Assembly (NCBI RefSeq): GCF_013623775.1
Contig: NZ_JABFAM010000010.1
Location: forward strand, 1 to 64,000
Direction of reading: 5' to 3'
Source: Rufibacter sp. XAAS-G3-1
GTDB taxonomy: Bacteria > Bacteroidota > Bacteroidia > Cytophagales > Hymenobacteraceae
DNA length: 64,000 bases
Notes under the pieces: model-generated
What the model saw: the letters and a program-made list of their open reading frames with translations, nothing else
The model's database searches: none
What the model was told of the DNA's origin: nothing
Shown: piece by piece, positions 1 through 64,000 of the stretch
Numbering within the stretch: position 1 is the stretch's first letter
How the letters are laid out: every line of letters starts with the position of its first letter
Program-made: the position numbers and the translations under genes

Positions 1-83
1 GCCGTTATCAAAAGAGGGACACCGTATGAGGTGAGATTGAACAATATTTAGAGCAAAGCACTTGTTTTACTCATAGATTTCGG
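1..83. other. Unrelated sequence abutting truncated accC
   Basis: These 83 bases are AT-richer than accC and do not encode the missing biotin carboxylase N-terminus in any frame I read. They may be the end of an insertion element or an assembly joint. I could not match them to any repeat in this window. Confidence 0.5.
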
Positions 84-1367
84 TTGGGGGTAGACGCCAT
101 TCACCCCGGCTACGGTTTTCTCTCTGAGAACGCCCAGTTTGCCCAACAGGTAAAAGAAGCCGGCATCACGTTTATTGGCCCCTCGCCAAATGCCATTGAG
201 CTCATGGGCAGCAAGCTGGCCGCCAAAGCCGCGGTGGCGCAGTACAACATTCCTATGGTGCCCGGTACCGAGTACGCCATCACTGACCTGGAAGAAGCCA
301 AAGTGATTGCCACCAACATCGGGTTTCCTATCCTGATCAAAGCCAGTGCGGGCGGTGGCGGAAAAGGCATGCGCGTGGTAGAGCGGGTCACCGAATTCGA
401 GGAGCAGATGCAGCTAGCCGTGAGTGAGGCAACCTCCGCTTTCGGCAATGGGGCGGTCTTCATTGAGAAATACATCGGCTCGCCGCGCCATATTGAGATA
501 CAGGTGCTAGGCGATACCCACGGCAACATTGTGCACCTGTTTGAGCGGGAATGCTCCATTCAGCGGCGGCACCAGAAAGTGATTGAAGAAGCACCCTCGG
601 CGGTACTTACCCCAGAGCTGCGGGCCCAGATGGGCCGTTGCGCCGTAGACGTGGCCAAAGCCTGTGACTATGTGGGCGCCGGTACCGTTGAATTCCTGTT
701 AGACGAAAACCTAAACTTCTTCTTCCTGGAGATGAACACCCGTTTGCAGGTGGAACACCCGGTTACGGAGCAAATTACCGGGCTGGACTTGGTGAAAGAG
801 CAAATCAAAATCGCGCAGGGCGCGCCCCTCTCCTTCTCCCAAAAAGATTTATCCATCAACGGGCACGCGTTGGAACTGCGCGTCTACGCCGAAGACCCTA
901 CCAACAATTTTCTCCCGGACATTGGGACGCTTACCACCTACAAACGCCCGCAGGGCTTAGGCGTGCGCGTGGACGATGGCTTTGAGGAAGGAATGGAGAT
1001 TCCCATCTACTATGACCCCATGATTGCCAAGCTGGTCACCTTCGGGAAAGACCGCCAGGACGCCATTGACAAGATGATACGCGCCATTGATGAGTACCAG
1101 ATCACCGGCATAGAAACCACCTTGCCCTTCGGGCGATTTGTGATGGAACATGAGGCATTCCGTTCCGGCAACTTTGACACGAAGTTCATCCAGCGTTACT
1201 TCCAAGACCCATCGGTTCTCAAGCCCGCCCCTTCTCAGGAAGAAGCCGAAATAGCCGCTGTCCTGGCCGCCCTGTTCGCCGGACAGACCAAGGAAACATC
1301 GACCTCAACGACACCTGCAACCCCCACCTCCGCCATGTCAGACTGGCGCAAGAACCGACTGAAGTAA
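84..1367 (+). pseudogene. accC: Acetyl-CoA carboxylase biotin carboxylase subunit, 5'-truncated
   Basis: Biotin carboxylase catalyses ATP-dependent carboxylation of the biotin on AccB, the first half-reaction of fatty-acid synthesis. Visible are the ATP-grasp glycine loop AGGGGKGMR (residues 89-97), the FERECSIQRRHQK block (about 153-165) and EMNTRLQVEHPVTE (216-229), which carries metal- and bicarbonate-binding residues. Homology starts abruptly at GVDAIHPGYGF, so about 75 N-terminal residues of the usual protein (MFKKILIANRGE-type start) are missing. The 83 bases upstream do not encode them and hold an in-frame TGA at 27-29. The nominal start is TTG at 84. The C-terminal extension ending in WRKNRLK is normal for Cytophagales. 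Either the gene is truly truncated by rearrangement or insertion, or this is a contig edge or assembly joint; the sequence alone cannot decide. Confidence 0.85.
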
Positions 1368-1386
1368 ACTATTCTTATGCAACCTG

Positions 1387-1440
1387 AAGCCCTGCGTTTT
1401 CAGCCTATTTTCTGGAAAGTAGGCTGAAAACGCAGGGCTT
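1387..1440. repeat. Family-A palindrome (A1)
   Basis: Near-perfect inverted repeat AAGCCCTGCGTTTTCAGCC / GGCTGAAAACGCAGGGCTT around a short TTTC-rich centre, just after the accC stop. The inner part (CGTTTTnnGCC...) matches the other family-A copies; the outer AAGCCCTG arm is specific to this locus. Confidence 0.85.
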
Positions 1441-1456
1441 CGTTATAGTGAAAAGA

Positions 1457-1556
1457 GTTGTGCGTAGAGTTAGCGGCAGCGCTCTACGCACTAAAGGAAA
1501 GCCAATCTCCTGATTGGCAAAATGGGAAGGTTGTTGGCACAGACGCTACGAGGTCT
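1457..1556. repeat. Family-I repeat, copy 1
   Basis: It starts with an inverted repeat GTGCGTAGAG...CTCTACGCAC, followed by AGCCAATCTCCTGATTGGC and CAGACGCTACGAGGTCTT. A second copy with the same order lies at 60274-60390. Confidence 0.6.
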
Positions 1557-1651
1557 TTTGGAGCAGACGGTATAGCGTTGCCAAAAACTCCCCTCCTATT
1601 GTAGGGGAGGTGCCCGGAGGGCGGGGTGGTACATTTTGCAGATTACCCTGT

Positions 1652-1713
1652 AAACTAGGATTCCGTTTTAGGCCCGCTTTTTAAAAAGTGGGCCTAAAAC
1701 GGAATCCTAGTTT
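1652..1713. repeat. Family-A palindrome (A2), possible bidirectional terminator
   Basis: Long inverted repeat with arms AAACTAGGATTCCGTTTTA / TAAAACGGAATCCTAGTTT and an A/T-rich loop. It sits between the convergent accC and bshB1 genes and is followed on the plus strand by a run of T, so it may end transcripts from both sides. Confidence 0.8.
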
Positions 1714-1729
1714 TTTCTAGCCTTTGTGT

Positions 1730-2458
1730 TTACATCAAATCAAAGAGGTTCTTCACCCCTAAGAAACGTTCTTTCGTGAAACCTTCCCCGTAGGTGGTGC
1801 CAATGGCGTGGCCAAACTCCAGCGCGCGGGCTTCAATGAACCGTACAAACTCTGGGGAGGAAATGTAGGTAGCGGGCTCATTGCTGTGGGGGCTATCCTG
1901 CGTGAAGAACTGGGTTTTAAACGCTCTGATCGCCTCTATTTTCTTCTCCCAGAAGGGGGTGATGTCTACTACCAGGTCTGGGGTAATGAAACGATCCTGT
2001 ATGTAATGGTAGACTGCTTTGGGTCGCCAGGGCTGCTGCTCGGCTCCGTTTTGATCCTGCGTTTTGATTTGCCGCAACCCTGCGTAGAAACAAGCCTCAG
2101 ATACCAATTGGCTGCCCCGCCCATGGTCTGGGTGGCGGTCATGGATGGCGTTCATCAGCACAATCTCTGGCTGGTACTTCCGGATGGCTTGAATGACTTT
2201 CCGCTGGTGTTCTTCATCGTTCCGGAAAAAGCCATCAGCTAACCCCAGGTTCTCCCGGGCATCTAATCCTAAGATTCGGGTAGAATCAGCAGATTCCTGG
2301 GCGCGGGTTTCCGGGGTTCCTCTGGTTCCCAGTTCGCCGCGGGTAAGGTCTACTACGCCTACTGTTTTTCCTTGGGCTTTATGGGCTAAAAGAGTGCCAA
2401 CGCAGCCTAGCTCGGCATCATCTGGGTGGGAGGCAAACGCCAGTAAGTCAAGCTTCAT
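1730..2458 (-). CDS. bshB1: Bacillithiol biosynthesis deacetylase BshB1
   Basis: A 242-aa cytoplasmic PIG-L/LmbE-family zinc hydrolase. In bacillithiol synthesis it deacetylates N-acetylglucosaminyl-malate, the second step. The zinc motif HPDDAELG lies at residues 11-18 and the HDRHPDHG metal/catalytic block at 106-113; DLTRGELGTRGT (about 38-49) is characteristic of BshB1 proper rather than other LmbE deacetylases. Length is normal. The start lies 8 bases downstream of the M23 peptidase stop, so the two are probably co-transcribed on the minus strand. The presence of the gene implies that bacillithiol serves as the low-molecular-weight thiol, as in many Bacteroidota. Confidence 0.93.
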   Translation of the reverse strand: MKLDLLAFASHPDDAELGCVGTLLAHKAQGKTVGVVDLTRGELGTRGTPETRAQESADSTRILGLDARENLGLADGFFRNDEEHQRKVIQAIRKYQPEIVLMNAIHDRHPDHGRGSQLVSEACFYAGLRQIKTQDQNGAEQQPWRPKAVYHYIQDRFITPDLVVDITPFWEKKIEAIRAFKTQFFTQDSPHSNEPATYISSPEFVRFIEARALEFGHAIGTTYGEGFTKERFLGVKNLFDLM

Positions 2459-2466
2459 GTAAGGTT

Positions 2467-3513
2467 TTATTTGATACGAAGACTACGCCCAATCTTTAAG
2501 GTAGTTCTGGTGCTGATGTTGTTGAGGCGGGTGATCTGGGAAACAGACACGCCGTATTTACGGGCAATGGAGCCCAATACCTCGCCGCTTCTTACTTTGT
2601 GGTAAACTACCCTCCTGGCACGGCTGGCCTGCGACGAAGATTTCTTTTTGGTTTTGTTGTAGTAACTGAAGAGTGCCGAGGTGATTGTGAAGTTTTCACC
2701 CTTTAGAAGATACTCAGGAAAGTCATAGAGTTCTTCGGGGTCAATGGGGTTTCCGGCATAGCGCACCTCGTAGTGCAAGTGGGGCCCGGAAGAACGGCCC
2801 GTGCTACCGCCCCAGCCAATCAGTTCCCCCGCTTTCACGTATTGTCCTACTTTGGCAATTGGTTTGCTCAAGTGACCGTACAGCGTTTCTAGCCCGTTCA
2901 CGTGGCGTACCACCAGGTAGTTGCCGTAGCCGCCCCCGTCCCACTTGGATACCCTGATAACCCCGTCAAAGGCAGTTTTCACAGAGTCACCGGTGTCTAA
3001 GTCTAAGTCAGTACCGTAATGCCAGCGGTAGCCCCTAAACCCAAAATCTGAGGTGACAGGGGTTTTGACCAGGGGCATCTTGTAGGGGTGCTGCTTATCA
3101 AAGAGCCTCAGGTTGACCGTATCTTTGAGTTGGCGGCCGTCTTTGCGGTAGGGGTTCAGGTTTTGCGTGTCCCAAATGGCGTAATAAGCCGCAATCTTCA
3201 CCCAGGCACTGTCATCCATCTGAATCTGCTCAGACATCTCCACTATGCTTTGCTCTCCCAGGTGCAAAGAACTGGTATCTTCGCTTACAATGGAGAGTTT
3301 GCGCACTGGGCTAAACTCTGCCCGGTTGGGCTTATCTTTGTCTTGTAACGTCTCTTGCTTAACCACCACCGCCGTGTCTGGCTTCACGTGGTTTATTTTG
3401 GGAGACTTCCTTCTGTATTCTTTCGTGTTTCTTTTTCTCTGCGCTTCGGCCAGGTGCCCAGAGAGGGTGAGGCTTGCGAACAGCAGAAAAAAAAGTAGCT
3501 TTCTTAGATACAT
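2467..3513 (-). CDS. M23 family peptidase with C-terminal LysM domain
   Basis: A 348-aa exported murein hydrolase. The signal peptide ends near residue 24 (SGHLAEAQ). The peptidase M23 domain spans about 150-265, with zinc/catalytic residues H165 and D169 (WHYGTD) and H245/H247 (GPHLHYE), so it should be active. A LysM peptidoglycan-binding module occupies about 304-348. A basic, low-complexity linker (27-40) follows the signal. It precedes bshB1 by 8 bases. The expected role is cleaving peptidoglycan cross-bridges during growth or division; which D,D-bond it cuts cannot be told from sequence. Confidence 0.9.
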   Translation of the reverse strand: MYLRKLLFFLLFASLTLSGHLAEAQRKRNTKEYRRKSPKINHVKPDTAVVVKQETLQDKDKPNRAEFSPVRKLSIVSEDTSSLHLGEQSIVEMSEQIQMDDSAWVKIAAYYAIWDTQNLNPYRKDGRQLKDTVNLRLFDKQHPYKMPLVKTPVTSDFGFRGYRWHYGTDLDLDTGDSVKTAFDGVIRVSKWDGGGYGNYLVVRHVNGLETLYGHLSKPIAKVGQYVKAGELIGWGGSTGRSSGPHLHYEVRYAGNPIDPEELYDFPEYLLKGENFTITSALFSYYNKTKKKSSSQASRARRVVYHKVRSGEVLGSIARKYGVSVSQITRLNNISTRTTLKIGRSLRIK

Positions 3514-3565
3514 TTAATCTGATTAATCACCAAAGCCCAAATTCCTTGGGTTTGGCTTTAGAACT

Positions 3566-3612
3566 GAACAAGCCCCTATTTTATTGCCTTGGCAACCCAT
3601 AGGGGCTTGTTC
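3566..3612 (-). terminator. Inverted repeat between trxB and the M23 peptidase gene
   Basis: A perfect 14-bp stem, GAACAAGCCCCTAT / ATAGGGGCTTGTTC, with a 19-base loop, lies just downstream of the trxB stop. It is probably the trxB terminator, although the T tract after the stem is poor. Confidence 0.6.
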
Positions 3613-3624
3613 TTCCTTTATTTT

Positions 3625-4566
3625 CTAATCCTCCAGCGAGGCTAAATACCGCTCGGCATCCAGGGCAGCCATACAACCGGTACCCGCGGCGGTCACCGCC
3701 TGGCGGTACACGTTGTCCTGCACATCGCCGCAGGCAAATACCCCGTCAACGTTTGTTTTAGACGTACCCGGAATGGTTTTGAGATAGCCGCTTTCATCAT
3801 GCTCCAGGTAAGGCTGGAAGATTTTGGAGTTGGGCTCATGCCCAATAGCCACAAAGAAGCCATTCACGGCAATGTCTCTGGTCTCGCCGGTGGCGGTATC
3901 TTTGATGCGGGCTCCTTCCACCCCGTGCTCCCCCAGGATTTCCTCGGTCACGCTGTTCCAGAGAATCTCAATGTTGGGCGTGTGCTTCACGCGGTTCTGC
4001 ATGATGGTGGACGCCCGCATTTCATTTCGGCGTACAATCATGTACACCTTGGAGCACAGGTTGGAGAGATAATGCGCCTCTTCGCAGGCGGTGTCACCGG
4101 CGCCCACAATGGCTACGTCCTGGCCGCGGTAAAAAAATCCGTCGCACACGGCGCAGGCAGAAACCCCGCTGCCGTTCAACCTTGATTCTGACTCCAGTCC
4201 CAGCCATTTGGCCGAAGCTCCGGTGGCGATGATCACGGTATCGGCTTCAATTTCTTTCTGCTCGTCAATGGTCACTTTGTGCGGCTTACCGGAGAAATCT
4301 ACCGAAGTAGCAATGCCATAGCGAATATCGGTGCCGAATTTAGCGGCCTGCTGACGGAAGTCTTCCATCATCTGCGGGCCATTTATGCCGGAAGGATACC
4401 CGGGGTAATTTTCAACGTCGTTGGTAATGGTCAACTGACCACCGGGCTGTAAGCCTTGGTACATGACCGGTTTTAAACCGGCACGTGAGGCGTAAATGGC
4501 GGCAGTATATCCGGCCGGGCCGGAACCTATGATCAAACACTTTACGCGCTCCTTTTGGTTTTCCAT
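3625..4566 (-). CDS. trxB: Thioredoxin-disulfide reductase
   Basis: A 313-aa FAD/NADPH flavoenzyme that reduces thioredoxin in the cytoplasm. The FAD-binding GSGPAG motif is at residues 14-19, the redox-active CAVC pair at 138-141 and the NADPH-binding GAGDTA at 155-160; the C-terminal FAD motif GVFACGDV is present. Length and domain order match low-molecular-weight bacterial TrxB. It is transcribed on the minus strand behind a 580-bp repeat-rich gap, with a hairpin after the stop, so it probably forms a single-gene unit. A TAATATTG sequence upstream is close to the Bacteroidota -7 box. Confidence 0.96.
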   Translation of the reverse strand: MENQKERVKCLIIGSGPAGYTAAIYASRAGLKPVMYQGLQPGGQLTITNDVENYPGYPSGINGPQMMEDFRQQAAKFGTDIRYGIATSVDFSGKPHKVTIDEQKEIEADTVIIATGASAKWLGLESESRLNGSGVSACAVCDGFFYRGQDVAIVGAGDTACEEAHYLSNLCSKVYMIVRRNEMRASTIMQNRVKHTPNIEILWNSVTEEILGEHGVEGARIKDTATGETRDIAVNGFFVAIGHEPNSKIFQPYLEHDESGYLKTIPGTSKTNVDGVFACGDVQDNVYRQAVTAAGTGCMAALDAERYLASLED

Positions 4567-4900
4567 ATCAGGTAATAATTTGGGAGTGCAATATTACGAA
4601 TTATTTTAAAGACAGCGGCAGAGGTACCCATTGCCTGTTCCTGCAAATAAAAGTTATCCAATAGGCTACTTTGAAAAAAAGGCCTATATGCCTAGAAAGA
4701 AAACTTATGGCCTCTGCTAAATAGAACAAAATAGAGGAAGGAAGAATTCTCTGAGGCCGGAACAATCTTTAGACAAGGAGTACGGCCGGTGGTTTAAAAC
4801 GGCATTTCTGTTTTAAGCCTGTTTTGTTAAAAAGGGCTCTAAAACAGAATCATACCAGCCCTTCCGCAGAAAGCCTCACCCTAGCTTCTCTCCAGTAGAG

Positions 4901-5056
4901 CGTTTTGGGGCTGTTTTCCAGAAAACAGCCCCAAAACGCGGAGACCTGTGAGGTCTCCAAGACCTCACAGGTGTAGAGTAAACTGGCGCGAGACTCTCGT
5001 CTCATGACCGGGGATGAAGCGAGTTTCCCGACTCGCCGGGAACGACCAGCAGGATG
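4901..5056. repeat. Composite repeat block A-B-C, copy 1
   Basis: It contains in order: a perfect family-A palindrome CGTTTTGGGGCTGTTTTC/..AAAACAGCCCCAAAACG (4901-4938); the family-B hairpin ACCTGTGAGGTCT/AGACCTCACAGGT (about 4946-4973); and family-C sequence GGCGCGAGACT...GACTCGCCGGGAACGACCAGC (about 4985-5052). The same order recurs at 33150 and 60182. Confidence 0.75.
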
Positions 5057-5095
5057 GCGGAACGTCAGATTATAAAATAGGGCCCCAGAAAAAGC

Positions 5096-5130
5096 AAAAA
5101 GCCTTGGACTCTATTGAAACCAAGGCTTTC
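5096..5130 (-). terminator. rpoD terminator
   Basis: The hairpin AAAGCCTTGG / CCAAGGCTTT is followed on the minus strand by TTTGCTTTTTC, 18 bases after the rpoD stop. Confidence 0.8.
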
Positions 5131-5147
5131 ATGCTTCTCTGCTAAAC

Positions 5148-6011
5148 TTATCCTAAGTAAGGTTTTAAGGCCTTGCTGCGGGAAGTATGGCGTAAACGAC
5201 GGATGGCTTTCTCTTTGATCTGACGTACGCGCTCGCGGGTGAGGTTGAATTTCTCGCCAATCTCTTCTAAGGTAAGGGAGTGTTCCCCGTTCAATCCAAA
5301 GTAAAGGGTGATCACATCTGCTTCGCGTTTGGTTAGGGTAGAAAGGGCGCGTTGTACTTCCTTGCGCAAGGAGTCGTTCATGAGGCCGGTGTCCGGAGAC
5401 TCTTCGTCTTCGTTTTCCAAAACATCCAATAAACGGTTTTCCTCGCCCTGCACGAACGGGGCATCTACGGACACGTGACGGCCAGAGATCTTCAAGGTAT
5501 CTACTACCTCAGCGGTAGTCAACTCCAATACTTCGGCAATTTCCTCAGGAGACGGCTCCCGCTCAAACTTCTGCTCCAGTTCTGAGAAAGACTTGGAGAT
5601 CTTGTTTAAAGAACCTACCCGGTTCAAAGGAAGACGCACAATCCGAGACTGCTCGGCCAAGGCTTGCAGAATAGACTGGCGAATCCACCAAACGGCGTAA
5701 GAGATGAATTTGAAGCCGCGGGTTTCGTCAAAGCGTTTGGCGGCTTTGATAAGACCTAAGTTTCCTTCGTTGATCAAATCGCCCAGGGAAAGGCCCTGGT
5801 TCTGGTATTGCTTTGCCACCGACACCACGAAGCGAAGGTTGGCTTTGGTTAATTTTTCGAGGGCGAACTGGTCACCTTCTCTAATGCGCTGGGCAAGCGT
5901 TACCTCCTCGTCTGGGGTGAGCAAGTCCACCTTGCCAATTTCCTGTAGATACTTGTCTAAGGACTGGCTTTCGCGGTTGGTAATCTGCTTGCTTATTTTC
6001 AGCTGTCTCAT
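5148..6011 (-). CDS. rpoD: Primary RNA polymerase sigma factor RpoD/SigA
   Basis: A 287-aa sigma70 factor. Region 1.2 is near residues 16-48, region 2 (including [18 protein letters not shown] and [10 protein letters not shown], which melt and read the -10 element) near 50-125, region 3 near 130-205, and the region 4 helix-turn-helix near 240-280. It lacks the long acidic region 1.1 and the non-conserved insert of proteobacterial RpoD, as is usual for Bacteroidota housekeeping sigma. It lies downstream of rpsO-pnp on the same strand, a common order in this phylum. Its targets should be the TAnnTTTG-type promoters seen across this window. Confidence 0.95.
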
Positions 6012-6214
6012 TGGAGTGTATTTCTATCTGTGTAAATCTCTGATTTGGTTGGCTGTTGGGATAACACTCTCCCCCGCTCCAAAAGTTCTCTATAAATGAA
6101 AACACCTGCTAACTTGCGTGGTTTCAGGCCTGTTTTCATAAATTAACCCCAAAACCCGACCAGACACGTTCTCTTGCAAGACGCGTTTGGCCGGGTTAAA
6201 AAGAGGTTTCTTGC

Positions 6215-8365
6215 TTAGTCCTTTTTAGGAGCAGACTCGGGGCGCTCTGGCCGGGGCAGCAACGCTTTACGCGAAAGCTTGAATTTACCGGTTTTAGGGT
6301 CAACGTCCACCAGTTTCACCTGGATTTCCTCGCCTAACTCCAGCACGCCTTCCATGCTTTCCAGACGCTCCCATTTCACCTCAGAGATGTGCAACAGACC
6401 GTCTTTGCCGGGCATGAACTCTACAAACGCGCCGTACGGCTGAATGGATTTCACTTTACCAAAGTAGGTATCGCCCACTTCCGGCACCGCTACAATGGCT
6501 TTGATTTTAGAGACCGCCATTTGCATGGCATCTTGGTTCGTGGCGAACACGTTCACGTAGCCTTTGTCGTTTTTCTCTTCAATTTGGATAACTGCCCCAG
6601 AATCACGTTGGATCTGCTGGATTACTTTACCACCCGGCCCAATGATAGCCCCAATGAATTCTTTTTCAATGATGATGTTGGTAGAACGTGGGGTATGTGG
6701 TTTGAAGTCGGCGTTTGGCTGCGCGATGGTTTTGTTCATCTCACCTAAGATGTGCAACCGTCCGTTTCTGGCCTGGGCCAAGGCCTGGCCCAGGATTTCA
6801 AAGGAAAGACCTTTCACTTTGATGTCCATCTGGCAAGCCGTGATGCCTTTGGAAGTACCGGTCACTTTGAAGTCCATGTCACCCAAGTGATCTTCGTCAC
6901 CCAGGATGTCAGAAAGAACCGCGAAGTTGCCAGATTCCTCGTCCATGATCAAGCCCATAGCGATACCCGAAACCGGTGCTTTGATTTGAATACCGGCATC
7001 CATCAAGGCCAAGGTTCCGGCGCAAACCGTTGCCATGGAAGAAGAACCGTTAGATTCCAGAATGTCAGAAACAATCCGGATGGTGTAAGGGTTCTCGTCT
7101 TCGGCTGGCAACACTTTCTTCAACGAACGCATAGCCAGGTTTCCGTGTCCTACTTCTCTACGGCCGGTACCGCGCATGGGCTTGGCTTCACCGGTGGAGA
7201 ACGGCGGGAAGTTGTAGTGCAGCATGAACTTGTTGTAGCCCGAGAACATGGCGCCGTCAATCATCTGCTCGTCTAATTTGGTACCTAAGGTCACCGTGGT
7301 CAACGACTGGGTTTCACCGCGGGTGAACACGGCAGAACCGTGCGCCGACGGCAGGTAATTCACTTCTGACCAGATAGGACGGATTTCATCCAAGGCACGA
7401 CCGTCCAGACGACGACGCTCTTTCAAGACGGCATCACGTACGGCTTCTTTTTCGGCATCATGGAAGTATTTTCCAATCAACGTAGAATCATAGGTATGAT
7501 CCTCGGGCAGCGATGCTACGAACTCTTCTTTGATGGCTTTGAAGGCAGCCTTACGCTCCGCTTTCACGTTGTTACCAGAAGCGGCAACTTCATAAGCTTT
7601 GTCATAGACCGCTTTGAAGATCAATTCTTTCAGCTCCGCATCATTGGTTTCATGGCTGTACTCGCGCTTGGTGGTTTTGCCCACTTCCTGGCCTAACTCC
7701 ACCTGCACCTGTACCTGCATTTTAATAGCTTCATGCGCTACGCGGATGGCTTCCAGCATGTCTTCTTCAGACACCTCACTCATTTCGCCTTCCACCATGG
7801 CGACGCTGTCGGCGGTACCACCTACCATCAGGTCAATATCGGCGCGCTTCAGGTCAGACAACAAGGGGTTGATCTGGAACTGGCCGTCAATCCGGGCTAC
7901 GCGCACCTCAGAGATGGGGCCGTTGAACGGAATATCAGAAACCGAAATGGCGGCAGAGGCGGCCAAAGCAGCCAAAGCATCTGGCAACACTTCCGCGTCA
8001 GCGGAGATGAGGTTGATGATGACCTGGGTTTCGGAATGATAGTCGTCTGGGAACATAGGCCGCAGAATACGGTCTACCAAACGGCTGATCAGGATTTCAT
8101 AGTCAGAAAGGCGGGCTTCTCTTTTCAGGAAACCGCCCGGTATTTTACCGGAGGAGGCAAATTTCTCCTGGTAATCCACTGACAAGGGGAGGAAATCTAC
8201 CCCTTCGCGGGCACCCACGTTAGATACTACCGTGGCCAGCAGCATGGCATTTCCGCATCTCACCACTACAGATCCGTCTGCTTGTTTGGCAAGCTTGCCG
8301 GTCTCAATGGTGATATCACGGCCGTTGGCCATGCGGATTGTTTTGGTTATAGCGTTATATGACAT
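6215..8365 (-). CDS. pnp: Polyribonucleotide nucleotidyltransferase (PNPase)
   Basis: A phosphorolytic 3'-5' exoribonuclease of about 716 aa that acts in mRNA turnover. Two RNase PH-like cores, a linking alpha domain, a KH domain ([17 protein letters not shown]) and a C-terminal S1 domain ([17 protein letters not shown]) are visible in the expected order. I chose the ATG at 8365 ([10 protein letters not shown]) because family members start there; the frame is open to an ATG at 8386, which would add seven residues. It follows rpsO with a terminator-like hairpin between them. No autoregulatory RNase III site can be recognised by eye. Confidence 0.95.
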
Positions 8366-8455
8366 CGTTCTTGAAATAAGAGGCATTCAAAGTAAAAGGC
8401 ACCCAAAGGCAGAGAGCCAAGGGCGCTAAATGCAGGAAAGGAAAGCGGAGGCAAT

Positions 8456-8499
8456 AAAAAAGATTAGGGAATCCAATAACCGAATTCCCTAATCTTTTT
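8456..8499 (-). terminator. Terminator between rpsO and pnp
   Basis: The hairpin AAGATTAGGGAAT / ATTCCCTAATCTT has a U-run on the minus-strand side, 8 bases after the rpsO stop. It probably uncouples part of rpsO expression from pnp. Confidence 0.8.
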
Positions 8500-8506
8500 C
8501 TGTGAA

Positions 8507-8782
8507 TTATTTACGTATGCCTAGTTCAGCAATGATAGCGCGGTAACGCGTGATGTCAGTCTTAGTAAGGTAATTCAGGAGTCTTCTTCTCTTACCAACC
8601 AACTTCAAAAGACCCAAACGGGTGGAGAAGTCTTTTTTGTTTGCTTTCAGGTGGTCTGTCAGGTGGTTAATCCGGGCAGTAAACAGGGCGATTTGTGATT
8701 CAGCAGAACCGGTGTCGGTGGCTGACTTTGAAAAACCGCTGGTTTGGAAGATTTCTTTTTTCGCTTCGGTAGTTAATTTCAT
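8507..8782 (-). CDS. rpsO: 30S ribosomal protein S15
   Basis: A 91-aa ribosomal protein that binds the central domain of 16S rRNA. The conserved [22 protein letters not shown] segment (residues 26-47) and [15 protein letters not shown] (58-72) are present, with a two- to three-residue N-terminal variation typical of Bacteroidota. It forms the conserved rpsO-pnp pair on the minus strand. Confidence 0.97.
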
Positions 8783-8893
8783 TGCGTGTAACTGTACTTG
8801 TCTATTTATCGCAGTTCAGAATATAAGGCGCAAAGTTAGCAAACAAACCCTATAATTCAAATATTTTACCGGAATAAAGAGGGGTAATTTCTT

Positions 8894-10306
8894 TTATTGG
8901 GCCTTAACAGATCTAAATCTAGCCGTCAGTTTGCGCCAGAAGTCAAATTCCAGCAGGTTAGAATCATTGCGGGCCTGGTACAGGAAGAAAAGGCCCACAG
9001 GGAGCAAGATGAGGTTGGCCGCCCACATGCCCATTACCACCGGCGCCACTCCTTCGCGGCCCCATTTCTCCCCCAAAATGCTGAGTACGTAGTAGACAAT
9101 GAAGAAGGCGATGGAAATAATCACCGGCATGCCCAAGCCCCCCTTCCGGATGATCGCCCCCAGCGGGGCCCCAATCAGGAACATGATAAAGCAGGCAAAC
9201 GCCTGGGTGAACTTACGGTAGATTTCTATTTCGTAGTTATTCCGTTCCCGTTGGATGGTGGTTAACCGGGAGGCGTAGGAGCTGGTGTAACTTTTTACGT
9301 TGCGGGCCGCGTTGGCCGCCGTCTGCACATCCTGCAGGGTTATCTCTGGGGTAAACCTCTGGGGCGGTACCTTTATTTTGCTTGTGTCACTGAATTGAAG
9401 ACTGGAGAAGTGCGAGTAAAAAGGGCGCACGTTGGGCTCCAGCAAAGTAGTTTCTTTGTCTATCTGTTTCTGCAGCGAGTCTGTTACCTGGGTTAGCTGG
9501 TCAATGTTTTTCATCATCTTGTTATCAGCGAACCATTGGGAATTACTGCGGGTCATCTGGAAAGAGGACAGATTCACCACAATCTTGTTTTTGGTGAACG
9601 CCTGCCGCAGATAGCCCGTGGTCTGCCCAAAGCCGTTGGAGCTGCTGGGTTTTTCCTCGGCGAAGGTTTTGCCATTGAACATTTCCAGTACCAGATACTG
9701 GTCATTGAACTGGGTGTACATTTTACCGGAGTCTGCCAGCATGACCACGGCATTCCCCTGTCCGTTGGAATGGTCGTAGATCATGATGTCTTTCAGGGTC
9801 TGTCCGTCTTCAAACTTCTTGCCTACCCTAATGCTGCGGTTGGGCAACCCGTTATAGAAAGCGCCTTCCTTTAAATCCAATGACGGTTTTTTCTGGCGGA
9901 TGTCCCACATGAGGCTATACGCTTTCAGGTTGGCCCTGGGCACAATGGTGTTATGGAAGAAGAAAGCGGCCACCGTGAGCACCACGGCAAAAAAGAAGAC
10001 CGGCCGCAGGGCCCTCACCAACGAAATGCCAGAGGTTTTGATGGCTGTGAGTTCATGGTGTTCCCCCAGGTTGCCGAAGGTCATGAGGGAAGAAAGCAGG
10101 ATGGCCAACGGAAAGGCCATGGGGGCCAGGTTCAGGCTGAAGTAAAACAACAGTTCTGAAATAACCCCCACGCCCAGATCTTTCCCTATCAGATCATCCA
10201 GATACTTCAGGATAACCTGTAGCAGCAGAATAAATTCTACAACGGCAAAGGTGAGAACGAAAGGCCCCAGAAAGGACTTAAGAATAAGTTTATCTAATTT
10301 TTTCAT
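8894..10306 (-). CDS. LptF/LptG family permease
   Basis: A 470-aa inner-membrane permease (YjgP/YjgQ family) of the LptBFG ABC exporter that lifts lipopolysaccharide from the inner membrane towards the outer membrane. Three N-terminal transmembrane segments (about residues 12-35, 58-82, 102-122) and three C-terminal ones (about 365-385, 392-412, 424-444) flank a large periplasmic domain, the standard layout. Whether it is LptF or LptG cannot be told here. The window also encodes an LptE-like lipoprotein (37.7 kb) and LpxK (30 kb), other parts of the LPS route. It is transcribed ahead of rpsO on the minus strand. Confidence 0.88.
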   Translation of the reverse strand: MKKLDKLILKSFLGPFVLTFAVVEFILLLQVILKYLDDLIGKDLGVGVISELLFYFSLNLAPMAFPLAILLSSLMTFGNLGEHHELTAIKTSGISLVRALRPVFFFAVVLTVAAFFFHNTIVPRANLKAYSLMWDIRQKKPSLDLKEGAFYNGLPNRSIRVGKKFEDGQTLKDIMIYDHSNGQGNAVVMLADSGKMYTQFNDQYLVLEMFNGKTFAEEKPSSSNGFGQTTGYLRQAFTKNKIVVNLSSFQMTRSNSQWFADNKMMKNIDQLTQVTDSLQKQIDKETTLLEPNVRPFYSHFSSLQFSDTSKIKVPPQRFTPEITLQDVQTAANAARNVKSYTSSYASRLTTIQRERNNYEIEIYRKFTQAFACFIMFLIGAPLGAIIRKGGLGMPVIISIAFFIVYYVLSILGEKWGREGVAPVVMGMWAANLILLPVGLFFLYQARNDSNLLEFDFWRKLTARFRSVKAQ

Positions 10307-10401
10307 GTAGTGCTACCGCTTCCTTCAGCACCGGCCGTAAGGTACAGAGCCCGCTTTACTGGAAAAGTGGCCAAATTTACGAAAAGCGGCGCAAAGGCGG
10401 A

Positions 10402-10797
10402 CTATCCTCCTATCAACTCCCGCAGCGTTAATACCTGGTTGTCCCAGAGCTCGGTCAGTTGTTCAACGTCTCCCACATCTGTGTAGTCTACCACCCGCAG
10501 AAATTGTTCCTGGGTCAGTTCCCCAGACTCAATGGAAAAGTCTATGTAGCTGTAGTCATGCGAAGCCCCTTTGTTACTGCCCGGAAACGTGAACCTGACC
10601 GATTTGTTCATTCGGTGGCTGGTCATTTCCGCAATATGGTCTTGGTTGTCCCAGATGAGGTTGTACTTCCGGTCTCCTATCTGCATGGCGGCATCACACA
10701 ACCACTGGGCCAAGCCAGACGCGGTACTCAGGTAAGGGTACAGCATCTTGGCCGATGCGTTTAGAGGATACTCTCTCACAAACTTTATTTTACTCAT
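10402..10797 (-). CDS. START-like domain protein (SRPBCC superfamily)
   Basis: A 131-aa soluble protein of a family widespread in Bacteroidota, with the AHSA1/START-like helix-grip fold. The opening KIKFVREYPLNASAKMLYPYLSTASGLAQWLCD and the central WDNQDHIAEMT are typical. Ligand and function are unknown. It is encoded 95 bases upstream of the LptF/G-like gene on the same strand, so it may share its transcript. Confidence 0.8.
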   Translation of the reverse strand: MSKIKFVREYPLNASAKMLYPYLSTASGLAQWLCDAAMQIGDRKYNLIWDNQDHIAEMTSHRMNKSVRFTFPGSNKGASHDYSYIDFSIESGELTQEQFLRVVDYTDVGDVEQLTELWDNQVLTLRELIGG

Positions 10798-10887
10798 AAG
10801 ACAATAAAGCTAAAAGGTAAAGGGGTTAGTAAAGGTTGGGGGGCGGATATGTTCTCAATTAAAGGAAAATATTTTATACAAAAAAAC

Positions 10888-10919
10888 TTGTGTGGTTATA
10901 ATTCTTATTCCTACTTTTG
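10888..10919 (+). promoter_or_regulatory. Promoter of tRNA-Met
   Basis: TTG (10888-10890) and TACTTTTG (10912-10919) are separated by 21 bases, matching the Bacteroidota -33 TTTG / -7 TAnnTTTG pattern. The tRNA starts 14 bases after the -7 box. Confidence 0.75.
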
Positions 10920-10932
10920 CAGCATCAAAAAC

Positions 10933-11006
10933 GGCGGGGTAGCTCAGATGGTTAGAGCGCAGGATTCATAACCCTGAGGTCGGCAGTTCGATTCTGCTCC
11001 CCGCTA
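10933..11006 (+). tRNA. tRNA-Met (anticodon CAT)
   Basis: A 74-nt cloverleaf: acceptor GGCGGGG pairs with CCCCGCT (first pair G-T), D-arm AGCTCAGATGGTTAGAGC, anticodon arm CAGGATTCATAACCCTG with CAT, T-arm GGCAGTTCGATTCTGCT and discriminator A. CCA is not encoded. The sequence resembles elongator tRNA-Met; a CAT anticodon could also be lysidine-modified tRNA-Ile. Confidence 0.9.
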
Positions 11007-11008
11007 CA

Positions 11009-11036
11009 AAGCTCCACCAGTGTGGAGCTTTTTTTA
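11009..11036 (+). terminator. tRNA-Met terminator
   Basis: AAGCTCCAC / GTGGAGCTT stem with a 4-base loop and a T-run immediately after the tRNA. Confidence 0.9.
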
Positions 11037-11154
11037 TTTCCCCTTCCATTCTTTCTACCCCCGCCCGCCCACGAGGCTCCCGCCAGGGGTTAGATCTTGT
11101 TTGCCGTTATTTTTTGAAAAAGACCTGCTAATCGCTGGTAGGTAAAACTTCTTC

Positions 11155-11307
11155 AGAGCTTGTTTGAATTTCAGGTTTGCTGGCGAAAATGGCCAGAGAA
11201 AGGTTCTGCGGAAGCGTTTTTGAGCAGCGCTACGGGGCGACTCAAGCGCGAACGCAGGTTCTTTTTATGGTTGTTTGCAGCACAAAGATGAAATTTAAAC
11301 AAGCTCT
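11155..11307 (+). mobile_element. MITE-like element, family D, copy 1
   Basis: A 153-bp element with terminal inverted repeats AGAGCTTGTTTGAATTT / AAATTTAAACAAGCTCT. The interior carries AGGTTCTGCGGA, a TGAGCAGCGCTACG block, GAACGCAGGTTCT and GTTTGCAGCACAAAGATG, all shared with the copies at 45229, 59786 (reversed) and 60532. It has no open frame of its own. Confidence 0.8.
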
Positions 11308-11364
11308 CACCACTAGTGATGAAGAGAATGGAAAACTGGAACTGCAATAGCTTACTGGAGGCTT

Positions 11365-11475
11365 TTACTTAGGCAGCCATACTTTGTTGGTATAACCACT
11401 CTTCATATTGACTAACACGGCGGTGAGGTAGCCTAATGCCGAGTGTCTTCTTTCCCCATAAACCCTCCAGTTAAA
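11365..11475 (-). pseudogene. IS3/IS481-type transposase C-terminal remnant
   Basis: The minus-strand frame reads WRVYGERRHSALGYLT..., resembling the C-terminal RRHSALGYL(T/S)P motif of rve-type transposases, then runs to a stop at 11365. No catalytic DDE core is present upstream; the frame instead continues into unrelated sequence. A small dead fragment. Confidence 0.6.
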
Positions 11476-11560
11476 GGTGGCAACTTCAACTCGGCCTACG
11501 TGCACTTCCCCCGCTGGGCCGTGAAGGGCGTGTGGGAGCGAGTGTTCCAGGGGCCGAAGC
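11470..11560 (+). pseudogene. IS5-type transposase fragment (plus strand)
   Basis: The plus-strand translation FNSAYVHFPRWAVKGVWERVF resembles the WNSVYRRFRRWxxKGVWERLF segment of IS5-family transposases. The fragment is about 30 codons and ends in the inverted repeat at 11544. Confidence 0.6.
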
Positions 11561-11600
11561 GCTCGGGTAGACCCCGCCAGGGCGCTTCGGCCCCTGGAAC
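11544..11600. repeat. 19-bp inverted repeat at the IS5-relic junction
   Basis: GTTCCAGGGGCCGAAGCGC (11544-11562) is repeated inverted at 11582-11600 around a 19-base spacer. It separates two oppositely oriented pieces of an IS5-type transposase gene. Confidence 0.85.
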
Positions 11601-11699
11601 TTCCGGTTTTCCCTAGCCGTGCGCGCCACGTCGCCCTTTCCCGGGCAGGAGCGGCGCGACCAGTTCCCAATGATGGTCTGTGGCCTCAAAGCGTCTCAT
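11601..11699 (-). pseudogene. IS5-type transposase N-terminal remnant (minus strand)
   Basis: From an ATG at 11699 the minus strand reads MRRFEATDHHWELVAPLLPGK, then needs a frame change to continue GDVARTARENRKF. This matches the N-terminus of IS5-family transposases (W..L.PLLPGK.GD.GRTA.DNR.F). It is frameshifted and ends at the inverted repeat. Confidence 0.65.
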
Positions 11700-11746
11700 A
11701 CCCTTTTTAACTTATGAGCAACATCTGCCAGAAATCATTCACTATT

Positions 11747-11777
11747 TGCCAACACGCCCTATTTCTCCGTATCTTTG
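11747..11777 (+). promoter_or_regulatory. mtaB promoter
   Basis: A -7 box TATCTTTG at 11770-11777 with TTTG about 21 bases upstream; the mtaB ATG is 11 bases after the box. Confidence 0.7.
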
Positions 11778-11787
11778 TGCCTTGCTT

Positions 11788-13107
11788 ATGAAAAAGGTAG
11801 CATTTTATACATTAGGCTGTAAGCTCAATTTCTCTGAGACCTCTACCCTCTCCAGAATCTTTCAGGAGCGGGGGTTTGAGAAGGTGGAGTTTACGGACAC
11901 GCCCGATATCTACGTCATCAACACGTGCTCTGTCACCGACAATGCCGATAAGAAGTGCCGCAAAGTGGTGAAGGAAGCGCTCAAGCATTCACCTAACGCA
12001 TTCATTACCATTGTGGGCTGCTATGCCCAGCTAAAGCCGAAAGAGATCTCCGAAATTCCTGGGGTAGATGCCGTGTTAGGTGCCGCCGAGAAGTTTCAGT
12101 TGGTAGACATACTGGAGGCCTTTGAGAAGAAAGACGCGCCGCAGGTGCACGCCAGCCCGGTGTCTGAGGCCAACACGTTTGTGAACGCCTACTCCTTCGG
12201 CGACCGCACGCGCACGTTTTTGAAAGTACAGGACGGCTGTGATTATTCCTGCACGTTCTGCACCATTCCGCAGGCCCGCGGCAAAAGCCGCAGCAATACC
12301 ATTGAGAAAGTAGTGGCGGAGGCCCGAAGCATCGGTGACTCTGGCGTGAAGGAAATTGTCTTAACCGGCGTAAACACCGGAGACTTCGGACTACAAGAGG
12401 GTGCGCGCAAAGAAAACTTCTTCCAATTGGTACAGGCGCTAGACCAGGTAGAGAACGTAAACCGCTTCCGGATTTCTTCTATTGAACCTAATCTGTTAAG
12501 TGAGGAGATCATCAACTTCGTGGCAGGTTCTCAGCGGTTTATGCCGCACTTCCACGTTCCGTTGCAGTCGGGCAGCAACAAGATCCTGAAGTTGATGCGC
12601 CGCCGGTATTTGCGGGAACTGTACGCCCAGCGCGTCACCTGGATTAAGGCTGCCATGCCGTACGCCTGTATTGGGGTTGACGTAATTGTGGGCTTCCCCG
12701 GTGAAACCGAAGAAGATTTTCTGGAGACCTACAACTTCCTGAACGGATTAGACATCAGTTACCTGCACGTGTTTCCGTACTCTGAGCGCGCCAATACCAC
12801 GGCCTTGGACTTACCCGGTGTGGTACCCCAGAAAGAACGCAACCGCCGCGCTGATATGCTGCGCATTCTCTCTGAGAAGAAGAAACGAGCGTTCTATGAA
12901 AGCCAGATCGGCTACGAAGGCCGCGTGCTTTTTGAGGCCGATATTACTGATGGCTTCATGGAAGGCTTCACCGAAAACTACGTTAGGGTGGTTGCCAAAT
13001 ACGACCCGGTACTGGTGAACGAGCAGAAACACGTGCGCCTCACCAACATCACTGCCGCCGGGTTGATGGAAGCCGAGGAAACCTACCACGAAATGTTGGC
13101 GCATTAA
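11788..13107 (+). CDS. mtaB: tRNA (t6A37) methylthiotransferase MtaB
   Basis: A 439-aa radical-SAM enzyme that converts t6A37 to ms2t6A37 in ANN-decoding tRNAs. The N-terminal methylthiotransferase domain holds cluster cysteines C11, C47 and C78; the radical-SAM CxxxCxxC is C151/C155/C158 (CDYSCTFC); a TRAM-like tail follows. TLGCKLNFSE is diagnostic for MtaB rather than MiaB. I set the start at ATG 11788 because it opens the family N-terminus and lies just after a TATCTTTG -7 box; the frame is open to 11680, but that would place the promoter inside the gene. A terminator follows. Confidence 0.93.
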   Translation: MKKVAFYTLGCKLNFSETSTLSRIFQERGFEKVEFTDTPDIYVINTCSVTDNADKKCRKVVKEALKHSPNAFITIVGCYAQLKPKEISEIPGVDAVLGAAEKFQLVDILEAFEKKDAPQVHASPVSEANTFVNAYSFGDRTRTFLKVQDGCDYSCTFCTIPQARGKSRSNTIEKVVAEARSIGDSGVKEIVLTGVNTGDFGLQEGARKENFFQLVQALDQVENVNRFRISSIEPNLLSEEIINFVAGSQRFMPHFHVPLQSGSNKILKLMRRRYLRELYAQRVTWIKAAMPYACIGVDVIVGFPGETEEDFLETYNFLNGLDISYLHVFPYSERANTTALDLPGVVPQKERNRRADMLRILSEKKKRAFYESQIGYEGRVLFEADITDGFMEGFTENYVRVVAKYDPVLVNEQKHVRLTNITAAGLMEAEETYHEMLAH

Positions 13108-13136
13108 GCGCTTCTTACTCTCTTTTTTACTACTGA

Positions 13137-13172
13137 AAGGCCCAGCTATGAATTCAAAGCTGGGCCTTCTAC
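13137..13172 (+). terminator. mtaB terminator
   Basis: AAGGCCCAGCT / AGCTGGGCCTT stem followed by TCTACTTTCT, 30 bases after the mtaB stop. Confidence 0.8.
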
Positions 13173-13261
13173 TTTCTACTTACTTTCACCAAAACGAGCA
13201 GGAAACGGAAGGTTATAACTCAGCAGTCTTTTTACGTTCTGGGTTAGCGCCATTATTATTA

Positions 13262-13428
13262 GTATTCTCACCATAATCGTCAGGCTAAGAAGGAATGTGT
13301 ACGGCGTTACAGGGTAACGTCGCTACGGAATACCCGGCCATGTAGCCTCCTTACCCTGTAACGAGGTACTCATGCAGAAGAAATGTGCTCTGCCTATCGT
13401 TAGCCTGACGGCTATATGGTGAGAATAC
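13262..13428. mobile_element. Nested-palindrome element, family H
   Basis: Three nested inverted repeats share nearly the same centre: GTATTCTCACCATA / TATGGTGAGAATAC (13262-13275, 13415-13428); CGTCAGGCTAA / TTAGCCTGACG (13278-13288, 13400-13410); and CGTTACAGGGTAA / TTACCCTGTAACG (13305-13317, 13351-13363). No open frame. It resembles a MITE or a structured RNA; only one copy is in this window. Confidence 0.65.
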
Positions 13429-13492
13429 CAACAATTTGTTAGAGGTTCAAGCCTTTAATCATCCTTTGCCTACCTCTTAAATACCCTCCCAT

Positions 13493-13590
13493 ATTCTGTC
13501 CTCCTGAAAGGATCTCGTGGGCGAACGGTAATGCAGTTTACTACACAGCTTTTCTAGTTCGCCCACAAGATCTTTCCAAGAGGACAGAAT
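13493..13590. mobile_element. Inverted-repeat element, family E, copy 1
   Basis: Outer arms ATTCTGTCCTC...GAGGACAGAAT, then GATCTCGTGGGCGAAC against GTTCGCCCACAAGATC. It shares the GGATCTTGTGGGC core with the copies at 54779 and 59995. Confidence 0.75.
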
Positions 13591-13730
13591 GAGAATGACA
13601 GTGACTAGAAAGACAGCGAAGGAAATTGCAGAATGAGAAATTGCAGAATAGAGAATTTGAGCTGTTGAGATAGGGAATCAAAAGCTGTTCCGTTTTCAAC
13701 CTACTTTTCCGAAAACAGCCTTAAAACACT

Positions 13731-14786
13731 TCAGCCATTTTCCTTAGAAGCACCGGCCCGCCGCGCCATGCGCTGGGCCAAGACACTTGCGGCAATCAGT
13801 TGCAAGGCGTGGTACAGCATGAGCGGCAAAAGGATAATCCCTACAATATTCGCGTCCGGGAAAATCACCTTTGACATGACCGTTCCGTGCACCAGAGACT
13901 TCTTAGATCCGCAGAAAATGGCCGTGATCCGGTTTTCGCGGGAGAAACCCAGGGCGGTGCTAAGTACATGAATCATCCCGAAGACCAGGAAGAACAAGGC
14001 TACCATGGCGCCTCCCAACAGCAGCAGTTGCGCCGCGCTGTAACCTTTGAACATCTCGCGGGCGAAGGAATCGCAGAACGAGGAATAGACAATGAGCAGG
14101 ATGATGGTCTGGTCAAACAGCCGGAGCCTGCCTTTCCGCTGCTCCGCAAATGCCCCGAACCGCTTGTTCAGCAACACTCCCAGGGAAACGGGTAACAACA
14201 CCTGAAGCATCAGTTTAAAGATAATACTGCCTAAATCCATCTCGGCGGCAGAACTGGTGCGCATGAATAAACCCATCCAGAGCGGTGTCATGAACACGCC
14301 TATGAGGCTGGAAATACTGGCGTTGAAGATGGCAGACGGAATATTGCCTCCCGCTATAGACACCATCACCACCGAGGATGAAACCGTGGACGGCAAAGCG
14401 GCCACGTAGAAAACGCCCAGCCACAGCAACTGATTTTCCTGGTCGGCTAACAGAAGGTTGGCGGCGTACACCAGTAAGGGGAACAACAGAAATGTGCTTA
14501 ACTGCACCACTAGGTGGAGACGCCAATCACTCAAGCCTGCTTTCAATTTGGTTGGGCTTAACCGCAAGCCATAGAAAAAAAAGATCAGGGAAACGCCGTA
14601 GGTCGTGATTTCCTCCAGCGGCAGGGGGCCGTTTTCCTCGCCCAATTCCGGCCACAGATAAGCCAGCAAAATCATCGCCAGTAACGCCAATAGAAAGGCA
14701 TCCAAGCCAATCCTTTTCAGAAACCCTATTCTGGGTTTATTCTCTTTCTGGGGCACTAAGGGCGGAACGGGTACTTCTGAGCGCAT
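13731..14786 (-). CDS. Bile acid:sodium symporter-like membrane protein (SBF-like family)
   Basis: A 351-aa inner-membrane transporter with about ten hydrophobic segments, from IGLDAFLLALLAMILLAYLW near the N-terminus to a C-terminal segment around VGIILLPLMLYHALQLIA. The conserved ALPSTVSSSVVMVSIAGGN stretch and the late GSKKSLVHGTVMSKVIF match the SBF_like (PF13593) branch. The substrate is unknown. The frame is open to 14846, but that start overlaps a promoter-like TACTTTGC sequence, so I chose the ATG at 14786 (MRSEVPVPPL). It stands alone between repeat-filled gaps. Confidence 0.85.
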   Translation of the reverse strand: MRSEVPVPPLVPQKENKPRIGFLKRIGLDAFLLALLAMILLAYLWPELGEENGPLPLEEITTYGVSLIFFFYGLRLSPTKLKAGLSDWRLHLVVQLSTFLLFPLLVYAANLLLADQENQLLWLGVFYVAALPSTVSSSVVMVSIAGGNIPSAIFNASISSLIGVFMTPLWMGLFMRTSSAAEMDLGSIIFKLMLQVLLPVSLGVLLNKRFGAFAEQRKGRLRLFDQTIILLIVYSSFCDSFAREMFKGYSAAQLLLLGGAMVALFFLVFGMIHVLSTALGFSRENRITAIFCGSKKSLVHGTVMSKVIFPDANIVGIILLPLMLYHALQLIAASVLAQRMARRAGASKENG

Positions 14787-14846
14787 GGGGCGGATAAATG
14801 AGGTACTATATTTTGTCTGTTGAGCAAAGTACGGGCAAAACGGCAA

Positions 14847-15335
14847 AACAGGTCAAACCTACAGAAAAACAATCGCGTCCGTTTTCAGCCGCTAATTCAT
14901 CCTCGCCGGGGAAAAGCCTCTGAAGTTGAACTTCCCTCTAAAAGGATTGTCTCTGCATATCACCATTCGTTTTAGAGCCGATTTCTCTAAAACAGCCCTA
15001 AAACACCAGGGCAGCCCCTGTGCTTAAGAACCACTTTTCTGTGTTTTTTTGAAGTTCTGGTAAGGTTTGTCTGTTCCATTGTGGACATTATCTGTCCGGT
15101 TCTGAACACCTTTCTGTATCCAATCCATTAATAAAACATTGACAATCAAATAATTAACAGCAACTACATTTCTTGGCAAGGAATTGACATAAGGGAGTGG
15201 GCGAACAAGATGGTCTAAAAATAAAATATAACGCTTTAGGCAACCATCAGGCAAATGCCTTCATCTATGGAGTATCAGCTGAACAAAGAATTACCGGTTC
15301 TCCCTCCTTTCACGCTTTCAATCCTTCCAAGTCAC
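14847..15335. other. Intergenic region upstream of the first beta-barrel gene
   Basis: The region between divergent genes holds a degenerate family-A palindrome (14968-15004) and AT-rich sequence. I see no clear -7 box for the downstream gene and no gene. Confidence 0.5.
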
Positions 15336-17771
15336 ATGAAAAAATTAGTACACCTTCTCATTTTCAGTTTTCTCTGTTGTACGGTTCAGGCCAGCTTCGC
15401 CCAAAATGCTGGTTTGCTGACCGGTATGATTAAAGACGAAAAAGGCGAAGCGCTTTCCTACGGTACCGTATCGTTGCTCAAGATGCCCGAGGCGTCGGTT
15501 GTAAACGGGGCCGGAGTGGAAGTGGACGGTACCTTCAAAATGCCCGCCCCGGCTCCCGGTTCCTATCTGCTGCGGATTAGTGCGCTGGGATTCGCCGCTC
15601 TGGACACCCCTCCTTTCACCGTGACGGCGGGCGGATTCAGCAAAGATTTCGGGACGATGGTTCTGAAATCTGACAGCAAAATACTGAAAGAAGTAACCGT
15701 AGAGGCCATGCGGCCCACCGTTGTGCACCACCCAGATAAGATGGTGGTGAGTGTGGAGGGAACGGCCATGGCAGCGGGCAGTACGGCGCTGGAAGTGCTT
15801 TCCAAGGCCCCCGGCGTGTGGGTAGACCAGGACGGGAACATTCAACTGAACGGCAAGGCCGGGGTGCGCATGATGATTGACGGCAAACTCACGTATCTCA
15901 CCGGCAAGCAACTACAGACCATGTTGCAGAGCATGCCCGCTGAAAACATCAAAGACCTGGAAATTATCAGCAATCCTTCTTCCAAATATGACGCTGAGGG
16001 CAATTCGGGCATCATCAACCTCAACCTGAAGCGCAACACCCAGGTAGGCATGAACGGCAGTGTGTACACCGGCTACCAGTTCAACGGACAACACGGGTTC
16101 AACACCGGCGCCAACGTGAACTACAAAACCAGCCGCTGGAGCTCCTTTGCCAACGTAGATGTTTCGCGGCGCGTGAACCTGCGCACCAACACCATGACCC
16201 GCGTGTTCAACAGCGAAAAAGGCGCCACCTATTTTGACCAAAGCGGAGATGAGTTGGGCGTCCGCCTAGTTCCCTCCCTGCGCGCCGGCACCGACTATGA
16301 CTTCAACGACCGCCACAGCATTGGCGCCACCGCCAACTACACCGCCTTGACCTGGGACAATGCCTATGACACCCATACCTACCTGCGCAACGGAGATCTG
16401 GCCGAAAACGAGTTCATCAGAGCCAATAACAAGGTGGATGGAGACTACTATAATATTACCCTCAATGGCCATTACGTTTTCAAGATAGACACGCTGGGTT
16501 CTTCACTCTCCGCAGATGTGGATTACGTGCAGATCAAAGACCAGGACAATTCCCGCTTTCTGAACACCTTTGCCTATCCTAATTCCACCAAACCTGCTCT
16601 GGTACAGAACCTGGGCAGTGACAACCCCACCAAATACCACATCTATTCGGCCAAGGCCGATTACACGAAGAAATTCCTGAACAAGAGCAAACTGGAGGCC
16701 GGGGTTAAGACCAGTTACGTGACCTCAGACAACCAGCTCAAGTTCTTCTTCCTGGAAGGCAGCAACCAAGTAAACGACCCCACCCGCAGCAACCATTTCA
16801 TCTACCAAGAGAACATTTACGCGGGTTACGTGAACTACACCATGAACCTGGGTACTACATGGAGCGTGCAAACCGGCCTTCGGGCCGAACATACCGTGTC
16901 GGAAGGTTACTCCAAAACGCTGGACCAGACCACGCCGCGCGAGTACCTCAACTTCTTCCCCAGCGTGTTCGTGCAGCAGAAAGTAAGTGACAATTATCAA
17001 CTTACCTACAACTACAGCCGCCGCATCAATCGGCCCAACTACGGTTCCCTGAACCCGTTCATTTTCTACCTTGACCCTTTGACCTGGGCACAGGGCAACC
17101 CGTACCTCCGGCCCCAATATTCCAACTCCTTTCAGGTAACCCAAACGTTCAAGAATACCTACATTCTGACTTTGGGCTACTCTAAAACCACGGATTTTAT
17201 TGCCGAGATCCCGGAGCAGAACACGGAGAACAACACCTCCGTCTTCGGCCCCCGGAACGTGGACGACTTTGATTCCTACTTCGGAACGCTGGTGGCTCCC
17301 GTGAAAATCTCCAACAAATGGGACATCAACAACAACCTGACGCTGGGCTACCAGGCTTACTCCATCTCTATTAGAGATAAGGTACAGGAGAACAAGCAGT
17401 TTTATTACATGCTCAACTCCAACCACACGGTGCAACTGCCCAGGAAATTTAAGATGGAATTGAACGCGGGCTATCAGGGGCCAAACGCCTACGGTCTTTA
17501 TAAAATAGAGCAGAACTGGTGGCTGGATGCCGCCGTGAAACGCTCCTTCCTGAACGACCAACTGGAGGCCTCCCTCGCGGTGACTGACATCTTCAGAACC
17601 CGCAAAGTGGTGGGAGCCGCTAACATAGACGGCAACATCAACGCCTTTGACCAGTATTTCGGAGCGCAAAGTGTCAGACTTAACCTGCGCTATAGATTCA
17701 ACAAAGGCCAAAAGTTTGAGATGCAACGCCGCAACACCACACTGGAAGAATCTAACCGCGCCGGGGGCTGA
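15336..17771 (+). CDS. Outer-membrane beta-barrel protein (CarboxypepD_reg + OMP_b-brl_3), paralogue 1
   Basis: An 811-aa TonB-receptor-like outer-membrane protein. Signal peptide residues 1-22 (MKKLVHLLIFSFLCCTVQASFA) precede a carboxypeptidase-regulatory-like Ig domain (about 26-105, TGMIKDEKGEALSYGTVSLLK), a plug-like region (about 120-225, with VLSKAPGVWVDQDGNIQLNG) and a long barrel (about 230-805). No clear TonB box is visible and the C-terminus is not the classical Phe-ended one. I start at ATG 15336 because it begins the signal peptide; the frame extends to 15255. It is tandem with a close paralogue at 18572. Substrate unknown. Confidence 0.88.
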   Translation: MKKLVHLLIFSFLCCTVQASFAQNAGLLTGMIKDEKGEALSYGTVSLLKMPEASVVNGAGVEVDGTFKMPAPAPGSYLLRISALGFAALDTPPFTVTAGGFSKDFGTMVLKSDSKILKEVTVEAMRPTVVHHPDKMVVSVEGTAMAAGSTALEVLSKAPGVWVDQDGNIQLNGKAGVRMMIDGKLTYLTGKQLQTMLQSMPAENIKDLEIISNPSSKYDAEGNSGIINLNLKRNTQVGMNGSVYTGYQFNGQHGFNTGANVNYKTSRWSSFANVDVSRRVNLRTNTMTRVFNSEKGATYFDQSGDELGVRLVPSLRAGTDYDFNDRHSIGATANYTALTWDNAYDTHTYLRNGDLAENEFIRANNKVDGDYYNITLNGHYVFKIDTLGSSLSADVDYVQIKDQDNSRFLNTFAYPNSTKPALVQNLGSDNPTKYHIYSAKADYTKKFLNKSKLEAGVKTSYVTSDNQLKFFFLEGSNQVNDPTRSNHFIYQENIYAGYVNYTMNLGTTWSVQTGLRAEHTVSEGYSKTLDQTTPREYLNFFPSVFVQQKVSDNYQLTYNYSRRINRPNYGSLNPFIFYLDPLTWAQGNPYLRPQYSNSFQVTQTFKNTYILTLGYSKTTDFIAEIPEQNTENNTSVFGPRNVDDFDSYFGTLVAPVKISNKWDINNNLTLGYQAYSISIRDKVQENKQFYYMLNSNHTVQLPRKFKMELNAGYQGPNAYGLYKIEQNWWLDAAVKRSFLNDQLEASLAVTDIFRTRKVVGAANIDGNINAFDQYFGAQSVRLNLRYRFNKGQKFEMQRRNTTLEESNRAGG

Positions 17772-18281
17772 GGAAGTCAACTTTAGTTTCGGGGCTGTTT
17801 TTAAGATAACGGCCCTAAAACAGCTTGCTACTCCTTTCCTTGTATTCTGCTGTTAGTACTAACCTGAACCAGGCAATTGAAAGGGGTTTAAGGACAACAG
17901 AAAATTTCAGGAAACCTAGCTGCGCCTTTTCAATGCAGATTCTCCCCTTGAGGGGAGTTAGAGGGGTGTTTACACCTGCCGATCCGCAGCTTGTTGGCTC
18001 TGCTTTGTTTCTCTTATGCAAAGACACGGATGTAATAGGTTCTGGAATGCGTGTTCTTCTGTGTAAACACCCCTCTTTATCTCCCCTCAAGGAGAGAATC
18101 TACTCACTGAAGTGCTGTTACATGGAACGTAGAAGAATTTAGATAATCCCCGAGCCCATGTTAATACCACCTCAATTCTGCTCCACCCCTTCTTCCATCG
18201 GGTTCACTCCTTGTTTATACGGCTTCGGAGAATTTTTTAAATATTCTTTAACAGTACCTTGTGTTACATAGTACCTTATAC
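17772..18281. other. Intergenic region with element G1
   Basis: It holds a degenerate family-A palindrome (17786-17822) and a 163-bp inverted-repeat element (17938-18100). No gene is visible before the small ORF at 18332. Confidence 0.6.
17938..18100. mobile_element. Inverted-repeat element G1
   Basis: Arms of about 38-40 bp (17938-17975 and 18061-18100) start GATTCTCCCCTTGAGGGGAG and end GAGGGGTGTTTACAC, with an 85-bp interior. Each arm also contains its own short CTCCCCT/AGGGGAG hairpin. Repeats of this CTCCCCTTGAGGGGAG type are common in Bacteroidota intergenic DNA. Confidence 0.7.
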
Positions 18282-18289
18282 TATATTTG
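18259..18289 (+). promoter_or_regulatory. Promoter of the 51-codon ORF
   Basis: TTG (18259-18261) and TATATTTG (18282-18289) separated by 20 bases form a full-match Bacteroidota promoter, 42 bases upstream of the small ORF. Confidence 0.7.
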
Positions 18290-18331
18290 TTCCATTCTTA
18301 GAGATTCCTCAACCACAAACAACATACAGCC

Positions 18332-18487
18332 ATGGAAAACCAAGCCCTGCTTCAGCTCTTACTTCAGGTGATGCTCTTTTTAGGTTCCTTCACGGGCATC
18401 GTGTTTGGCTATGTGTACCTGACTTCCGGCCATGGTGCCTCCCGGGTGAAAAAAGCCGTCGGTACCCCAGAGACGTTCTGGTTGTAG
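18332..18487 (+). CDS. Small single-pass membrane protein, 51 aa, unknown
   Basis: ATG at 18332, TAG at 18485-18487. The product has a hydrophobic stretch LLQLLLQVMLFLGSFTGIVFGYVYL (residues 6-30, given in two overlapping halves of one helix), then a short basic tail with SRVKKAVG. A consensus -7 box (TATATTTG) sits 42 bases upstream. It lies between two paralogous beta-barrel genes, 84 bases ahead of the second one. I do not recognise the family. It may be a small membrane regulator or partner of the barrel, or a leader peptide; either is inference. Confidence 0.6.
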   Translation: MENQALLQLLLQVMLFLGSFTGIVFGYVYLTSGHGASRVKKAVGTPETFWL

Positions 18488-18571
18488 GCCACTGGGCTTT
18501 TTTTTTCTGCATGTACCTTGCATAACACAGTACTATACACATTCAAAATCCACACATAAATACCTACTATT

Positions 18572-21016
18572 ATGAAAAAGCTGTACAACTTCCTCCTCTT
18601 AATGGCCGCCCTGGCGTTCTTAACCCAGGCGGCCCTGGGCCAATCTACAGGTTCCCTCACCGGCTTGGTGGTAGATGAAAAAGGCGAGCCGCTTCCTTAC
18701 GGCACCGTGTCCCTGCTGAAAGCCGCCGATGCCTCCTTAGTGACTGGTACCGCCATTGAGCTGAACGGCACGTTCAAACTGAAAACCCCCGCTCCCGGCA
18801 AGTACCTGCTCCGCATCAGCGCCCTGGGTTTCGCCACCCAAGACTTGCCCGCGGTAGAGGTAACCGCCGCCGGTTTCTCGCGTGATTTCGGGAAAATAGC
18901 CCTGAAACAGGATGCTAAGGTGCTGAAGGAAGTGACCGTGCAGAACCTGCGGCCCAGCGTGGATGTGCAAGCCGATAAAATGGTGGTGAGTGTGGAGGGA
19001 ACGGCCATGGCGGCAGGCAATACCGCCTATGATGTGCTGGCGAAATCGCCGGGCGTGTGGGTAGACCAGGACGGCAACATCCAGCTCAACGGCAAACAAG
19101 GCGTGAAGGTAATGATTGACGGCAAACTGACCTACCTAGACGGAAAACAGCTCCAGACCATGCTCCAAGGCATGCCCGCCGACAACCTGAAGAACCTGGA
19201 AATCATCGCCAACCCTTCTGCTAAGTTTGACGCCGAAGGCTCAGCGGGCATCCTCAACCTGAACCTGAAGAAAAACACCTTAAATGGCCTGAACGGCAGC
19301 GTGTACGCAGGGTACTTGAACAACACCAAAAGCGGCGGCAACGGCGGCCTAAACCTGAACCTGAAACAAGGCAAGTGGAGTTCTTTCGCTTCTCTGGATG
19401 CGGCCCAACGCCCCAGAAAAAGAACGTTCACCATGGACCGCACGTTCTTCAGCGCCGAGGGTGAAAACGCCCTCCTGAACCAGAGCGGCAAAGAAGAAGG
19501 CCAGACCTTCGCCCCTTCCGCCCGCTTCGGGACGGATTACGATTTCAACAAAAACCACAGCGTGGGCGTCTCGGTGAATGTCGCGTACTCCAGATACAAA
19601 GCTGGGGTGAACACCAACTCCACCTTGCTGGATCCCAAGGAAAACGGCGCTATCCTGAACCAAACCGCTACTCATGACAACCGCAAATTCGGCAGTGCCA
19701 CGTTCAACGTGCACTACGTGGGAAAACTGGACACCATCGGCTCTACCCTTTCCGCTGACGTGGACGTAGCCCGCATTAAAGACCACGGCGTAAGCGATTT
19801 CCTGAACTTCAGAACTCGGGTTGCTACTAGGGCCGGGGAGGAAGAGTACTTTGAGACCGATAACCCCACCGCTTACCAGATTTACTCCGTGAAGGTTGAT
19901 TACGTCCGGCCGTTTCCTTCCATCAAAGGCAAGCTGGAACTGGGTGCGAAAGCCAGCTACGTGGAGTCCGACAACCAGAATGACTTCTTCACCCTGGAAG
20001 GGTCTACCCGGGTGCCAGACCAGAACCGCCGCGGCGACCATTTCATTTATGACGAGAACATCTACGCCGCTTACTCCAACTTCAGCGCCAGCCTGAGTCC
20101 GAAATTCACCTTGCAGGCCGGGCTTCGGGCCGAGTACACCAATTCTGAGGGCAACTCTATCCCCGAACAGAAAGTGACACCCCGCTCCTACCTGGATTTG
20201 TTTCCCAGCGTGTTTGTGCAGCAGAAAATCTCTGAGAACTACCAGATTGGCTACAACTACAGCCGCCGCATCTTCCGGCCGCGCTACAGCAACCTGAACC
20301 CGTTCCGGTTCTACATAGACGCCAACACCTACGCCCAAGGCAACCCGTACCTGAAACCCGAGTATACCAACTCCTTCCAGGTGACCCAGACATTCCGGAA
20401 AAACTACAACCTCATCCTCGGCTACGCCCACACCAAAGACGATATCTCTGAAGTGCCGGCCTTCTACCCCGAAACCAATACCATGGTGTTCCAGCAGCGC
20501 AACGTGGAAAGCGAAACCGCCAACATCACGCTGGTAGCCCCCGTGACCGTCACCTCCAAGTGGAACATGAACAACAACGTGACCGTGGCCTACCAGAATT
20601 TCACCACCTTGGTAGACGAGATAGCCATCCAGAACGCCCAGACCATGTTTACCGCGCAAACCAACCACAACATATTGCTTCCCAACAACTTTAAAATGGA
20701 AGTGAACGGCAATTACCGCGGCAAAGGCGTGTTCAACGTCTACAAAACCGAACCGGCAGGCTGGGTGGACGTGGCCGTGAAACGCTCCTTCCTGAAAGAC
20801 CAACTAGACGTGAGCGTGGCACTCACCGATATTTTCAGAACCCAGAAAATGGTGGGCACCTCTGAGGTGAACGGCAACATCAACGCCATCAACATGTACC
20901 AGTTTGGCCAGGGCATGCGCCTGAACCTGCGCTACCGTTTCAACAAAGGCGAGAAATTTGAGATGAAGAAACGCGCCACCAACCTGGATGAGGTGAACCG
21001 CGCCGGCGGAAATTAA
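18572..21016 (+). CDS. Outer-membrane beta-barrel protein (CarboxypepD_reg + OMP_b-brl_3), paralogue 2
   Basis: An 814-aa protein with the same domain order as the gene at 15336: signal peptide 1-24 (ending QAALGQ), regulatory-like Ig domain (about 25-105), plug-like region with VLAKSPGVWVDQDGNIQLNG, and a barrel to the end. By eye the two agree over their whole length (shared EVTV..LRP, KMVVSVEGTAMAAG, YNYSRRI, LKRSFL-type blocks), most strongly in the plug. A tandem duplication followed by divergence is likely, with the loops differing most. The substrate is unknown. Confidence 0.88.
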   Translation: MKKLYNFLLLMAALAFLTQAALGQSTGSLTGLVVDEKGEPLPYGTVSLLKAADASLVTGTAIELNGTFKLKTPAPGKYLLRISALGFATQDLPAVEVTAAGFSRDFGKIALKQDAKVLKEVTVQNLRPSVDVQADKMVVSVEGTAMAAGNTAYDVLAKSPGVWVDQDGNIQLNGKQGVKVMIDGKLTYLDGKQLQTMLQGMPADNLKNLEIIANPSAKFDAEGSAGILNLNLKKNTLNGLNGSVYAGYLNNTKSGGNGGLNLNLKQGKWSSFASLDAAQRPRKRTFTMDRTFFSAEGENALLNQSGKEEGQTFAPSARFGTDYDFNKNHSVGVSVNVAYSRYKAGVNTNSTLLDPKENGAILNQTATHDNRKFGSATFNVHYVGKLDTIGSTLSADVDVARIKDHGVSDFLNFRTRVATRAGEEEYFETDNPTAYQIYSVKVDYVRPFPSIKGKLELGAKASYVESDNQNDFFTLEGSTRVPDQNRRGDHFIYDENIYAAYSNFSASLSPKFTLQAGLRAEYTNSEGNSIPEQKVTPRSYLDLFPSVFVQQKISENYQIGYNYSRRIFRPRYSNLNPFRFYIDANTYAQGNPYLKPEYTNSFQVTQTFRKNYNLILGYAHTKDDISEVPAFYPETNTMVFQQRNVESETANITLVAPVTVTSKWNMNNNVTVAYQNFTTLVDEIAIQNAQTMFTAQTNHNILLPNNFKMEVNGNYRGKGVFNVYKTEPAGWVDVAVKRSFLKDQLDVSVALTDIFRTQKMVGTSEVNGNINAINMYQFGQGMRLNLRYRFNKGEKFEMKKRATNLDEVNRAGGN

Positions 21017-21140
21017 CCTTCCTCCCCACCAGGGTTCTCCCCCTTCTGATTTATTTTCTTAAATTAGAGCCCAAACTACAGATCAGGGGCCGCGAAACGA
21101 TGGTCGCGGCTCCTGATTTCATTTTCACCATCCTTATTTA

Positions 21141-21794
21141 TTGACTGTGAGCATCACTAGAAAGCTTCTCTTATTGGCTGTGTTATCAGCTTCCTTCTCG
21201 GCCTGTAAAAACGACCAGGCTCCCAAACAAGCCACCACGGCTACCACGCAAACCGCTCCGGCCACCGAAACCACGGAGGCTGATGACACCGAAGCCGCTC
21301 CGGCTGCCGCTGTTGCGCCCGAGATTGTCTTCGTGAACTCAGACACCCTCCTGAACAGATACCAGTACTTCAAAGACGTGAAAGCCCGCCTGGAAGCCAA
21401 AGGCAAGCGCATGGAAAATGACCTGAGAGGCAAAGCCACCAGTTTCCAGAAAGAAGTGGAGCAATACCGCCAAACCGGGGCCAACATGACCCAGGAACAA
21501 CGTGCCGCCACCGAGCAGCGCCTGGCCCAGAAAGAACAGCAATTGGCCGGTCAGCAGCAGACCCTGGGCAACCAGCTAGCCAAAGACGAGAACGATGAGA
21601 TGAAAAAGATCTACGAAAAGGTAGAAGCGCATCTTAAAAAAGTAAGCCAGGAGAAAGGCTATAAAATGGTCTTGACCTACACCCGTGGTAACAGCGCCAT
21701 CCTCTACGGAGACCAAACGCTGGACATCACCAATGACGCCGTAAAAGGCCTGAACGAAGAATACAAAGCAAGCAAAGCTTCCACCAAGAAGTAA
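21141..21794 (+). CDS. OmpH/Skp-family periplasmic chaperone-like lipoprotein
   Basis: A 217-aa protein with a lipoprotein signal (lipobox SFSAC, Cys22), an Ala/Thr/Glu-rich linker (about 24-55) and an OmpH (Skp) domain from about 60 to the end: FVNSDTLLNRYQYFKD, then a long coiled coil (about 75-165) rich in Gln and Glu, then KGYKMVLTYTRGNSAILYGDQTLDITND. Skp-like proteins escort outer-membrane proteins across the periplasm; lipid anchoring is a variation seen in Bacteroidota. Possible starts are TTG 21141 or GTG 21147. Its position behind two beta-barrel genes fits that role but is not proof. A terminator follows. Confidence 0.85.
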   Translation: MTVSITRKLLLLAVLSASFSACKNDQAPKQATTATTQTAPATETTEADDTEAAPAAAVAPEIVFVNSDTLLNRYQYFKDVKARLEAKGKRMENDLRGKATSFQKEVEQYRQTGANMTQEQRAATEQRLAQKEQQLAGQQQTLGNQLAKDENDEMKKIYEKVEAHLKKVSQEKGYKMVLTYTRGNSAILYGDQTLDITNDAVKGLNEEYKASKASTKK

Positions 21795-21810
21795 CGCACC
21801 TCGCCTGCAT

Positions 21811-21842
21811 AAAAAAAGCCTGACGTTTGTCAGGCTTTTTTT
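21811..21842 (+). terminator. Terminator after the OmpH-like gene
   Basis: AAAAAAGCCTGAC / GTCAGGCTTTTTT with a 4-base loop; a classic intrinsic terminator. Confidence 0.9.
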
Positions 21843-21977
21843 ATGCTCTTTTAGGGAAAACAATTGATTTTCTTCGTTCGCCTTTGGTGGGTGTGGGCTT
21901 CGGTCTCTGGCCGTTTCTTTCCTATACAAAGCGGCGGAACACAGCAGGTATTACACACTCGCCAGAGACGATTCATC

Positions 21978-22211
21978 ACCTGCAAGCTTCTGCTACTTTC
22001 CCCGGTTCCAGTCTTCCCCGAGCGCGCCTCGCTTTTGGCCATAGATAAACTTCAGCTAAGAGAGACATACCTCTCAGGCCGAAAGGGCAGTGCGAGAGGG
22101 GAAGACTGGAACCGGGGCCGTGAGCGCTTCCCAGCAAAGATGGAACAATACAGCACTTGCACCCACGCAAAAAGCGGACATGCCAGGGGAACAGCGCAAT
22201 ACGCGCATTCA
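21978..22211 (+). repeat. Structured repeat, family R, copy 1
   Basis: A 20-bp perfect outer stem pairs 22000-22019 with 22098-22117 (CCCCGGTTCC... with ...GGAACCGGGG). Inside are CTCGC/GCGAG pairing, a CC-GAAA-GG tetraloop-like hairpin and a variable loop with CTAAGAG. Downstream are GCCGTGAGCGCTT and one CACCCACGCAA module. The blocks GAGCGCGCCTCGC and GGCCGAAAGGGCAGTGCGAG are identical in the copies at 40481 and 61948. Confidence 0.75.
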
Positions 22212-22312
22212 GTAACTGTAAAGAAATGAAGAGGCTTTCTCCTCACGGAAATTGGAAACTGGAGCCATGTTTCTCGGTGAGTGAATTAACCCTGCTATTT
22301 TTATAAAACACT

Positions 22313-23638
22313 TCAAAAAAGCCTTCTCTTCACCTCAGACAATTTAGTGCCTGACTCGCGGGCATAGAACGGATGCTTGCTCTCCGTCACCAACTGCGCC
22401 CCATAAATACCGCTGTGCCCGGAAAACACATAAGCTACCGCGCAAGCCAAACCCGCATACAGACCACATTCGGCCCCGAATAATTCAATGGCCATGAGCG
22501 TGCAGGCCAGCGGCGTGTTGGAGGCTCCGGCAAACACCGCCACAAATCCTATGGCAGCCAGTAGCTCCAGGGGCAAAGGCAATCCGGTAAAAAGCGCGTT
22601 TCCCAAGGTAGCTCCCATGTAAAACAACGGCGTGACCTCTCCCCCTTTGAAGCCACTCCCCAAGGTCAATGCCGTAAACGCCAGCTTTACCAGAAAATCA
22701 TACGGTGGCAGCGGTGAGGTAAAGGATTCTACAATGGTAGGAATGCCCAAGCCAATGTGTTTGGTGGTACCCAATGCCCAGACAAGCAGTGCCAGAACCG
22801 CTCCCCCCACCACCGGTCTGAAGGGCGGATACGAGATAAACTTTTTGAACGTGGTGCCCACCGCATGGGAAGTCCAGGAGAAAAGCCTGGCCGCCAACCC
22901 AAAGCAAATACCCGCCAATAAAGTTGCCCCCAAGGTCAGACCCGAAATGGCCGGAACTTCCACTTGTGGGTAGGCCGTGTGCCCAATCCCCCAGGCGGTG
23001 GTCACGTAATCTGCCACTACGGCCGCCAGAAAGGAAGGAAGCAATGCCTGGTACCGTACCTGCCCCAACAGGAAAACCTCCAGCCCAAAAATGGCTCCGG
23101 CTAAAGGTGTCCCAAACACCGAGGCAAAACCAGCGCTTACGCCACAGATCAAAATCAGTTTCCGGTCACGGGGAGGCAACTTGAAAAGGCGGGTTAATTG
23201 GTCAGCCAGAGTCCCCCCCATTTGCGCCGCCGTTCCCTCACGGCCGGAGGAGCCGCCCACCAGGTGGGTCAGAACGGTGGTCACAAACACCAGCGGTGCC
23301 ATGATAAGGGGAAGCCGTTTAGAAGCAGGTTCTTGGATAGAATGTAGCAGCAGGTTGGTTCCGGCTTCGGCTTCCTGCCCCCAGGTATAGTACAGCCAGC
23401 CAATCAGGAAACCGCCCACGGGTAAAAGGGCGATGAGCCACAAATGGCTTTCGCGGTAAGCGGTTACCACGTCCAGCAGTTTCAGAAACAGAGCCGAAGT
23501 GCTTCCCGCCATAATTCCTACCAGCAGGGCAAGGCCTACCCACCGCAGCAGATACAATAGGTTCAGGTAAAATTCCTGCGGAAAAGTGCTCTGGGAAAGA
23601 GTTGACTTGGAGAGGAATCTCTTTTTGAAAAAGGTCAT
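22313..23638 (-). CDS. CLC-F type fluoride/proton antiporter (voltage-gated chloride channel family)
   Basis: A 441-aa polytopic inner-membrane CLC protein. The gating motif is GREGT (residues 132-136, E134) rather than the GREGP of chloride CLCs, and the position of the internal proton glutamate of the E. coli exchanger appears to be Val188 (FGLEVF 184-189); both features are typical of the fluoride-exporting CLC-F branch. The GxGxxGGxxxP motif is present as GSGFKGGEVTP. A fluoride riboswitch lies in the 5' leader (23690-23755), which strongly supports fluoride detoxification. It is a single-gene unit. The remaining doubt is whether chloride is also carried. Confidence 0.88.
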   Translation of the reverse strand: MTFFKKRFLSKSTLSQSTFPQEFYLNLLYLLRWVGLALLVGIMAGSTSALFLKLLDVVTAYRESHLWLIALLPVGGFLIGWLYYTWGQEAEAGTNLLLHSIQEPASKRLPLIMAPLVFVTTVLTHLVGGSSGREGTAAQMGGTLADQLTRLFKLPPRDRKLILICGVSAGFASVFGTPLAGAIFGLEVFLLGQVRYQALLPSFLAAVVADYVTTAWGIGHTAYPQVEVPAISGLTLGATLLAGICFGLAARLFSWTSHAVGTTFKKFISYPPFRPVVGGAVLALLVWALGTTKHIGLGIPTIVESFTSPLPPYDFLVKLAFTALTLGSGFKGGEVTPLFYMGATLGNALFTGLPLPLELLAAIGFVAVFAGASNTPLACTLMAIELFGAECGLYAGLACAVAYVFSGHSGIYGAQLVTESKHPFYARESGTKLSEVKRRLF

Positions 23639-23689
23639 ACTACTTCTGTTGATACGTCATCAAAGGCACAGCCGGTTCATCCCGACTAC

Positions 23690-23755
23690 GCAGAAGCAGG
23701 AGTCATCAGCCTTCACAGAAGGCGACTTTATACTGGTGGTACCCCATCACCTTCA
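23690..23755 (-). promoter_or_regulatory. Fluoride riboswitch (crcB motif)
   Basis: Read on the minus strand: hairpin GGTG-ATGGGGTAC-CACC, an ATAAA-containing linker, hairpin GCCTTC-TGT-GAAGGC, then TGATGACTCCTGC. The first loop GGGGT can pair with ACTCC, giving the pseudoknotted fold of the crcB aptamer, and the TGATGACTCCT block is its best-conserved part. It starts a few bases after a TACATTTG -7 box and ends about 50 bases before the CLC-F start codon. No T-run follows, so control is probably at translation initiation. Confidence 0.87.
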
Positions 23756-23760
23756 CAAAG

Positions 23761-23768
23761 CAAATGTA
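23761..23768 (-). promoter_or_regulatory. -7 box of the CLC-F transcript
   Basis: TACATTTG on the minus strand, a full match to TAnnTTTG, placed so that transcription would begin just ahead of the fluoride aptamer. Confidence 0.7.
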
Positions 23769-23817
23769 TCAGAATGAACCCTGTAGGGCATACGCTTCTT
23801 TCTTCCGCTATACCATG

Positions 23818-25053
23818 TTATTCGTACCGGAGCGAATCTATGGGGTCTAGCTTTGACGCTTTGTAGGCCGGGTAGTAGCCTGAGATAAGCCCTACGGTAA
23901 CACAGATGCCCATGCCCACAATCATCCACAGCCAGGGCACAAAAAACTCCCCTTTACCGATGAGCATGGCAATGCCGTTGCCCATTAAGATACCCAGCAC
24001 TATTCCTACCACTCCGCCCAGTACGCAGATGACAATGGCCTCAATCAAGAATTGCAACCGTATCTGTTTAATGGTGGCTCCCAAGGCTTTCCGGATGCCA
24101 ATTTCGCGGGTGCGTTCGGTCACGCTCACCATCATAATGTTCATCAAACCAATAGACGCGCCCAGTAGCGTGATAAAGCCCACCAGAAAACCGCCCGTTT
24201 TCAGGTAGCCCGTGATGTTGTTCAGGGTTTGCTCCACTTCGTCACTGCGGGTAATCTCAAAGGAATCTTCCTGCCCCAACCGGTCTTGCCGCACCTTGCG
24301 CATGATGCCCGTGGCTTCTTCCATGGCAAACGCCAGACTAGAGCCATTTAAAATGGCCGATTTTATCTCAAATGTCAATGGATTTGGTGTAGGAATCTGG
24401 GTAGCCGCTTCCAGCGGAATAATAATGCGCCGGTTGCTGCCGCCGCCGCCCAAACCACCGCCTTCGTTTTTGATTTTGCCAATCACCTTGAACCGCCGGC
24501 CCAACATGATAATGCTCTTTCCTTCGGGACTTTGTTTAGGGAACAGCTTTTCAGCCACTTCTTCCCCAATGATGGCCACCGGGGAACCGTTTTCAATCTC
24601 GGTATTAGAGAAAGGCCGCCCCAGTTCCAGGTCATAGTTTTCATTTACCAGGTAATTCTCATCGCCGCCAATCACGCTCATGTTGGGGTTGGTTTTGATG
24701 CTTCCGGCCTTCACAGACACATTGCCGCTTACCCAGGCAGACAAACTCACGCGGGCTTTGTCGGCCATCAATTCTTTGTACTGCCGAGCCTGGAATTCCG
24801 TAATGTTGGGGTACACCTTGTTCTGCCGTCCGCCCCGTTGTCCGCCGCCGTCCCATTTCTTTTCAATGTCGAAGGAATTGGCCCCTAAGGAGGAAAATGT
24901 GCTGGAAACGGAATACTTGATGCCCTCAATTGCCGTTAGAATACCTACCAAAGACATAATCCCGATGGAGATGATGAGGGCCGTGAGCACCGTGCGGAGC
25001 ATATTGGCTTTGATAGAGCGGAAACCTTCTTTCGTGTTTTCTATAAGATCCAT
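23818..25053 (-). CDS. ABC transporter permease, MacB/FtsX type
   Basis: A 411-aa inner-membrane permease. TM1 is near residues 20-45 ([21 protein letters not shown]), followed by a MacB-type periplasmic domain (about 50-270, with a glycine-rich GGGLGGGG loop near 207), then three C-terminal TMs in the FtsX domain (about 290-400). [14 protein letters not shown] (about 315-328) is the family signature. Such permeases work with a separate ATPase and a membrane-fusion protein in efflux or lipoprotein release; neither partner is adjacent here, so the substrate is open. Confidence 0.88.
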
Positions 25054-25181
25054 ATTTTTTGGAGGGCCAGTACCAGAATAGTCTATCAGTCGTAAAAGTG
25101 AGCTCTTTCTTACTGTTATAAAAGTAATGGTTTTCCCGTTTATTGCCCGTTTTTCTTAAATTCGTTCCAAACCGGTTACTA

Positions 25182-26453
25182 ATGAAGACTTTGTCCCGAA
25201 ATTTATTTCTGCTGCTGATCCTTTTGGGGATTTCGCCCGCCAGTTGGGCTTCTTACCTGCTCCTGCCCATGGACGAGTCTCAGAAAAACCATTTAAAGGC
25301 TTATGGGCTAGCGTATTGGGCCCTGCAACGCCAAGTAGAGGTAGAATGGCTCTTGAACTACAAAGGCGGCGCTTTTGCGGTGAAACAGGCAAACCCCATT
25401 GAAAACGAACTGGTGGTGCGTGGTATCAGCTACCAGACCATTTCAGATGCGCAGTACAGCCAGATACTCTCTCAGATTGCCGCCCCAGAGTCTAACATGG
25501 ACGTGATGAAGCTGGAGAAAGCCCCCAAGATTGCCGTGTACTCGCCCAAGTCCAAACAGCCCTGGGACGATGCCGTGACCTTGGTGCTCACCTACGCTGA
25601 GATCCCCTATGACATTATCTATGACCCCGATATTCTGGAAGACAAATTGCCCAAGTACGATTGGCTGCACCTGCACCACGAGGATTTCACCGGCCAGCAC
25701 GGCAAATTCTACACGGCCTTCCGGAACGCCCCCTGGTACCTTGAGCAGAAGCGCGAGGCCGAAGCCACCGCCAAACGGTTCGGGTACTCCAAAGTGCCGC
25801 AGCTGAAAAGTGCCGTGGCCCAGCGCATCCGGGACTTCTGCGCGGGCGGAGGCTTTATGTTTGCCATGTGCTCCGCCACCGACACCTACGATATCGCCCT
25901 AGCCGCCGTAGGTCTGGACATCACCGAAAACATGTTCGACGGCGACCCCTCAGACCCTCAAGCGCAGCAGAAACTGAATTTCAACAACACCTTTGCCTTC
26001 AAAGACTTCACCCTCATCAGAGACCCCTACCACCCTGAGTTCTCCAACATTGACAATTCGCAATTGGAGCGGGGCCTCCGCGAGAACAATGACTTTTTCC
26101 AGCTTTTCACCTACTCGGCGAAGTGGGATCCCATCCCTACCATGCTTACCCAAAACCACGTCAAAACCATCAAAGGGTTCATGGGCCTCACCACCGGTTT
26201 CAAAAAGCGCCTCATCAAATCTGAAGTAGTGGTGATGGGCGAAAACAAGGCCATTGACGAGGCCCGCTACATACACGGCACCTTCGGGAAAGGCACCTGG
26301 ACGTTCTACGGCGGCCATGACCCCGAGGATTACCAGCACTTCGTGGAAGAGGAACCCACAGATTTGGCCTTATACCCCAATTCCCCCGGCTACCGCCTTA
26401 TTCTGAATAACATCTTATTCCCGGCGGCGAAGAAGAAGAAACAGAAGACTTGA
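25182..26453 (+). CDS. Secreted protein of the Bacteroidota family often labelled asparagine synthetase B
   Basis: A 423-aa exported protein (signal peptide to about residue 23, ILLGISPASWA). Conserved segments include PMDESQKNHLKAYG, WLHLHHEDFTGQHGKF, FMFAMCSATDTYDIALAA and FGKGTWTFYGGHDPEDYQH. I see no N-terminal Cys nucleophile and no PP-loop ATP pyrophosphatase motif, so true asparagine synthetase activity is unlikely. The GGGFMFAMCSA and GGHDPEDYQH blocks suggest a class-I glutamine-amidotransferase-like (ThuA-like) fold, by inference. ATG 25182 is chosen because it starts the signal peptide. Real function unknown. Confidence 0.75.
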   Translation: MKTLSRNLFLLLILLGISPASWASYLLLPMDESQKNHLKAYGLAYWALQRQVEVEWLLNYKGGAFAVKQANPIENELVVRGISYQTISDAQYSQILSQIAAPESNMDVMKLEKAPKIAVYSPKSKQPWDDAVTLVLTYAEIPYDIIYDPDILEDKLPKYDWLHLHHEDFTGQHGKFYTAFRNAPWYLEQKREAEATAKRFGYSKVPQLKSAVAQRIRDFCAGGGFMFAMCSATDTYDIALAAVGLDITENMFDGDPSDPQAQQKLNFNNTFAFKDFTLIRDPYHPEFSNIDNSQLERGLRENNDFFQLFTYSAKWDPIPTMLTQNHVKTIKGFMGLTTGFKKRLIKSEVVVMGENKAIDEARYIHGTFGKGTWTFYGGHDPEDYQHFVEEEPTDLALYPNSPGYRLILNNILFPAAKKKKQKT

Positions 26454-26454
26454 T

Positions 26455-26530
26455 TTGGAGATTTGGAGATGTGGAGATTTGAAGATGTGGAGATGAGGTG
26501 ATTTGAAGATTTGAAGATGTGGGGATTGGA
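26455..26530 (+). repeat. GATTTG/AGATGTGG low-complexity tract
   Basis: Irregular tandem units of GATTTGGAGATGTGGA and GATTTGAAGATG begin right at the stop of the preceding gene. An inverted counterpart, CTCATCTTCACATCTCCTCATC, lies at 27228-27250. Confidence 0.7.
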
Positions 26531-26533
26531 TAA

Positions 26534-26589
26534 ATGCAGAGGGGTTTTGGGGCTGTTTTTGTAAAAACAGCCCCAAAACCCCTCTGCAT
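26534..26589. repeat. Family-A palindrome (A8), perfect
   Basis: ATGCAGAGGGGTTTTGGGG / CCCCAAAACCCCTCTGCAT with a CTGTTTTTGTAAAAACAG centre: a perfect 56-base palindrome. The outer ATGCAGAGGGG arm is specific to this locus. Confidence 0.9.
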
Positions 26590-26699
26590 TTTAAGCAAAA
26601 TGCCTTCGTTTATTTTATGTGACCAGCAGCAAGGATCTGGCTTTGATTTGAAGCTTTTACAGGTTGCTTGTCATTCAGGAGCGCGCACCCTATTCACTG

Positions 26700-26793
26700 A
26701 TGTTGCGCCCTCCTGCTGGTGGTTCCCGGCGAGTCTGGAGACTCGCTTCATCCCCTGGCGCGAGACTGGAGTCTCGCGCCTGCGCTTTGGAAC
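26700..26793 (-). repeat. Family-C repeat, reverse orientation
   Basis: On the minus strand: GGCGCGAGACTCCAGTCTCG, GGGGATGAAGCGAGTCTCCAG, then GACTCGCCGGGAACCACCAGC. It matches the C part of the A-B-C blocks at 4985, 33237 and 60421, but here it stands without B. Confidence 0.7.
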
Positions 26794-26871
26794 AGCCAGC
26801 TTCCATGATGCCGCCTGTTCCAAAGACCTCGTAGTGCGCGCAGCTCCTACGAGTGTCTAGGCGGCCATTGC

Positions 26872-26909
26872 CGTTTTCAGGCTGTTTTCGCCAAAACAGC
26901 CTGAAAACG
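26872..26909. repeat. Family-A palindrome (A9)
   Basis: Perfect palindrome CGTTTTCAGGCTGTTTT / AAAACAGCCTGAAAACG with a CGCC loop. Confidence 0.9.
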
Positions 26910-27017
26910 CCGAGGCAAAGGGAGGATGTCTGTACCCGCCGAAAGAAAACCATAGAAAGCAACGCCTCCCGGTGACCAGGTATTGCCTCTACCGGTATGC
27001 AATAATTACGGTTTCCA

Positions 27018-27055
27018 CGTTTTGAGCCCGTTTTCTGCAAAACAGCTTCAAAACG
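27018..27055. repeat. Family-A palindrome (A10), imperfect
   Basis: CGTTTTGAGCCCGTTTT / AAAACAGCTTCAAAACG, the same core with mismatches in the middle of the arms. Confidence 0.75.
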
Positions 27056-27251
27056 CATCAGCGGGGCTCCCCTCTCCGCGGGAGAGGGGCTGGGGGTGAG
27101 GTCTCTTTCTGCGGAAGCGTTTTACCATTTGTGCACAAGATCCTCCCAAGATGACAGAAAGAAAGGAAAGTGCTTAAAAGTTTGCACCCCGCAACCTGCT
27201 CTACTTTAATCAGTTAAAATTTTATCCCTCATCTTCACATCTCCTCATCAC

Positions 27252-27845
27252 CTAATGTATCCTGTCTGGCCGGTGCTCCAGGTTGGCGATAATGTTGGCT
27301 TCAATCTCCAGTAGTTCCTGTAGGCGGGCGTCTACTACTTCTTTGGGCATGTATTCTTTGGCCAGCTTCACAAAGCTCACGTAGTGGCTTGCCTCTGACA
27401 CCATCAGTTCATAGTAGAATTTCTGCAGGTCTTCGTCTTGCAGGTTCTTCCAGAGTAGCTTGAAACGTTCGCAGGAACGAGCCTCTATGAGGGCGTTTAC
27501 CAGCAGATGATCCATGAGCTGGCGTTCGCGCTTGTCGCCTTTCCTAATGTGTTTGCTGAGTTGCACCACGTATTCATCGGGCCGGTTGCGTCCTAGTTCA
27601 TAACCGCGCTTCTTCAGTTCTTCCAGTACCCGCTCAAAGTGGCTCCACTCCTCGGCCACCAAGGCGGTCATTTCCTCTACCAATTTGGTTTTATCGGGGT
27701 ACTTCACAATCAGGGAAATGCCAGACGTGGCGGCTTTCTGCTCACAATAGGCATGGTCTACCAGAATATCCTGAATGTTCATCTCCGCGATGTTCACCCA
27801 CCGGGGATCTGTAGGAAGCTGTAGTTTTAAGATTGATTTCGCCAC
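27252..27845 (-). CDS. miaE: tRNA-(ms2io6A37)-hydroxylase-like protein MiaE
   Basis: A 197-aa all-helical, ferritin-like di-iron protein. Carboxylate/histidine ligands are suggested by DHAYCEQKAA (about 30-39), EEWSHFERVLEEL (66-78), EARSCERFKLL (116-126) and ELMVSEASHYVSF (145-157). MiaE hydroxylates ms2i6A37 on tRNAs, the step after MiaB, which is encoded at 34.9 kb here. Length matches the family. It lies alone on the minus strand between repeat-rich gaps, so it is probably monocistronic. Confidence 0.88.
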   Translation of the reverse strand: MAKSILKLQLPTDPRWVNIAEMNIQDILVDHAYCEQKAATSGISLIVKYPDKTKLVEEMTALVAEEWSHFERVLEELKKRGYELGRNRPDEYVVQLSKHIRKGDKRERQLMDHLLVNALIEARSCERFKLLWKNLQDEDLQKFYYELMVSEASHYVSFVKLAKEYMPKEVVDARLQELLEIEANIIANLEHRPDRIH

Positions 27846-27854
27846 TTTTTTAGG

Positions 27855-28110
27855 TGTGAAGATGAGATGATGAGGAGATTTGGAGATTTGAAGATGTGAA
27901 GATGAGAAGATGTGAAGATTTGGAGATGATTGGAAGGAAGTTAGGGTATTATTCTCTTTGGCCTTCTATGGCGCGGAAGTTACTTCCGTGGCTTGAGAAG
28001 GCAGAAAGTCACGGAAGTAACTTCCGCGCCATAGCATGGAGACTTTCCTCTTCACATCTTCAAATTCCCACATCTTCTCATCTTCAAATCTTCTCATCTT
28101 CAAATCTAAA
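27855..28110. repeat. Nested inverted repeat between miaE and the porin gene
   Basis: The outer arms are low-complexity tracts: GAGGAGATTTGGAGATTTG-type (27868-27928) and its inverse CTTCAAATCTTCTCATC-type (28040-28110). Inside is a perfect 25-bp inverted repeat, 27966-27990 with 28010-28034 (CTATGGCGCGGAAGTTAC... / ...GTAACTTCCGCGCCATAG). Confidence 0.8.
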
Positions 28111-28113
28111 AAA

Positions 28114-30084
28114 CTAATCATAGAAGTTCCACTGCAGGCCAAAGATGAAGCTGAAGGGGTTGGCCAGGTAGTACGGGGTGGTAAAGTAGCCGGGTTCCCA
28201 GGCGCTGGTCACGGTGTTGATGTTACTCAGTTTCAGGAAGAGGTTCACCGTCTTGATATCGGTATTCAGGTAAAGATCCAGCGTGGGATAACGGTTGACC
28301 AGGAAGCGGTTCTGCAGGTGAAACTGCTGGGTGACAGGCATGTAGCCATCGGCGTAGTATTCAGAATGCCAGTTCATCTCCAGTCCGGTCTGCACATGGA
28401 TGGCTCCTTTGAAGAGCGGCCCCTGCACATAGGCTTTGGAATTGACGTACCATTCCGGCATCCGGATGACATCTTCCCCGTTCACTTTGTTGTAGTAAAC
28501 GGTGTTGTCAAAGACGAATGACTTGACCTTGAACCTATACCGAAGGCTGGCCTGCACCAGATTGGTGTTGCCGGTTTCCTGCGCCGGAGTAGCCCACAGG
28601 GTTTTGCCACTTTCCAGGGAATCACGGTAGTACACGTAGTTCCGGAGATTGGTAAACTGAAGCTGGGCATTGAGGTAATGGTTCTTGTAGCCAGCCTCCA
28701 GCGAGGCGGCCGTCTGGTTGGCCTGGGTGTTCTCAAAATCTTTGAACCACTCGTAATGGTTACTGATGAAAACCCGCTGCAACAACGTTGGGGAATACGA
28801 GATTCGGGTTTGCCGAAGCGTCAGGAACTTGTAGCGGGCCTGGGCATTGATCCGGTAATCGCCGCCGCCAATCTGGAGCTCCGCATCTGTGGTGACATAG
28901 ATGTCGTTCTTCAGCCGGAACTGCGCCTCTCCGCCAATAAAGTTGTCGGCGATGGTTCTTTTTACCCGGTCAACTCTGTAGAGCAACGTATCTTCCTGCC
29001 CGGTTCTGTCTTGCACATCCACGGCTTCGGCGGTCACTTCATAAGAACCGTCGCGGCGTTTGGCGTAGGCGCGGTACACGAACAGACGGCCGCTGCCCAT
29101 GACCCCAAACGTGTTCTCTATCTGTTTAAAGTAAGAATCATCATACGTACGGGCAGAATCTAACCGCACGGCAGGGTAGAAATTCACGGTTCGCCTGCTG
29201 GCACTGCCCGTTCCTGCGGTTTCATAGGTCAATGTTTCATCAGAATATTCATTATGCTGTGAATGCACATCAACGGTATGGTACAACTGCAGTCCCGGCC
29301 CTAACAGCTTGTACCATTGGGTGGCACGGAAATTACTGCGTCTTTCTCCAGACGCGGCAGTCACCAACCAGACGTCTTCTTCTTTGTAGTCAAAAAGATT
29401 TGCCCTGGTGTTGCCCGCTTGTGGTCTGATGCCGCCTAATTCAATCTGTTCATGGCTGGTCTGGCTGAAGTTAGCCATTAAACGGTACCGGTCGTTCTTG
29501 CTGTAATAATGCGTGAAGGCCTGCAACCCATAGTGGCTCAGAAAAGCGTCTCTGCCGGGGCCCGGGCTGCCAAACTGCCGCTCCGCCCCCAGGCGTTCAT
29601 AGCCAAGGCCCACGTTCCAGTTAGCGGAAACATTGCGCGTATGCTTCGCCCGGAAGACCTGCTCCCCCAAACTCCCCTGCATGTAGTTCAGGAACGTGAA
29701 AGGCGATTTGGTATCATAGTACGGCAAAGTGGCCGGGTTGACCGCATACGGGTCAAAGGCGTTTCGGCCCAGCCGGTTGCCCAGGGTGGTGGGCATCCGC
29801 CAGAAAAGCGGCTGCGAGGCAGTCCCCACGTTGCCCAGGTTCTGCTGCAGCGTAGTATCATAGTACCAGTGCCGGAAATTCTGCAGATTGGTGAGCGAGG
29901 TATCTATACGCGCTGGGGTGAGGTTCCCTTTGAAGACATCTGCCTCATACAGCACCATAGTGGTGGCCGAACCATAAATGGCTTTGGTGGAGTCATTCAG
30001 GATTTGCGCAGAAGCCTGCCGGGCGCAAATACCCAGCCCCATCACAAAAGCCGCAGCTAAAAATTTCTTATACGTCACGTTCAA
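28114..30084 (-). CDS. Putative porin (Porin_10 family)
   Basis: A 656-aa outer-membrane protein with a signal peptide to about residue 26 (ARQASAQ), early ILNDSTKAIYGSATTMVLYEADVFKG and long beta-strand-rich barrel repeats ending FIFGLQWNFYD, an aromatic C-terminus. It matches the putative porin family common in Bacteroidota. It starts with TTG at 30084 (alternative GTG 30078); TTGA overlaps the lpxK stop TGA, so it is translationally coupled behind lpxK, and both serve the outer membrane. Which solute passes is unknown. Confidence 0.82.
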   Translation of the reverse strand: MNVTYKKFLAAAFVMGLGICARQASAQILNDSTKAIYGSATTMVLYEADVFKGNLTPARIDTSLTNLQNFRHWYYDTTLQQNLGNVGTASQPLFWRMPTTLGNRLGRNAFDPYAVNPATLPYYDTKSPFTFLNYMQGSLGEQVFRAKHTRNVSANWNVGLGYERLGAERQFGSPGPGRDAFLSHYGLQAFTHYYSKNDRYRLMANFSQTSHEQIELGGIRPQAGNTRANLFDYKEEDVWLVTAASGERRSNFRATQWYKLLGPGLQLYHTVDVHSQHNEYSDETLTYETAGTGSASRRTVNFYPAVRLDSARTYDDSYFKQIENTFGVMGSGRLFVYRAYAKRRDGSYEVTAEAVDVQDRTGQEDTLLYRVDRVKRTIADNFIGGEAQFRLKNDIYVTTDAELQIGGGDYRINAQARYKFLTLRQTRISYSPTLLQRVFISNHYEWFKDFENTQANQTAASLEAGYKNHYLNAQLQFTNLRNYVYYRDSLESGKTLWATPAQETGNTNLVQASLRYRFKVKSFVFDNTVYYNKVNGEDVIRMPEWYVNSKAYVQGPLFKGAIHVQTGLEMNWHSEYYADGYMPVTQQFHLQNRFLVNRYPTLDLYLNTDIKTVNLFLKLSNINTVTSAWEPGYFTTPYYLANPFSFIFGLQWNFYD

Positions 30085-31157
30085 AAGTAAGCATTAAAAT
30101 CTGAACCCGCCTGGGGTAGCCATCCTCTAACGGTATCATCAAAGGAAGGAACCTGCGGGGCAAAGGCATTGGTAATAGGCACATAGAAAACCGGGTAATC
30201 ACGCCAGCGCGATTCCAGCGCGGGTGCCTGCCATTTCACGGCGTCTTTCTGCGTCATGAGAATACTCACCTCTGGGTCTTGCAAGGAAGTATAAAAGGAA
30301 ATTACCTCCTCAACCCGCTCTGCGGTGACCGCCGCATGGTCTGGCCACTCAAAATGCCGTACCAGCTCCGCTCCCGTTTTCTGCAAGTGCCGTACCAGCG
30401 GTTGCGCATTGGCAATGCCCGTCACCAAAATCAACCTTTTCCCTAACGTTTTCCCTCTCCCAACCGGTACAGCCGGGGCGTAGACTATTTGCGAGAAAAA
30501 TAGGGGGGTAGCCGGAGCAGTATACTGTTGCACCTGCTGCCGTATAATCGCTTGCTGCTCAGCCGTCACATTCTCTGGGCATTTGGTGACCACCACGGCA
30601 TCTGCCCTGGTGGCTCCGGTTCTGGGTTCCCGCAAAAGGCCCACAGGCAGCAGGTAATCCTGCGTGAACAGACAGCTGAAATCAGTGAGCAGCAGATAGT
30701 GAGAAGCTTTGACGGCCCTATGCTGAAAAGCATCATCCAGCAGAATCACCTCCAGCTCTGGGAAGAGGTGCAGCAATTGCTGTATTCCCAGCGCCCGCTT
30801 CTCGCAAACCGCTACTTTCACCTGGGGCAGGCTTTGGGTGTATTGGAAAGGTTCATCGCCCAGCGAGGTTGCCGTGGCCTGGGCATCTGCCAAAACAAAG
30901 CCTTTGGTGGCTCGTTTATAGCCCCGGCTCAGGATGGCGATGTTTCTGGGCTGCAAGAGCCGCGCCAAGTATTCAACCTGCGGGGTTTTGCCGGTGCCGC
31001 CCACGCTCAGGTTTCCCACACAAATCACCGGAATGGGTGCCTGATAGACACCAAAGACCTCCTTTTCGTATAAGGTATTGCGTGTCCGCACAATGCCTTC
31101 GTACAGCAAGGCGAACGGATACAGCGGGTAACGAAGGACAGACGACAGAGCGGGCAT
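30081..31157 (-). CDS. lpxK: Tetraacyldisaccharide 4'-kinase LpxK
   Basis: A 358-aa membrane-associated kinase that phosphorylates the lipid A disaccharide at 4' to give lipid IVA. The Walker A motif GNLSVGGTGKTP lies at residues 48-59, and RGYKR, SLGDEPF and the LLDDAFQHR block follow in the family order. The start is ATG 31157 (MPALSSVLRYP); the frame stays open to 31610, but that extension is antisense to the Nif3-like gene and unlike LpxK. It overlaps the porin start by four bases. The 60-bp gap to the divergent Nif3-like gene must hold both promoters. Confidence 0.93.
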   Translation of the reverse strand: MPALSSVLRYPLYPFALLYEGIVRTRNTLYEKEVFGVYQAPIPVICVGNLSVGGTGKTPQVEYLARLLQPRNIAILSRGYKRATKGFVLADAQATATSLGDEPFQYTQSLPQVKVAVCEKRALGIQQLLHLFPELEVILLDDAFQHRAVKASHYLLLTDFSCLFTQDYLLPVGLLREPRTGATRADAVVVTKCPENVTAEQQAIIRQQVQQYTAPATPLFFSQIVYAPAVPVGRGKTLGKRLILVTGIANAQPLVRHLQKTGAELVRHFEWPDHAAVTAERVEEVISFYTSLQDPEVSILMTQKDAVKWQAPALESRWRDYPVFYVPITNAFAPQVPSFDDTVRGWLPQAGSDFNAYF

Positions 31158-31217
31158 GGCCTGCAAAAGTACACGAAATTTAGCTTTCTTTGCCCTCCAC
31201 GGCTTTAAACCTATAGA

Positions 31218-32315
31218 ATGACCCAGATAAAGGAAGTAGTACAGGTACTGGAGCGCTACGCCCCACCCGCCTATCAGGAACCGTATGACAATGCCCTGCT
31301 CCAGATCGGAGACCCGAACGCAACCGTGACAGGCGTTCTGGTAACCCTGGATTGTACCCTGGAAGTAGTGGAAGAAGCGGTAGAACGGGGCTGTAACCTC
31401 ATTGTGGCCCACCACCCGGTCATCTTCAAACCACTGAAAAGCCTGACCGGGAAAACGCCCGTAGAACGTATTTTGTTGAAAGCACTGCTGCACCAGATAG
31501 CTATTTTTGCCTGCCATACCAATCTGGACCACGTACACAACGGTGTCAACGCCAAACTCTGCGAGAAATTGGGCATCCTCAACCCCAAAGTTCTGGCCCC
31601 CAAAACGCAACTGCTGACCAAACTGGAGACTTACGTGCCCTTAGAGGACACCGAGAAAGTCCTGGCCGCGCTTCACCAGGCCGGGGCCGGACAGATTGGC
31701 GAGTACACCGACTGCAGTTTCCGGGTAACGGGTACCGGCCGGTTCACCCCTTCGGCCCAAGCCAACCCGCACATAGGCGAGCCCTGCCAAACCGAGGAAA
31801 CCATTGAAAACAAAATTGAGGTGATTTTCCCCACCTTCAAGCAGCACCAAATCATGCGGGCTTTGTTCAAAGCCCACCCGTATGAAGAAGTGGCGCATTA
31901 TATAGTAGCGCTGCAGAACGAGAACCAGGAAGTGGGCGCGGGCATGGTGGGCGAACTGGAAGAAGCCCTTTCCGCAGAGGAATTTGTGCAGCACGTAAAG
32001 GAGAAGTTACAGATCAGCACCTTCCGGCACACGGCCTGGCCGCAGAAGCCCATCCAGAGAATTGCGGTGTGCGGCGGGGCCGGAAGCTTTCTCATCAGGC
32101 AGGCCAAAGCGGCCGGGGCCGATGTTTTTCTAACCGCCGATCTGAAGTACCATGAGTTCTTTGAGGCCACCCCGCACCTGGCCCTGGTAGATGTAGGACA
32201 TTATGAAAGCGAAGTTTACACGAAGGAGCTTTTTTATGATATACTTACAAAATCTTTTCCTAATTTTGCAGTCGATTTGTCCTATACTGAAACAAATCCC
32301 GTAAGACACAGCTAA
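31218..32315 (+). CDS. Nif3-like dinuclear metal centre protein
   Basis: A 365-aa member of the Nif3/YbgI/YqfO family, which forms hexameric toroids. Metal ligands appear as AHHPVIF (H65, H66), CHTNLDH (H100, D104) and, near the C-terminus, DVGHYESE. A central PII-like insertion (about residues 125-240, VPLEDTEKVLAALHQAGAGQIGEYTDCSF...) marks the long YqfO type. Sometimes annotated as GTP cyclohydrolase I type 2, but the biochemical role is unsettled. It precedes the zinc-ribbon gene by 7 bases, clearly one operon. Confidence 0.9.
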   Translation: MTQIKEVVQVLERYAPPAYQEPYDNALLQIGDPNATVTGVLVTLDCTLEVVEEAVERGCNLIVAHHPVIFKPLKSLTGKTPVERILLKALLHQIAIFACHTNLDHVHNGVNAKLCEKLGILNPKVLAPKTQLLTKLETYVPLEDTEKVLAALHQAGAGQIGEYTDCSFRVTGTGRFTPSAQANPHIGEPCQTEETIENKIEVIFPTFKQHQIMRALFKAHPYEEVAHYIVALQNENQEVGAGMVGELEEALSAEEFVQHVKEKLQISTFRHTAWPQKPIQRIAVCGGAGSFLIRQAKAAGADVFLTADLKYHEFFEATPHLALVDVGHYESEVYTKELFYDILTKSFPNFAVDLSYTETNPVRHS

Positions 32316-32322
32316 ATAATAC

Positions 32323-33060
32323 ATGGAAAGTACCGTAGCAAGTAAGTTAGAAGCACTTCTAAGACTTCAGAGCTTAGATTCTGAATTGGACAAAATTCTA
32401 CAAATTAGAGGCGACCTTCCAGAAGAAGTTCGTGACCTGGAAGATGAGATTGCCGGCTACCAAGTACGCGTGAGCAAATTTGATGATGAGATCGCTGAGT
32501 TGCAGCAGTCCATCGCCAGCCGCAAACAAGGCATCAAAGACGCTGAGAAACTGATCAAGAAATACGAAGAGCAACAGGAGAACGTCCGCAATAACCGCGA
32601 GTTTGACGCCATCACCAAAGAGATTGAGCTTCAGAAACTGGAAATCCAGATCAACGAGAAGAAAATCCGCGAGGCGAATTTCCAGATAGAGCAGAAAAAC
32701 CAGGACATCCAGGAAATCAAGAACCGCCTGGAAGAGCGCCAGAAAGACCTGAACACCAAAAACGGGGAACTTCAGGTAATGGTGAACGAAAGCGAGGAAG
32801 AAGAACGCCGCCTGAACAAGGAAAAAGAAGAAGCGAAATCACACATTGAAGAGCGCCTTCTCTTCGCCTACAACCGCATCCGCAAAAACGTACGCAACGG
32901 CCTGGCCGTGGTAACCGTGAAGCGTGACGCCTGCGGCGGATGTTTCAACACCGTCCCCCCCCAACGCCAGTCAGACATTGCCGCCCACAAGAAAATCACC
33001 GTTTGTGAGCACTGTGGCCGTATCCTAGCTGATGTAGACCAGAAGGCAGTCATTCAATAA
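32323..33060 (+). CDS. Coiled-coil protein with C4-type zinc ribbon
   Basis: A 245-aa cytoplasmic protein. Residues about 10-180 form a long alpha-helical coiled-coil hairpin rich in Glu, Lys and Gln; the C-terminus has a zinc ribbon, CGGCFNTVPPQ (about 205-215) and CEHCGRIL (about 227-234). The family is typically encoded next to the Nif3-like gene, as here (7-base gap). Nucleic-acid or tRNA-related roles have been suggested for relatives; no specific function is established. A terminator follows. Confidence 0.88.
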   Translation: MESTVASKLEALLRLQSLDSELDKILQIRGDLPEEVRDLEDEIAGYQVRVSKFDDEIAELQQSIASRKQGIKDAEKLIKKYEEQQENVRNNREFDAITKEIELQKLEIQINEKKIREANFQIEQKNQDIQEIKNRLEERQKDLNTKNGELQVMVNESEEEERRLNKEKEEAKSHIEERLLFAYNRIRKNVRNGLAVVTVKRDACGGCFNTVPPQRQSDIAAHKKITVCEHCGRILADVDQKAVIQ

Positions 33061-33081
33061 CATCAAGTAACTTCTAGTGGG

Positions 33082-33111
33082 AAAGGGTGGTATAAAGCCA
33101 TCCTTTTTTTT
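33082..33111 (+). terminator. Terminator of the Nif3/zinc-ribbon operon
   Basis: AAGGGTGG / CCATCCTT stem (one G-T pair), 6-base loop and a T8 tract. Confidence 0.85.
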
Positions 33112-33149
33112 ATGCGCCGCCTTTTCTTAAGGGAGAAAGTCCCGTCCTA

Positions 33150-33292
33150 GGTCAATGCGTTTTGGGGCTGTTTTAAGGAAAACAGACCTAAAACGCATTG
33201 ACCTGTGAGGTCTTGAAGACCTCACAGGTTTAAAGTAAACGGGCGCGAGTCTCCAGACTCGCCGGAAACCACCAGCCGGAGGGGCATCAGAA
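33150..33292. repeat. Composite repeat block A-B-C, copy 2
   Basis: Family-A palindrome with arms GGTCAATGCGTTTT / AAAACGCATTGACC (33150-33203), family-B hairpin ACCTGTGAGGTCTT / AAGACCTCACAGGT (about 33201-33231) overlapping its end, then family-C GGCGCGAGTCTCCAGACTCG and CCGGAAACCACCAGC (33241-33280). Confidence 0.75.
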
Positions 33293-33387
33293 CCTCGATA
33301 ACCGTTTCAGGGCCATTTTTCTGGAAACAGCCTTAAAACAGGTGCGTGGTCTCCGCGAAAGCCAAGCACCGCCCCAGATATACTCCT

Positions 33388-33395
33388 TATCTTTG
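33388..33395 (+). promoter_or_regulatory. -7 box of pabB
   Basis: TATCTTTG, a full match to TAnnTTTG, 25 bases before the pabB ATG. No convincing -33 element. Confidence 0.6.
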
Positions 33396-33420
33396 CCAGA
33401 TCAATCACCATTTTTTTTTC

Positions 33421-34713
33421 ATGCATCAGTTGACGCTGCCTTTTTCTGAGTTGCCGGTTTCCATCCTCCTCTGGAAACAGAAAGCCTTAGCCTGGGCAAC
33501 CCAACAGAACGAGGTGGTGGCCTATTATGAACCAAACGGCATCAGGTACCGGCACGGCGCCTTTGAAAACCTGCTGGGCATGCGCAGACACAGAAGCGCA
33601 GCTGACGTTTCTTCCTGGGAGATGCTGCAGAATGCCCTGGAACAGAACAGTACTATTCCGCTACTAGGCTACCTTACCTATGACCTGAAGAATGGTTTGG
33701 AACAGCTGCAGAGCCAGCATCCAGATCAACTTGGGTTTCCGGAACTTTACTTCTTCCAACCGGAAACCTGGCTTGTTTGGGCAGAGGATTCTGTGACCAT
33801 CTTTTCCGGCGTGGAAGACCCAGCCGCCATTGCCCTGGCTATTCAGGGCACCTCGTATTCAGGCTCTTTTTCCAAAAACAGGATTGAAACGCAGCCCCGG
33901 GTCGCCAAAGAGGAATACCTGCGGGCAGTGGAACAACTAAGGCAGCACATTCTGGAGGGCGACGTGTACGAAGTGAACTATTGCCAGGAATTTTACGCCC
34001 ACGAAGTCTCCGTAGACCCGCTCCCGCTTTTCTGGAAACTGCACGCGGCCTCCCCTACTCCGTTTGCAGGCTTCCTTAAATTAACAGACCGTTACTTGTT
34101 GTGTGCCAGCCCAGAAAGGTTCCTGAAGAAGCAAGACAGCCTCCTCATCAGCCAACCCATCAAAGGCACTATCCGGCGCGGAGCCACTTTGGAAGAAGAC
34201 CAACGGCAACGGACGCTTTTGGCCACCAGCGAAAAAGAACAGGCCGAAAACATGATGATCGTAGACCTGGTGCGCAATGACCTGAACCGGGTAGCCGTGA
34301 CGGGTTCGGTACAGGTAGACGAGCTGTTTGGCTTGTACGGTTTTCAGTACGTCTGGCAGATGATCTCCACCGTAACCTGTCAAGTGCCGGACAGTGTAAC
34401 CGCCGTGGAGATACTCAAAGCCACCTTCCCCATGGGCAGCATGACCGGCGCGCCAAAGATCAGGGCACTGGAACTGATTGAACAGTATGAGAAAACCAGA
34501 CGCGGCCTCTACTCCGGTGCCTTCGGGTATTGCCTGCCCAACGGTGACTTTGACTTTAACGTGGTCATCCGTAGTTTACAATACAACGCCCAGACCGGCT
34601 ACCTCTCCTTTGAAGTGGGCAGTGCCATCACCTATGACTCTGACCCAGAGCAGGAATACCAGGAATGCCTCCTGAAAGCGGCGGCCATCAAGCGAGTGCT
34701 GGAAAATCTCTAA
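33421..34713 (+). CDS. pabB: Aminodeoxychorismate synthase component I
   Basis: A 430-aa chorismate-binding enzyme. With a glutamine amidotransferase it aminates chorismate to 4-amino-4-deoxychorismate for folate. Visible blocks: PIKGTIRRG (about 240), EKEQAENMMIVDLVRNDL (about 265-282) and FPMGSMTGAPKIRALELIE (about 335-353), all in the catalytic domain. It is shorter than TrpE and lacks a recognisable tryptophan-binding LLES motif, so PabB is preferred over anthranilate synthase. The start at 33421 is the only ATG downstream of the TATCTTTG box that opens the N-terminal domain. No pabA or pabC is adjacent. Confidence 0.87.
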   Translation: MHQLTLPFSELPVSILLWKQKALAWATQQNEVVAYYEPNGIRYRHGAFENLLGMRRHRSAADVSSWEMLQNALEQNSTIPLLGYLTYDLKNGLEQLQSQHPDQLGFPELYFFQPETWLVWAEDSVTIFSGVEDPAAIALAIQGTSYSGSFSKNRIETQPRVAKEEYLRAVEQLRQHILEGDVYEVNYCQEFYAHEVSVDPLPLFWKLHAASPTPFAGFLKLTDRYLLCASPERFLKKQDSLLISQPIKGTIRRGATLEEDQRQRTLLATSEKEQAENMMIVDLVRNDLNRVAVTGSVQVDELFGLYGFQYVWQMISTVTCQVPDSVTAVEILKATFPMGSMTGAPKIRALELIEQYEKTRRGLYSGAFGYCLPNGDFDFNVVIRSLQYNAQTGYLSFEVGSAITYDSDPEQEYQECLLKAAAIKRVLENL

Positions 34714-34890
34714 ACCCTGCTTTCAGCTTTATCGCCGCGGACAATACAAGTTAGCTTATCTTTCATAACACATCTTGCCCTATTTCCTTTCTCAAATTTG
34801 CGACAATCGTTTTTGGCCTGTTTTTACGAAATGAGGTTATTTTGACCTAAAAAAGTGTCTGCCATTCTGTCACAAGCGCGTGAATATGCT
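34714..34890. other. pabB-miaB intergenic region
   Basis: A short gap with a weak family-A-like sequence (34809-34855). I see no gene. Confidence 0.5.
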
Positions 34891-34898
34891 TATCTTTG
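34891..34898 (+). promoter_or_regulatory. -7 box of miaB
   Basis: TATCTTTG 19 bases before ATG 34917. It overlaps the longest-frame start at 34896, which argues for the downstream ATG. Confidence 0.65.
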
Positions 34899-34916
34899 TC
34901 TTTTTACTTGCAAGCT

Positions 34917-36350
34917 ATGCACGCACCTATTCTGGACTTAGACTTTATTGATAACCGTACGCCGGAACAAGCCGCCGCGTGCGACACCAAAGTAACCGTA
35001 GATTCCAATACCGGCCGTCAGCGGAAACTCTACATTGAAAGCTACGGCTGCCAGATGAATTTCTCTGACAGCGAGATTGTGTCATCCATCATGTTTGAGG
35101 CCGGTTTTGATACCACGTCAGAGGTAACCAACGCTGACTTGGTGTTGCTGAATACCTGCTCCATCAGAGAAAAGGCCGAGCAGACCGTACGCCACCGCTT
35201 AACCCAGTTGCAGCACCTGAAAAAGAAGAAGCCTGGCTTGGTAGTGGGCGTGTTGGGCTGCATGGCAGAGAGATTGAAGAAAAACCTGCTGGAAGAAGAG
35301 AAAATGGTAGACCTGGTGGTAGGCCCAGACGCGTACCGCGATTTGCCTTCGCTCATCAACGAGGTAGACGGTGGCCACAAAGCGGTGAACGTGCTGCTTT
35401 CCCGCGAGGAAACCTATGCCGATATCAACCCAATCCGCTTAAACAGCAACGGGGTGAGCGCGTTTGTGTCCATCATGCGGGGCTGCGACAACATGTGCTC
35501 GTTCTGCGTGGTGCCGTTCACCCGGGGCCGCGAACGCTCCCGTGATGCGCACTCCATTGTGCGGGAAGCGCAGGAGCTGGTGCACCAGGGCTACAAAGAA
35601 GTGACCTTGTTGGGGCAGAACGTAGACTCCTACAAATGGGCTTCGGAAGACGGCACCCAACGCGTCAACTTCGCGCAACTGCTGGAAAGCGTGGCCTTGA
35701 TCAGCCCAGACCTGCGGGTGAGGTTCTCCACCTCGCACCCCAAAGACATTACAGATGAAGTCTTGTACACCATGAAAAAGTACGGCAACATCTGCAAATA
35801 CATCCATTTACCGGCCCAGAGCGGAAACTCCCGCGTGCTGGAACTCATGAACCGCACCTATGACCGCACCTGGTACATGGAGCGCGTAGATGCCATCCGC
35901 CGTATTCTGGGCGAAGACTGCGGTATCTCCACCGACATGATTGCCGGTTTCTGCTCTGAAACGGAAGAAGAACACCAAGACACCTTGTCGCTCATTGATT
36001 ACGTGCAGTATGACTACGCGTACATGTTCTTCTACTCTGAGCGCCCCGGCACCTTGGCGGCCCGCAAATTGGAAGACGATGTTCCGCTGGAAACCAAGAA
36101 GCGTCGGTTACAGGAGATTATTGACAAACAGCGCCACTACTCGCACCTGCGCAACCAACTAGCCGTGGGCCAAGTGCACCGAGTGTTGGTAGAAAACTTC
36201 TCCAAGCGCTCAGACGAAATGCTGAGTGGCCGAAACGACCAGAACAAAGTGGTCATCTTCCCCAAGATGCATTTCAAGAAAGGCGACTACGTAGACGTGC
36301 TCATCACCGACTGCTCGGTAGGCACCTTGTTTGGGGAACCTGTTTTATAA
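34917..36350 (+). CDS. miaB: tRNA-2-methylthio-N6-dimethylallyladenosine synthase
   Basis: A 477-aa radical-SAM enzyme that adds the 2-methylthio group to i6A37 of tRNA. N-terminal cluster cysteines are C45 ([11 protein letters not shown]), C81 ([10 protein letters not shown]) and C115 (GCMAERL). The radical-SAM triad is C190/C194/C197 ([10 protein letters not shown]), followed by [10 protein letters not shown], and a TRAM domain occupies about the last 65 residues. The start at 34917 is set by the promoter box just upstream. With miaE at 27.3 kb, the full ms2io6A pathway after MiaA is represented here. A GATTTG-type tract follows the stop. Confidence 0.95.
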
Positions 36351-36447
36351 TTTGAAAATTTGGAGATGAGGAGATTTGAAGATGAATTTCCTCTGAGCTA
36401 AAGTTCTGCATTTCCAAATCTTCCCATTTTCAAATCTTCAAATTTAA
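36350..36447. repeat. GATTTG low-complexity inverted tract between miaB and the sigma54 activator
   Basis: TTTGAAAATTTGGAGATGAGG-type sequence after the miaB stop and its inverse CCAAATCTTCCCATTTTC-AAATCTTCAAATTT before the next start form an imperfect inverted repeat. It may act as a weak terminator. Confidence 0.65.
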
Positions 36448-36450
36448 TAC

Positions 36451-37725
36451 ATGCGTGATATTGAAATACAGTCGGTGAAGCAGCGGTTTGGCATCATCGG
36501 GAACTCGCCTTTGCTGAACTATGCCATTCAGGTGGCGGTGCAGGTGGCCCCTACTGACATGACCGTTCTTATTTCCGGCGAAAGCGGCAGCGGGAAAGAA
36601 TCGTTTTCCAAGATCATCCATCACCTTAGTCCCCGCAAGCACGGCCAGTTCATTGCCATCAACTGCGGCGCCATTCCCGAAGGCACCATTGACTCAGAAT
36701 TGTTCGGGCACGAGAAGGGCTCCTTCACCGGCGCCGCCGAAGCCCGGAAAGGTTATTTTGAGGTGACCAACGGCGGCACCATCTTTTTAGATGAAATTGG
36801 CGAGATGCCTTTGGGCACCCAGGCCCGATTGCTGCGCGTGCTGGAAAACGGCGAATTCATTAAAGTGGGTTCTTCCAAAGTACAGAAGACCGATGTGCGC
36901 GTGGTGGCGGCTACCAACGTGAACTTGATGCAAGCGGTAGAGCGCGGCCAGTTTAGGGAAGACCTGTATTACCGTCTAAACACTGTGCCAATCAATGTAC
37001 CGCCTTTGCGCGAGCGCGGCGAAGACACGCACCTGCTGTTCCGGAAATTCGCCAGCGATTTTGCGGAAAGATACCACGTAAAGCCCATCACCCTGTCCTC
37101 AGAGGCCGTGCAGGAACTACTGCGTTATCGTTTCCCGGGCAACATCCGGCAGTTGAAGAACATTGTGGAGCAGATCTCGGTGCTGGAGTACGAGCGCGAA
37201 ATCAACGGGGCCACCTTGCGTAGGTACCTTCCGCAGGAACAACAGAACCAACTGCCCGCCCTCTTCCATTCCAATGTCGCCGCCGATGGAGCCAGCGGAA
37301 TCTCAGAGCGTGATCTGCTGTACAAGGTCTTGTTTGACATGCGCAAAGACATGAACGACCTGAAACAGGTGGTTTTTGACCTGCTTTCGCACCACCAGGA
37401 AGACGCGGAACTTCTGAAGAACAATCGGCATTTATTTGAAGAGGTACGTCCGTTTGAACAACAGCCAACTTACCGGACTCCGGAGCGCCGCGATGGCTAC
37501 ATGCTGTCGGTGGATGAGCCAGACGAAGAATACGAGGACAAAGTGGAAGACATTTCCCATGAAACCGAAGAAGAAAGCCTTTCTCTGGAGCACAAGGAAA
37601 AGGAAATGATCCTGAAAGCGTTAAAGAAACACGGGAACAAACGCAAATACGCCGCCAAAGACCTGGGCATCTCAGAACGCACCCTCTACCGCAAATTAAA
37701 ACAATACGACCTTGAAGACCTCTAA
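36451..37725 (+). CDS. Sigma54-dependent transcriptional activator without a receiver domain
   Basis: A 424-aa bacterial enhancer-binding protein. The AAA+ domain begins almost at the N-terminus: Walker A GESGSGKE (43-50), sigma54-contact loop GSFTGA (90-95, Ser in place of the usual Ala), Walker B IFLDEIGEM (111-119), and arginine-finger region FREDLYYRLN. An acidic linker (about 335-385, EEYEDKVEDISHETEEE) leads to a C-terminal Fis-type helix-turn-helix (about 389-424). There is no response-regulator or sensor domain, so its activity is set by another protein or by its amount. It overlaps lptE by 14 bases. A possible target is the sigma54-like site before groES. Confidence 0.92.
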   Translation: MRDIEIQSVKQRFGIIGNSPLLNYAIQVAVQVAPTDMTVLISGESGSGKESFSKIIHHLSPRKHGQFIAINCGAIPEGTIDSELFGHEKGSFTGAAEARKGYFEVTNGGTIFLDEIGEMPLGTQARLLRVLENGEFIKVGSSKVQKTDVRVVAATNVNLMQAVERGQFREDLYYRLNTVPINVPPLRERGEDTHLLFRKFASDFAERYHVKPITLSSEAVQELLRYRFPGNIRQLKNIVEQISVLEYEREINGATLRRYLPQEQQNQLPALFHSNVAADGASGISERDLLYKVLFDMRKDMNDLKQVVFDLLSHHQEDAELLKNNRHLFEEVRPFEQQPTYRTPERRDGYMLSVDEPDEEYEDKVEDISHETEEESLSLEHKEKEMILKALKKHGNKRKYAAKDLGISERTLYRKLKQYDLEDL

Positions 37726-38248
37726 ACCTTTTACGTACCTGCTTCTGCTCTGTCTTCCCTTCTTACTGGGCGGCTGTTACTCCTTCACCGGAACCAATAT
37801 CTCGCCAGACGTACAGACCATTTCCATCACCAACTTCAGCAACGCTGCCGGACAGGGCCCGTCTAATTTACAGCAGTTTGTCACCGAGGACTTCAAAGAC
37901 TACTTTCAACGGAACACCAACTTACGTATTCTTCCGCAGGCCGGTGATCTACAGATTGAAGGGCAGATTATGAGCTATACCTTTAGTCCGGCCGCTATCC
38001 AGCGTACCGATGCGCCAGCCGGTGGAAATATTGGTTTAGACCAGGCAGGGGCCAACCGTTTGACCATCGTTATCCAGATCAGCTACACAGACACCAAGAA
38101 CCCCACCAATAACTTTGACCAGAGTTTCTCTGGCTTCGCCGACTTTCCCCCTTCCCTGGATATCAACCAGATAAGCCAGGCGCAGATCAGGCAAATCACA
38201 GAACGCATTATTTACAGCGTTTTTACCAAAACGGTAGCAAATTGGTAA
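37712..38248 (+). CDS. LptE-like LPS assembly lipoprotein
   Basis: A 178-aa lipoprotein: signal with lipobox LLGGC (Cys22), then a LptE-type domain with YSFTGTNISPDVQTISITNF and FVTEDFKDYF. LptE plugs the LptD barrel in the outer membrane and helps insert LPS. The start is TTG 37712, inside the end of the sigma54-activator gene (14-base overlap), so the two are translationally coupled. This pairing is conserved in Bacteroidota. A terminator hairpin follows. Confidence 0.87.
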   Translation: MKTSKPFTYLLLLCLPFLLGGCYSFTGTNISPDVQTISITNFSNAAGQGPSNLQQFVTEDFKDYFQRNTNLRILPQAGDLQIEGQIMSYTFSPAAIQRTDAPAGGNIGLDQAGANRLTIVIQISYTDTKNPTNNFDQSFSGFADFPPSLDINQISQAQIRQITERIIYSVFTKTVANW

Positions 38249-38249
38249 G

Positions 38250-38257
38250 TATCTTTG
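38250..38257 (+). promoter_or_regulatory. -7 box upstream of the TPR-like gene
   Basis: TATCTTTG immediately after the lptE stop. Any transcript from it would start just ahead of the hairpin at 38265-38301. Confidence 0.5.
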
Positions 38258-38264
38258 CAGCACC

Positions 38265-38301
38265 AGAAAGGCACTGAAAATATAAATTTCAGTGCCTTTC
38301 T
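38265..38301 (+). terminator. lptE terminator or leader hairpin
   Basis: Perfect 15-bp stem AGAAAGGCACTGAAA / TTTCAGTGCCTTTCT with an A/T loop. The following sequence is CT-rich with only a modest T tract. Confidence 0.75.
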
Positions 38302-38364
38302 CCTCTAATTCCCTTTTAATCAGTAATTTGTATTTGCCATTCGCGCAAAGCAAACCAGAGCTTC

Positions 38365-39909
38365 ATGAACAAAGCGGCATTTTTAAACATTGTACGGCAG
38401 GTAGCCCCCATCCAAGACCAGGAAGTTGACGACCTGGAGCGGTTGGTGGTGTCTTTCCCGTACTGCCAGACCGCCCATGTTCTCCTGGCCAAAGCCGCCC
38501 ATGACCGGGGCAGTATGCTCTCCACCCAAAAACTGAGAAGGGCCGCTGCCCACGTTTCTAACCGGCAATTGTTAAAGCAGCTGGTTTACGCCACGCCGGT
38601 CTTAGAAGAAGTAACCGCCCCCGTTGAACCCGAAGCACTTGAACCTGTTTCTTCCGCTACTCCTGTTTCAGAGCCCTTTTTTGAAAAAGAGCCCCAAAAC
38701 GAGGTAGCACCAGAAGAAGAACCGGTTGCAGAGGCGGTAGAAGCAACGTATGAAGCAGAGACAACCGAGGAAAATCCTGAACTTCTTGCACAGGAGCCTT
38801 TGGCAGCGCCTGCATCACAATCAATAGAGGAAGAAACAGAGATTGCCGCTGTTTCTGTAGACCAGGAACTGGTTGCAAAGGAAGTTCAAACGGCTCCTCT
38901 TGCCCTTGAAACCACGCTCCCCGAGGTGGCTGCCGCAACCCAGGAAGAGCAGGTAGTTTCTATTGACGTCCCCCCCACACCAGAGGTGCTTTCTGTTGAG
39001 TTAGCCGAAGAGGTTGGGGAAACCACAACGGTGGAGGCATGGGAGACAATAGAAGATTCAGGAGAAATTGCGGCAGACCCTACGCTGGCCGAAGAAGACG
39101 ACAATTTGGATGAATTGCTGGAGTTGATCCAAATCAGTAGTCTTTCATCTTACAGTGCCCCTGGCCCCAGCGTTACCCTGACGCATGAGGAAACCATCTC
39201 TGAGCTTACCCCTGCCGGGGAGCCAACGGAGATTGAAGAACCAGCTATTGGTTTTGAGAAAGTTGCCGAACGGTTATCTTCCCCAAGCACACCTGAGCAG
39301 GAAACCGAAGACGTGGGGTTAAGCGCTTACTTGGAAATCGCGAAGCTTGATTCTTTGTATGATACCTCGGGCTACGAATTTCCCACCTTAAAACTCCCAG
39401 AAGTTGCAACAACTTCCTCGGCAACGGACGAAAACCAGGATCCGTACCTTTTCATCTTCACCCAGAACAACCTGGCCTACTGGATGGGCTCCAGCCGTTT
39501 AGGCGAAAGCATTCAACTGAAAGATGAACTGACCTCGGCCACGCCTTTCTATTTCCAGCCAGAGCTAATCCTGGAGCACGTGAAAGAAAAGAACGCGCCC
39601 GTTTCTACCCCTGAGCTGAGCCCGGCCGCCAAACTGGACAAGCAACTGGACATCATCAACCAGTTTCTGAAAACCACGCCCAAGCGCAAGACCCTGGCCA
39701 ACGCGCAACTCAACCATGAACCCATTGAGGATCTATCGGCGAAGAGCACGAAGATCAAGAAAACCCTTGTGTCTGAAAACCTTGCCCTCATTCTGGTGAA
39801 GCAAGGAAAGGCCAAAAAGGCCATCAAAATTTATGAACAACTAATAGTGAAGTTTCCCGAAAAAAAGAGTTACTTTGCGACACAAATTGAAAATCTAAGA
39901 AACGAATAG
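38365..39909 (+). CDS. Acidic protein with N-terminal conserved region and C-terminal TPR-like end, unknown function
   Basis: A 514-aa protein without signal peptide or membrane segments. Residues 1-75 (MNKAAFLNIVRQVAPIQDQE..., FPYCQTAHVLLAKAAHDRGSMLS) look conserved and helical. Residues about 80-345 are Glu/Pro/Ala/Val-rich low complexity, probably disordered. The end (about 470-510, LVKQGKAKKAIKIYEQLIVKFPEKKSYFATQI) is a single TPR-like helix pair. It lies between lptE and secG, 7 bases ahead of secG, so it may be co-transcribed with secretion genes. A scaffold or assembly role is only a guess. Confidence 0.75.
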   Translation: MNKAAFLNIVRQVAPIQDQEVDDLERLVVSFPYCQTAHVLLAKAAHDRGSMLSTQKLRRAAAHVSNRQLLKQLVYATPVLEEVTAPVEPEALEPVSSATPVSEPFFEKEPQNEVAPEEEPVAEAVEATYEAETTEENPELLAQEPLAAPASQSIEEETEIAAVSVDQELVAKEVQTAPLALETTLPEVAAATQEEQVVSIDVPPTPEVLSVELAEEVGETTTVEAWETIEDSGEIAADPTLAEEDDNLDELLELIQISSLSSYSAPGPSVTLTHEETISELTPAGEPTEIEEPAIGFEKVAERLSSPSTPEQETEDVGLSAYLEIAKLDSLYDTSGYEFPTLKLPEVATTSSATDENQDPYLFIFTQNNLAYWMGSSRLGESIQLKDELTSATPFYFQPELILEHVKEKNAPVSTPELSPAAKLDKQLDIINQFLKTTPKRKTLANAQLNHEPIEDLSAKSTKIKKTLVSENLALILVKQGKAKKAIKIYEQLIVKFPEKKSYFATQIENLRNE

Positions 39910-39916
39910 TCCAATT

Positions 39917-40306
39917 ATGTACATTGCTCTGATCAGCGTTATTTTATTCCTGTGCGTACTACTTGTATTAGTGGTCTTATCCCAGAACTCAAAAGGAGGC
40001 GGATTATCCAGCCAATTTGGCGGCGGCGGCACCAGCCAGTTAATGGGCGTGAAACGCACCGGCGACCTTCTTGAGAAGTTAACCTGGGGTTTCGCAATTG
40101 GCATCATTGTACTGACCTTGGCTTCCCATACTATTGTAAATGATGGCGCTGGCGCAGATAACCGCACCATCAACGAGCAACGCGCCGGTCAGGCGGCCCC
40201 GGCCCCGGCCGCCCCGGCTCTTCCGCAACAAAACGCTGCCCCTGGCGCTGCCACTCCGGCACCAGCCACGGCTCCGGCTCCAGCAGCTGATACGGCGAAC
40301 CAATAA
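39917..40306 (+). CDS. secG: Preprotein translocase subunit SecG
   Basis: A 129-aa inner-membrane subunit of SecYEG. TM1 is about residues 3-23 (IALISVILFLCVLLVLVVL), then the typical cytoplasmic loop QNSKGGGLSSQFGGGGTSQLMG (25-46), TM2 about 57-77, and an Ala/Pro-rich tail (85-129) that varies between species. It begins 7 bases after the TPR-like gene and is followed by a strong terminator; groES lies further downstream with its own promoter. Confidence 0.93.
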   Translation: MYIALISVILFLCVLLVLVVLSQNSKGGGLSSQFGGGGTSQLMGVKRTGDLLEKLTWGFAIGIIVLTLASHTIVNDGAGADNRTINEQRAGQAAPAPAAPALPQQNAAPGAATPAPATAPAPAADTANQ

Positions 40307-40335
40307 CAAAAGCCGATACCGATAACCCTTTATTG

Positions 40336-40370
40336 GAGTCCGTCCCTAACTGGGATGGACTCTTTTTTTT
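40336..40370 (+). terminator. secG terminator
   Basis: GAGTCCGTCCC / GGGATGGACTC stem (one G-T pair), 5-base loop, T8 tract. Confidence 0.92.
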
Positions 40371-40433
40371 GCCCCGTTTTCAGCTCCTTTTCCCTAAAAC
40401 ACCCCTAAAACAGCCTCCAGTTTGCCATACCCC

Positions 40434-40480
<47 letters not shown>

Positions 40481-40841
40481 GCGCCTTAGAAGGAAATGCT
40501 GCCTTGTCTCTACAAATACTTTCCCCCGTTCCAGTCTTCCCCGAGCGCGCCTCGCTTTTGGCCATAGACAAACACCAACTAAGAGCAATAGACAGTTCAG
40601 GCCGAAAGGGCAGTGCGAGAGGGGAAAACGGGCCCCCGCGGCCGTGAGCGCTTACCGCCAAAGATGAAACAACAAAGTATTTGCACCCACGCAAGAAGCA
40701 GACAAGCCAAGGGAACAGCAAAGGGCATGCACCTGCTAATACCCACGCAAAAAGCAGAAAAGCCAGGGGAACACCGTAAGGCGTGCACAAACTAATCTCC
40801 CCACAGAAGCCAGATCCAAGCAGATGCAAAACGCAGAAACT
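40481..40841 (+). repeat. Structured repeat, family R, copy 2
   Basis: It shares a left flank GCGCCTTAGAAGGAAATG with copy 3, the conserved core blocks GAGCGCGCCTCGC and GGCCGAAAGGGCAGTGCGAG, and GCGGCCGTGAGCGCTTACCG. Two tandem modules begin ACCCACGCAA at 40685 and 40741 (56-nt period), each with AGCCA(A/G)GGGAACA and a GCATGCAC/GCGTGCAC end. The outer stem is shorter and less perfect than in copy 1. A minus-strand open frame of 162 codons covers it; I do not think it is coding. Confidence 0.78.
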
Positions 40842-40926
40842 AACCACTACTGAAATCAAATCTGACAAAATTTAAGTCTGGTCATCACTTCGTGTCAGTA
40901 CAGAAGAAAGGCTGACAGGGGCAAAA

Positions 40927-40979
40927 CTGCCAGAAAACGGCAAGTTTGGCAGAAACCAAGACTTGGCACAAGAATCGCT
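40927..40979 (+). promoter_or_regulatory. Candidate sigma54 promoter and upstream inverted repeat before groES
   Basis: TTGGCAC (40963-40969) and TCGCT (40975-40979) give GG-N10-GC, the -24/-12 spacing of sigma54 promoters, with one change from TTGC at -12. Just upstream are CTGCCA...TGGCAG and TGCC-N7-GGCA inverted repeats (about 40927-40952) that could be activator sites. The groES ATG is 74 bases downstream. No CIRCE element is visible. Confidence 0.5.
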
Positions 40980-41052
40980 AATAGGCTAACCGTCTTAGGC
41001 GGGTTTGCCGCCAGACAATAAATGTTAACTTAATCTAATCTTATAACAACCT

Positions 41053-41340
41053 ATGGCCTTAAACATCAAACCAATTGCTGGAACTGCGAACAGAGTAATT
41101 GTAGAGCCAGCTCCGGCGGTAGAAAAAACCGCTTCTGGATTGTACATTCCAGACACTGCCAAAGAGAAACCACAGAAAGGTACAATAGTAGCAGTATCAG
41201 AAGAAGACGGCGAAGGCAAAAAACCAACTGTGAAAACTGGTGACGAGGTTTTATATGGTAAATACGCCGGTACCGAGATCTCTTTAGACGGTTCAGATTA
41301 CCTGATCATGAAAGAGTCTGACATCCTGGCGGTTCTTTAA
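41053..41340 (+). CDS. groES: Co-chaperonin GroES
   Basis: A 95-aa Hsp10 that caps GroEL. The mobile loop [20 protein letters not shown] (about 23-42), [13 protein letters not shown] and [14 protein letters not shown] at the C-terminus are typical. It forms an operon with groEL 41 bases downstream. A sigma54-like site upstream may drive it. Confidence 0.97.
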
Positions 41341-41381
41341 TTTTAAATTTAATCATCAACCATAATCTACTTTAAGAAACT

Positions 41382-43025
41382 ATGGCATCTAAGAACATTA
41401 CCTTCGACATCGAAGCCCGTAACAAAATCAAAAAAGGCGTGGACACTTTGGCCAATGCCGTAAAAGTAACCTTAGGCCCAAAAGGCCGCAACGTGATCAT
41501 CGACAAGAAATTTGGTGCTCCTAGCATCACCAAAGACGGTGTAACCGTTGCAAAAGAAATTGAACTGAAAGACGCCGTAGAGAACATGGGCGCTCAGTTA
41601 GTGAAAGAAGTAGCTTCTAAAACCGCTGACATGGCGGGTGACGGTACTACTACTGCTACCGTATTGGCGCAGGCTATCTACACGGCCGGTTCTAAGAACG
41701 TAGCGGCAGGTGCCAACCCAATGGACTTGAAGCGTGGGATTGACAAAGCCGTTGCCAAAGTGGTGGCTAACCTGAAAGAGCAGTCTAAGAAGATTGAGAA
41801 CTCCTCTGAGATCGCGCAGGTAGGTACTATCTCTGCCAACAACGACAGCGAGATCGGGCAGATGATCGCCGATGCCATGGACAAAGTGGGCAAAGACGGT
41901 GTGATCACGGTAGAAGAAGCAAAAGGTACTGAAACCGAGGTAAAGACGGTGGAAGGGATGCAGTTTGACCGCGGTTACTTGTCTCCTTACTTCGTGACCA
42001 ACCCAGAGAAGATGGAAGCCGAGTTTGAGAACGCTTACATTTTGATCTACGACAAGAAAGTTTCTACCATGAAAGAATTGCTTCCGGTATTGGAGCAAGT
42101 GGTACAAACCGGTAAAGCCTTGGTGATCATCTCTGAAGACGTGGACGGCGAAGCCCTTGCTACCCTGGTAGTAAACAAACTGCGTGGTTCCTTGAAAATC
42201 GCGGCGGTGAAAGCCCCAGGTTTTGGTGACCGCAGAAAAGCCATGTTGGAAGACATCGCTATCTTAACCGGTGGTACTGTTATCTCTGAAGAGCGCGGTT
42301 ACAAACTAGACAACGCTACCCTTGACTACTTAGGCCAGGCCGAGCGCATCATCATTGACAAAGACAATACTACTATTGTGAATGGTCGTGGTGAGAAAGA
42401 CGGTATCACTGCCCGTGTAAACGAGATAAAGTCTCAGATTGAGAAAACCACCTCTGACTACGACAAAGAAAAACTGCAAGAGCGTTTGGCTAAATTGTCT
42501 GGCGGGGTAGCTATCCTTTACATTGGTGCCTCTACTGAGGTAGAAATGAAAGAGAAGAAAGACCGTGTAGATGATGCCCTTCACGCTACCAGAGCTGCCG
42601 TGGAAGAAGGTATTGTTGCCGGTGGTGGCGTTGCCTTGATCAGAGCGATTGACGCCTTGAACGATGTGGATACCCGTAACGAAGATGAGAAAACCGGGGT
42701 GCAGATCATCCGCACGGCGCTGGAGTCTCCGTTGAGAACCATTGTGGCCAACGCCGGGGGCGAAGGATCCGTGATTGTAAACGAAGTACGCGCCGGCAAA
42801 GCTGACTACGGTTACAACGCCCGTGACGACAAGTTTGAGAACATGTTCGCGGCTGGTATCATTGACCCAACCAAAGTAACCCGTCTTGCGCTTGAGAACG
42901 CCGCTTCGGTAGCTGCCTTGTTGCTGACAACTGAGTGTGTGATCGCTGATGAGCCGGAAGAAGCTGGTTCAGCTGGCGGTGGCGGAATGCCAGGTGGTAT
43001 GGGCGGCATGGGCGGCATGATGTAA
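41382..43025 (+). CDS. groEL: Chaperonin GroEL
   Basis: A 547-aa Hsp60 that folds proteins in the cytoplasm as a double heptameric ring. The ATP-binding [14 protein letters not shown] (about 86-99) and the Gly-Gly-Met tail ([14 protein letters not shown]) are intact, as are apical-domain sequences for substrate and GroES contact. Codon use is more biased than in its neighbours, as expected for a highly expressed gene. Second gene of groESL, with a strong terminator after it. Confidence 0.98.
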
Positions 43026-43053
43026 TCTCCCCCAGCACACGCTGATTGTATAA

Positions 43054-43088
43054 AAAAAGGCCCCGGTTCTAAGAACCGGGGCCTTTTC
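43054..43088 (+). terminator. groESL terminator
   Basis: AAAAGGCCCCGGTTCT / AGAACCGGGGCCTTTT with a one- to two-base loop: a strong bidirectional-looking intrinsic terminator. Confidence 0.92.
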
Positions 43089-43236
43089 ATTTCTATCTGA
43101 CATTGTTTTAAGCCTGTTTTCCGGAAATCAGCGCAAAAAGGATGAGATACCAGAATCCTTGATGGTTTTGCCTTGTTTTAAGCCTGTTTTCAGAAAAATA
43201 ACCGCAAAACGCTCTTCATAAACCGCGCGTTTGTAT

Positions 43237-43496
43237 AACGTGAACTCGGAAATTCTCACGCATTCCGTCCCCCTTTGAAGGGGGTGGGGGGATGATTACT
43301 CGTGCTAAATACGGCATTTTGGAAGCTCCAAGAGGGGGAGGATGTACCATTGAACAGGCGGATTTCCGCCCTCTTCCGCCTTTGTCATTCCCCTACCCCC
43401 TTCAAAGGGGGACGGAATGCGTGTACAGCATAGCAGAAAGGCAAACAATGGAAACAAAATGGATTATCGTATCCCTTTAATTCCCGAGTTCACGTT
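43237..43496. mobile_element. Nested inverted-repeat element G2
   Basis: Outer arms AACGTGAACTCGG / CCGAGTTCACGTT (43237-43249, 43484-43496) and inner arms of about 31 bp, ACGCATTCCGTCCCCCTTTG... (43259-43290) against 43390-43422. The inner arms themselves contain a CCCCCTTTGAAGGGGG hairpin. No believable gene lies inside. Degenerate family-A sequences flank it (43105, 43172, 43530). Confidence 0.7.
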
Positions 43497-43565
43497 TGTA
43501 TATGAACTTCTCTTAGAAGCTGTAATCTTTGTTTCTGGCCTGTTTTCAGAAAATCAGCTCAAAAA

Positions 43566-44159
43566 CTAGTTCAGTACTTTAATCTTGATGTTGATTTCAT
43601 GCGGGGCGGTCTCATCACCGCCAAAGTACGGGTACAGTTGGTAACCCATTCCTTCTCCGTCACACCCTCTTGCATGCTCAACCGTGCGCTCCCCTACTTT
43701 ATAGATATACTTGTTTCCCGAAAGAACGAGTTCACAGGTATAGGTTTTGTTCAAGTCAATGGCCGTGATGAAGGTAGAAGTGTTCACTCCATCTTTGTAA
43801 GAGTAGGCATGCAACTCTAGTCTGTTGTTATACCATCGCCACCCAAACCGGGCACTGTTCTGGTGATGGAAAGTACTGCAGTCAGACATGCCGTACAGTT
43901 TGTTGATGTCTGCCTGGTTGCTTTGGTCTTTGGTCTGGTAGATAGCGGAAGCGTCAAATTTCACTTCAAACTTAAGGCTGTTGGTTTGTAAGCCTTTTAG
44001 GGGGTTGGTGGTTTCGTGTACCCCGCTTTTGATAATGTAGTTGATCCCTTCTTCGGCGGTGGGCACAATAGGGACTACCACCTCTTCGGGTTCATGACAG
44101 GACAGAAGAAAGAAAGGAAAAGCTGCCAGTAAATAGAAATTGCGTAGAACGTGTTTCAT
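43566..44159 (-). CDS. Hypothetical lipoprotein
   Basis: A 197-aa protein with a lipoprotein signal peptide (lipobox FLLSC, Cys21), hence probably anchored on the periplasmic or outer membrane surface. The mature part has many aromatic residues (FGWRWYNNRLELHAYSYKDG) and a beta-rich pattern resembling secreted lectin-like or concanavalin-like folds, but I do not recognise a family. Single gene, flanked by element G2 and the GH25 gene. Confidence 0.65.
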   Translation of the reverse strand: MKHVLRNFYLLAAFPFFLLSCHEPEEVVVPIVPTAEEGINYIIKSGVHETTNPLKGLQTNSLKFEVKFDASAIYQTKDQSNQADINKLYGMSDCSTFHHQNSARFGWRWYNNRLELHAYSYKDGVNTSTFITAIDLNKTYTCELVLSGNKYIYKVGERTVEHARGCDGEGMGYQLYPYFGGDETAPHEINIKIKVLN

Positions 44160-44277
44160 AGACTTTGGTTAAGTAAACCAAAGGTATTCACCAGAAACGC
44201 TACTTCAAATAATTATAATTAAGATCATGTTTTACTTATAATAGATTCAAAATATAATTAAACTTATTTTGCAACAC

Positions 44278-45123
44278 CTATAAAGTCTCTGGTTCATAGC
44301 ACAGGTTGTACAGATCTTCCATAGTGCCGTTGAAGACGTTCAAGTCCAGGTTGCCTTTAACTCCTTTTAGTTTCCCCTGCTCTGTGTGTTGCCAGAAAAC
44401 CCAGTCTCTATTGGCTAATTGATGGCTCTTTTTAGGGTTGTAGTGCGCAATCCAAAGGGGGTAATCATCAAAATACCCGGCCAGATGCTGTTCATAGAAG
44501 GAATAATTGGTATAGATGATCGGTTTTAAATCGTACTCCTCCTCTACCACATCCAGCCACAGTTGCACCCCGGCCCTAATTTCCTCGTCTGACTGGTGGT
44601 TGGTTACTTCCACGTCTAGTACGGGCGGCAGATCACCGGCTTCCAGTTTCACTTTTCTCAGAAAGCTGCGGGCTTGCTCTTCGGCATCACGGGAGGGCAG
44701 AAAGAAATGATACGCTCCTCTCAGCACATCATGCTTTTTGGCCTGCCGCCAATGTTTCGCAAAATACCTGTCCTGGTGGGTGATGCCTTCAGTTGCTTTG
44801 ATGAAGGCAAATTTGATATTCTGGGCTTTTACCGCCTTCCAGTCTACCTGCCGCTGGTGATGGGAAATATCCAATCCGGTGACCTCGTACCCAGCCGGAT
44901 TAAACTTGGTCAAGGTGTTGGTTTGGGTGGCTTCTTCCACCTTATGGCGCAGGAAAGCCAACCGTCCGCCCTCTTTGAAGTATTCAATGCCCAGGCACAG
45001 TAAGAAAAAGGCCCCAATGCCCAATGACAAAGGCTTCCACCAGGTTTCATTGCTGGTTGCCGGTTTCTTGCGTGAAGCTGCTTTTCTGGTACGCGGACGT
45101 GGTGCCACGGGCTCTCTTTTCAT
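44278..45123 (-). CDS. Glycoside hydrolase family 25 lysozyme
   Basis: A 281-aa muramidase. A basic N-terminus (PRTRKAASRKKP) and one TM (about residues 35-52, PLSLGIGAFFLLCLGIEYF) anchor it in the inner membrane; the GH25 barrel follows (about 75-275) with GLDISHHQRQVDW, the KATEG motif (FAFIKATEGITHQD) and DVEVTNHQSDEE, where the catalytic acid pair lies. It cleaves the MurNAc-GlcNAc bond of peptidoglycan. ATG 45123 is preferred; the frame opens at 45159. Confidence 0.88.
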   Translation of the reverse strand: MKREPVAPRPRTRKAASRKKPATSNETWWKPLSLGIGAFFLLCLGIEYFKEGGRLAFLRHKVEEATQTNTLTKFNPAGYEVTGLDISHHQRQVDWKAVKAQNIKFAFIKATEGITHQDRYFAKHWRQAKKHDVLRGAYHFFLPSRDAEEQARSFLRKVKLEAGDLPPVLDVEVTNHQSDEEIRAGVQLWLDVVEEEYDLKPIIYTNYSFYEQHLAGYFDDYPLWIAHYNPKKSHQLANRDWVFWQHTEQGKLKGVKGNLDLNVFNGTMEDLYNLCYEPETL

Positions 45124-45185
45124 ATACCAACTTTGACGGAAGGAACCCTGCCTTCTCAACTACTTACAAATTTACCATTTATTTA

Positions 45186-45227
45186 AGAGCATGTTTGAAT
45201 TTCATCTTTATGCTGCAAACAAGCTCT
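45186..45227 (-). mobile_element. Family-D solo end (42 bp)
   Basis: AGAGCATGTTTGAATTTCAT...GCTGCAAAC matches the reversed right end of the D element and closes with AAGCTCT: a deletion derivative abutting the full copy at 45229. Confidence 0.65.
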
Positions 45228-45228
45228 A

Positions 45229-45391
45229 AGAGCATGTATAAATTTTGGCTTCGTAAGCGAAAACGGCAAAGAAGGTTCTCCGGATTGGTTTTTGAGCCTC
45301 GTAGCAGCACTACGAAGGCGATGAAAGCGCGAACGCAGGTTCTTGCTAGGATCCAGTTTGCAGCACGAAAGATAAAGTTTAAACAAGTTCT
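45229..45391 (+). mobile_element. MITE-like element, family D, copy 2
   Basis: Ends AGAGCATGTATAAATTTT / AAGTTTAAACAAGTTCT; the interior shares AAGGTTCT, GGTTTTTGAGCCTCGTAGCAGC, GCGCGAACGCAGGTTCTT and GTTTGCAGCACGAAAGAT with the other copies. Confidence 0.75.
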
Positions 45392-45412
45392 AAGGAGGAA
45401 GGTGGAGCGTAA

Positions 45413-45450
45413 ACAAAAAAGCCTCTGCTTCTAAGGAAGCAGAGGCTTTA
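45413..45450 (-). terminator. Terminator of the peptide transporter gene
   Basis: AAAGCCTCTGCTTC / GAAGCAGAGGCTTT with a T-run on the minus-strand side, 19 bases after the stop. Confidence 0.85.
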
Positions 45451-45468
45451 GATAGTAAGGACTAAATA

Positions 45469-46863
45469 TTAATGCACCCCGTGCATTAACTTAACAAGCT
45501 TGCGTGAAAACAAGAAAAGAACCAAAGAAGCTAGAGCTGCTATCCCCACAAATATCAAGAAGAAACTTGACATCGTTTGTGTTTTTGCCATCTCGTCAAT
45601 CATACCAGCCAAGGCGCCGCCAATGTAATTCCCAATAGCAGAGGCTAAGAACCATACACCAAACATAACTCCTATTAATTTCACAGGAGAAAGCTTATTA
45701 ACAAAGGATAGCCCTACAGGAGAAAGGCAAAGCTCACCCATAGTATGCAATAAATAAGCAAAAACCAACCACAACATGCTAACACCTGCTGACTCAGCAC
45801 CTTTTGGAATAGATAGTGATCCAAATACCAATACAGCAAAACCTAAAGAAAGCAATAATAAACCTATAGCAAATTTGTAAGGGCCTGCAGGATCAATGTT
45901 TTTCTTAGCCAATTTAACCCAAAGCATAGAGAAAAAGGGAGCCAAAGTAAAGATGAAGAAAGCATTAACAGACTGGAACCAAGTGGCTGGCACTTCAAAA
46001 TCCAGGAAATCTATGGTTCTATCGGTGTACTTGTAGGCGAAAATATTCATGGAAGATCCTGCTTGTTCAAACGCAAGCCAGAAAAGGATAGAAAAGAAGG
46101 AGAGTGCTAATATCACCGATAAACGGTCACGTTCAACTTTAGTGAGGGGCTCTTTGGGGGCTTCAACAATTGATTTATCAACTGGCGCAGGTTTCAGCCC
46201 TATTTTCCCAAGGGCGCCTTGTCCTAAATAAAACAATATCAAGCCGAAAACCATACCAATACCAGCAGCACCAAAACCCCAGTGCCAGCCTTTGGTCTCA
46301 CCTAGCCATCCACAGATAAGGGCTCCAAAGAATGCGCCTAGGTTTATACCCATATAAAAGATCGTATAAGCAGAGTCTTTTAACCTACTTCCTTCTGGGT
46401 ATAATTGACCTACCATAGAAGAAATATTTGGTTTAAAAAATCCGTTGCCAATGATCAATAATCCTAGGCCAGTATAGAAAGCAGGCATAGCTTCAATGGC
46501 GAGTGCTCCGTGCCCAAGGGCCATCAATACCCCCCCAATCAGAACGGCGTACCTATAACCTAAAAACCTATCAGCTATAAAGCCCCCAATTAAAGGAGTC
46601 ACATAGACTAAACCGGTGTAAATTCCATAGAGTTGCCCAGCTTCAGCTGAACTCCAACCTAATCCTCCATCAGAAATCTCAGAAATAAGATAAAGAGTTA
46701 AGAGCGCGCGCATACCATAGTAACTGAACCGCTCCCACATCTCCGTAAAGAATAATAGATAGAGAGCCTTAGGGTGTCTCAGATCAAGCTCCGTTGATTG
46801 GGTTCCGTAAGGAATGTTGTGCTTACTTACTTGATCAGAAAGTGGATGGTCTTTTTCAGACAT
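45469..46863 (-). CDS. POT-family proton-dependent oligopeptide transporter
   Basis: A 464-aa inner-membrane MFS protein of the PTR2/POT type. The signature FFTEMWERFSYYGMRALLTLYL (about 33-54, with the ExxERFxYYG motif) and GIYTGLVYVTPLIGGFIADRFLG (about 78-100) are clear; about 12-14 TMs are visible. It imports di- and tripeptides with protons. The gene is AT-richer than its neighbours: 40% GC in 45481-45540 by hand count, against 62% in 48001-48060 of pckA. That may mean transfer or relaxed codon selection. It is monocistronic with its own terminator. Confidence 0.9.
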   Translation of the reverse strand: MSEKDHPLSDQVSKHNIPYGTQSTELDLRHPKALYLLFFTEMWERFSYYGMRALLTLYLISEISDGGLGWSSAEAGQLYGIYTGLVYVTPLIGGFIADRFLGYRYAVLIGGVLMALGHGALAIEAMPAFYTGLGLLIIGNGFFKPNISSMVGQLYPEGSRLKDSAYTIFYMGINLGAFFGALICGWLGETKGWHWGFGAAGIGMVFGLILFYLGQGALGKIGLKPAPVDKSIVEAPKEPLTKVERDRLSVILALSFFSILFWLAFEQAGSSMNIFAYKYTDRTIDFLDFEVPATWFQSVNAFFIFTLAPFFSMLWVKLAKKNIDPAGPYKFAIGLLLLSLGFAVLVFGSLSIPKGAESAGVSMLWLVFAYLLHTMGELCLSPVGLSFVNKLSPVKLIGVMFGVWFLASAIGNYIGGALAGMIDEMAKTQTMSSFFLIFVGIAALASLVLFLFSRKLVKLMHGVH

Positions 46864-47016
46864 AAGATAAGGTTTAAGTGTTGTTTGTTTTCAGGGTTTT
46901 GTATTTCTACAAGGGGTAAATATATCATAATAGCGGTAGAAGGGCAAACCGACCGGGTTCACAGACGTTTTTAGAAGAAAGTTTTTCCAAAAGGATAACA
47001 TACGTTAGTTTTTTTA

Positions 47017-47024
47017 TAAATTTG
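47017..47024 (+). promoter_or_regulatory. -7 box of pckA
   Basis: TAAATTTG, a full match to TAnnTTTG, 60 bases before the pckA ATG. Confidence 0.6.
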
Positions 47025-47083
47025 AGAATCGAATTTCAAAACCACTCTTCCATTTTGAAAAAATAAAAAATAAAGCTTCCTTT

Positions 47084-48697
47084 ATGAAAGAATTTGGTAA
47101 AAAGTCAGGCACCATGGATTTAGCAGGCGTAGGCATCATGCAAGCAAAAGAGGTTCTCTGGAATCTTTCACCGGCAGAGTTAGTGGAAGAAGCTCTAAAG
47201 AACGGCGAAGGCTATCTGACAGACAATGGCGCTCTAATGTGCGATACCGGTACCTTCACCGGCCGCTCTCCCAAAGACCGCTTTGTGGTACGCGATGCCG
47301 AAACGGAGAATTCTGTCTGGTGGGGCGATGTGAACATTGCCTTTGACCCAACCAAGTTTGAAGCCCTGCACCAGAAAATGCTGGCACACCTGGAAGGCTG
47401 TAAATTATACGTGCGCGACGCATACGCCGGAGCCCACCCAGAATACCGCCTGAACCTTCGCATCATCAACACCCAGGCCTGGCACAACCTATTCTGCCAT
47501 AACATGTTCCTTCGCTTGACCGAAGAAGAACTTCAGCACCATACCCCAGATTTTACCATCATCAATGCCCCTGAGTTTTTAGCTGATCCTGCCGTAGACG
47601 GTACCCGCCAGAGCAACTTTGCCATTATCAACTTCTCCCGCAAGATGATCTTGTTGGGAGGCACGGGCTATGCCGGCGAAATGAAGAAAGGCATCTTCTC
47701 GGTGTTAAACTATTTGTTGCCGCACAAGCGCAACACGCTCTCCATGCACTGCTCGGCCAACGTAGGCCAAGACGGCGACACCGCCATTTTCTTCGGATTA
47801 TCCGGCACCGGCAAAACCACCTTATCCGCCGACCCCAACCGCGGTTTGATTGGCGACGATGAGCACGGCTGGACGGAAGACAGCGTTTTCAACTTTGAAG
47901 GCGGCTGCTACGCCAAAGTCATTGACCTTACCCGCGAAAAAGAACCGCAGATCTGGGATGCCATCCGGTTTGGGGCCATTGTAGAAAATACCCGCTTTAA
48001 ACCCGGCACCCGCACCGTAGACTACACCAACAAATCCGTCACCGAAAACACCCGCACGGCCTACCCTATCCACCACATTGACAACGCCATTGAACCTTCA
48101 CGGGCAGACATTCCCAAAAACATCTTCTTCTTAACCGCCGATGCGTTCGGGGTGTTGCCTCCCATCTCGCGCCTAAACAAATGCCAGGCCATGTACCACT
48201 TCATCTCGGGCTACACCGCCAAAGTAGCCGGTACCGAGGTGGGCGTGACCGAGCCGCAGACTACCTTCTCCGCTTGTTTCGGCGCGGCTTTCCTGCCCCT
48301 GCACCCCACCACCTACGCCGAGATGCTGGGCAAGAAAATGACAGAGAACAACGTGAACGTGTGGCTCGTGAACACCGGTTGGACGGGCGGCGTGTACGGC
48401 GTGGGCTCCCGCATGAAACTGGGCTATACCCGGGCCATGATTACCGCCGCCCTAAACGGTGAGTTGAATGGAGTTAATTTCCTCAAACATCCGGTTTTTG
48501 GCGTAGAGATGCCAACGTCCTGCCCTAACGTTCCGGCAGACATCCTGAACCCGCGCAACACCTGGGCCGATAAAGATGCCTACGACCACAAAGCCAACGA
48601 CCTGGCCAAGGCTTTTGTCAAGAATTTCCACAAGTACGCCGATTACGCGAACGAAGAAATACTGGCTGGTGCCCCGCAGATGGCGGTAGAAGCCTAA
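47084..48697 (+). CDS. pckA: Phosphoenolpyruvate carboxykinase (ATP)
   Basis: A 537-aa cytoplasmic enzyme that converts oxaloacetate and ATP to phosphoenolpyruvate, the entry to gluconeogenesis. The kinase-1a P-loop GLSGTGKTTLSADP (about 237-250) is followed by GDDEHGW (kinase-2); TGRSPKDRF near residue 60 binds substrate. Length fits the ATP-dependent bacterial form. Single gene with a TAAATTTG box upstream and a terminator downstream. Confidence 0.96.
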   Translation: MKEFGKKSGTMDLAGVGIMQAKEVLWNLSPAELVEEALKNGEGYLTDNGALMCDTGTFTGRSPKDRFVVRDAETENSVWWGDVNIAFDPTKFEALHQKMLAHLEGCKLYVRDAYAGAHPEYRLNLRIINTQAWHNLFCHNMFLRLTEEELQHHTPDFTIINAPEFLADPAVDGTRQSNFAIINFSRKMILLGGTGYAGEMKKGIFSVLNYLLPHKRNTLSMHCSANVGQDGDTAIFFGLSGTGKTTLSADPNRGLIGDDEHGWTEDSVFNFEGGCYAKVIDLTREKEPQIWDAIRFGAIVENTRFKPGTRTVDYTNKSVTENTRTAYPIHHIDNAIEPSRADIPKNIFFLTADAFGVLPPISRLNKCQAMYHFISGYTAKVAGTEVGVTEPQTTFSACFGAAFLPLHPTTYAEMLGKKMTENNVNVWLVNTGWTGGVYGVGSRMKLGYTRAMITAALNGELNGVNFLKHPVFGVEMPTSCPNVPADILNPRNTWADKDAYDHKANDLAKAFVKNFHKYADYANEEILAGAPQMAVEA

Positions 48698-48724
48698 GAG
48701 TTTAATTATTTCCTTCACCTTATT

Positions 48725-48757
48725 AAAGCCTTCCATGCTATGGAAGGCTTTTTTTAT
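48725..48757 (+). terminator. pckA terminator
   Basis: AAAGCCTTCCAT / ATGGAAGGCTTT with a GCT loop and T-run. Confidence 0.9.
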
Positions 48758-48786
48758 TTCTGAAGCCACTCTTTGGGTTTTTGCCG

Positions 48787-48794
48787 TATTTTTG
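48787..48794 (+). promoter_or_regulatory. -7 box of rsmE
   Basis: TATTTTTG 27 bases before the rsmE ATG; a full match to TAnnTTTG and the reason for not using the start at 48735. Confidence 0.6.
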
Positions 48795-48821
48795 GAAAAA
48801 CACCCTGTAAACAGATTTCCC

Positions 48822-49535
48822 ATGCACCTCTTCTTCACCCCAGACCTGCAACCCACAGACGCGTCTTACACCCTGTCTGAAGAAGAGTCCAAACACTGTG
48901 CGCGGGTACTCAGATTGGGGCAAGGTGATGAAGTGACCCTGATTGATGGCCGGGGCGGTTTGTTTAAAGCAGAGATTGCAGAGGCAAACCCTAAGAAAAC
49001 CAAAATCAGCATTTTAGAATATCGTCCTGAGTACCATAAGCGAGGCTACAGAATCCATATTGCAGTGGCTCCTACCAAAAATATGGATAGAATGGAATGG
49101 TTCGTGGAGAAAGCCGTGGAGATGGGCATTGACGAAATCACCTTCCTGCAATGCGCCCGCTCAGAGCGCAAGAACCTGAACCTAGACCGGCTGGAAAAGA
49201 TTGCCATCAGCGCCATGAAGCAGTCCATGAAGGCGTACCTGCCCACGCTTCACGAACTCACCCGCTACGCAGATTTCATAATGCAGCCTCAAAGCGGACA
49301 GCGGTTCATTGCGCATTTGGTGGAAGGTCAGGAACGGCACTCGCTTGCAAAAAGTATTTCAGGCGAAGACACGTACACCATCTTGATTGGGCCGGAGGGT
49401 GACTTCAGTCCGGAGGAAGTGGCGCAGGCTCTACAAGCTGGTTACAAACCGGTAACGCTGGGCCAAAGCCGCTTACGCACCGAAACCGCCGCTTTAGCCG
49501 CTTGCCATACCATTCACGTACTGTTAGACGTTTAA
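48822..49535 (+). CDS. rsmE: 16S rRNA (uracil1498-N3)-methyltransferase RsmE
   Basis: A 237-aa SPOUT-class enzyme that methylates U1498 in the decoding region of 16S rRNA. The N-terminal PUA-like part (about 1-70, with HCARVLRLGQGDEVTLIDG) and the trefoil-knot SAM site (IGPEGDFSPEEV near 190-201 and LGQSRLRTETAALAA near 213-227) are clear. It heads a plus-strand run of rsmE, the DUF4159 gene and a hypothetical gene. Confidence 0.93.
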   Translation: MHLFFTPDLQPTDASYTLSEEESKHCARVLRLGQGDEVTLIDGRGGLFKAEIAEANPKKTKISILEYRPEYHKRGYRIHIAVAPTKNMDRMEWFVEKAVEMGIDEITFLQCARSERKNLNLDRLEKIAISAMKQSMKAYLPTLHELTRYADFIMQPQSGQRFIAHLVEGQERHSLAKSISGEDTYTILIGPEGDFSPEEVAQALQAGYKPVTLGQSRLRTETAALAACHTIHVLLDV

Positions 49536-49572
49536 CGTTTTAGGCTTCTTTTCTGAAAAACCATGCAAAAAC
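49532..49572. repeat. Degenerate family-A palindrome overlapping a start codon (A18)
   Basis: ACGTTTTAGGCTTCTTTTCTG...AAAAACGG begins at the rsmE stop and covers the ATG (49563) of the next gene, so the repeat supplies its start region. Confidence 0.55.
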
Positions 49573-50225
49573 GGCTTCTTCTCTGGCTTCTTATAGTAAT
49601 AAGTACCGGTTCCGCGTGGGCGCAGCGTCCCAGCTTTAAGATTGCCCGGCTCAAGTACGGCGGCGGGGGCGACTGGTACGCGAACAAAACTTCGTTGCCC
49701 AACCTCATCTCCTTCTGCAACCGCGAACTGAAAGCCAACATCGCCCCGCAGGAGGAAGCGGTGGAGCCCGGCAGCCCCGAGTTGCTGGATTACCCGTTCG
49801 TGCACATGACCGGCCACGGCAACGTCATCTTCACCGAGGCCGAAGTCCAGAACCTGCGCAAATATCTTACCAGCGGCGGCTTCCTGCACATTGACGACAA
49901 CTACGGTCTGGATAAATTCGCCCGGCGCGAAATGAAGAAAGTCTTTCCCGAACTGGATTTTATTGAACTGCCCTTCAACCATCCCGTCTACCACCAGAAG
50001 TTCGACTTTCCGCGCGGTTTGCCCAAGATCCACGAGCACGACAACAAACCACCGCAAGGCTTCGGGATTATCTACCAGGGAAGGTTGGTGTGCTATTACT
50101 CGTATGAAACGGATTTAGGCAACGGTTGGGAAGACCAAGCGGTGCACAATGACCCGGCAGAGAAACACCAGGCCGCTTTGCGCATGGGCGCCAACCTGGT
50201 GTCGTATGCCTTGACCAATTTTTAA
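49563..50225 (+). CDS. DUF4159 domain protein, secreted
   Basis: A 220-aa exported protein: signal peptide about 1-20 (LIVISTGSAWA), then a DUF4159 domain with IARLKYGGGGDWYANKTSLPNL, HMTGHGNVIFTEAEVQNLRKYL and GGFLHIDDNYG. The domain has a class-I amidotransferase-like (flavodoxin-like) fold in relatives; its function is unknown. In many Bacteroidota it lies beside rsmE, as here (27-base gap). Confidence 0.85.
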   Translation: MQKRLLLWLLIVISTGSAWAQRPSFKIARLKYGGGGDWYANKTSLPNLISFCNRELKANIAPQEEAVEPGSPELLDYPFVHMTGHGNVIFTEAEVQNLRKYLTSGGFLHIDDNYGLDKFARREMKKVFPELDFIELPFNHPVYHQKFDFPRGLPKIHEHDNKPPQGFGIIYQGRLVCYYSYETDLGNGWEDQAVHNDPAEKHQAALRMGANLVSYALTNF

Positions 50226-50243
50226 ATCTTCCTACGGCTTTTC

Positions 50244-50918
50244 ATGAAAATTCTCCTGACGTTGGTTCTGCTGCTATCAGTCAACTGCTTGTTTGCGCAA
50301 ACCTTTACGCCCCCAGCGTTTCCGAAGACGGGTAAAAACTTCCATTCCTTTGTGCCAGAGAACTGGTTTGTCAAAGACAGCGCCCAAGGCGACCTGAACG
50401 GCGATAAAGTAGCAGACAGAGCTTTGGTGTTGGAACTGAAAGCTACTATCAATGAAGTACGACCTGACAGTTCAGTTAATCTAGGAAGCCCTCGGGTACT
50501 TCTGATTTTGTTTAAAAACCCCACTTCGGGAGGGTATGAGTTAACGCTTCAGAACAATTCCTTTATTCTACGCCACGGCGAAGGCGGTATGGAACCAGAA
50601 CCTTATAGAAAAATCAGCATTAAGAATCGGGTACTGGAAATTGTTTTCGAATTTGTACGTAGTAGCGCTACCTATAAATTCAGGTATCAGCAGAATGACT
50701 TTAAATTAATTGGCGCTACCTCTGGCGGTACTTCCGGCGGGCAAATTGAAAGTTGGGACATCAACTTCTCTACTAAAAAAGCGCTTCATGCATGGGGCGG
50801 CATTTCTGATAAAAACCTAAAACAGGAATGGAAAGCTGTGCCCACTGCCAAACTCAGAAGCCTGAAGGAGATGTTAATGCCTTTTCAGTGGGAAGTACTG
50901 CCAAACGTTTTGCTTTAG
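50244..50918 (+). CDS. Hypothetical secreted protein with a calcium-loop-like motif
   Basis: A 224-aa protein with a signal peptide (about 1-18, LLLSVNCLFA). GDLNGDKVAD (about 50-59) resembles the Asp-rich calcium loop of FG-GAP/VCBS repeats. The rest is beta-rich with no motif I recognise. It starts 18 bases after the DUF4159 gene, so is probably in the same operon. Its codon use is less GC-rich than that of the DUF4159 gene. Confidence 0.65.
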   Translation: MKILLTLVLLLSVNCLFAQTFTPPAFPKTGKNFHSFVPENWFVKDSAQGDLNGDKVADRALVLELKATINEVRPDSSVNLGSPRVLLILFKNPTSGGYELTLQNNSFILRHGEGGMEPEPYRKISIKNRVLEIVFEFVRSSATYKFRYQQNDFKLIGATSGGTSGGQIESWDINFSTKKALHAWGGISDKNLKQEWKAVPTAKLRSLKEMLMPFQWEVLPNVLL

Positions 50919-51052
50919 GAACAACTACTTTTCTAACCACGAACATTGCTTCCCTTAGCCGTTTTTCGCCTGTTTCTACCAAAACTCCCCTAAAACGGCT
51001 CCCCTAGTTTTCTCCTGCGCTAATCCGCTCGCAACTCCGCACACTTTTTTGT

Positions 51053-51060
51053 AATTTTGA
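51053..51060 (+). promoter_or_regulatory. -7 box of smc
   Basis: TAATTTTG, a full match to TAnnTTTG, 24 bases before the ATG at 51085. A degenerate family-A palindrome (50958-50999) lies just upstream. Confidence 0.6.
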
Positions 51061-51084
51061 GATTGGGGTCGGGTTTTCTGGCCG

Positions 51085-54000
51085 ATGTGTATGGAATTAG
51101 CAAGATTAGAAATCAAGGGCTTTAAGAGCTTCGGCGACAAAGTCACCATCAATTTTGACAGCGGCATTACCGGTATTGTAGGGCCCAACGGCTGCGGCAA
51201 GTCCAACATTGTGGATGCCATCAGGTGGGTGTTGGGCGAGCAGAAGACGCGGAATTTGCGCTCTGACAAGATGGAGAGCGTGATTTTCAACGGAACCAAG
51301 AACCGGAAGCCGCAGCAGCTCGCCGAGGTGTCGCTTACGTTCAACAACAACAAAGGCATTCTGCCCACCGAGTACTCGCAGGTAACCATCACCCGCCGCT
51401 ACTACCGCTCCGGCGAAAGCGAGTACCTGCTCAACAACGTCACCTGCCGCCTCAAAGACATCAACGACCTGTTCCTAGACACCGGAATTGGCTCTGATTC
51501 CTACGCCATCATTGAGCTGAAGATGGTGGATGACATTCTCACGGACAAGGACAACTCGCGCCGCAACCTGTTTGAGGAAGCGGCCGGTATCTCCAAGTTC
51601 AAAGTCCGGAAAAAACAGACGCTCAAGAAACTGGAAGAGACCGATGCAGACCTGGAGCGCGTGGAAGACGTGCTGTTCGAGATTGGTAAGAACTTGAAGA
51701 GTCTGGAGCGCCAGGCCAAAACCGCTGAACGCTACCTTAACCTCAAAGACGAATACAAGAAACTAAGCCTGGAATACGCCCGCCGCAACATTGGCCACCA
51801 CCAGGAGGCGCTGGAGCGGTTAGAAAACGAACTGAAGAAAGAAACCGACCGAAAAGGTTCCTATTCTGAAGAGTTGGCCATGCTGGAAGATACCTTGCAG
51901 GAGCAGAAATCGCTTTTAGACCGCACCCAATTTGAACTGCAGAACAAGCAGAAAGAAGTAAACGAGCACACAAGTGAGTTGCGCCAGCGGGAGAACGACA
52001 TCAAGCTGAAGAACGAGCGCAATATGTACCTGCAGGAGCGGGTGAAAACGCTGCACACCCAAATCAACCAGGACACCACCAACATTAGTCAGACCGAGCA
52101 AAGCTTGGGCCAGCTGCAGAATGATTTAGAGCAGATTCAGGAAGAGTTGCTTATTTCTGAGGAGCAGCTGGGCATGACCAAAAAGGAACTGGAGCACGTC
52201 AATCAGCAGAAAGCCGAGTTACAGAAGGAACTGCAGGAGAAAACCATGGCCCAGCGCCAGGTACAGAACGAGGCGTTCACGGTTAACAAAAGCATTGAGA
52301 TTACGCAGGTGCAGATGCAGAGCCACCGCCTGGAGCTGGAGCGGCTGCAGCAGATGGAAGGCCACGAGAACGAAATCGCGCAGCAGCATGAATCGGCGCT
52401 AGCCGAAACCAAAATCCTGCTGGAAGAAGCGCAGGAAAATCTGGTACAGTTGCAGGAAGCGGAAAACGAGCTTCGGGCGGAGATGACCAAAACCGAGGAA
52501 ACCCTGCACGAGTATCGGCAACAACTCATTGACCTGAACCGAGAGCACGACGCGAAGAAAAACCAGTACCACCTTATGAAGTCTTTGGTGGACAACCTGG
52601 AGGGTTTCCCCGAGGCCATTAAATTCCTGTACAAAGCCGAGAACTGGGAAAAACCCGCCCCGCTCCTCTCAGACATCATCTCCTGCGACCCCGAGTACAA
52701 GAACCTGATTGAAACATACCTGGAGCCGTACATGAACTTCTTCGTGGTAGACTCGCCGCATGACGCCGTAGAAGCCATTGAGTTACTGAAAGAGCAGAAC
52801 AAGGGCCGCGCCAGTTTCATCATTCTCTCTGAGGTGGAGGAAATGGAAATCCCAGACACGCTCAGCACGCCCAAATACAAAGCCGCCCTGGAAGTGGTCG
52901 CCGCCGAGGAGAAATACCACTCCCTCCTGCGCTTCATGCTCAGCGAAGTGTACCTCACCGATACCGCCGACACCGAACTGTTTCTCAGCGACGGTCGCAC
53001 CTATATCTTAACCGATGGCACGGCCATCAAAAAACCGTTGAGCGTGGCCGGTGGTTCGGTGGGTTTGTTTGACGGCAACCGGTTGGGCCGCAAGCAGAAC
53101 TTGGAGAAACTGGCCGAAGAGCTGGAAACCTTGAAGGAAGGCCAAGACCGCCTGAAAGTGAAGATCACTACGTTGCAGCAGGTGTTGCAAAACCAGAAGG
53201 AAAGCACCCAGCAGGAACAGATAAGGGTACAGGAGCGCGACATCAATACCCTGCAGCAGGAATTGGTGAGCCACAAGGTGCGTTATGAGCAGTTCTTGTT
53301 GAACCAACAAAACCAGGCCAGCAAGAAAGACGAGTTATTCGATAAAATCCAGGAACTAGGCGATAAACTGGCCGACCTGATGCCGGATGCCGAGAGCAAG
53401 AACCTGGCCCTGAAAAGCTTTGAACAGGAGCTTTCTGGTTTAAGCCAGGTTTTGGAAAAACAGAACGAAATCATTACCGAGGTAAGCGGCATCTTCAACC
53501 AGGAGAACATCAAGTTCCACCAACTTAAGAACCGCCTGCAAAGCATCCAGCAGGAATTGGCTTATAAGCAGAAAACCGTCATGAACCACCAGGAACGCCT
53601 GGTGCAGTTGCAGGACGAACTGAGCCGGGCCGAAGACGAGACGGTTTCCCTGGAACAGTTTGTGGAAGACCAGAACCACTTGTTGGAAGAAGGCCTAGTG
53701 GCCCGCAAGGAAATGGCCCGCGAACTGGAAGAGATTGAGAAAGCCTATTTCTCTTTGCGCGGCGAGATAGACGAGAAGGAGAAAAACATACGGGAACTGC
53801 AACGCAAAAAGCAGAACACCGACGAGGTGTTCCAGTCCATGAACCAGGCCATCACCGATACCCGCATCAAATTGGTCTCGGTGATTGAGCGCCTCTCTGC
53901 GGAGTTCAACATGAACCCCGATGATTTGGCCGAGGCACCTACCGAGAAACTGGACATCACCAATGAGGAGTTGAGCCAGCAAGTGCAAACCGTGAAGCAG

Positions 54001-54651
54001 AAACTGGAGAACATAGGGCCGGTGAACCCCATGGCCGCCGAGGCTTACCAGGAAATTGACACCCGCAACCAGTTCATCCTCACGCAGAAGAACGACTTGC
54101 TGGATGCCAAAAACCAGTTGATGGACACCATCGCGGAGATTGACACCGTGGCCAAGGAGAAATACCTCACCGCTTTTGACCAAATCAAGGAGAACTTCAT
54201 GCGCGTATTCCGGTCGCTCTTCTCAGATGAAGACACCTGTGACCTGTACATCGCCGACCCCAGCAACCCCTTGGAATCGAAGATTGAAATCATGGCCCGC
54301 CCCAAAGGCAAACGCCCGTTGACCATCAACCAGCTTTCGGGCGGGGAGAAAACCTTGACGGCCATTTCATTGCTATTCGCCATTTACCTGCTCAAACCCG
54401 CGCCCTTCTGTATTTTCGACGAAGTGGATGCACCGTTGGACGATGCCAACATTGACAAATTCAACAACATTGTGAAGAAGTTCTCCAACGACTCGCAGTT
54501 CATAGTGGTGACGCACAACAAACGCACCATGGTGTCTACCGATGTGATTTATGGCATCACCATGCTGGAGGTTGGCGTTTCCAGAGTGATTCCGGTGGAT
54601 TTGCGTGATTTGGCTCCTGAACCAGAGACCCAGGCGGCATTAACAGCTTAG
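51085..54651 (+). CDS. smc: Chromosome segregation protein SMC
   Basis: A 1188-aa condensin ATPase. Walker A GPNGCGKSN (about 33-41), a long coiled coil (about 170-510), hinge (about 515-670, with FPEAIKFLYKAENW), second coiled coil (about 680-1030), then the signature LSGGEKTLTAISLLF and Walker B FCIFDEVDAPLDD near 1080-1120. It organises and segregates the chromosome with ScpA/ScpB, which are not in this window. Start at ATG 51085 or 51091 (MELARLEIKG); the latter matches relatives better. Confidence 0.95.
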   Translation: MCMELARLEIKGFKSFGDKVTINFDSGITGIVGPNGCGKSNIVDAIRWVLGEQKTRNLRSDKMESVIFNGTKNRKPQQLAEVSLTFNNNKGILPTEYSQVTITRRYYRSGESEYLLNNVTCRLKDINDLFLDTGIGSDSYAIIELKMVDDILTDKDNSRRNLFEEAAGISKFKVRKKQTLKKLEETDADLERVEDVLFEIGKNLKSLERQAKTAERYLNLKDEYKKLSLEYARRNIGHHQEALERLENELKKETDRKGSYSEELAMLEDTLQEQKSLLDRTQFELQNKQKEVNEHTSELRQRENDIKLKNERNMYLQERVKTLHTQINQDTTNISQTEQSLGQLQNDLEQIQEELLISEEQLGMTKKELEHVNQQKAELQKELQEKTMAQRQVQNEAFTVNKSIEITQVQMQSHRLELERLQQMEGHENEIAQQHESALAETKILLEEAQENLVQLQEAENELRAEMTKTEETLHEYRQQLIDLNREHDAKKNQYHLMKSLVDNLEGFPEAIKFLYKAENWEKPAPLLSDIISCDPEYKNLIETYLEPYMNFFVVDSPHDAVEAIELLKEQNKGRASFIILSEVEEMEIPDTLSTPKYKAALEVVAAEEKYHSLLRFMLSEVYLTDTADTELFLSDGRTYILTDGTAIKKPLSVAGGSVGLFDGNRLGRKQNLEKLAEELETLKEGQDRLKVKITTLQQVLQNQKESTQQEQIRVQERDINTLQQELVSHKVRYEQFLLNQQNQASKKDELFDKIQELGDKLADLMPDAESKNLALKSFEQELSGLSQVLEKQNEIITEVSGIFNQENIKFHQLKNRLQSIQQELAYKQKTVMNHQERLVQLQDELSRAEDETVSLEQFVEDQNHLLEEGLVARKEMARELEEIEKAYFSLRGEIDEKEKNIRELQRKKQNTDEVFQSMNQAITDTRIKLVSVIERLSAEFNMNPDDLAEAPTEKLDITNEELSQQVQTVKQKLENIGPVNPMAAEAYQEIDTRNQFILTQKNDLLDAKNQLMDTIAEIDTVAKEKYLTAFDQIKENFMRVFRSLFSDEDTCDLYIADPSNPLESKIEIMARPKGKRPLTINQLSGGEKTLTAISLLFAIYLLKPAPFCIFDEVDAPLDDANIDKFNNIVKKFSNDSQFIVVTHNKRTMVSTDVIYGITMLEVGVSRVIPVDLRDLAPEPETQAALTA

Positions 54652-54667
54652 AAATTTTTGGTTAGAT

Positions 54668-54732
54668 AAAAAATCCTTTTCCGTTTAGCGCCTGTTTTCT
54701 CAAAAACAGGCGCTAAACGGAAAAGGATTTTT
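54668..54732. repeat. Family-A palindrome (A20), near perfect, possible smc terminator
   Basis: Arms AAAAATCCTTTTCCGTTTAG / CTAAACGGAAAAGGATTTTT around CGCCTGTTTTCTCAAAAACAGGCG; about 30 bp per arm. It follows the smc stop by 16 bases. Confidence 0.88.
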
Positions 54733-54778
54733 ATAGGAAAAAGAGAATGAATAATTCTTTTTCTCTCCCCCTCCTTCT

Positions 54779-54869
54779 TTGTCATGCTGAAAGGATCTTG
54801 TGGGCAAACTAGAAAGGCGAGGAATAACTGCTATACCGTTCGCCCACAAGATCCTTCCAGGATGACAAA
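54779..54869. mobile_element. Inverted-repeat element, family E, copy 2
   Basis: TTGTCATGCTGAAAGGATC...GGATCTTGTGGGC against GCCCACAAGATCC...GGATGACAA; same plan as the copies at 13493 and 59995. Confidence 0.8.
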
Positions 54870-54888
54870 ATTTTATTATAGCGTCTAT

Positions 54889-55437
54889 TTACCTCACGCC
54901 CTGGCTTGGGAACTTAGGGGTAACGGTGCGGTAAAAGTCTAAGATCTTTTTTAGATCTGCCTCATAATCTCCGGTGGGGTAAATGGTAGGCCCAATGCCG
55001 GCTTCTTTTTTGGCGTAATCAAGGTAGCCTAGCAGAATGGGAACACCCGCTCCTACGGCGGTGTGGTAAAAGCCTTTTTTCCAGCGGGGTTGGTACTTGC
55101 GGGTTCCCTCGGGCGTGACCATCATCACCATCTCTTCGTTTTCCTTGAAGATGTCAACCATGGCGGTTACCAGGTTGTTGTTCTTTTTCCGGTCAACGGG
55201 TACGGCACCCATAGATCTGAGCAGTGCGCCCATCGGGAAAAAGAAGGCTTCTTTTTTGATGGTTAATTTCACGGGCACGTCCATGAGGTAAAAGGCGGCA
55301 CGGGCATAGATGAAATCCCAGTTACTGGTGTGCGGAGCCGCAATCATAATGGCCTGTTTCATACCCGGCGGCATGCTTCCTTTCAACTTCCAACCGGCAA
55401 CCTTAAAAATAACCTTCGCTAATGCTTTACCAAACAT
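54889..55437 (-). CDS. 1-acyl-sn-glycerol-3-phosphate acyltransferase-like protein
   Basis: A 182-aa PlsC-type acyltransferase. The catalytic HX4D is H36-D41 (HTSNWD) and PEGTR is at 109-113; KLTIKKEAFFFPMG (57-70) lies between. It is short, with no obvious transmembrane anchor, like the small Bacteroidota PlsC homologues. It probably transfers acyl groups to lysophospholipid or a related acceptor at the inner membrane; the exact acceptor is open. Confidence 0.85.
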   Translation of the reverse strand: MFGKALAKVIFKVAGWKLKGSMPPGMKQAIMIAAPHTSNWDFIYARAAFYLMDVPVKLTIKKEAFFFPMGALLRSMGAVPVDRKKNNNLVTAMVDIFKENEEMVMMVTPEGTRKYQPRWKKGFYHTAVGAGVPILLGYLDYAKKEAGIGPTIYPTGDYEADLKKILDFYRTVTPKFPSQGVR

Positions 55438-55468
55438 AGATTTTACGTGAGTACAACTACAATATTAC

Positions 55469-55496
55469 AAAAAAAACCAGCTTTATAGCTGGTTTC
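55469..55496 (-). terminator. Terminator of the 55.5-kb OMP gene
   Basis: AACCAGCT / AGCTGGTT stem with an eight-T run on the minus strand, 15 bases after the stop. Confidence 0.85.
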
Positions 55497-55510
55497 TCAT
55501 TGTATTATGG

Positions 55511-56131
55511 TTAACGGGAAGACAGTTGGAATTTACGTTCCCGGAACAGATATACCTGCAAGCCTATATTCACCGAAGGCCCCCATTCCGTTACCTTTCT
55601 GTTTCCTTCGGTTGGTCTTTTTTCCTGGTAATACGAGAACATGACGGCTGGCTCAATGGCTACTTTGGGATTGATGAAGATGGCGTATCCCACTCCGCCC
55701 TTGAATTCAGCGAGATCCGTTTTGGTACTGTTGGGTCTATTGTTGACCCCAACGGCAGCACTGGCTTCGCCATAAAAGCCATTATCCAGGTAATAGCGGG
55801 CAAAAGGCCCCACCAAGATGTTGGTAGCCTGGGTTGGAATCTGGTCATCCATCTCTTCTTTGTAATGGTAGACGGTTCCTTTCATCCCTAATGCCACATC
55901 ACTGAGAACGAAGTAGCCTATTTTGGCATCCAGATCAAACTGCTGCCGATGCCCGGAAATAGGTTCACCACTACTGCTGATGTTGATTTGTTTGTAGGAG
56001 CCAGACACGCTTCCGCCTACCATCAAGGTGCGCTGGAATATTTTGGCTGGTATCAGGGTACCCCGGTTTTCCTGAGCCCGGGCTTGAATACATGTCAGAA
56101 GTAAAATGCTTGCGTAAAGCAACTTTCTCAT
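55511..56131 (-). CDS. Small outer-membrane beta-barrel protein
   Basis: A 206-aa protein with a signal peptide (about 1-19, LTCIQARAQ). The mature part alternates hydrophobic and polar residues in about eight strands (for example GGSVSGSYKQIN, DLDAKIGYFVLSDVALGMKG, YYLDNGFYGEASAAVG), typical of OmpW/OMP_b-brl small barrels. Function unknown. It has its own terminator, so it is probably monocistronic. Confidence 0.78.
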   Translation of the reverse strand: MRKLLYASILLLTCIQARAQENRGTLIPAKIFQRTLMVGGSVSGSYKQINISSSGEPISGHRQQFDLDAKIGYFVLSDVALGMKGTVYHYKEEMDDQIPTQATNILVGPFARYYLDNGFYGEASAAVGVNNRPNSTKTDLAEFKGGVGYAIFINPKVAIEPAVMFSYYQEKRPTEGNRKVTEWGPSVNIGLQVYLFRERKFQLSSR

Positions 56132-56233
56132 AAAACCAAAATAGAGGTAAAACGCATCCTGTAAGATGACTCATACGGAAAGGAAAGGAAGGAAATCTAT
56201 ACAATAATACTATTATATAGAACTATGAATAGA

Positions 56234-57004
56234 TTAATTTACCTCAGGCTTCATCAAAGCCTCAATCTCCTGGGAAAGCCCCATGGTGTAGTCATAGCCG
56301 ATGGTGTACATTTCCTTGGCTTTCTTGAGATCATAGATATTGAATTCGGCCAGTTTGGGAGGCTCCAACAGCAGATCGCAAAGCGCAACCCGGCTCTGGA
56401 TGTTGGCGTGCAGGGCCAAGTGGAAGATGCGCTCCGTTACCTGTCTTATGCCGGTGATCTCGGCGTTGTGGGGCGTGGGGTTTACGTGCACCCCAATGAT
56501 TTTATCGCACTCGCCGGTAATGCATTCCACCGGCAGATTATTGATGAGGCCGCCGTCTACCAGCATCCTTTTCTCCAATTGCATGGGTTTAAACAAGACC
56601 GGCACGGCCGAAGATGCTTTCAACGCTTCTACCAGGGAGCCTTTGGTGAAGTAGACCGTGCAGCCTTCTACCAGATCCAGGGCAGAGATAGTCAATTTGA
56701 TAGGAAGTTCCTCAAACGTGCGGCCCTGCAAATGCTCTTCAAAGATTTTGTGCAGCGCCTGGGTATGCAGAATACCTCTGTTTAGCGCAGGCTTGAATAA
56801 TCTAGGCAAGGGCAAATCAATGACCAATTGGAGCACTTCGGCCGGAGAAAACCCGGCGGCAAAGAAAGCCCCCACAATTGCCCCAGAACTTACCCCGGAG
56901 ATAGCATGAATGGAAACCCCTATTTCCTGCAACGCCTGCAGTACCCCCAAATGCGCGACTCCTCTGGCGGCCCCGCCAGACAAACAAATTCCTAACTTCT
57001 GCAT
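56234..57004 (-). CDS. Patatin-like phospholipase
   Basis: A 256-aa serine hydrolase of the RssA/patatin type. Oxyanion hole GGAARG (10-15), nucleophile elbow GVSSG (37-41, Ser39) and catalytic Asp150 (DGGLINNLP) form the Ser-Asp dyad. No signal peptide; cytoplasmic. It begins 3 bases after the MBL hydrolase stop, and that gene follows accA, so the three may form an acyl-lipid-related operon. Substrate unknown. Confidence 0.9.
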   Translation of the reverse strand: MQKLGICLSGGAARGVAHLGVLQALQEIGVSIHAISGVSSGAIVGAFFAAGFSPAEVLQLVIDLPLPRLFKPALNRGILHTQALHKIFEEHLQGRTFEELPIKLTISALDLVEGCTVYFTKGSLVEALKASSAVPVLFKPMQLEKRMLVDGGLINNLPVECITGECDKIIGVHVNPTPHNAEITGIRQVTERIFHLALHANIQSRVALCDLLLEPPKLAEFNIYDLKKAKEMYTIGYDYTMGLSQEIEALMKPEVN

Positions 57005-57007
57005 CCG

Positions 57008-57856
57008 CTATAACGCCGACAAAGGGAAAACCTGGTCTACCCGTACTCCTTTGTCGGTGTGCTTTACGGTGCAGCATTCATTTTGGACGTCGTGCTCAAA
57101 GAATAATACCCAGTTTTCATCGGCGGCCTGCTTCAGAAATCTCTCTTTCTCTTGCAAAGTCAGCAGCGGTCTGGTGTCATAGCCCATCACGTACGGGAGC
57201 GGCAAATGCCCTACCGACGGCAACAGATCGGCCACAAAACAGAGGGTACGGCCTTTGTACTGTAGCCTAGGCAGCATCATTTTGTCGGTATGCCCGTCTA
57301 CGTACGTCACTTCAAACCCGGGAAAAAACTGCTCCTGGCCTACTGTCAGGAATTCCAGTTGTCCGCTCTCCTGTATGGGCAGAATGTTCTCCTTGATAAA
57401 ACTCGCCTTCTCCCGGGGGTTAGGCTCGGTGGCCCAAGCCCAATGGTCCTGGTTGCTCCAGTAGCGGGCCTTGGGGAAAACCGTTTCCAGGCTGCTTCCG
57501 TCTTTGCCGTACTTGACAGAACCGCCGCAGTGGTCAAAGTGCAGGTGCGTCAGAAAAACATCGGTCACATCAGAAAACCCGAACCCCGCTTGGTGCAATG
57601 ATTTCTCCAGCGAGTAATCTCCGTGCAGGTAATAGTGGCTGAAGAATTTGGCATCCTGCTTGGCCCCTATCCCGTTGTCAATCAAAATAAGCCGGTTGCC
57701 GGCTTCCACCAGCAGGCAGCGCATGGCCCAGGAGCAGAGGTTGTTTTCGTCTGCCGGGTTGGTGCGCTGCCAGATGGATTTAGGAACCACGCCAAACATG
57801 GCACCACCGTCTAATTTGAAATTTCCGGTATGAATGGGATACAGATTCAAGGCCAT
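57008..57856 (-). CDS. MBL-fold metallo-hydrolase
   Basis: A 282-aa metallo-beta-lactamase-fold protein with the zinc motif THLHFDHCGG (103-112) and a later VDGHTDKMMLP histidine. It resembles N-acyl-homoserine lactonase/quinolone-lactonase-like hydrolases of Bacteroidota, but the substrate cannot be inferred. It lies between accA (48-base gap with a degenerate family-A palindrome) and the patatin gene (3-base gap). Confidence 0.85.
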   Translation of the reverse strand: MALNLYPIHTGNFKLDGGAMFGVVPKSIWQRTNPADENNLCSWAMRCLLVEAGNRLILIDNGIGAKQDAKFFSHYYLHGDYSLEKSLHQAGFGFSDVTDVFLTHLHFDHCGGSVKYGKDGSSLETVFPKARYWSNQDHWAWATEPNPREKASFIKENILPIQESGQLEFLTVGQEQFFPGFEVTYVDGHTDKMMLPRLQYKGRTLCFVADLLPSVGHLPLPYVMGYDTRPLLTLQEKERFLKQAADENWVLFFEHDVQNECCTVKHTDKGVRVDQVFPLSAL

Positions 57857-57904
57857 GCCTGGGTATTTTTAGTCTGTTTTCTGAAAAAGAGGGCTAAAAT
57901 AGAA

Positions 57905-58852
57905 TTACTCTGTAACCACGCCCATCTCGCCGAACTTCTCAATGCGTTGCATGATACGGTCTTCGGGCGAAAAGGCTTCCAACTTTTCAAGGGTGGAGAA
58001 AATCTTTTTCTGCAGAGTCCTGATCATTTTCTCGGGGTCAACGTGTGCGCCTCCCAGCGGTTCTTTGATGATGCCGTCAATTAATTTATTGCCCAGCATG
58101 TCTTTGGCTGTGAGTTTCATGGCTTCCGCAGCCTGCTCTTTGTAGTTCCAACTTCTCCAAAGAATTGTGGAACAGTTTTCCGGTGAAATCACCGAATACC
58201 AGGTATTTTCCAGCATGAAAACTTTATCGCCAATGCCAATGCCCAGGGCTCCGCCCGAGGCACCTTCGCCAATGACAATGCAGATTACCGGCACCTTGAG
58301 CATGAACATCTCTTTCAGGTTACGGGCAATGGCCTCGCCCTGTCCTCTTTCCTCCGCTTCCAAGCCCGGGAATGCGCCCGGGGTATCAATGAAAGTAATG
58401 ATGGGCTTGTTGAATTTCTCGGCTAGTTTCATCAGGCGAAGCGCCTTGCGGTACCCCTCGGGGTTGGCCATCCCGAAATTACGGTACTGGCGCTCTTTGG
58501 TGTTCCGGCCTTTCTGCTGACCGATGAACATGACCGTTTTGCCGTTGATCTCGCCAAAACCACCTACCATCGCTTTGTCATCGCGCACATTGCGGTCGCC
58601 GTGCAGCTCTATAAAGGTGGGAGAAAGTCCCTTTATATAATCTAAGGTGTAGGGTCTCTCTACGTGCCGGGAAAGTTGTACCCGTTGCCAGCGGGTAAGG
58701 TTGGCGTAGGTCTCTTTCTTAAGCGCCTTAATCTTCTCCTCTAGTGCCGTAACCGCCTCGCTCACGTCCACCTGGCTCTCAGAGGCCAGCTTTTTCATTT
58801 CGGCTAATTTTCCTTCCAGAGAAGCAATGGGTTGTTCAAAATCTAACAGCAT
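57905..58852 (-). CDS. accA: Acetyl-CoA carboxylase carboxyltransferase subunit alpha
   Basis: A 315-aa subunit that, with AccD, transfers the carboxyl group from carboxybiotin to acetyl-CoA. An N-terminal coiled coil (about 5-55) leads into the crotonase-like core with [28 protein letters not shown] and [17 protein letters not shown]. Complete and of normal length. The partner accC at the window start is truncated, while accD and accB are not in the window, so the acc genes are dispersed in this genome. Confidence 0.95.
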
Positions 58853-59018
58853 AGTAATGCCCCTTACGTTTAGCTAAAGTGTGACTACAAAGGTAAACGA
58901 AACTTGCAAAGTTTAGTAGTACGAGTTTTTTCAAGTTTTTGACTTAAAATTTTCGGTTTGACAGTGAACCGGTTAGCATTTAGTACCTCTTTCTTTTGGC
59001 CTTTTTTAGGGGTATTTG

Positions 59019-59049
59019 TTGTGCGGTAACAATCTGCCCCCCATATTTG
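59019..59049 (+). promoter_or_regulatory. Promoter of tRNA-Asp copy 1
   Basis: TTG (59019-59021), 20 bases, then CATATTTG (59042-59049), one mismatch from TAnnTTTG. Confidence 0.6.
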
Positions 59050-59087
59050 CATCATCAAACGGAGACAACGGGTCTCCGGAAGATGTT

Positions 59088-59161
59088 GGTCCGGTAGTTC
59101 AGTTGGTTAGAATGCCGCCCTGTCACGGCGGAGGTCGCGGGTTCGAGTCCCGTCCGGACCG
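59088..59161 (+). tRNA. tRNA-Asp (anticodon GTC), copy 1
   Basis: A 74-nt cloverleaf: acceptor GGTCCGG/CCGGACC, D-arm AGTTCAGTTGGTTAGAAT, anticodon stem-loop CCGCCCTGTCACGGCGG with GTC, T-arm CGCGGGTTCGAGTCCCG and discriminator G. CCA is not encoded. A terminator follows. Confidence 0.95.
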
Positions 59162-59167
59162 CAGTTT

Positions 59168-59210
59168 AAAAGAGTCCCTTCACTTCTTGTGAGGGGACTC
59201 TTTTGTTTTA
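59168..59210 (+). terminator. tRNA-Asp copy 1 terminator
   Basis: AAAAGAGTCCC(T)TCAC / GTGAGGGGACTCTTTT stem and T-rich tail. Confidence 0.85.
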
Positions 59211-59554
59211 GGTGCCTTTGGCTCCGCTCAAACGGCTTGATGCTTGTTTAGCGAAGGCGTTAAATGCTTTAAGCTGTTTAGAAGCCTCTTTTCAGAAAAC
59301 AGCCCTAAAACAGACACTTTCTTAATAAGGGTGGCTTTATAGACACTGATGATACATGTGAAATACACCTATGGGGCCAGAGGCGAGCTAAGGAAATCTT
59401 TAAAGGTCTTGCGAATGAATCACAGGCACACAAAATAGTGTAACCAGTTAATTGCCAAGGCAAAACCGAGTCTTCACACTATATCAATAGAGAGTAAAGC
59501 ACTTACTCATTCTCCTGAAACAGCTTCTCTATTTTAATATTTGGAAACTTTATG

Positions 59555-59585
59555 TTGCATCGTAAAAATTAACTCTACATATTTG
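59555..59585 (+). promoter_or_regulatory. Promoter of tRNA-Asp copy 2
   Basis: TTG (59555-59557), 20 bases, then CATATTTG (59578-59585). The -33 part lies outside the duplicated block but has the same spacing as copy 1. Confidence 0.6.
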
Positions 59586-59623
59586 CAGCATCAAACGGGG
59601 ACAACGGGTCTCCGGAAGATGTT

Positions 59624-59697
59624 GGTCCGGTAGTTCAGTTGGTTAGAATGCCGCCCTGTCACGGCGGAGGTCGCGGGTTCGAGTCCCGTCCGGACCG
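59624..59697 (+). tRNA. tRNA-Asp (anticodon GTC), copy 2
   Basis: Identical in all 74 positions to the copy at 59088, including the GTC anticodon and discriminator G. Followed by its own terminator. Confidence 0.95.
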
Positions 59698-59703
59698 CAG
59701 TTT

Positions 59704-59746
59704 AAAAGAGTCCCTTCACTCCTTGTGATGGGACTCTTTTGTTTTA
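59704..59746 (+). terminator. tRNA-Asp copy 2 terminator
   Basis: Same hairpin as copy 1 with two base changes (GTGATGGGACTC), keeping most pairs. Confidence 0.8.
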
Positions 59747-59785
59747 GGTGCCTTTGGCTCCGCAAATAAACGATTGAACCACCTC

Positions 59786-59944
59786 AGAGTTTTTATGTTT
59801 AAATTTCATCTTTGCGCTGCAAATGACCATAAAAAGAACCTGCGGTTGCGTCGCATCGTGGCGCTGCTACGCTGCTCAAAAACGCTTCTGCAGAACCTTT
59901 CTCTGGTTAACTGAGCCAGCAAACCTCAAAATTAAACAAGCTCT
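59786..59944 (-). mobile_element. MITE-like element, family D, copy 3 (reversed)
   Basis: Read on the minus strand it begins AGAGCTTGTTTAATTTTGAG and carries AGAGAAAGGTTCTGCAGAAG, GCAGCGTAGCAGCG, CCGCAGGTTCTTTTTATGG and ATTTGCAGCGCAAAGATG, closest to copy 1. The far terminus has a few extra bases (TAAAAACTCT). Confidence 0.8.
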
Positions 59945-59994
59945 AAGGACTGGTTTCAATACTAAGGAGGAGCATCAAAGTAAAACATACAGAT

Positions 59995-60083
59995 TGTCAT
60001 CCTGGAAGGATTCTGTGGGCAAGCGAGAGAGTCATTTGGTTAGCACTACTGCCGTTCGCCACCAAGATCCTTCCAAGATGACA
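59995..60083. mobile_element. Inverted-repeat element, family E, copy 3
   Basis: TGTCATCCTGGAAGGATTCT / AGATCCTTCCAAGATGACA outer arms and GTGGGCAAGC/GTTCGCCAC inner arms. Confidence 0.8.
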
Positions 60084-60181
60084 GTAAAAAAGAATGTTCC
60101 TTATTTCTGACCTTGTACTTAACCCTGATGTTACGCGGGAGCCTAGCCCCCCCCTGCGTAGAAGAGGAGCTAGGCTCCTGC

Positions 60182-60492
60182 GTTTGGGGGCTGTTTTGCG
60201 AAAAATGAGCCTAAAACGAAGAAACCTAACCTATAAGGTCTTTAAGACTCACAGGTGTGGAACCCACTATTGTTGTGCGTAGAGTTAGCCAGAGCGCTCT
60301 ACGCACCTTTGGACAGCCAATCTCCTGATGGGCGAGCCATCGGCGCAGACGCTCGCAGGTCTTCCAGACGCTACGAGGCCTTATGGAGCGAGGTATTACA
60401 GGGGAGTAAGCCAACAAAAAACTGGCGCAAGTCTCAGAACTCGTGACAAAGGATGAAGCGCGTCTCCAGACTCGCCGGGAACCACTGGCACG
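60182..60492. repeat. Composite repeat block A-B-C, copy 3, split by family I
   Basis: Degenerate A (60182-60219), B half-site AAGACTCACAGGT (about 60232-60256), then family-I sequence (60274-60390), then C with GGCGCAAGTCTC and GACTCGCCGGGAACCAC (60423-60485). The A-B-C order is the same as at 4901 and 33150, apart from the inserted I segment. Confidence 0.65.
60274..60390. repeat. Family-I repeat, copy 2
   Basis: GTGCGTAGAG...CTCTACGCAC, then AGCCAATCTCCTGATGGGC and GCGCAGACGCT..GAGGTCTT, parallel to 1457-1556. Confidence 0.65.
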
Positions 60493-60531
60493 TTTGCGTA
60501 ACGGCCGTTAACTTTAGGATAAGAGCTTGTT

Positions 60532-60684
60532 TGAATCTTGGCTTCGTAAGCTCAACTAGCTAGAGTGAGGTTCTGCGGATTGGTTTCTGAGCCTCGTAGC
60601 AGCGCTACGAAAGAAAGGAAAGCGTTTTCGCAGGTTCTCTCTATGGCCGTTTGCAGCACGAAAGACAAAATTTAAACATGCTCT
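60532..60684 (+). mobile_element. MITE-like element, family D, copy 4
   Basis: 153 bp with ends AGAGCTTGTTTGAATCTTGG / AAAATTTAAACATGCTCT; the interior shares GAGGTTCTGCGGATTGG, GAGCCTCGTAGCAGCGCTACG and TCGCAGGTTCT with copies 1 and 2. Confidence 0.8.
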
Positions 60685-60705
60685 AACAGGCATAAAACCG
60701 TGCTA

Positions 60706-61146
60706 TTAAGAAGGATCAAAACTTTCGAAGCTTCCGTCTGAGTAGAAAAGCATCACCTTCACTAGCCTTTTAGTTTCTGCGTCTTTTACATCTTTTATCG
60801 CAGAACCCGCCCTTTCACTTCTTTGCCCCCTACCTCTATCCTGATCTAAGGAATTGGACACCCCATTTCTGACGTGGGCAGACGGCTGTTCCTTATAGTT
60901 TGCCCCCCTATTAGAAGTAGACGGTATGCCACCTAACATGTCCCCTTCACCTGAGAGGAGCCACATGGGAGAGATGTCAGGAAAACGGGAAATCATTTTC
61001 TGCACCACCTCCAGACTGGCCTTGTTCCTGGCAGATAGAATGTGGCTAATGACAGGCCTTGCGACGCCAATCTCATCAGCAAAAGCAGTCGGCCCTAAAG
61101 AGCTCCAACTAATTACTTCCTGAATTCTAGATAATAATTCTGACAC
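60706..61146 (-). CDS. XRE-family helix-turn-helix transcriptional regulator
   Basis: A 146-aa DNA-binding protein. The N-terminal Cro/CI-type HTH (about 18-62) has FADEIGVARPVISHILSARN, followed by SLEVVQKMISRFPDISPMWLLSGEGDM, which is typical of XRE proteins in Bacteroidota. The middle (about 75-115) is polar and probably flexible, and the tail LVKVMLFYSDGSFESFDPS is conserved-looking. The AT-rich upstream region holds several GTTTACATTT motifs that may be its own operators. Confidence 0.85.
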   Translation of the reverse strand: MSELLSRIQEVISWSSLGPTAFADEIGVARPVISHILSARNKASLEVVQKMISRFPDISPMWLLSGEGDMLGGIPSTSNRGANYKEQPSAHVRNGVSNSLDQDRGRGQRSERAGSAIKDVKDAETKRLVKVMLFYSDGSFESFDPS

Positions 61147-61170
61147 GTTAACTTGATATTAAAAGCAAAC

Positions 61171-61368
61171 CAAATGTAAACAGATTTTACTTAATGCTGC
61201 GTCATGCAAGGTGGAATTTACAAAATATTTTCAAAACATAAGTAAATTTCTTTTATGAAACACAAATGTAAACTGACGTTAATTTACATTTATGAACTAC
61301 AAAAATAACAAATATTTACCTTTATTTAGTATTTACATAAGTTAATTAACTAATAGTTTACATTTGTT
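61171..61368. promoter_or_regulatory. Candidate operator array upstream of the XRE gene
   Basis: In about 200 bp of AT-rich DNA, AAATGTAAAC or its complement GTTTACATTT, or close variants, occurs five times (61172-61181, 61264-61273, 61282-61291, 61330-61338, 61357-61366). Two of them form an inverted pair: ACAAATGTAAAC...AATTTACATTT at 61262-61291. No gene is encoded here. Confidence 0.55.
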
Positions 61369-61535
61369 AAGCACATTCTCCCCACGATTATAGCCTATCC
61401 TGCTGGATCACATCAACAGAAAAACTTTCACCAACAGCATCAGGCACTCCTGCATTCTATGAACCTGTTTAGTATTTTTCATTAACCGGCATTTAACGCC
61501 GTTTCTCTGCGGCAAGTGTTCGCTGGTGCCGTCGT

Positions 61536-61570
61536 TTTTAGGCTATTTTCATGAAAACAGCCTAAAAACA
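61536..61570. repeat. Family-A palindrome (A24)
   Basis: GTTTTTAGGCTATTTTC / GAAAACAGCCTAAAAAC around AT. Confidence 0.8.
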
Positions 61571-61833
61571 AATGGTTTATCTGTGCATTATTGCATACAT
61601 CCGCTGGCACCCCGTTTATAGGCTTCTTTTATGAAAACAGGCCAAAAACTCTAAACAGCTTCTATGTTTAACCTGAAGATTGAAGAAGAACTTCAGCAGA
61701 GGTCTACAAACGAGATCAACTTTTGAAGACACAATTTAATAAAAGCTGAAGGAAGCAGTTTGGAGCCTGCCATTTTGTTTCTGGCGCAAGCGCCCGCTTG
61801 TGTCCGCACGCATTGCATATCTCTGCTCCAGTT

Positions 61834-61878
61834 AAGGCTGTTTACAGCCTACTTTTGGGAAAACAGGCTGTAAACAGA
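61834..61878. repeat. Family-A palindrome (A26)
   Basis: CTGTTTACAGCCTACTTTT / AAAACAGGCTGTAAACAG, imperfect in the middle. Confidence 0.75.
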
Positions 61879-61947
61879 TTCAATTAATGATTTGATGAGG
61901 ACGCTTGCCCCAGAAATTGCTTGCAATACAGCTATTGCATGATGTAT

Positions 61948-62433
61948 GCGCCTTGGAAGGAGATGGTGGAGCGCCAGAACCCACCCTTACTCCTCCAAGA
62001 GGGGAATACGCCTTCGCCGGGGATTACATTTTTGGAAAGATAGGAATGCGTGGCAGTGACAAGGCAGTACCTAGTCTCTACAGGTTCTATCATCACCACT
62101 ATTGCTACTTCTTCCAGTTCCAGTCTTCCCCGAGCGCGCCTCGCTTTTGGCCCTGAACAGACACCAACTAAGAGCGAATATCTTCTCAGGCCGAAAGGGC
62201 AGTGCGAGAGGGGAAGACGGGGCCCCGCGGCCGTGAGCGCATACCGCCAAAGATGAAACAATACAGTACTTGCACCCACGCAAAAGCAGCCATGCCAAGG
62301 GAACAGCAAAAGGCGTGCACCCACCAATACCCACGCAAAAGCGGGCAAGCCAAGACAACACCGTAAGGCGGGCCCCACCAATCTCCCTAATGAAGCCAGC
62401 CCCGGGCAAAAGCCAAAGTGCAGAAAGAAACCG
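61948..62433 (+). repeat. Structured repeat, family R, copy 3
   Basis: It shares GCGCCTTGGAAGGAGATG at the left, the invariant core blocks at about 62123-62143 and 62189-62216, the GCGGCCGTGAGCGC box, and two modules starting ACCCACGCAA at 62274 and 62329 (55-nt period). A CTCCTCCAAGAGGGG-type insertion near 61990 makes it longer than copy 2. Overlapping minus-strand frames exist but are not conserved in extent. Confidence 0.75.
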
Positions 62434-62570
62434 ACAAGGGTCTAAATCGGCTTTTGAAACCCTAAACAGGTTAGTTGCTGATTCCTACCCTACAAAACCT
62501 GAGCCTAACAGCAGTGGCTTATCAGCCTTTAGATATATATTTTACACCCTGTAGAGACCACATGAAGCCG

Positions 62571-62617
62571 GTAGGGCCACCCACTTGCTTAAACTATAAG
62601 CAAGTGGGTGGCCCTAC
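62571..62617. repeat. Perfect 21-bp hairpin near the L,D-transpeptidase stop
   Basis: GTAGGGCCACCCACTTGCTT and its exact inverse are separated by a 5-base AACTA loop, 25 bases beyond the gene end. There is no T tract, so it is not a standard terminator. Confidence 0.8.
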
Positions 62618-62641
62618 TGGTGGTACCTGACTTCAAGTAAC

Positions 62642-64000
62642 TTATCTAAAATAAGCCATCTCTAAGTCACGGTCATGGTTGTAGATATCATCGCGGAAGT
62701 GGATAGCACCGTTGTCATCTACCCATGCCGTGAAATACACAATGTACACCGGCACTTTGGCCGAGAGGTTCACATACTTCTCTTGCCCGCCGTGCATGGC
62801 CGCTTGAATAGCAGAGGGTGTCCACTGTTTCTGGTCTTTCAGCAGGTACTGGGCCATCTCAAAAGGCTTCTCAATCCTGATACACCCGTGGCTGAACCCA
62901 CGCTCCGTTTGGTTGAACAAATGGTCTGCAGGCGTATCATGAAAGTACACGTTATGCTCATTGGGGAAGATAAACTTCACGAATCCCAAGGGGTTCTTAC
63001 TGCCCGGACGCTGCCGCACCCTGTATTTGAACTTCTCATCTACGGAGTACCAGTCCACCGATGACGGGGAAAGCACTTCTACTTTATTATTGCCAATGTC
63101 TTTCACCAATTCCATGTCATTACTGGCTAAGTAATTGGGGTTTCTGGCTTGGGCTGGAGCTATTTCTTCGGCCAGAATCTGGGGAGTGACGTTCCAGTAA
63201 GGGTAGAAAACAATGTACTCCAGTTTGTCACTGAAGACGGGCGTGGCGTGCATTTCTTTTCCTACCACCACTTTCATACTCAGCACTTCCTTCTCTTTCT
63301 CATACACGTGCAGCATGTACTCCGGAATATTGATGAACACATACTTGTCTTCAAAGCGCTTGGGCACCCAGCGCCAGCGTTCCATATTGATGATGATCTG
63401 GTCAATCCGTTCCTCAATGGGGATATTCATCACCCGCAACGTCTCTCCGCCCACTACGCCGTCAGGTTTCAGGCCATGGCGTATCTGGAAGCTTTTCACC
63501 GCCGTAGCCAAGGCAGGGTCATAGATTCTGCTCTGGGGAGAGTTGTCACCCGGTTTACCAAGTATTCTGTGCCGAAGCGTCAAAACCGCCGTGGCAGAGT
63601 CGCCGGGCTTTAGCATTTTAGTTTCAAGCTGAACCTTGGGCCAGCCCCCCTGTTGCTTGACCAGTCTGTACTGCTTCAACGCTTCGCGTAAACGGATGTA
63701 CCCCGTGTGCAACGCCTCAAACTCATAGTAAGGGTAGCGGCTTTCCCGTTCCTTGAGAATGGTTTGCAGGGCCTTATGCAACTTTATTTTGTTTTTCTTT
63801 ACCGCCCAATCAATATTATCTACGCTGCGCGGATCTACCGTTCCGCGGTAAAAGTCACTGGCGTAATTGAAATAGGAAGCGGTTAAGGTCACATCCAGTT
63901 CTTCCTGCAGTTTGTGGCGCACAGAATCACCCTTGGCCTGCTCCAGCGCCTGAAACATTTGTGTAAGATCCTTTCTGACATAGTCCTTGGGGTCTAACCC
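62642..64000 (-). CDS. L,D-transpeptidase (YcbB/LdtD-like), 5' end outside the window
   Basis: At least 452 residues are visible; the frame stays open to the window edge, where GLDPKDYVRKDLTQ precedes the internal Met at 63958, so the N-terminus with its signal is missing here. A peptidoglycan-binding helix bundle (AVKSFQIRHGLKPDGVVGGETLRVMN) precedes the YkuD catalytic domain, whose motif HDTPADHLFNQTERGFSHGCIRIEKP (shown at about 62880-62957) contains the active-site Cys in SHGCIR. It makes 3-3 cross-links or lipoprotein links in peptidoglycan in the periplasm. Confidence 0.92.
   Translation of the reverse strand, partial: GLDPKDYVRKDLTQMFQALEQAKGDSVRHKLQEELDVTLTASYFNYASDFYRGTVDPRSVDNIDWAVKKNKIKLHKALQTILKERESRYPYYEFEALHTGYIRLREALKQYRLVKQQGGWPKVQLETKMLKPGDSATAVLTLRHRILGKPGDNSPQSRIYDPALATAVKSFQIRHGLKPDGVVGGETLRVMNIPIEERIDQIIINMERWRWVPKRFEDKYVFINIPEYMLHVYEKEKEVLSMKVVVGKEMHATPVFSDKLEYIVFYPYWNVTPQILAEEIAPAQARNPNYLASNDMELVKDIGNNKVEVLSPSSVDWYSVDEKFKYRVRQRPGSKNPLGFVKFIFPNEHNVYFHDTPADHLFNQTERGFSHGCIRIEKPFEMAQYLLKDQKQWTPSAIQAAMHGGQEKYVNLSAKVPVYIVYFTAWVDDNGAIHFRDDIYNHDRDLEMAYFR

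Follow-up and report, generated by a model that had tools for sequence, protein, structure and literature searches.

A dispersed element with a conserved, pseudoknotted fold in Rufibacter and related Cytophagales

Three loci in a 64,000-nt stretch of the genome of Rufibacter sp. XAAS-G3-1 (the window) carry an element, here called R, that occurs in a few to ~150 copies per genome in three genera of its family. Compensatory changes keep the fold of R intact on one strand, and the family combines partly shared sites with genome-wise homogeneity and a reassortment of apical hairpins as units. We propose, at a probability of roughly 0.6, that R is an interspersed structured-RNA element of Cytophagales that spreads non-autonomously and whose copies exchange short tracts by gene conversion. 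Copy number, breadth across genera and exchange between copies all lay beyond the reach of the original prediction, which had been made from the window.

Results

The three copies lie at 22005, 40528 and 62117, all on the + strand, as found by direct reading and by covariance-model matches, which bears out the earlier claim of an element common to three loci. Two blocks, GTTCCAGTCTTCCCCGAGCGCGCCTCGCTTTTGGCC and CAGGCCGAAAGGGCAGTGCGAGAGGGGAA, are identical across copies 1, 2 and 3, as had also been claimed. The structured core of copy 3 (62117-62275) has the top model score among the window copies, 173.2 bits. Within it, covariation identifies the P1 5′ strand (62123-62131, pairing with 62210-62218), the P2 5′ strand (GCGC, 62136-62139, pairing with GUGC at 62202-62205) and the P4 hairpin GGCC-CCGC-GGCC (62221-62232), whose loop CGC (62226-62228) forms a pseudoknot with GCG at 62237-62239. 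The 3′ pseudoknot strand lies inside a GTGAGCGC box placed by alignment (62233-62240), and comparison of copies delimits the interchangeable apical domain P3 (62140-62201). The core of copy 2 (40528-40686, read directly and matched by the model) has P1 at 40534-40542 with 40621-40629, and one P1 and one P4 pair are broken.

The model match of copy 1 (22005-22162) contains an apical domain of type A (GGCC...CTAAGAG...GGCCGAAAGGGC; 22028-22089). It lies between the arms of a perfect 20-bp inverted repeat, the left one read directly at 22000-22019 (P1 5′ strand, 22011-22019) and the right one at 22098-22117 (P1 3′ strand, 22098-22106). The perfect outer stem that the original prediction described in copy 1 is real, and is a property of that copy. 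Copy 1 also lacks the P4 hairpin, which is present in copies 2 and 3 and in nearly all aligned relatives; its right arm matches the left arm and not the family P4 sequence, and the copy is therefore a perfect palindrome from 22000 to 22117. This looks like a quasipalindrome correction, and may hint at a hairpin formed in the cell's DNA. The predicted CC-GAAA-GG hairpin is present, but it is part of one among several apical domains that can replace each other, and not of the family core.

The CTAAGAG motif, the GGCCGTGAGCGC box (read directly in copy 1 at 22116-22127) and the modules starting with ACCCACGCAA are all found as described. Copy 1 has a single 3′ module (22161-22211, read directly and by module-start count), and the same count gives two modules in copy 2 (40685-40795, starts at 40685 and 40741) and two in copy 3 (62274-62384, starts at 62274 and 62329), spaced by 56 and 55 nt. 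These five module starts compare with 0.16 expected in the window, and none of 100 shuffles reached five. On the + strand all three copies fold better than shuffles, with z-scores of -6.6, -2.1 and -2.9 for copies 1, 2 and 3; the - strand gives -3.1, +0.6 and -2.2. A covariance-model scan of the window found no fourth copy, its only additional match being a weak antisense one to copy 1 (E 7.7e-4); as the training sequences of this model include copies 1-3, it recovers these by construction.

Far from being limited to three copies, as first described, R has 148 matches to one core pattern and 140 to another in the XAAS-G3-1 genome, and 0 to the reversed patterns. BLAST of copy 1 in this genome gave at least 42 matches (40 of 168 candidates scored). 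The pattern with 148 matches was found in 45 of 120 family genomes, with 14-75 copies in each of the other 15 Rufibacter and up to 114 in group g3; its reversed form has 0 matches in all 16 Rufibacter and two stray ones in the 120-genome set, both in R-free genomes. The covariance-model search of this genome and its relatives that had been suggested with the original prediction was run with model R1, built from 41 copies including the three of the window, and gave matches in 57 of the 120 family genomes, that is, 16 of 16 Rufibacter plus groups g3 and g4, which, judging from the genera of the family, are probably Pontibacter and Adhaeribacter, respectively. When 30 of these g3 and g4 genomes were searched again, every one matched, with from 1 to at least 99 copies, five g3 genomes having at least 99. 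Neither the core pattern nor R1 had any match in the genera g2, g5 and g6 of this set.

A second model, R2, built from 79 sequences, found R in R. sediminis alone among 80 named bshC loci. Over the order Cytophagales it matched 15 of 291 genomes, five of them outside the family with 1-3 matches each at E 0.01, and over the class 3 of 395 at E 1e-4, all inside the order; absences in these scans are weak statements, because filters were strict and only 7-24 candidates were scored per genome. With plain DNA BLAST, copy 1 had matches in 15 of the 59 genomes searched (the own one plus 58 relatives), all of them Rufibacter; G008, in which R1 finds R, was missed. BLAST of phage and plasmid collections yielded no R copy; one viral-contig match, located among unrelated GC-rich ORFs, was put down to chance similarity over 20 bases. 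Three g16 genomes have one R-like element each (L361, L362, L363) in the same syntenic stretch, with 88-92% DNA identity, where it precedes a gene that by eye is Gfo/Idh-like; these single elements possibly represent an ancestral low-copy state.

The core fold consists of P1 (9 bp), P2 (4 bp), a swappable apical hairpin P3, P4 (4 bp) and a 3-bp pseudoknot in which the P4 loop pairs with the downstream GCG of GAGCGC. In alignment A4 (79 sequences, three of the 82 matches of A3 having been left out, one of them the antisense of copy 1), 97.4% of 1572 cells are paired, compared with 83.3% in shuffles, and the covariation score was reached by none of 500 shuffles. Two-sided changes occur in 14 of 20 base pairs across these 79 sequences, which share history, so that the counts are not independent events. 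Sliding the partner strands out of register lowers pairing to 37-48%. The model used for this alignment already contained P1, P2 and P4, which biases the alignment in their favor; it did not contain the pseudoknot. In the pseudoknot, the middle pair (224-237) is GC in 62 of the 79 sequences, UA in 6, CG in 5, unpaired in 1 and gapped in 5, and the outer pair fails to form in 9.

G-U cells far outnumber A-C cells, by 82 to 9 in A4 and by 64 to 6 in the first alignment (alignment A1 excludes two copies from relatives, as their 5′ end was not found), and therefore the given strand is the one that folds, as RNA or as single-stranded DNA. The pseudoknot together with the G-U excess favors RNA as the acting form, and we infer that RNA rather than single-stranded DNA is at work. 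Several unpaired bases are kept in at least 95% of the A4 rows (A6, G18, C26-U27, G216, G233, A235 and A261), and in distant Cytophagales the letters of P1 are strongly different while most pairs still form. Between the P2 strands, the apical domain takes the form of several dissimilar helices, depending on the copy. In 98 copies of the own genome, constraint is concentrated in the core and divergence is uneven, core conservation being partly ascertained because these copies (of ~148) were found mostly by core patterns. The view that R is RNA structure and not coding sequence is thus strongly supported, by two-sided pair changes in P1, P2, P4 and the pseudoknot, by the G-U excess and by the lack of a common reading frame. 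Many copies diverging evenly with no covariation had been named as the outcome that would speak against it; copies are indeed many, but their divergence is uneven and covariation is present. A coding repeat was rejected, since the downstream modules carry one-base indels, read by eye, and have no common frame.

R shows no sharp edge: beyond the core, conservation is lost gradually amid other repeats, and the R spacers that were read are mosaics of such repeats. 5′ of copy 2 (40436-40478) and of other R loci, this mosaic often includes TTGATTGA tandem runs and CCCCTCCGAGGAGGGGAATACGCC modules. By ORF-based gene calls, the ORFs on either side of the 98 own copies are convergent in 47 cases, co-directional in 41 (23 ++ and 18 --), divergent in 7 and incomplete in 3. 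Nine consecutive + copies on contig C71 had suggested a replication-linked DNA site, which was rejected: 121 copies in three complete genomes, with dnaA taken as the origin, show no detectable replication-orientation bias (65 co-directional vs 56 head-on), and the gap CV is 0.88-1.29. At two loci, L124 and L066 (905-1053 and 1500-1655), two R copies lie close together in opposite orientation.

Flanks were compared for 174 sampled copies of 16 genomes. Both flanks are syntenic in 34 pairs (28 in the same orientation, 6 flipped) and one flank in 9 further pairs (5 same, 4 flipped). Orthology pairs are not independent and were also counted per site: the 34 both-flank pairs represent 48 copies at 20 sites, of which 15 have the same orientation only, 3 include a flip and 2 are doublets. 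Flipped copies at 3 of the 20 sites show that some shared sites were re-occupied or inverted, and preferred insertion sites may also exist. A same-orientation counterpart exists somewhere for 12 of 21 sampled copies of genome G005, and the samples of G005 (21) and G002 (23) have six sites in common; among the 98 own copies, counterparts exist for only 4 of the 21 and 2 of the 23. The rimO-bshC spacer (genes named by NCBIfam) has R in the own genome and in R. sediminis, an inverted R in G006 and none in R. roseus, these spacers being too diverged for precise joints. For bshC, the nearest relatives with a name are those of R. sediminis and R. immobilis. The suggestion that R is a mobile element is partly supported, by the varying occupancy of this spacer and by copy numbers of 14-148 among congeners. 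An exactly empty site that carries a target duplication was not observed.

Copies at shared sites are more like the other copies of their own genome than like their positional counterparts. Over the 28 same-orientation pairs, identity is 0.665 for counterparts, 0.653 for non-counterparts between species and 0.746 for paralogs of the same genome, and in 33 of 40 comparisons, which are not independent, a copy is closer to its median paralog than to its positional counterpart. Four of the seven exceptions come from one site (L126/L063/L229), whose counterparts stayed alike, and homogenization is therefore incomplete. At some shared sites the apical type differs between species (L074 vs L064 and L282; L084 vs L275).

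Linkage between variable positions falls to background with distance. In the own genome (98 copies, 32 two-allele sites), mean r2 is 0.32 at 1-2 bp, 0.19 at 3-5 and 0.10 at 6-11, and beyond 12 bp it is 0.012-0.025, compared with a 1/n of 0.010; none of 1000 position permutations matched this decay, though the low linkage could come partly from recurrent mutation at saturated sites. In the g3 genome G140 (the 61 best-scoring of at least 99 copies), mean r2 drops from 0.14-0.17 at 12-49 bp to 0.031 at 50-99 bp, and more distant sites give 0.016-0.020. Here, one block comprises 16 apical-domain sites; it was scored in 57 of the 61 copies, and its minor form is found in 18 of the 57. Between this block and 50 outside sites, mean r2 is 0.016 (maximum 0.083), with a permutation mean of 0.020, and because the block is unlinked to the outside sites, two multi-site apical helices reassort on one background. 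Recurrent mutation does not easily produce such reassortment, and had master copies merely transposed, the result would be linked subfamilies.

Rfam 15 returned three tRNAs and one fluoride riboswitch in the window, none of them on R; the riboswitch (- strand, 23690-23760; 41 bits, above gathering) lies ~1.5 kb from copy 1. In E-value mode copy 3 gave four matches at E 1.7-4.8, far below gathering, and 11 relatives' loci searched to E 0.5 gave three sub-threshold matches, none on R. At gathering, 19 and then 20 further loci (3 of the 20 repeated from the 11-locus set) gave 0 matches. A group II intron was rejected as an explanation: a single sub-threshold domain V signal falls outside R, and the 39 loci, L380 included, have 0 matches at gathering. 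This signal (L380, 1-75; 32.8 bits against a gathering score of 40) sits at a contig edge of a distant Cytophagales genome, where an R-like element follows ~70 nt to its 3′ side, and is best taken as a lead.

Discussion

In the explanation that we favor, tract exchange within a non-autonomously spreading RNA element, the functional part would be a pseudoknotted RNA of ~125 nt, made up of P1, P2, an interchangeable P3, and P4 with its pseudoknot, followed by a 3′ tail with AUGAAACAA. The element would spread as a passenger, its RNA fold being recognized by a protein encoded elsewhere, and dispersed copies would swap short tracts via homologous gene conversion, for which the invariant P1 and P4 blocks may provide the homology. 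Conversion of this kind would keep each genome's set alike and let new apical hairpins spread through occupied sites.

To our knowledge, bacterial interspersed repeats are mostly short palindromes or decayed MITEs. In the R family, the RNA fold with its pseudoknot is well supported, copies number up to ~150 per genome, and sites are partly kept across species while the sequence is renewed and the apical hairpin is swapped as a cassette. The concerted evolution of a dispersed bacterial non-coding family is directly measurable here in a culturable genus, and the family points to a protein that may bind a new class of RNA. Chromosome rearrangements may also be concentrated at R copies, if sequence exchange between them is this free.

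A possible but clearly less probable explanation is a multi-copy family of host non-coding RNA genes, with copies kept for dosage like those of rRNA or tRNA. Strong structural constraint, invariant unpaired bases and sites common to several species agree with it, as does the concentration of constraint in the core of the 98 own copies (partly ascertained by the search patterns). A copy number that ranges from 14 to 148 inside one genus is difficult to reconcile with dosage, however, as is the lack of any match in the family genera g2, g5 and g6; moreover, a non-systematic inspection of loci revealed no conserved promoter upstream.

We regard as doubtful a bacterial analogue of SINEs, a pseudoknotted non-coding RNA that a reverse transcriptase (or an enzyme of that kind) acting in trans would copy through an RNA intermediate, with template switching between copies. 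If true, one step would explain RNA-strand selection, dispersal and in-place replacement at old sites, together with linkage that is lost within tens of bases and apical cassettes that are freely exchanged.

Slightly less probable still is a REP-type single-stranded DNA element, moved by a Y1/RAYT transposase that recognizes the hairpin. R is a large imperfect palindrome in intergenic positions, Y1_Tnp (PF01797) has matches in 15 of 16 Rufibacter genomes, and the one Y1 match of the own genome is a REP-associated tyrosine transposase by NCBIfam. Yet G007 has 26 R copies and 0 Y1_Tnp matches at E 0.001, and model R2 finds no R at 16 loci around 13 RAYT-like genes, that of the own genome included; a motif scan of these 16 loci gave a single match with 4 mismatches (in L131), which we read as chance. 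The Y1/RAYT search of the 16 Rufibacter genomes revealed no autonomous partner. The balance of replication orientations (65 vs 56) also argues against this mechanism, and a pseudoknot is unusual for REP-type DNA hairpins.

A cis-acting 3′-UTR or terminator element of neighboring genes would fit the 47 of 98 own copies that lie between convergent ORFs, but is improbable given that the same spacer can hold flipped copies and that orientation is balanced in co-directional spacers (23 vs 18), from which we conclude that the RNA strand is not tied to a host transcript. A dead repeat, spread once from a few masters and decaying neutrally, would suit the mosaic intergenic setting and the scarcity of copies between divergent genes (7 of 98), but is hardly credible in view of the uneven divergence, the compensatory changes between genera, which contradict neutral decay, and the absence of subfamily linkage across the element.

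We found no description of such an element for Rufibacter, Pontibacter or Hymenobacteraceae in the open-licence literature. BOX elements are short, intergenic and present in many copies, some with transcribed RNA structures. Integron attC is a folded site with a hypervariable tip, which R may resemble; attC sites have R and L boxes and form cassette arrays with an integrase. The sampled R copies are dispersed. Six of the eight Bacteroidetes rows inspected in the motif table of PMC2864571 carry Rfam numbers, and Rfam gave nothing on R. The bcr1-bcr18 families of the Bacillus cereus group are, in the passages of PMC3446304 that introduce them, intergenic repeats of which some are MITE-like and others show an RNA secondary structure that is conserved; in the strains studied, roughly half of the copies are transcribed. 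R is likewise an interspersed intergenic family; it differs in phylum and, as far as that description goes, in its pseudoknot, interchangeable apical hairpins and argued shuffling. RUP, Correia and similar small non-autonomous elements are, like R, short, intergenic and present in many copies, some with transcribed RNA structures according to the portion of PMC2229807 concerned with them; in R, an unsystematic look revealed neither terminal inverted repeats nor target duplication, and its fold is compensated across genera. The betaproteobacterial bprJ, as outlined in part of PMC3110155, is a repeat of ~90 bp with many copies and mobile-element features that was found through a small RNA; it belongs to another phylum, and the likeness is one of description.

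REPs are, like R, palindromic repeats in spacers, but measure 20-40 bp by the summary in PMC3733652, whereas R has a core of ~125 nt with a pseudoknot, and the 16 loci around RAYT-like genes gave no link to a RAYT gene. The GTAG tag of REPs is absent from the R core consensus. In the own genome, the Y1 gene at L137 (contig C3, 3907-4473) lies between inverted copies of another repeat (3745-3810 and 4585-4645), of a GTAGG...CTACGAGGTCTTTTGAG type that also occurs in several of the spacers read and that is perhaps the REP family of the own-genome RAYT.
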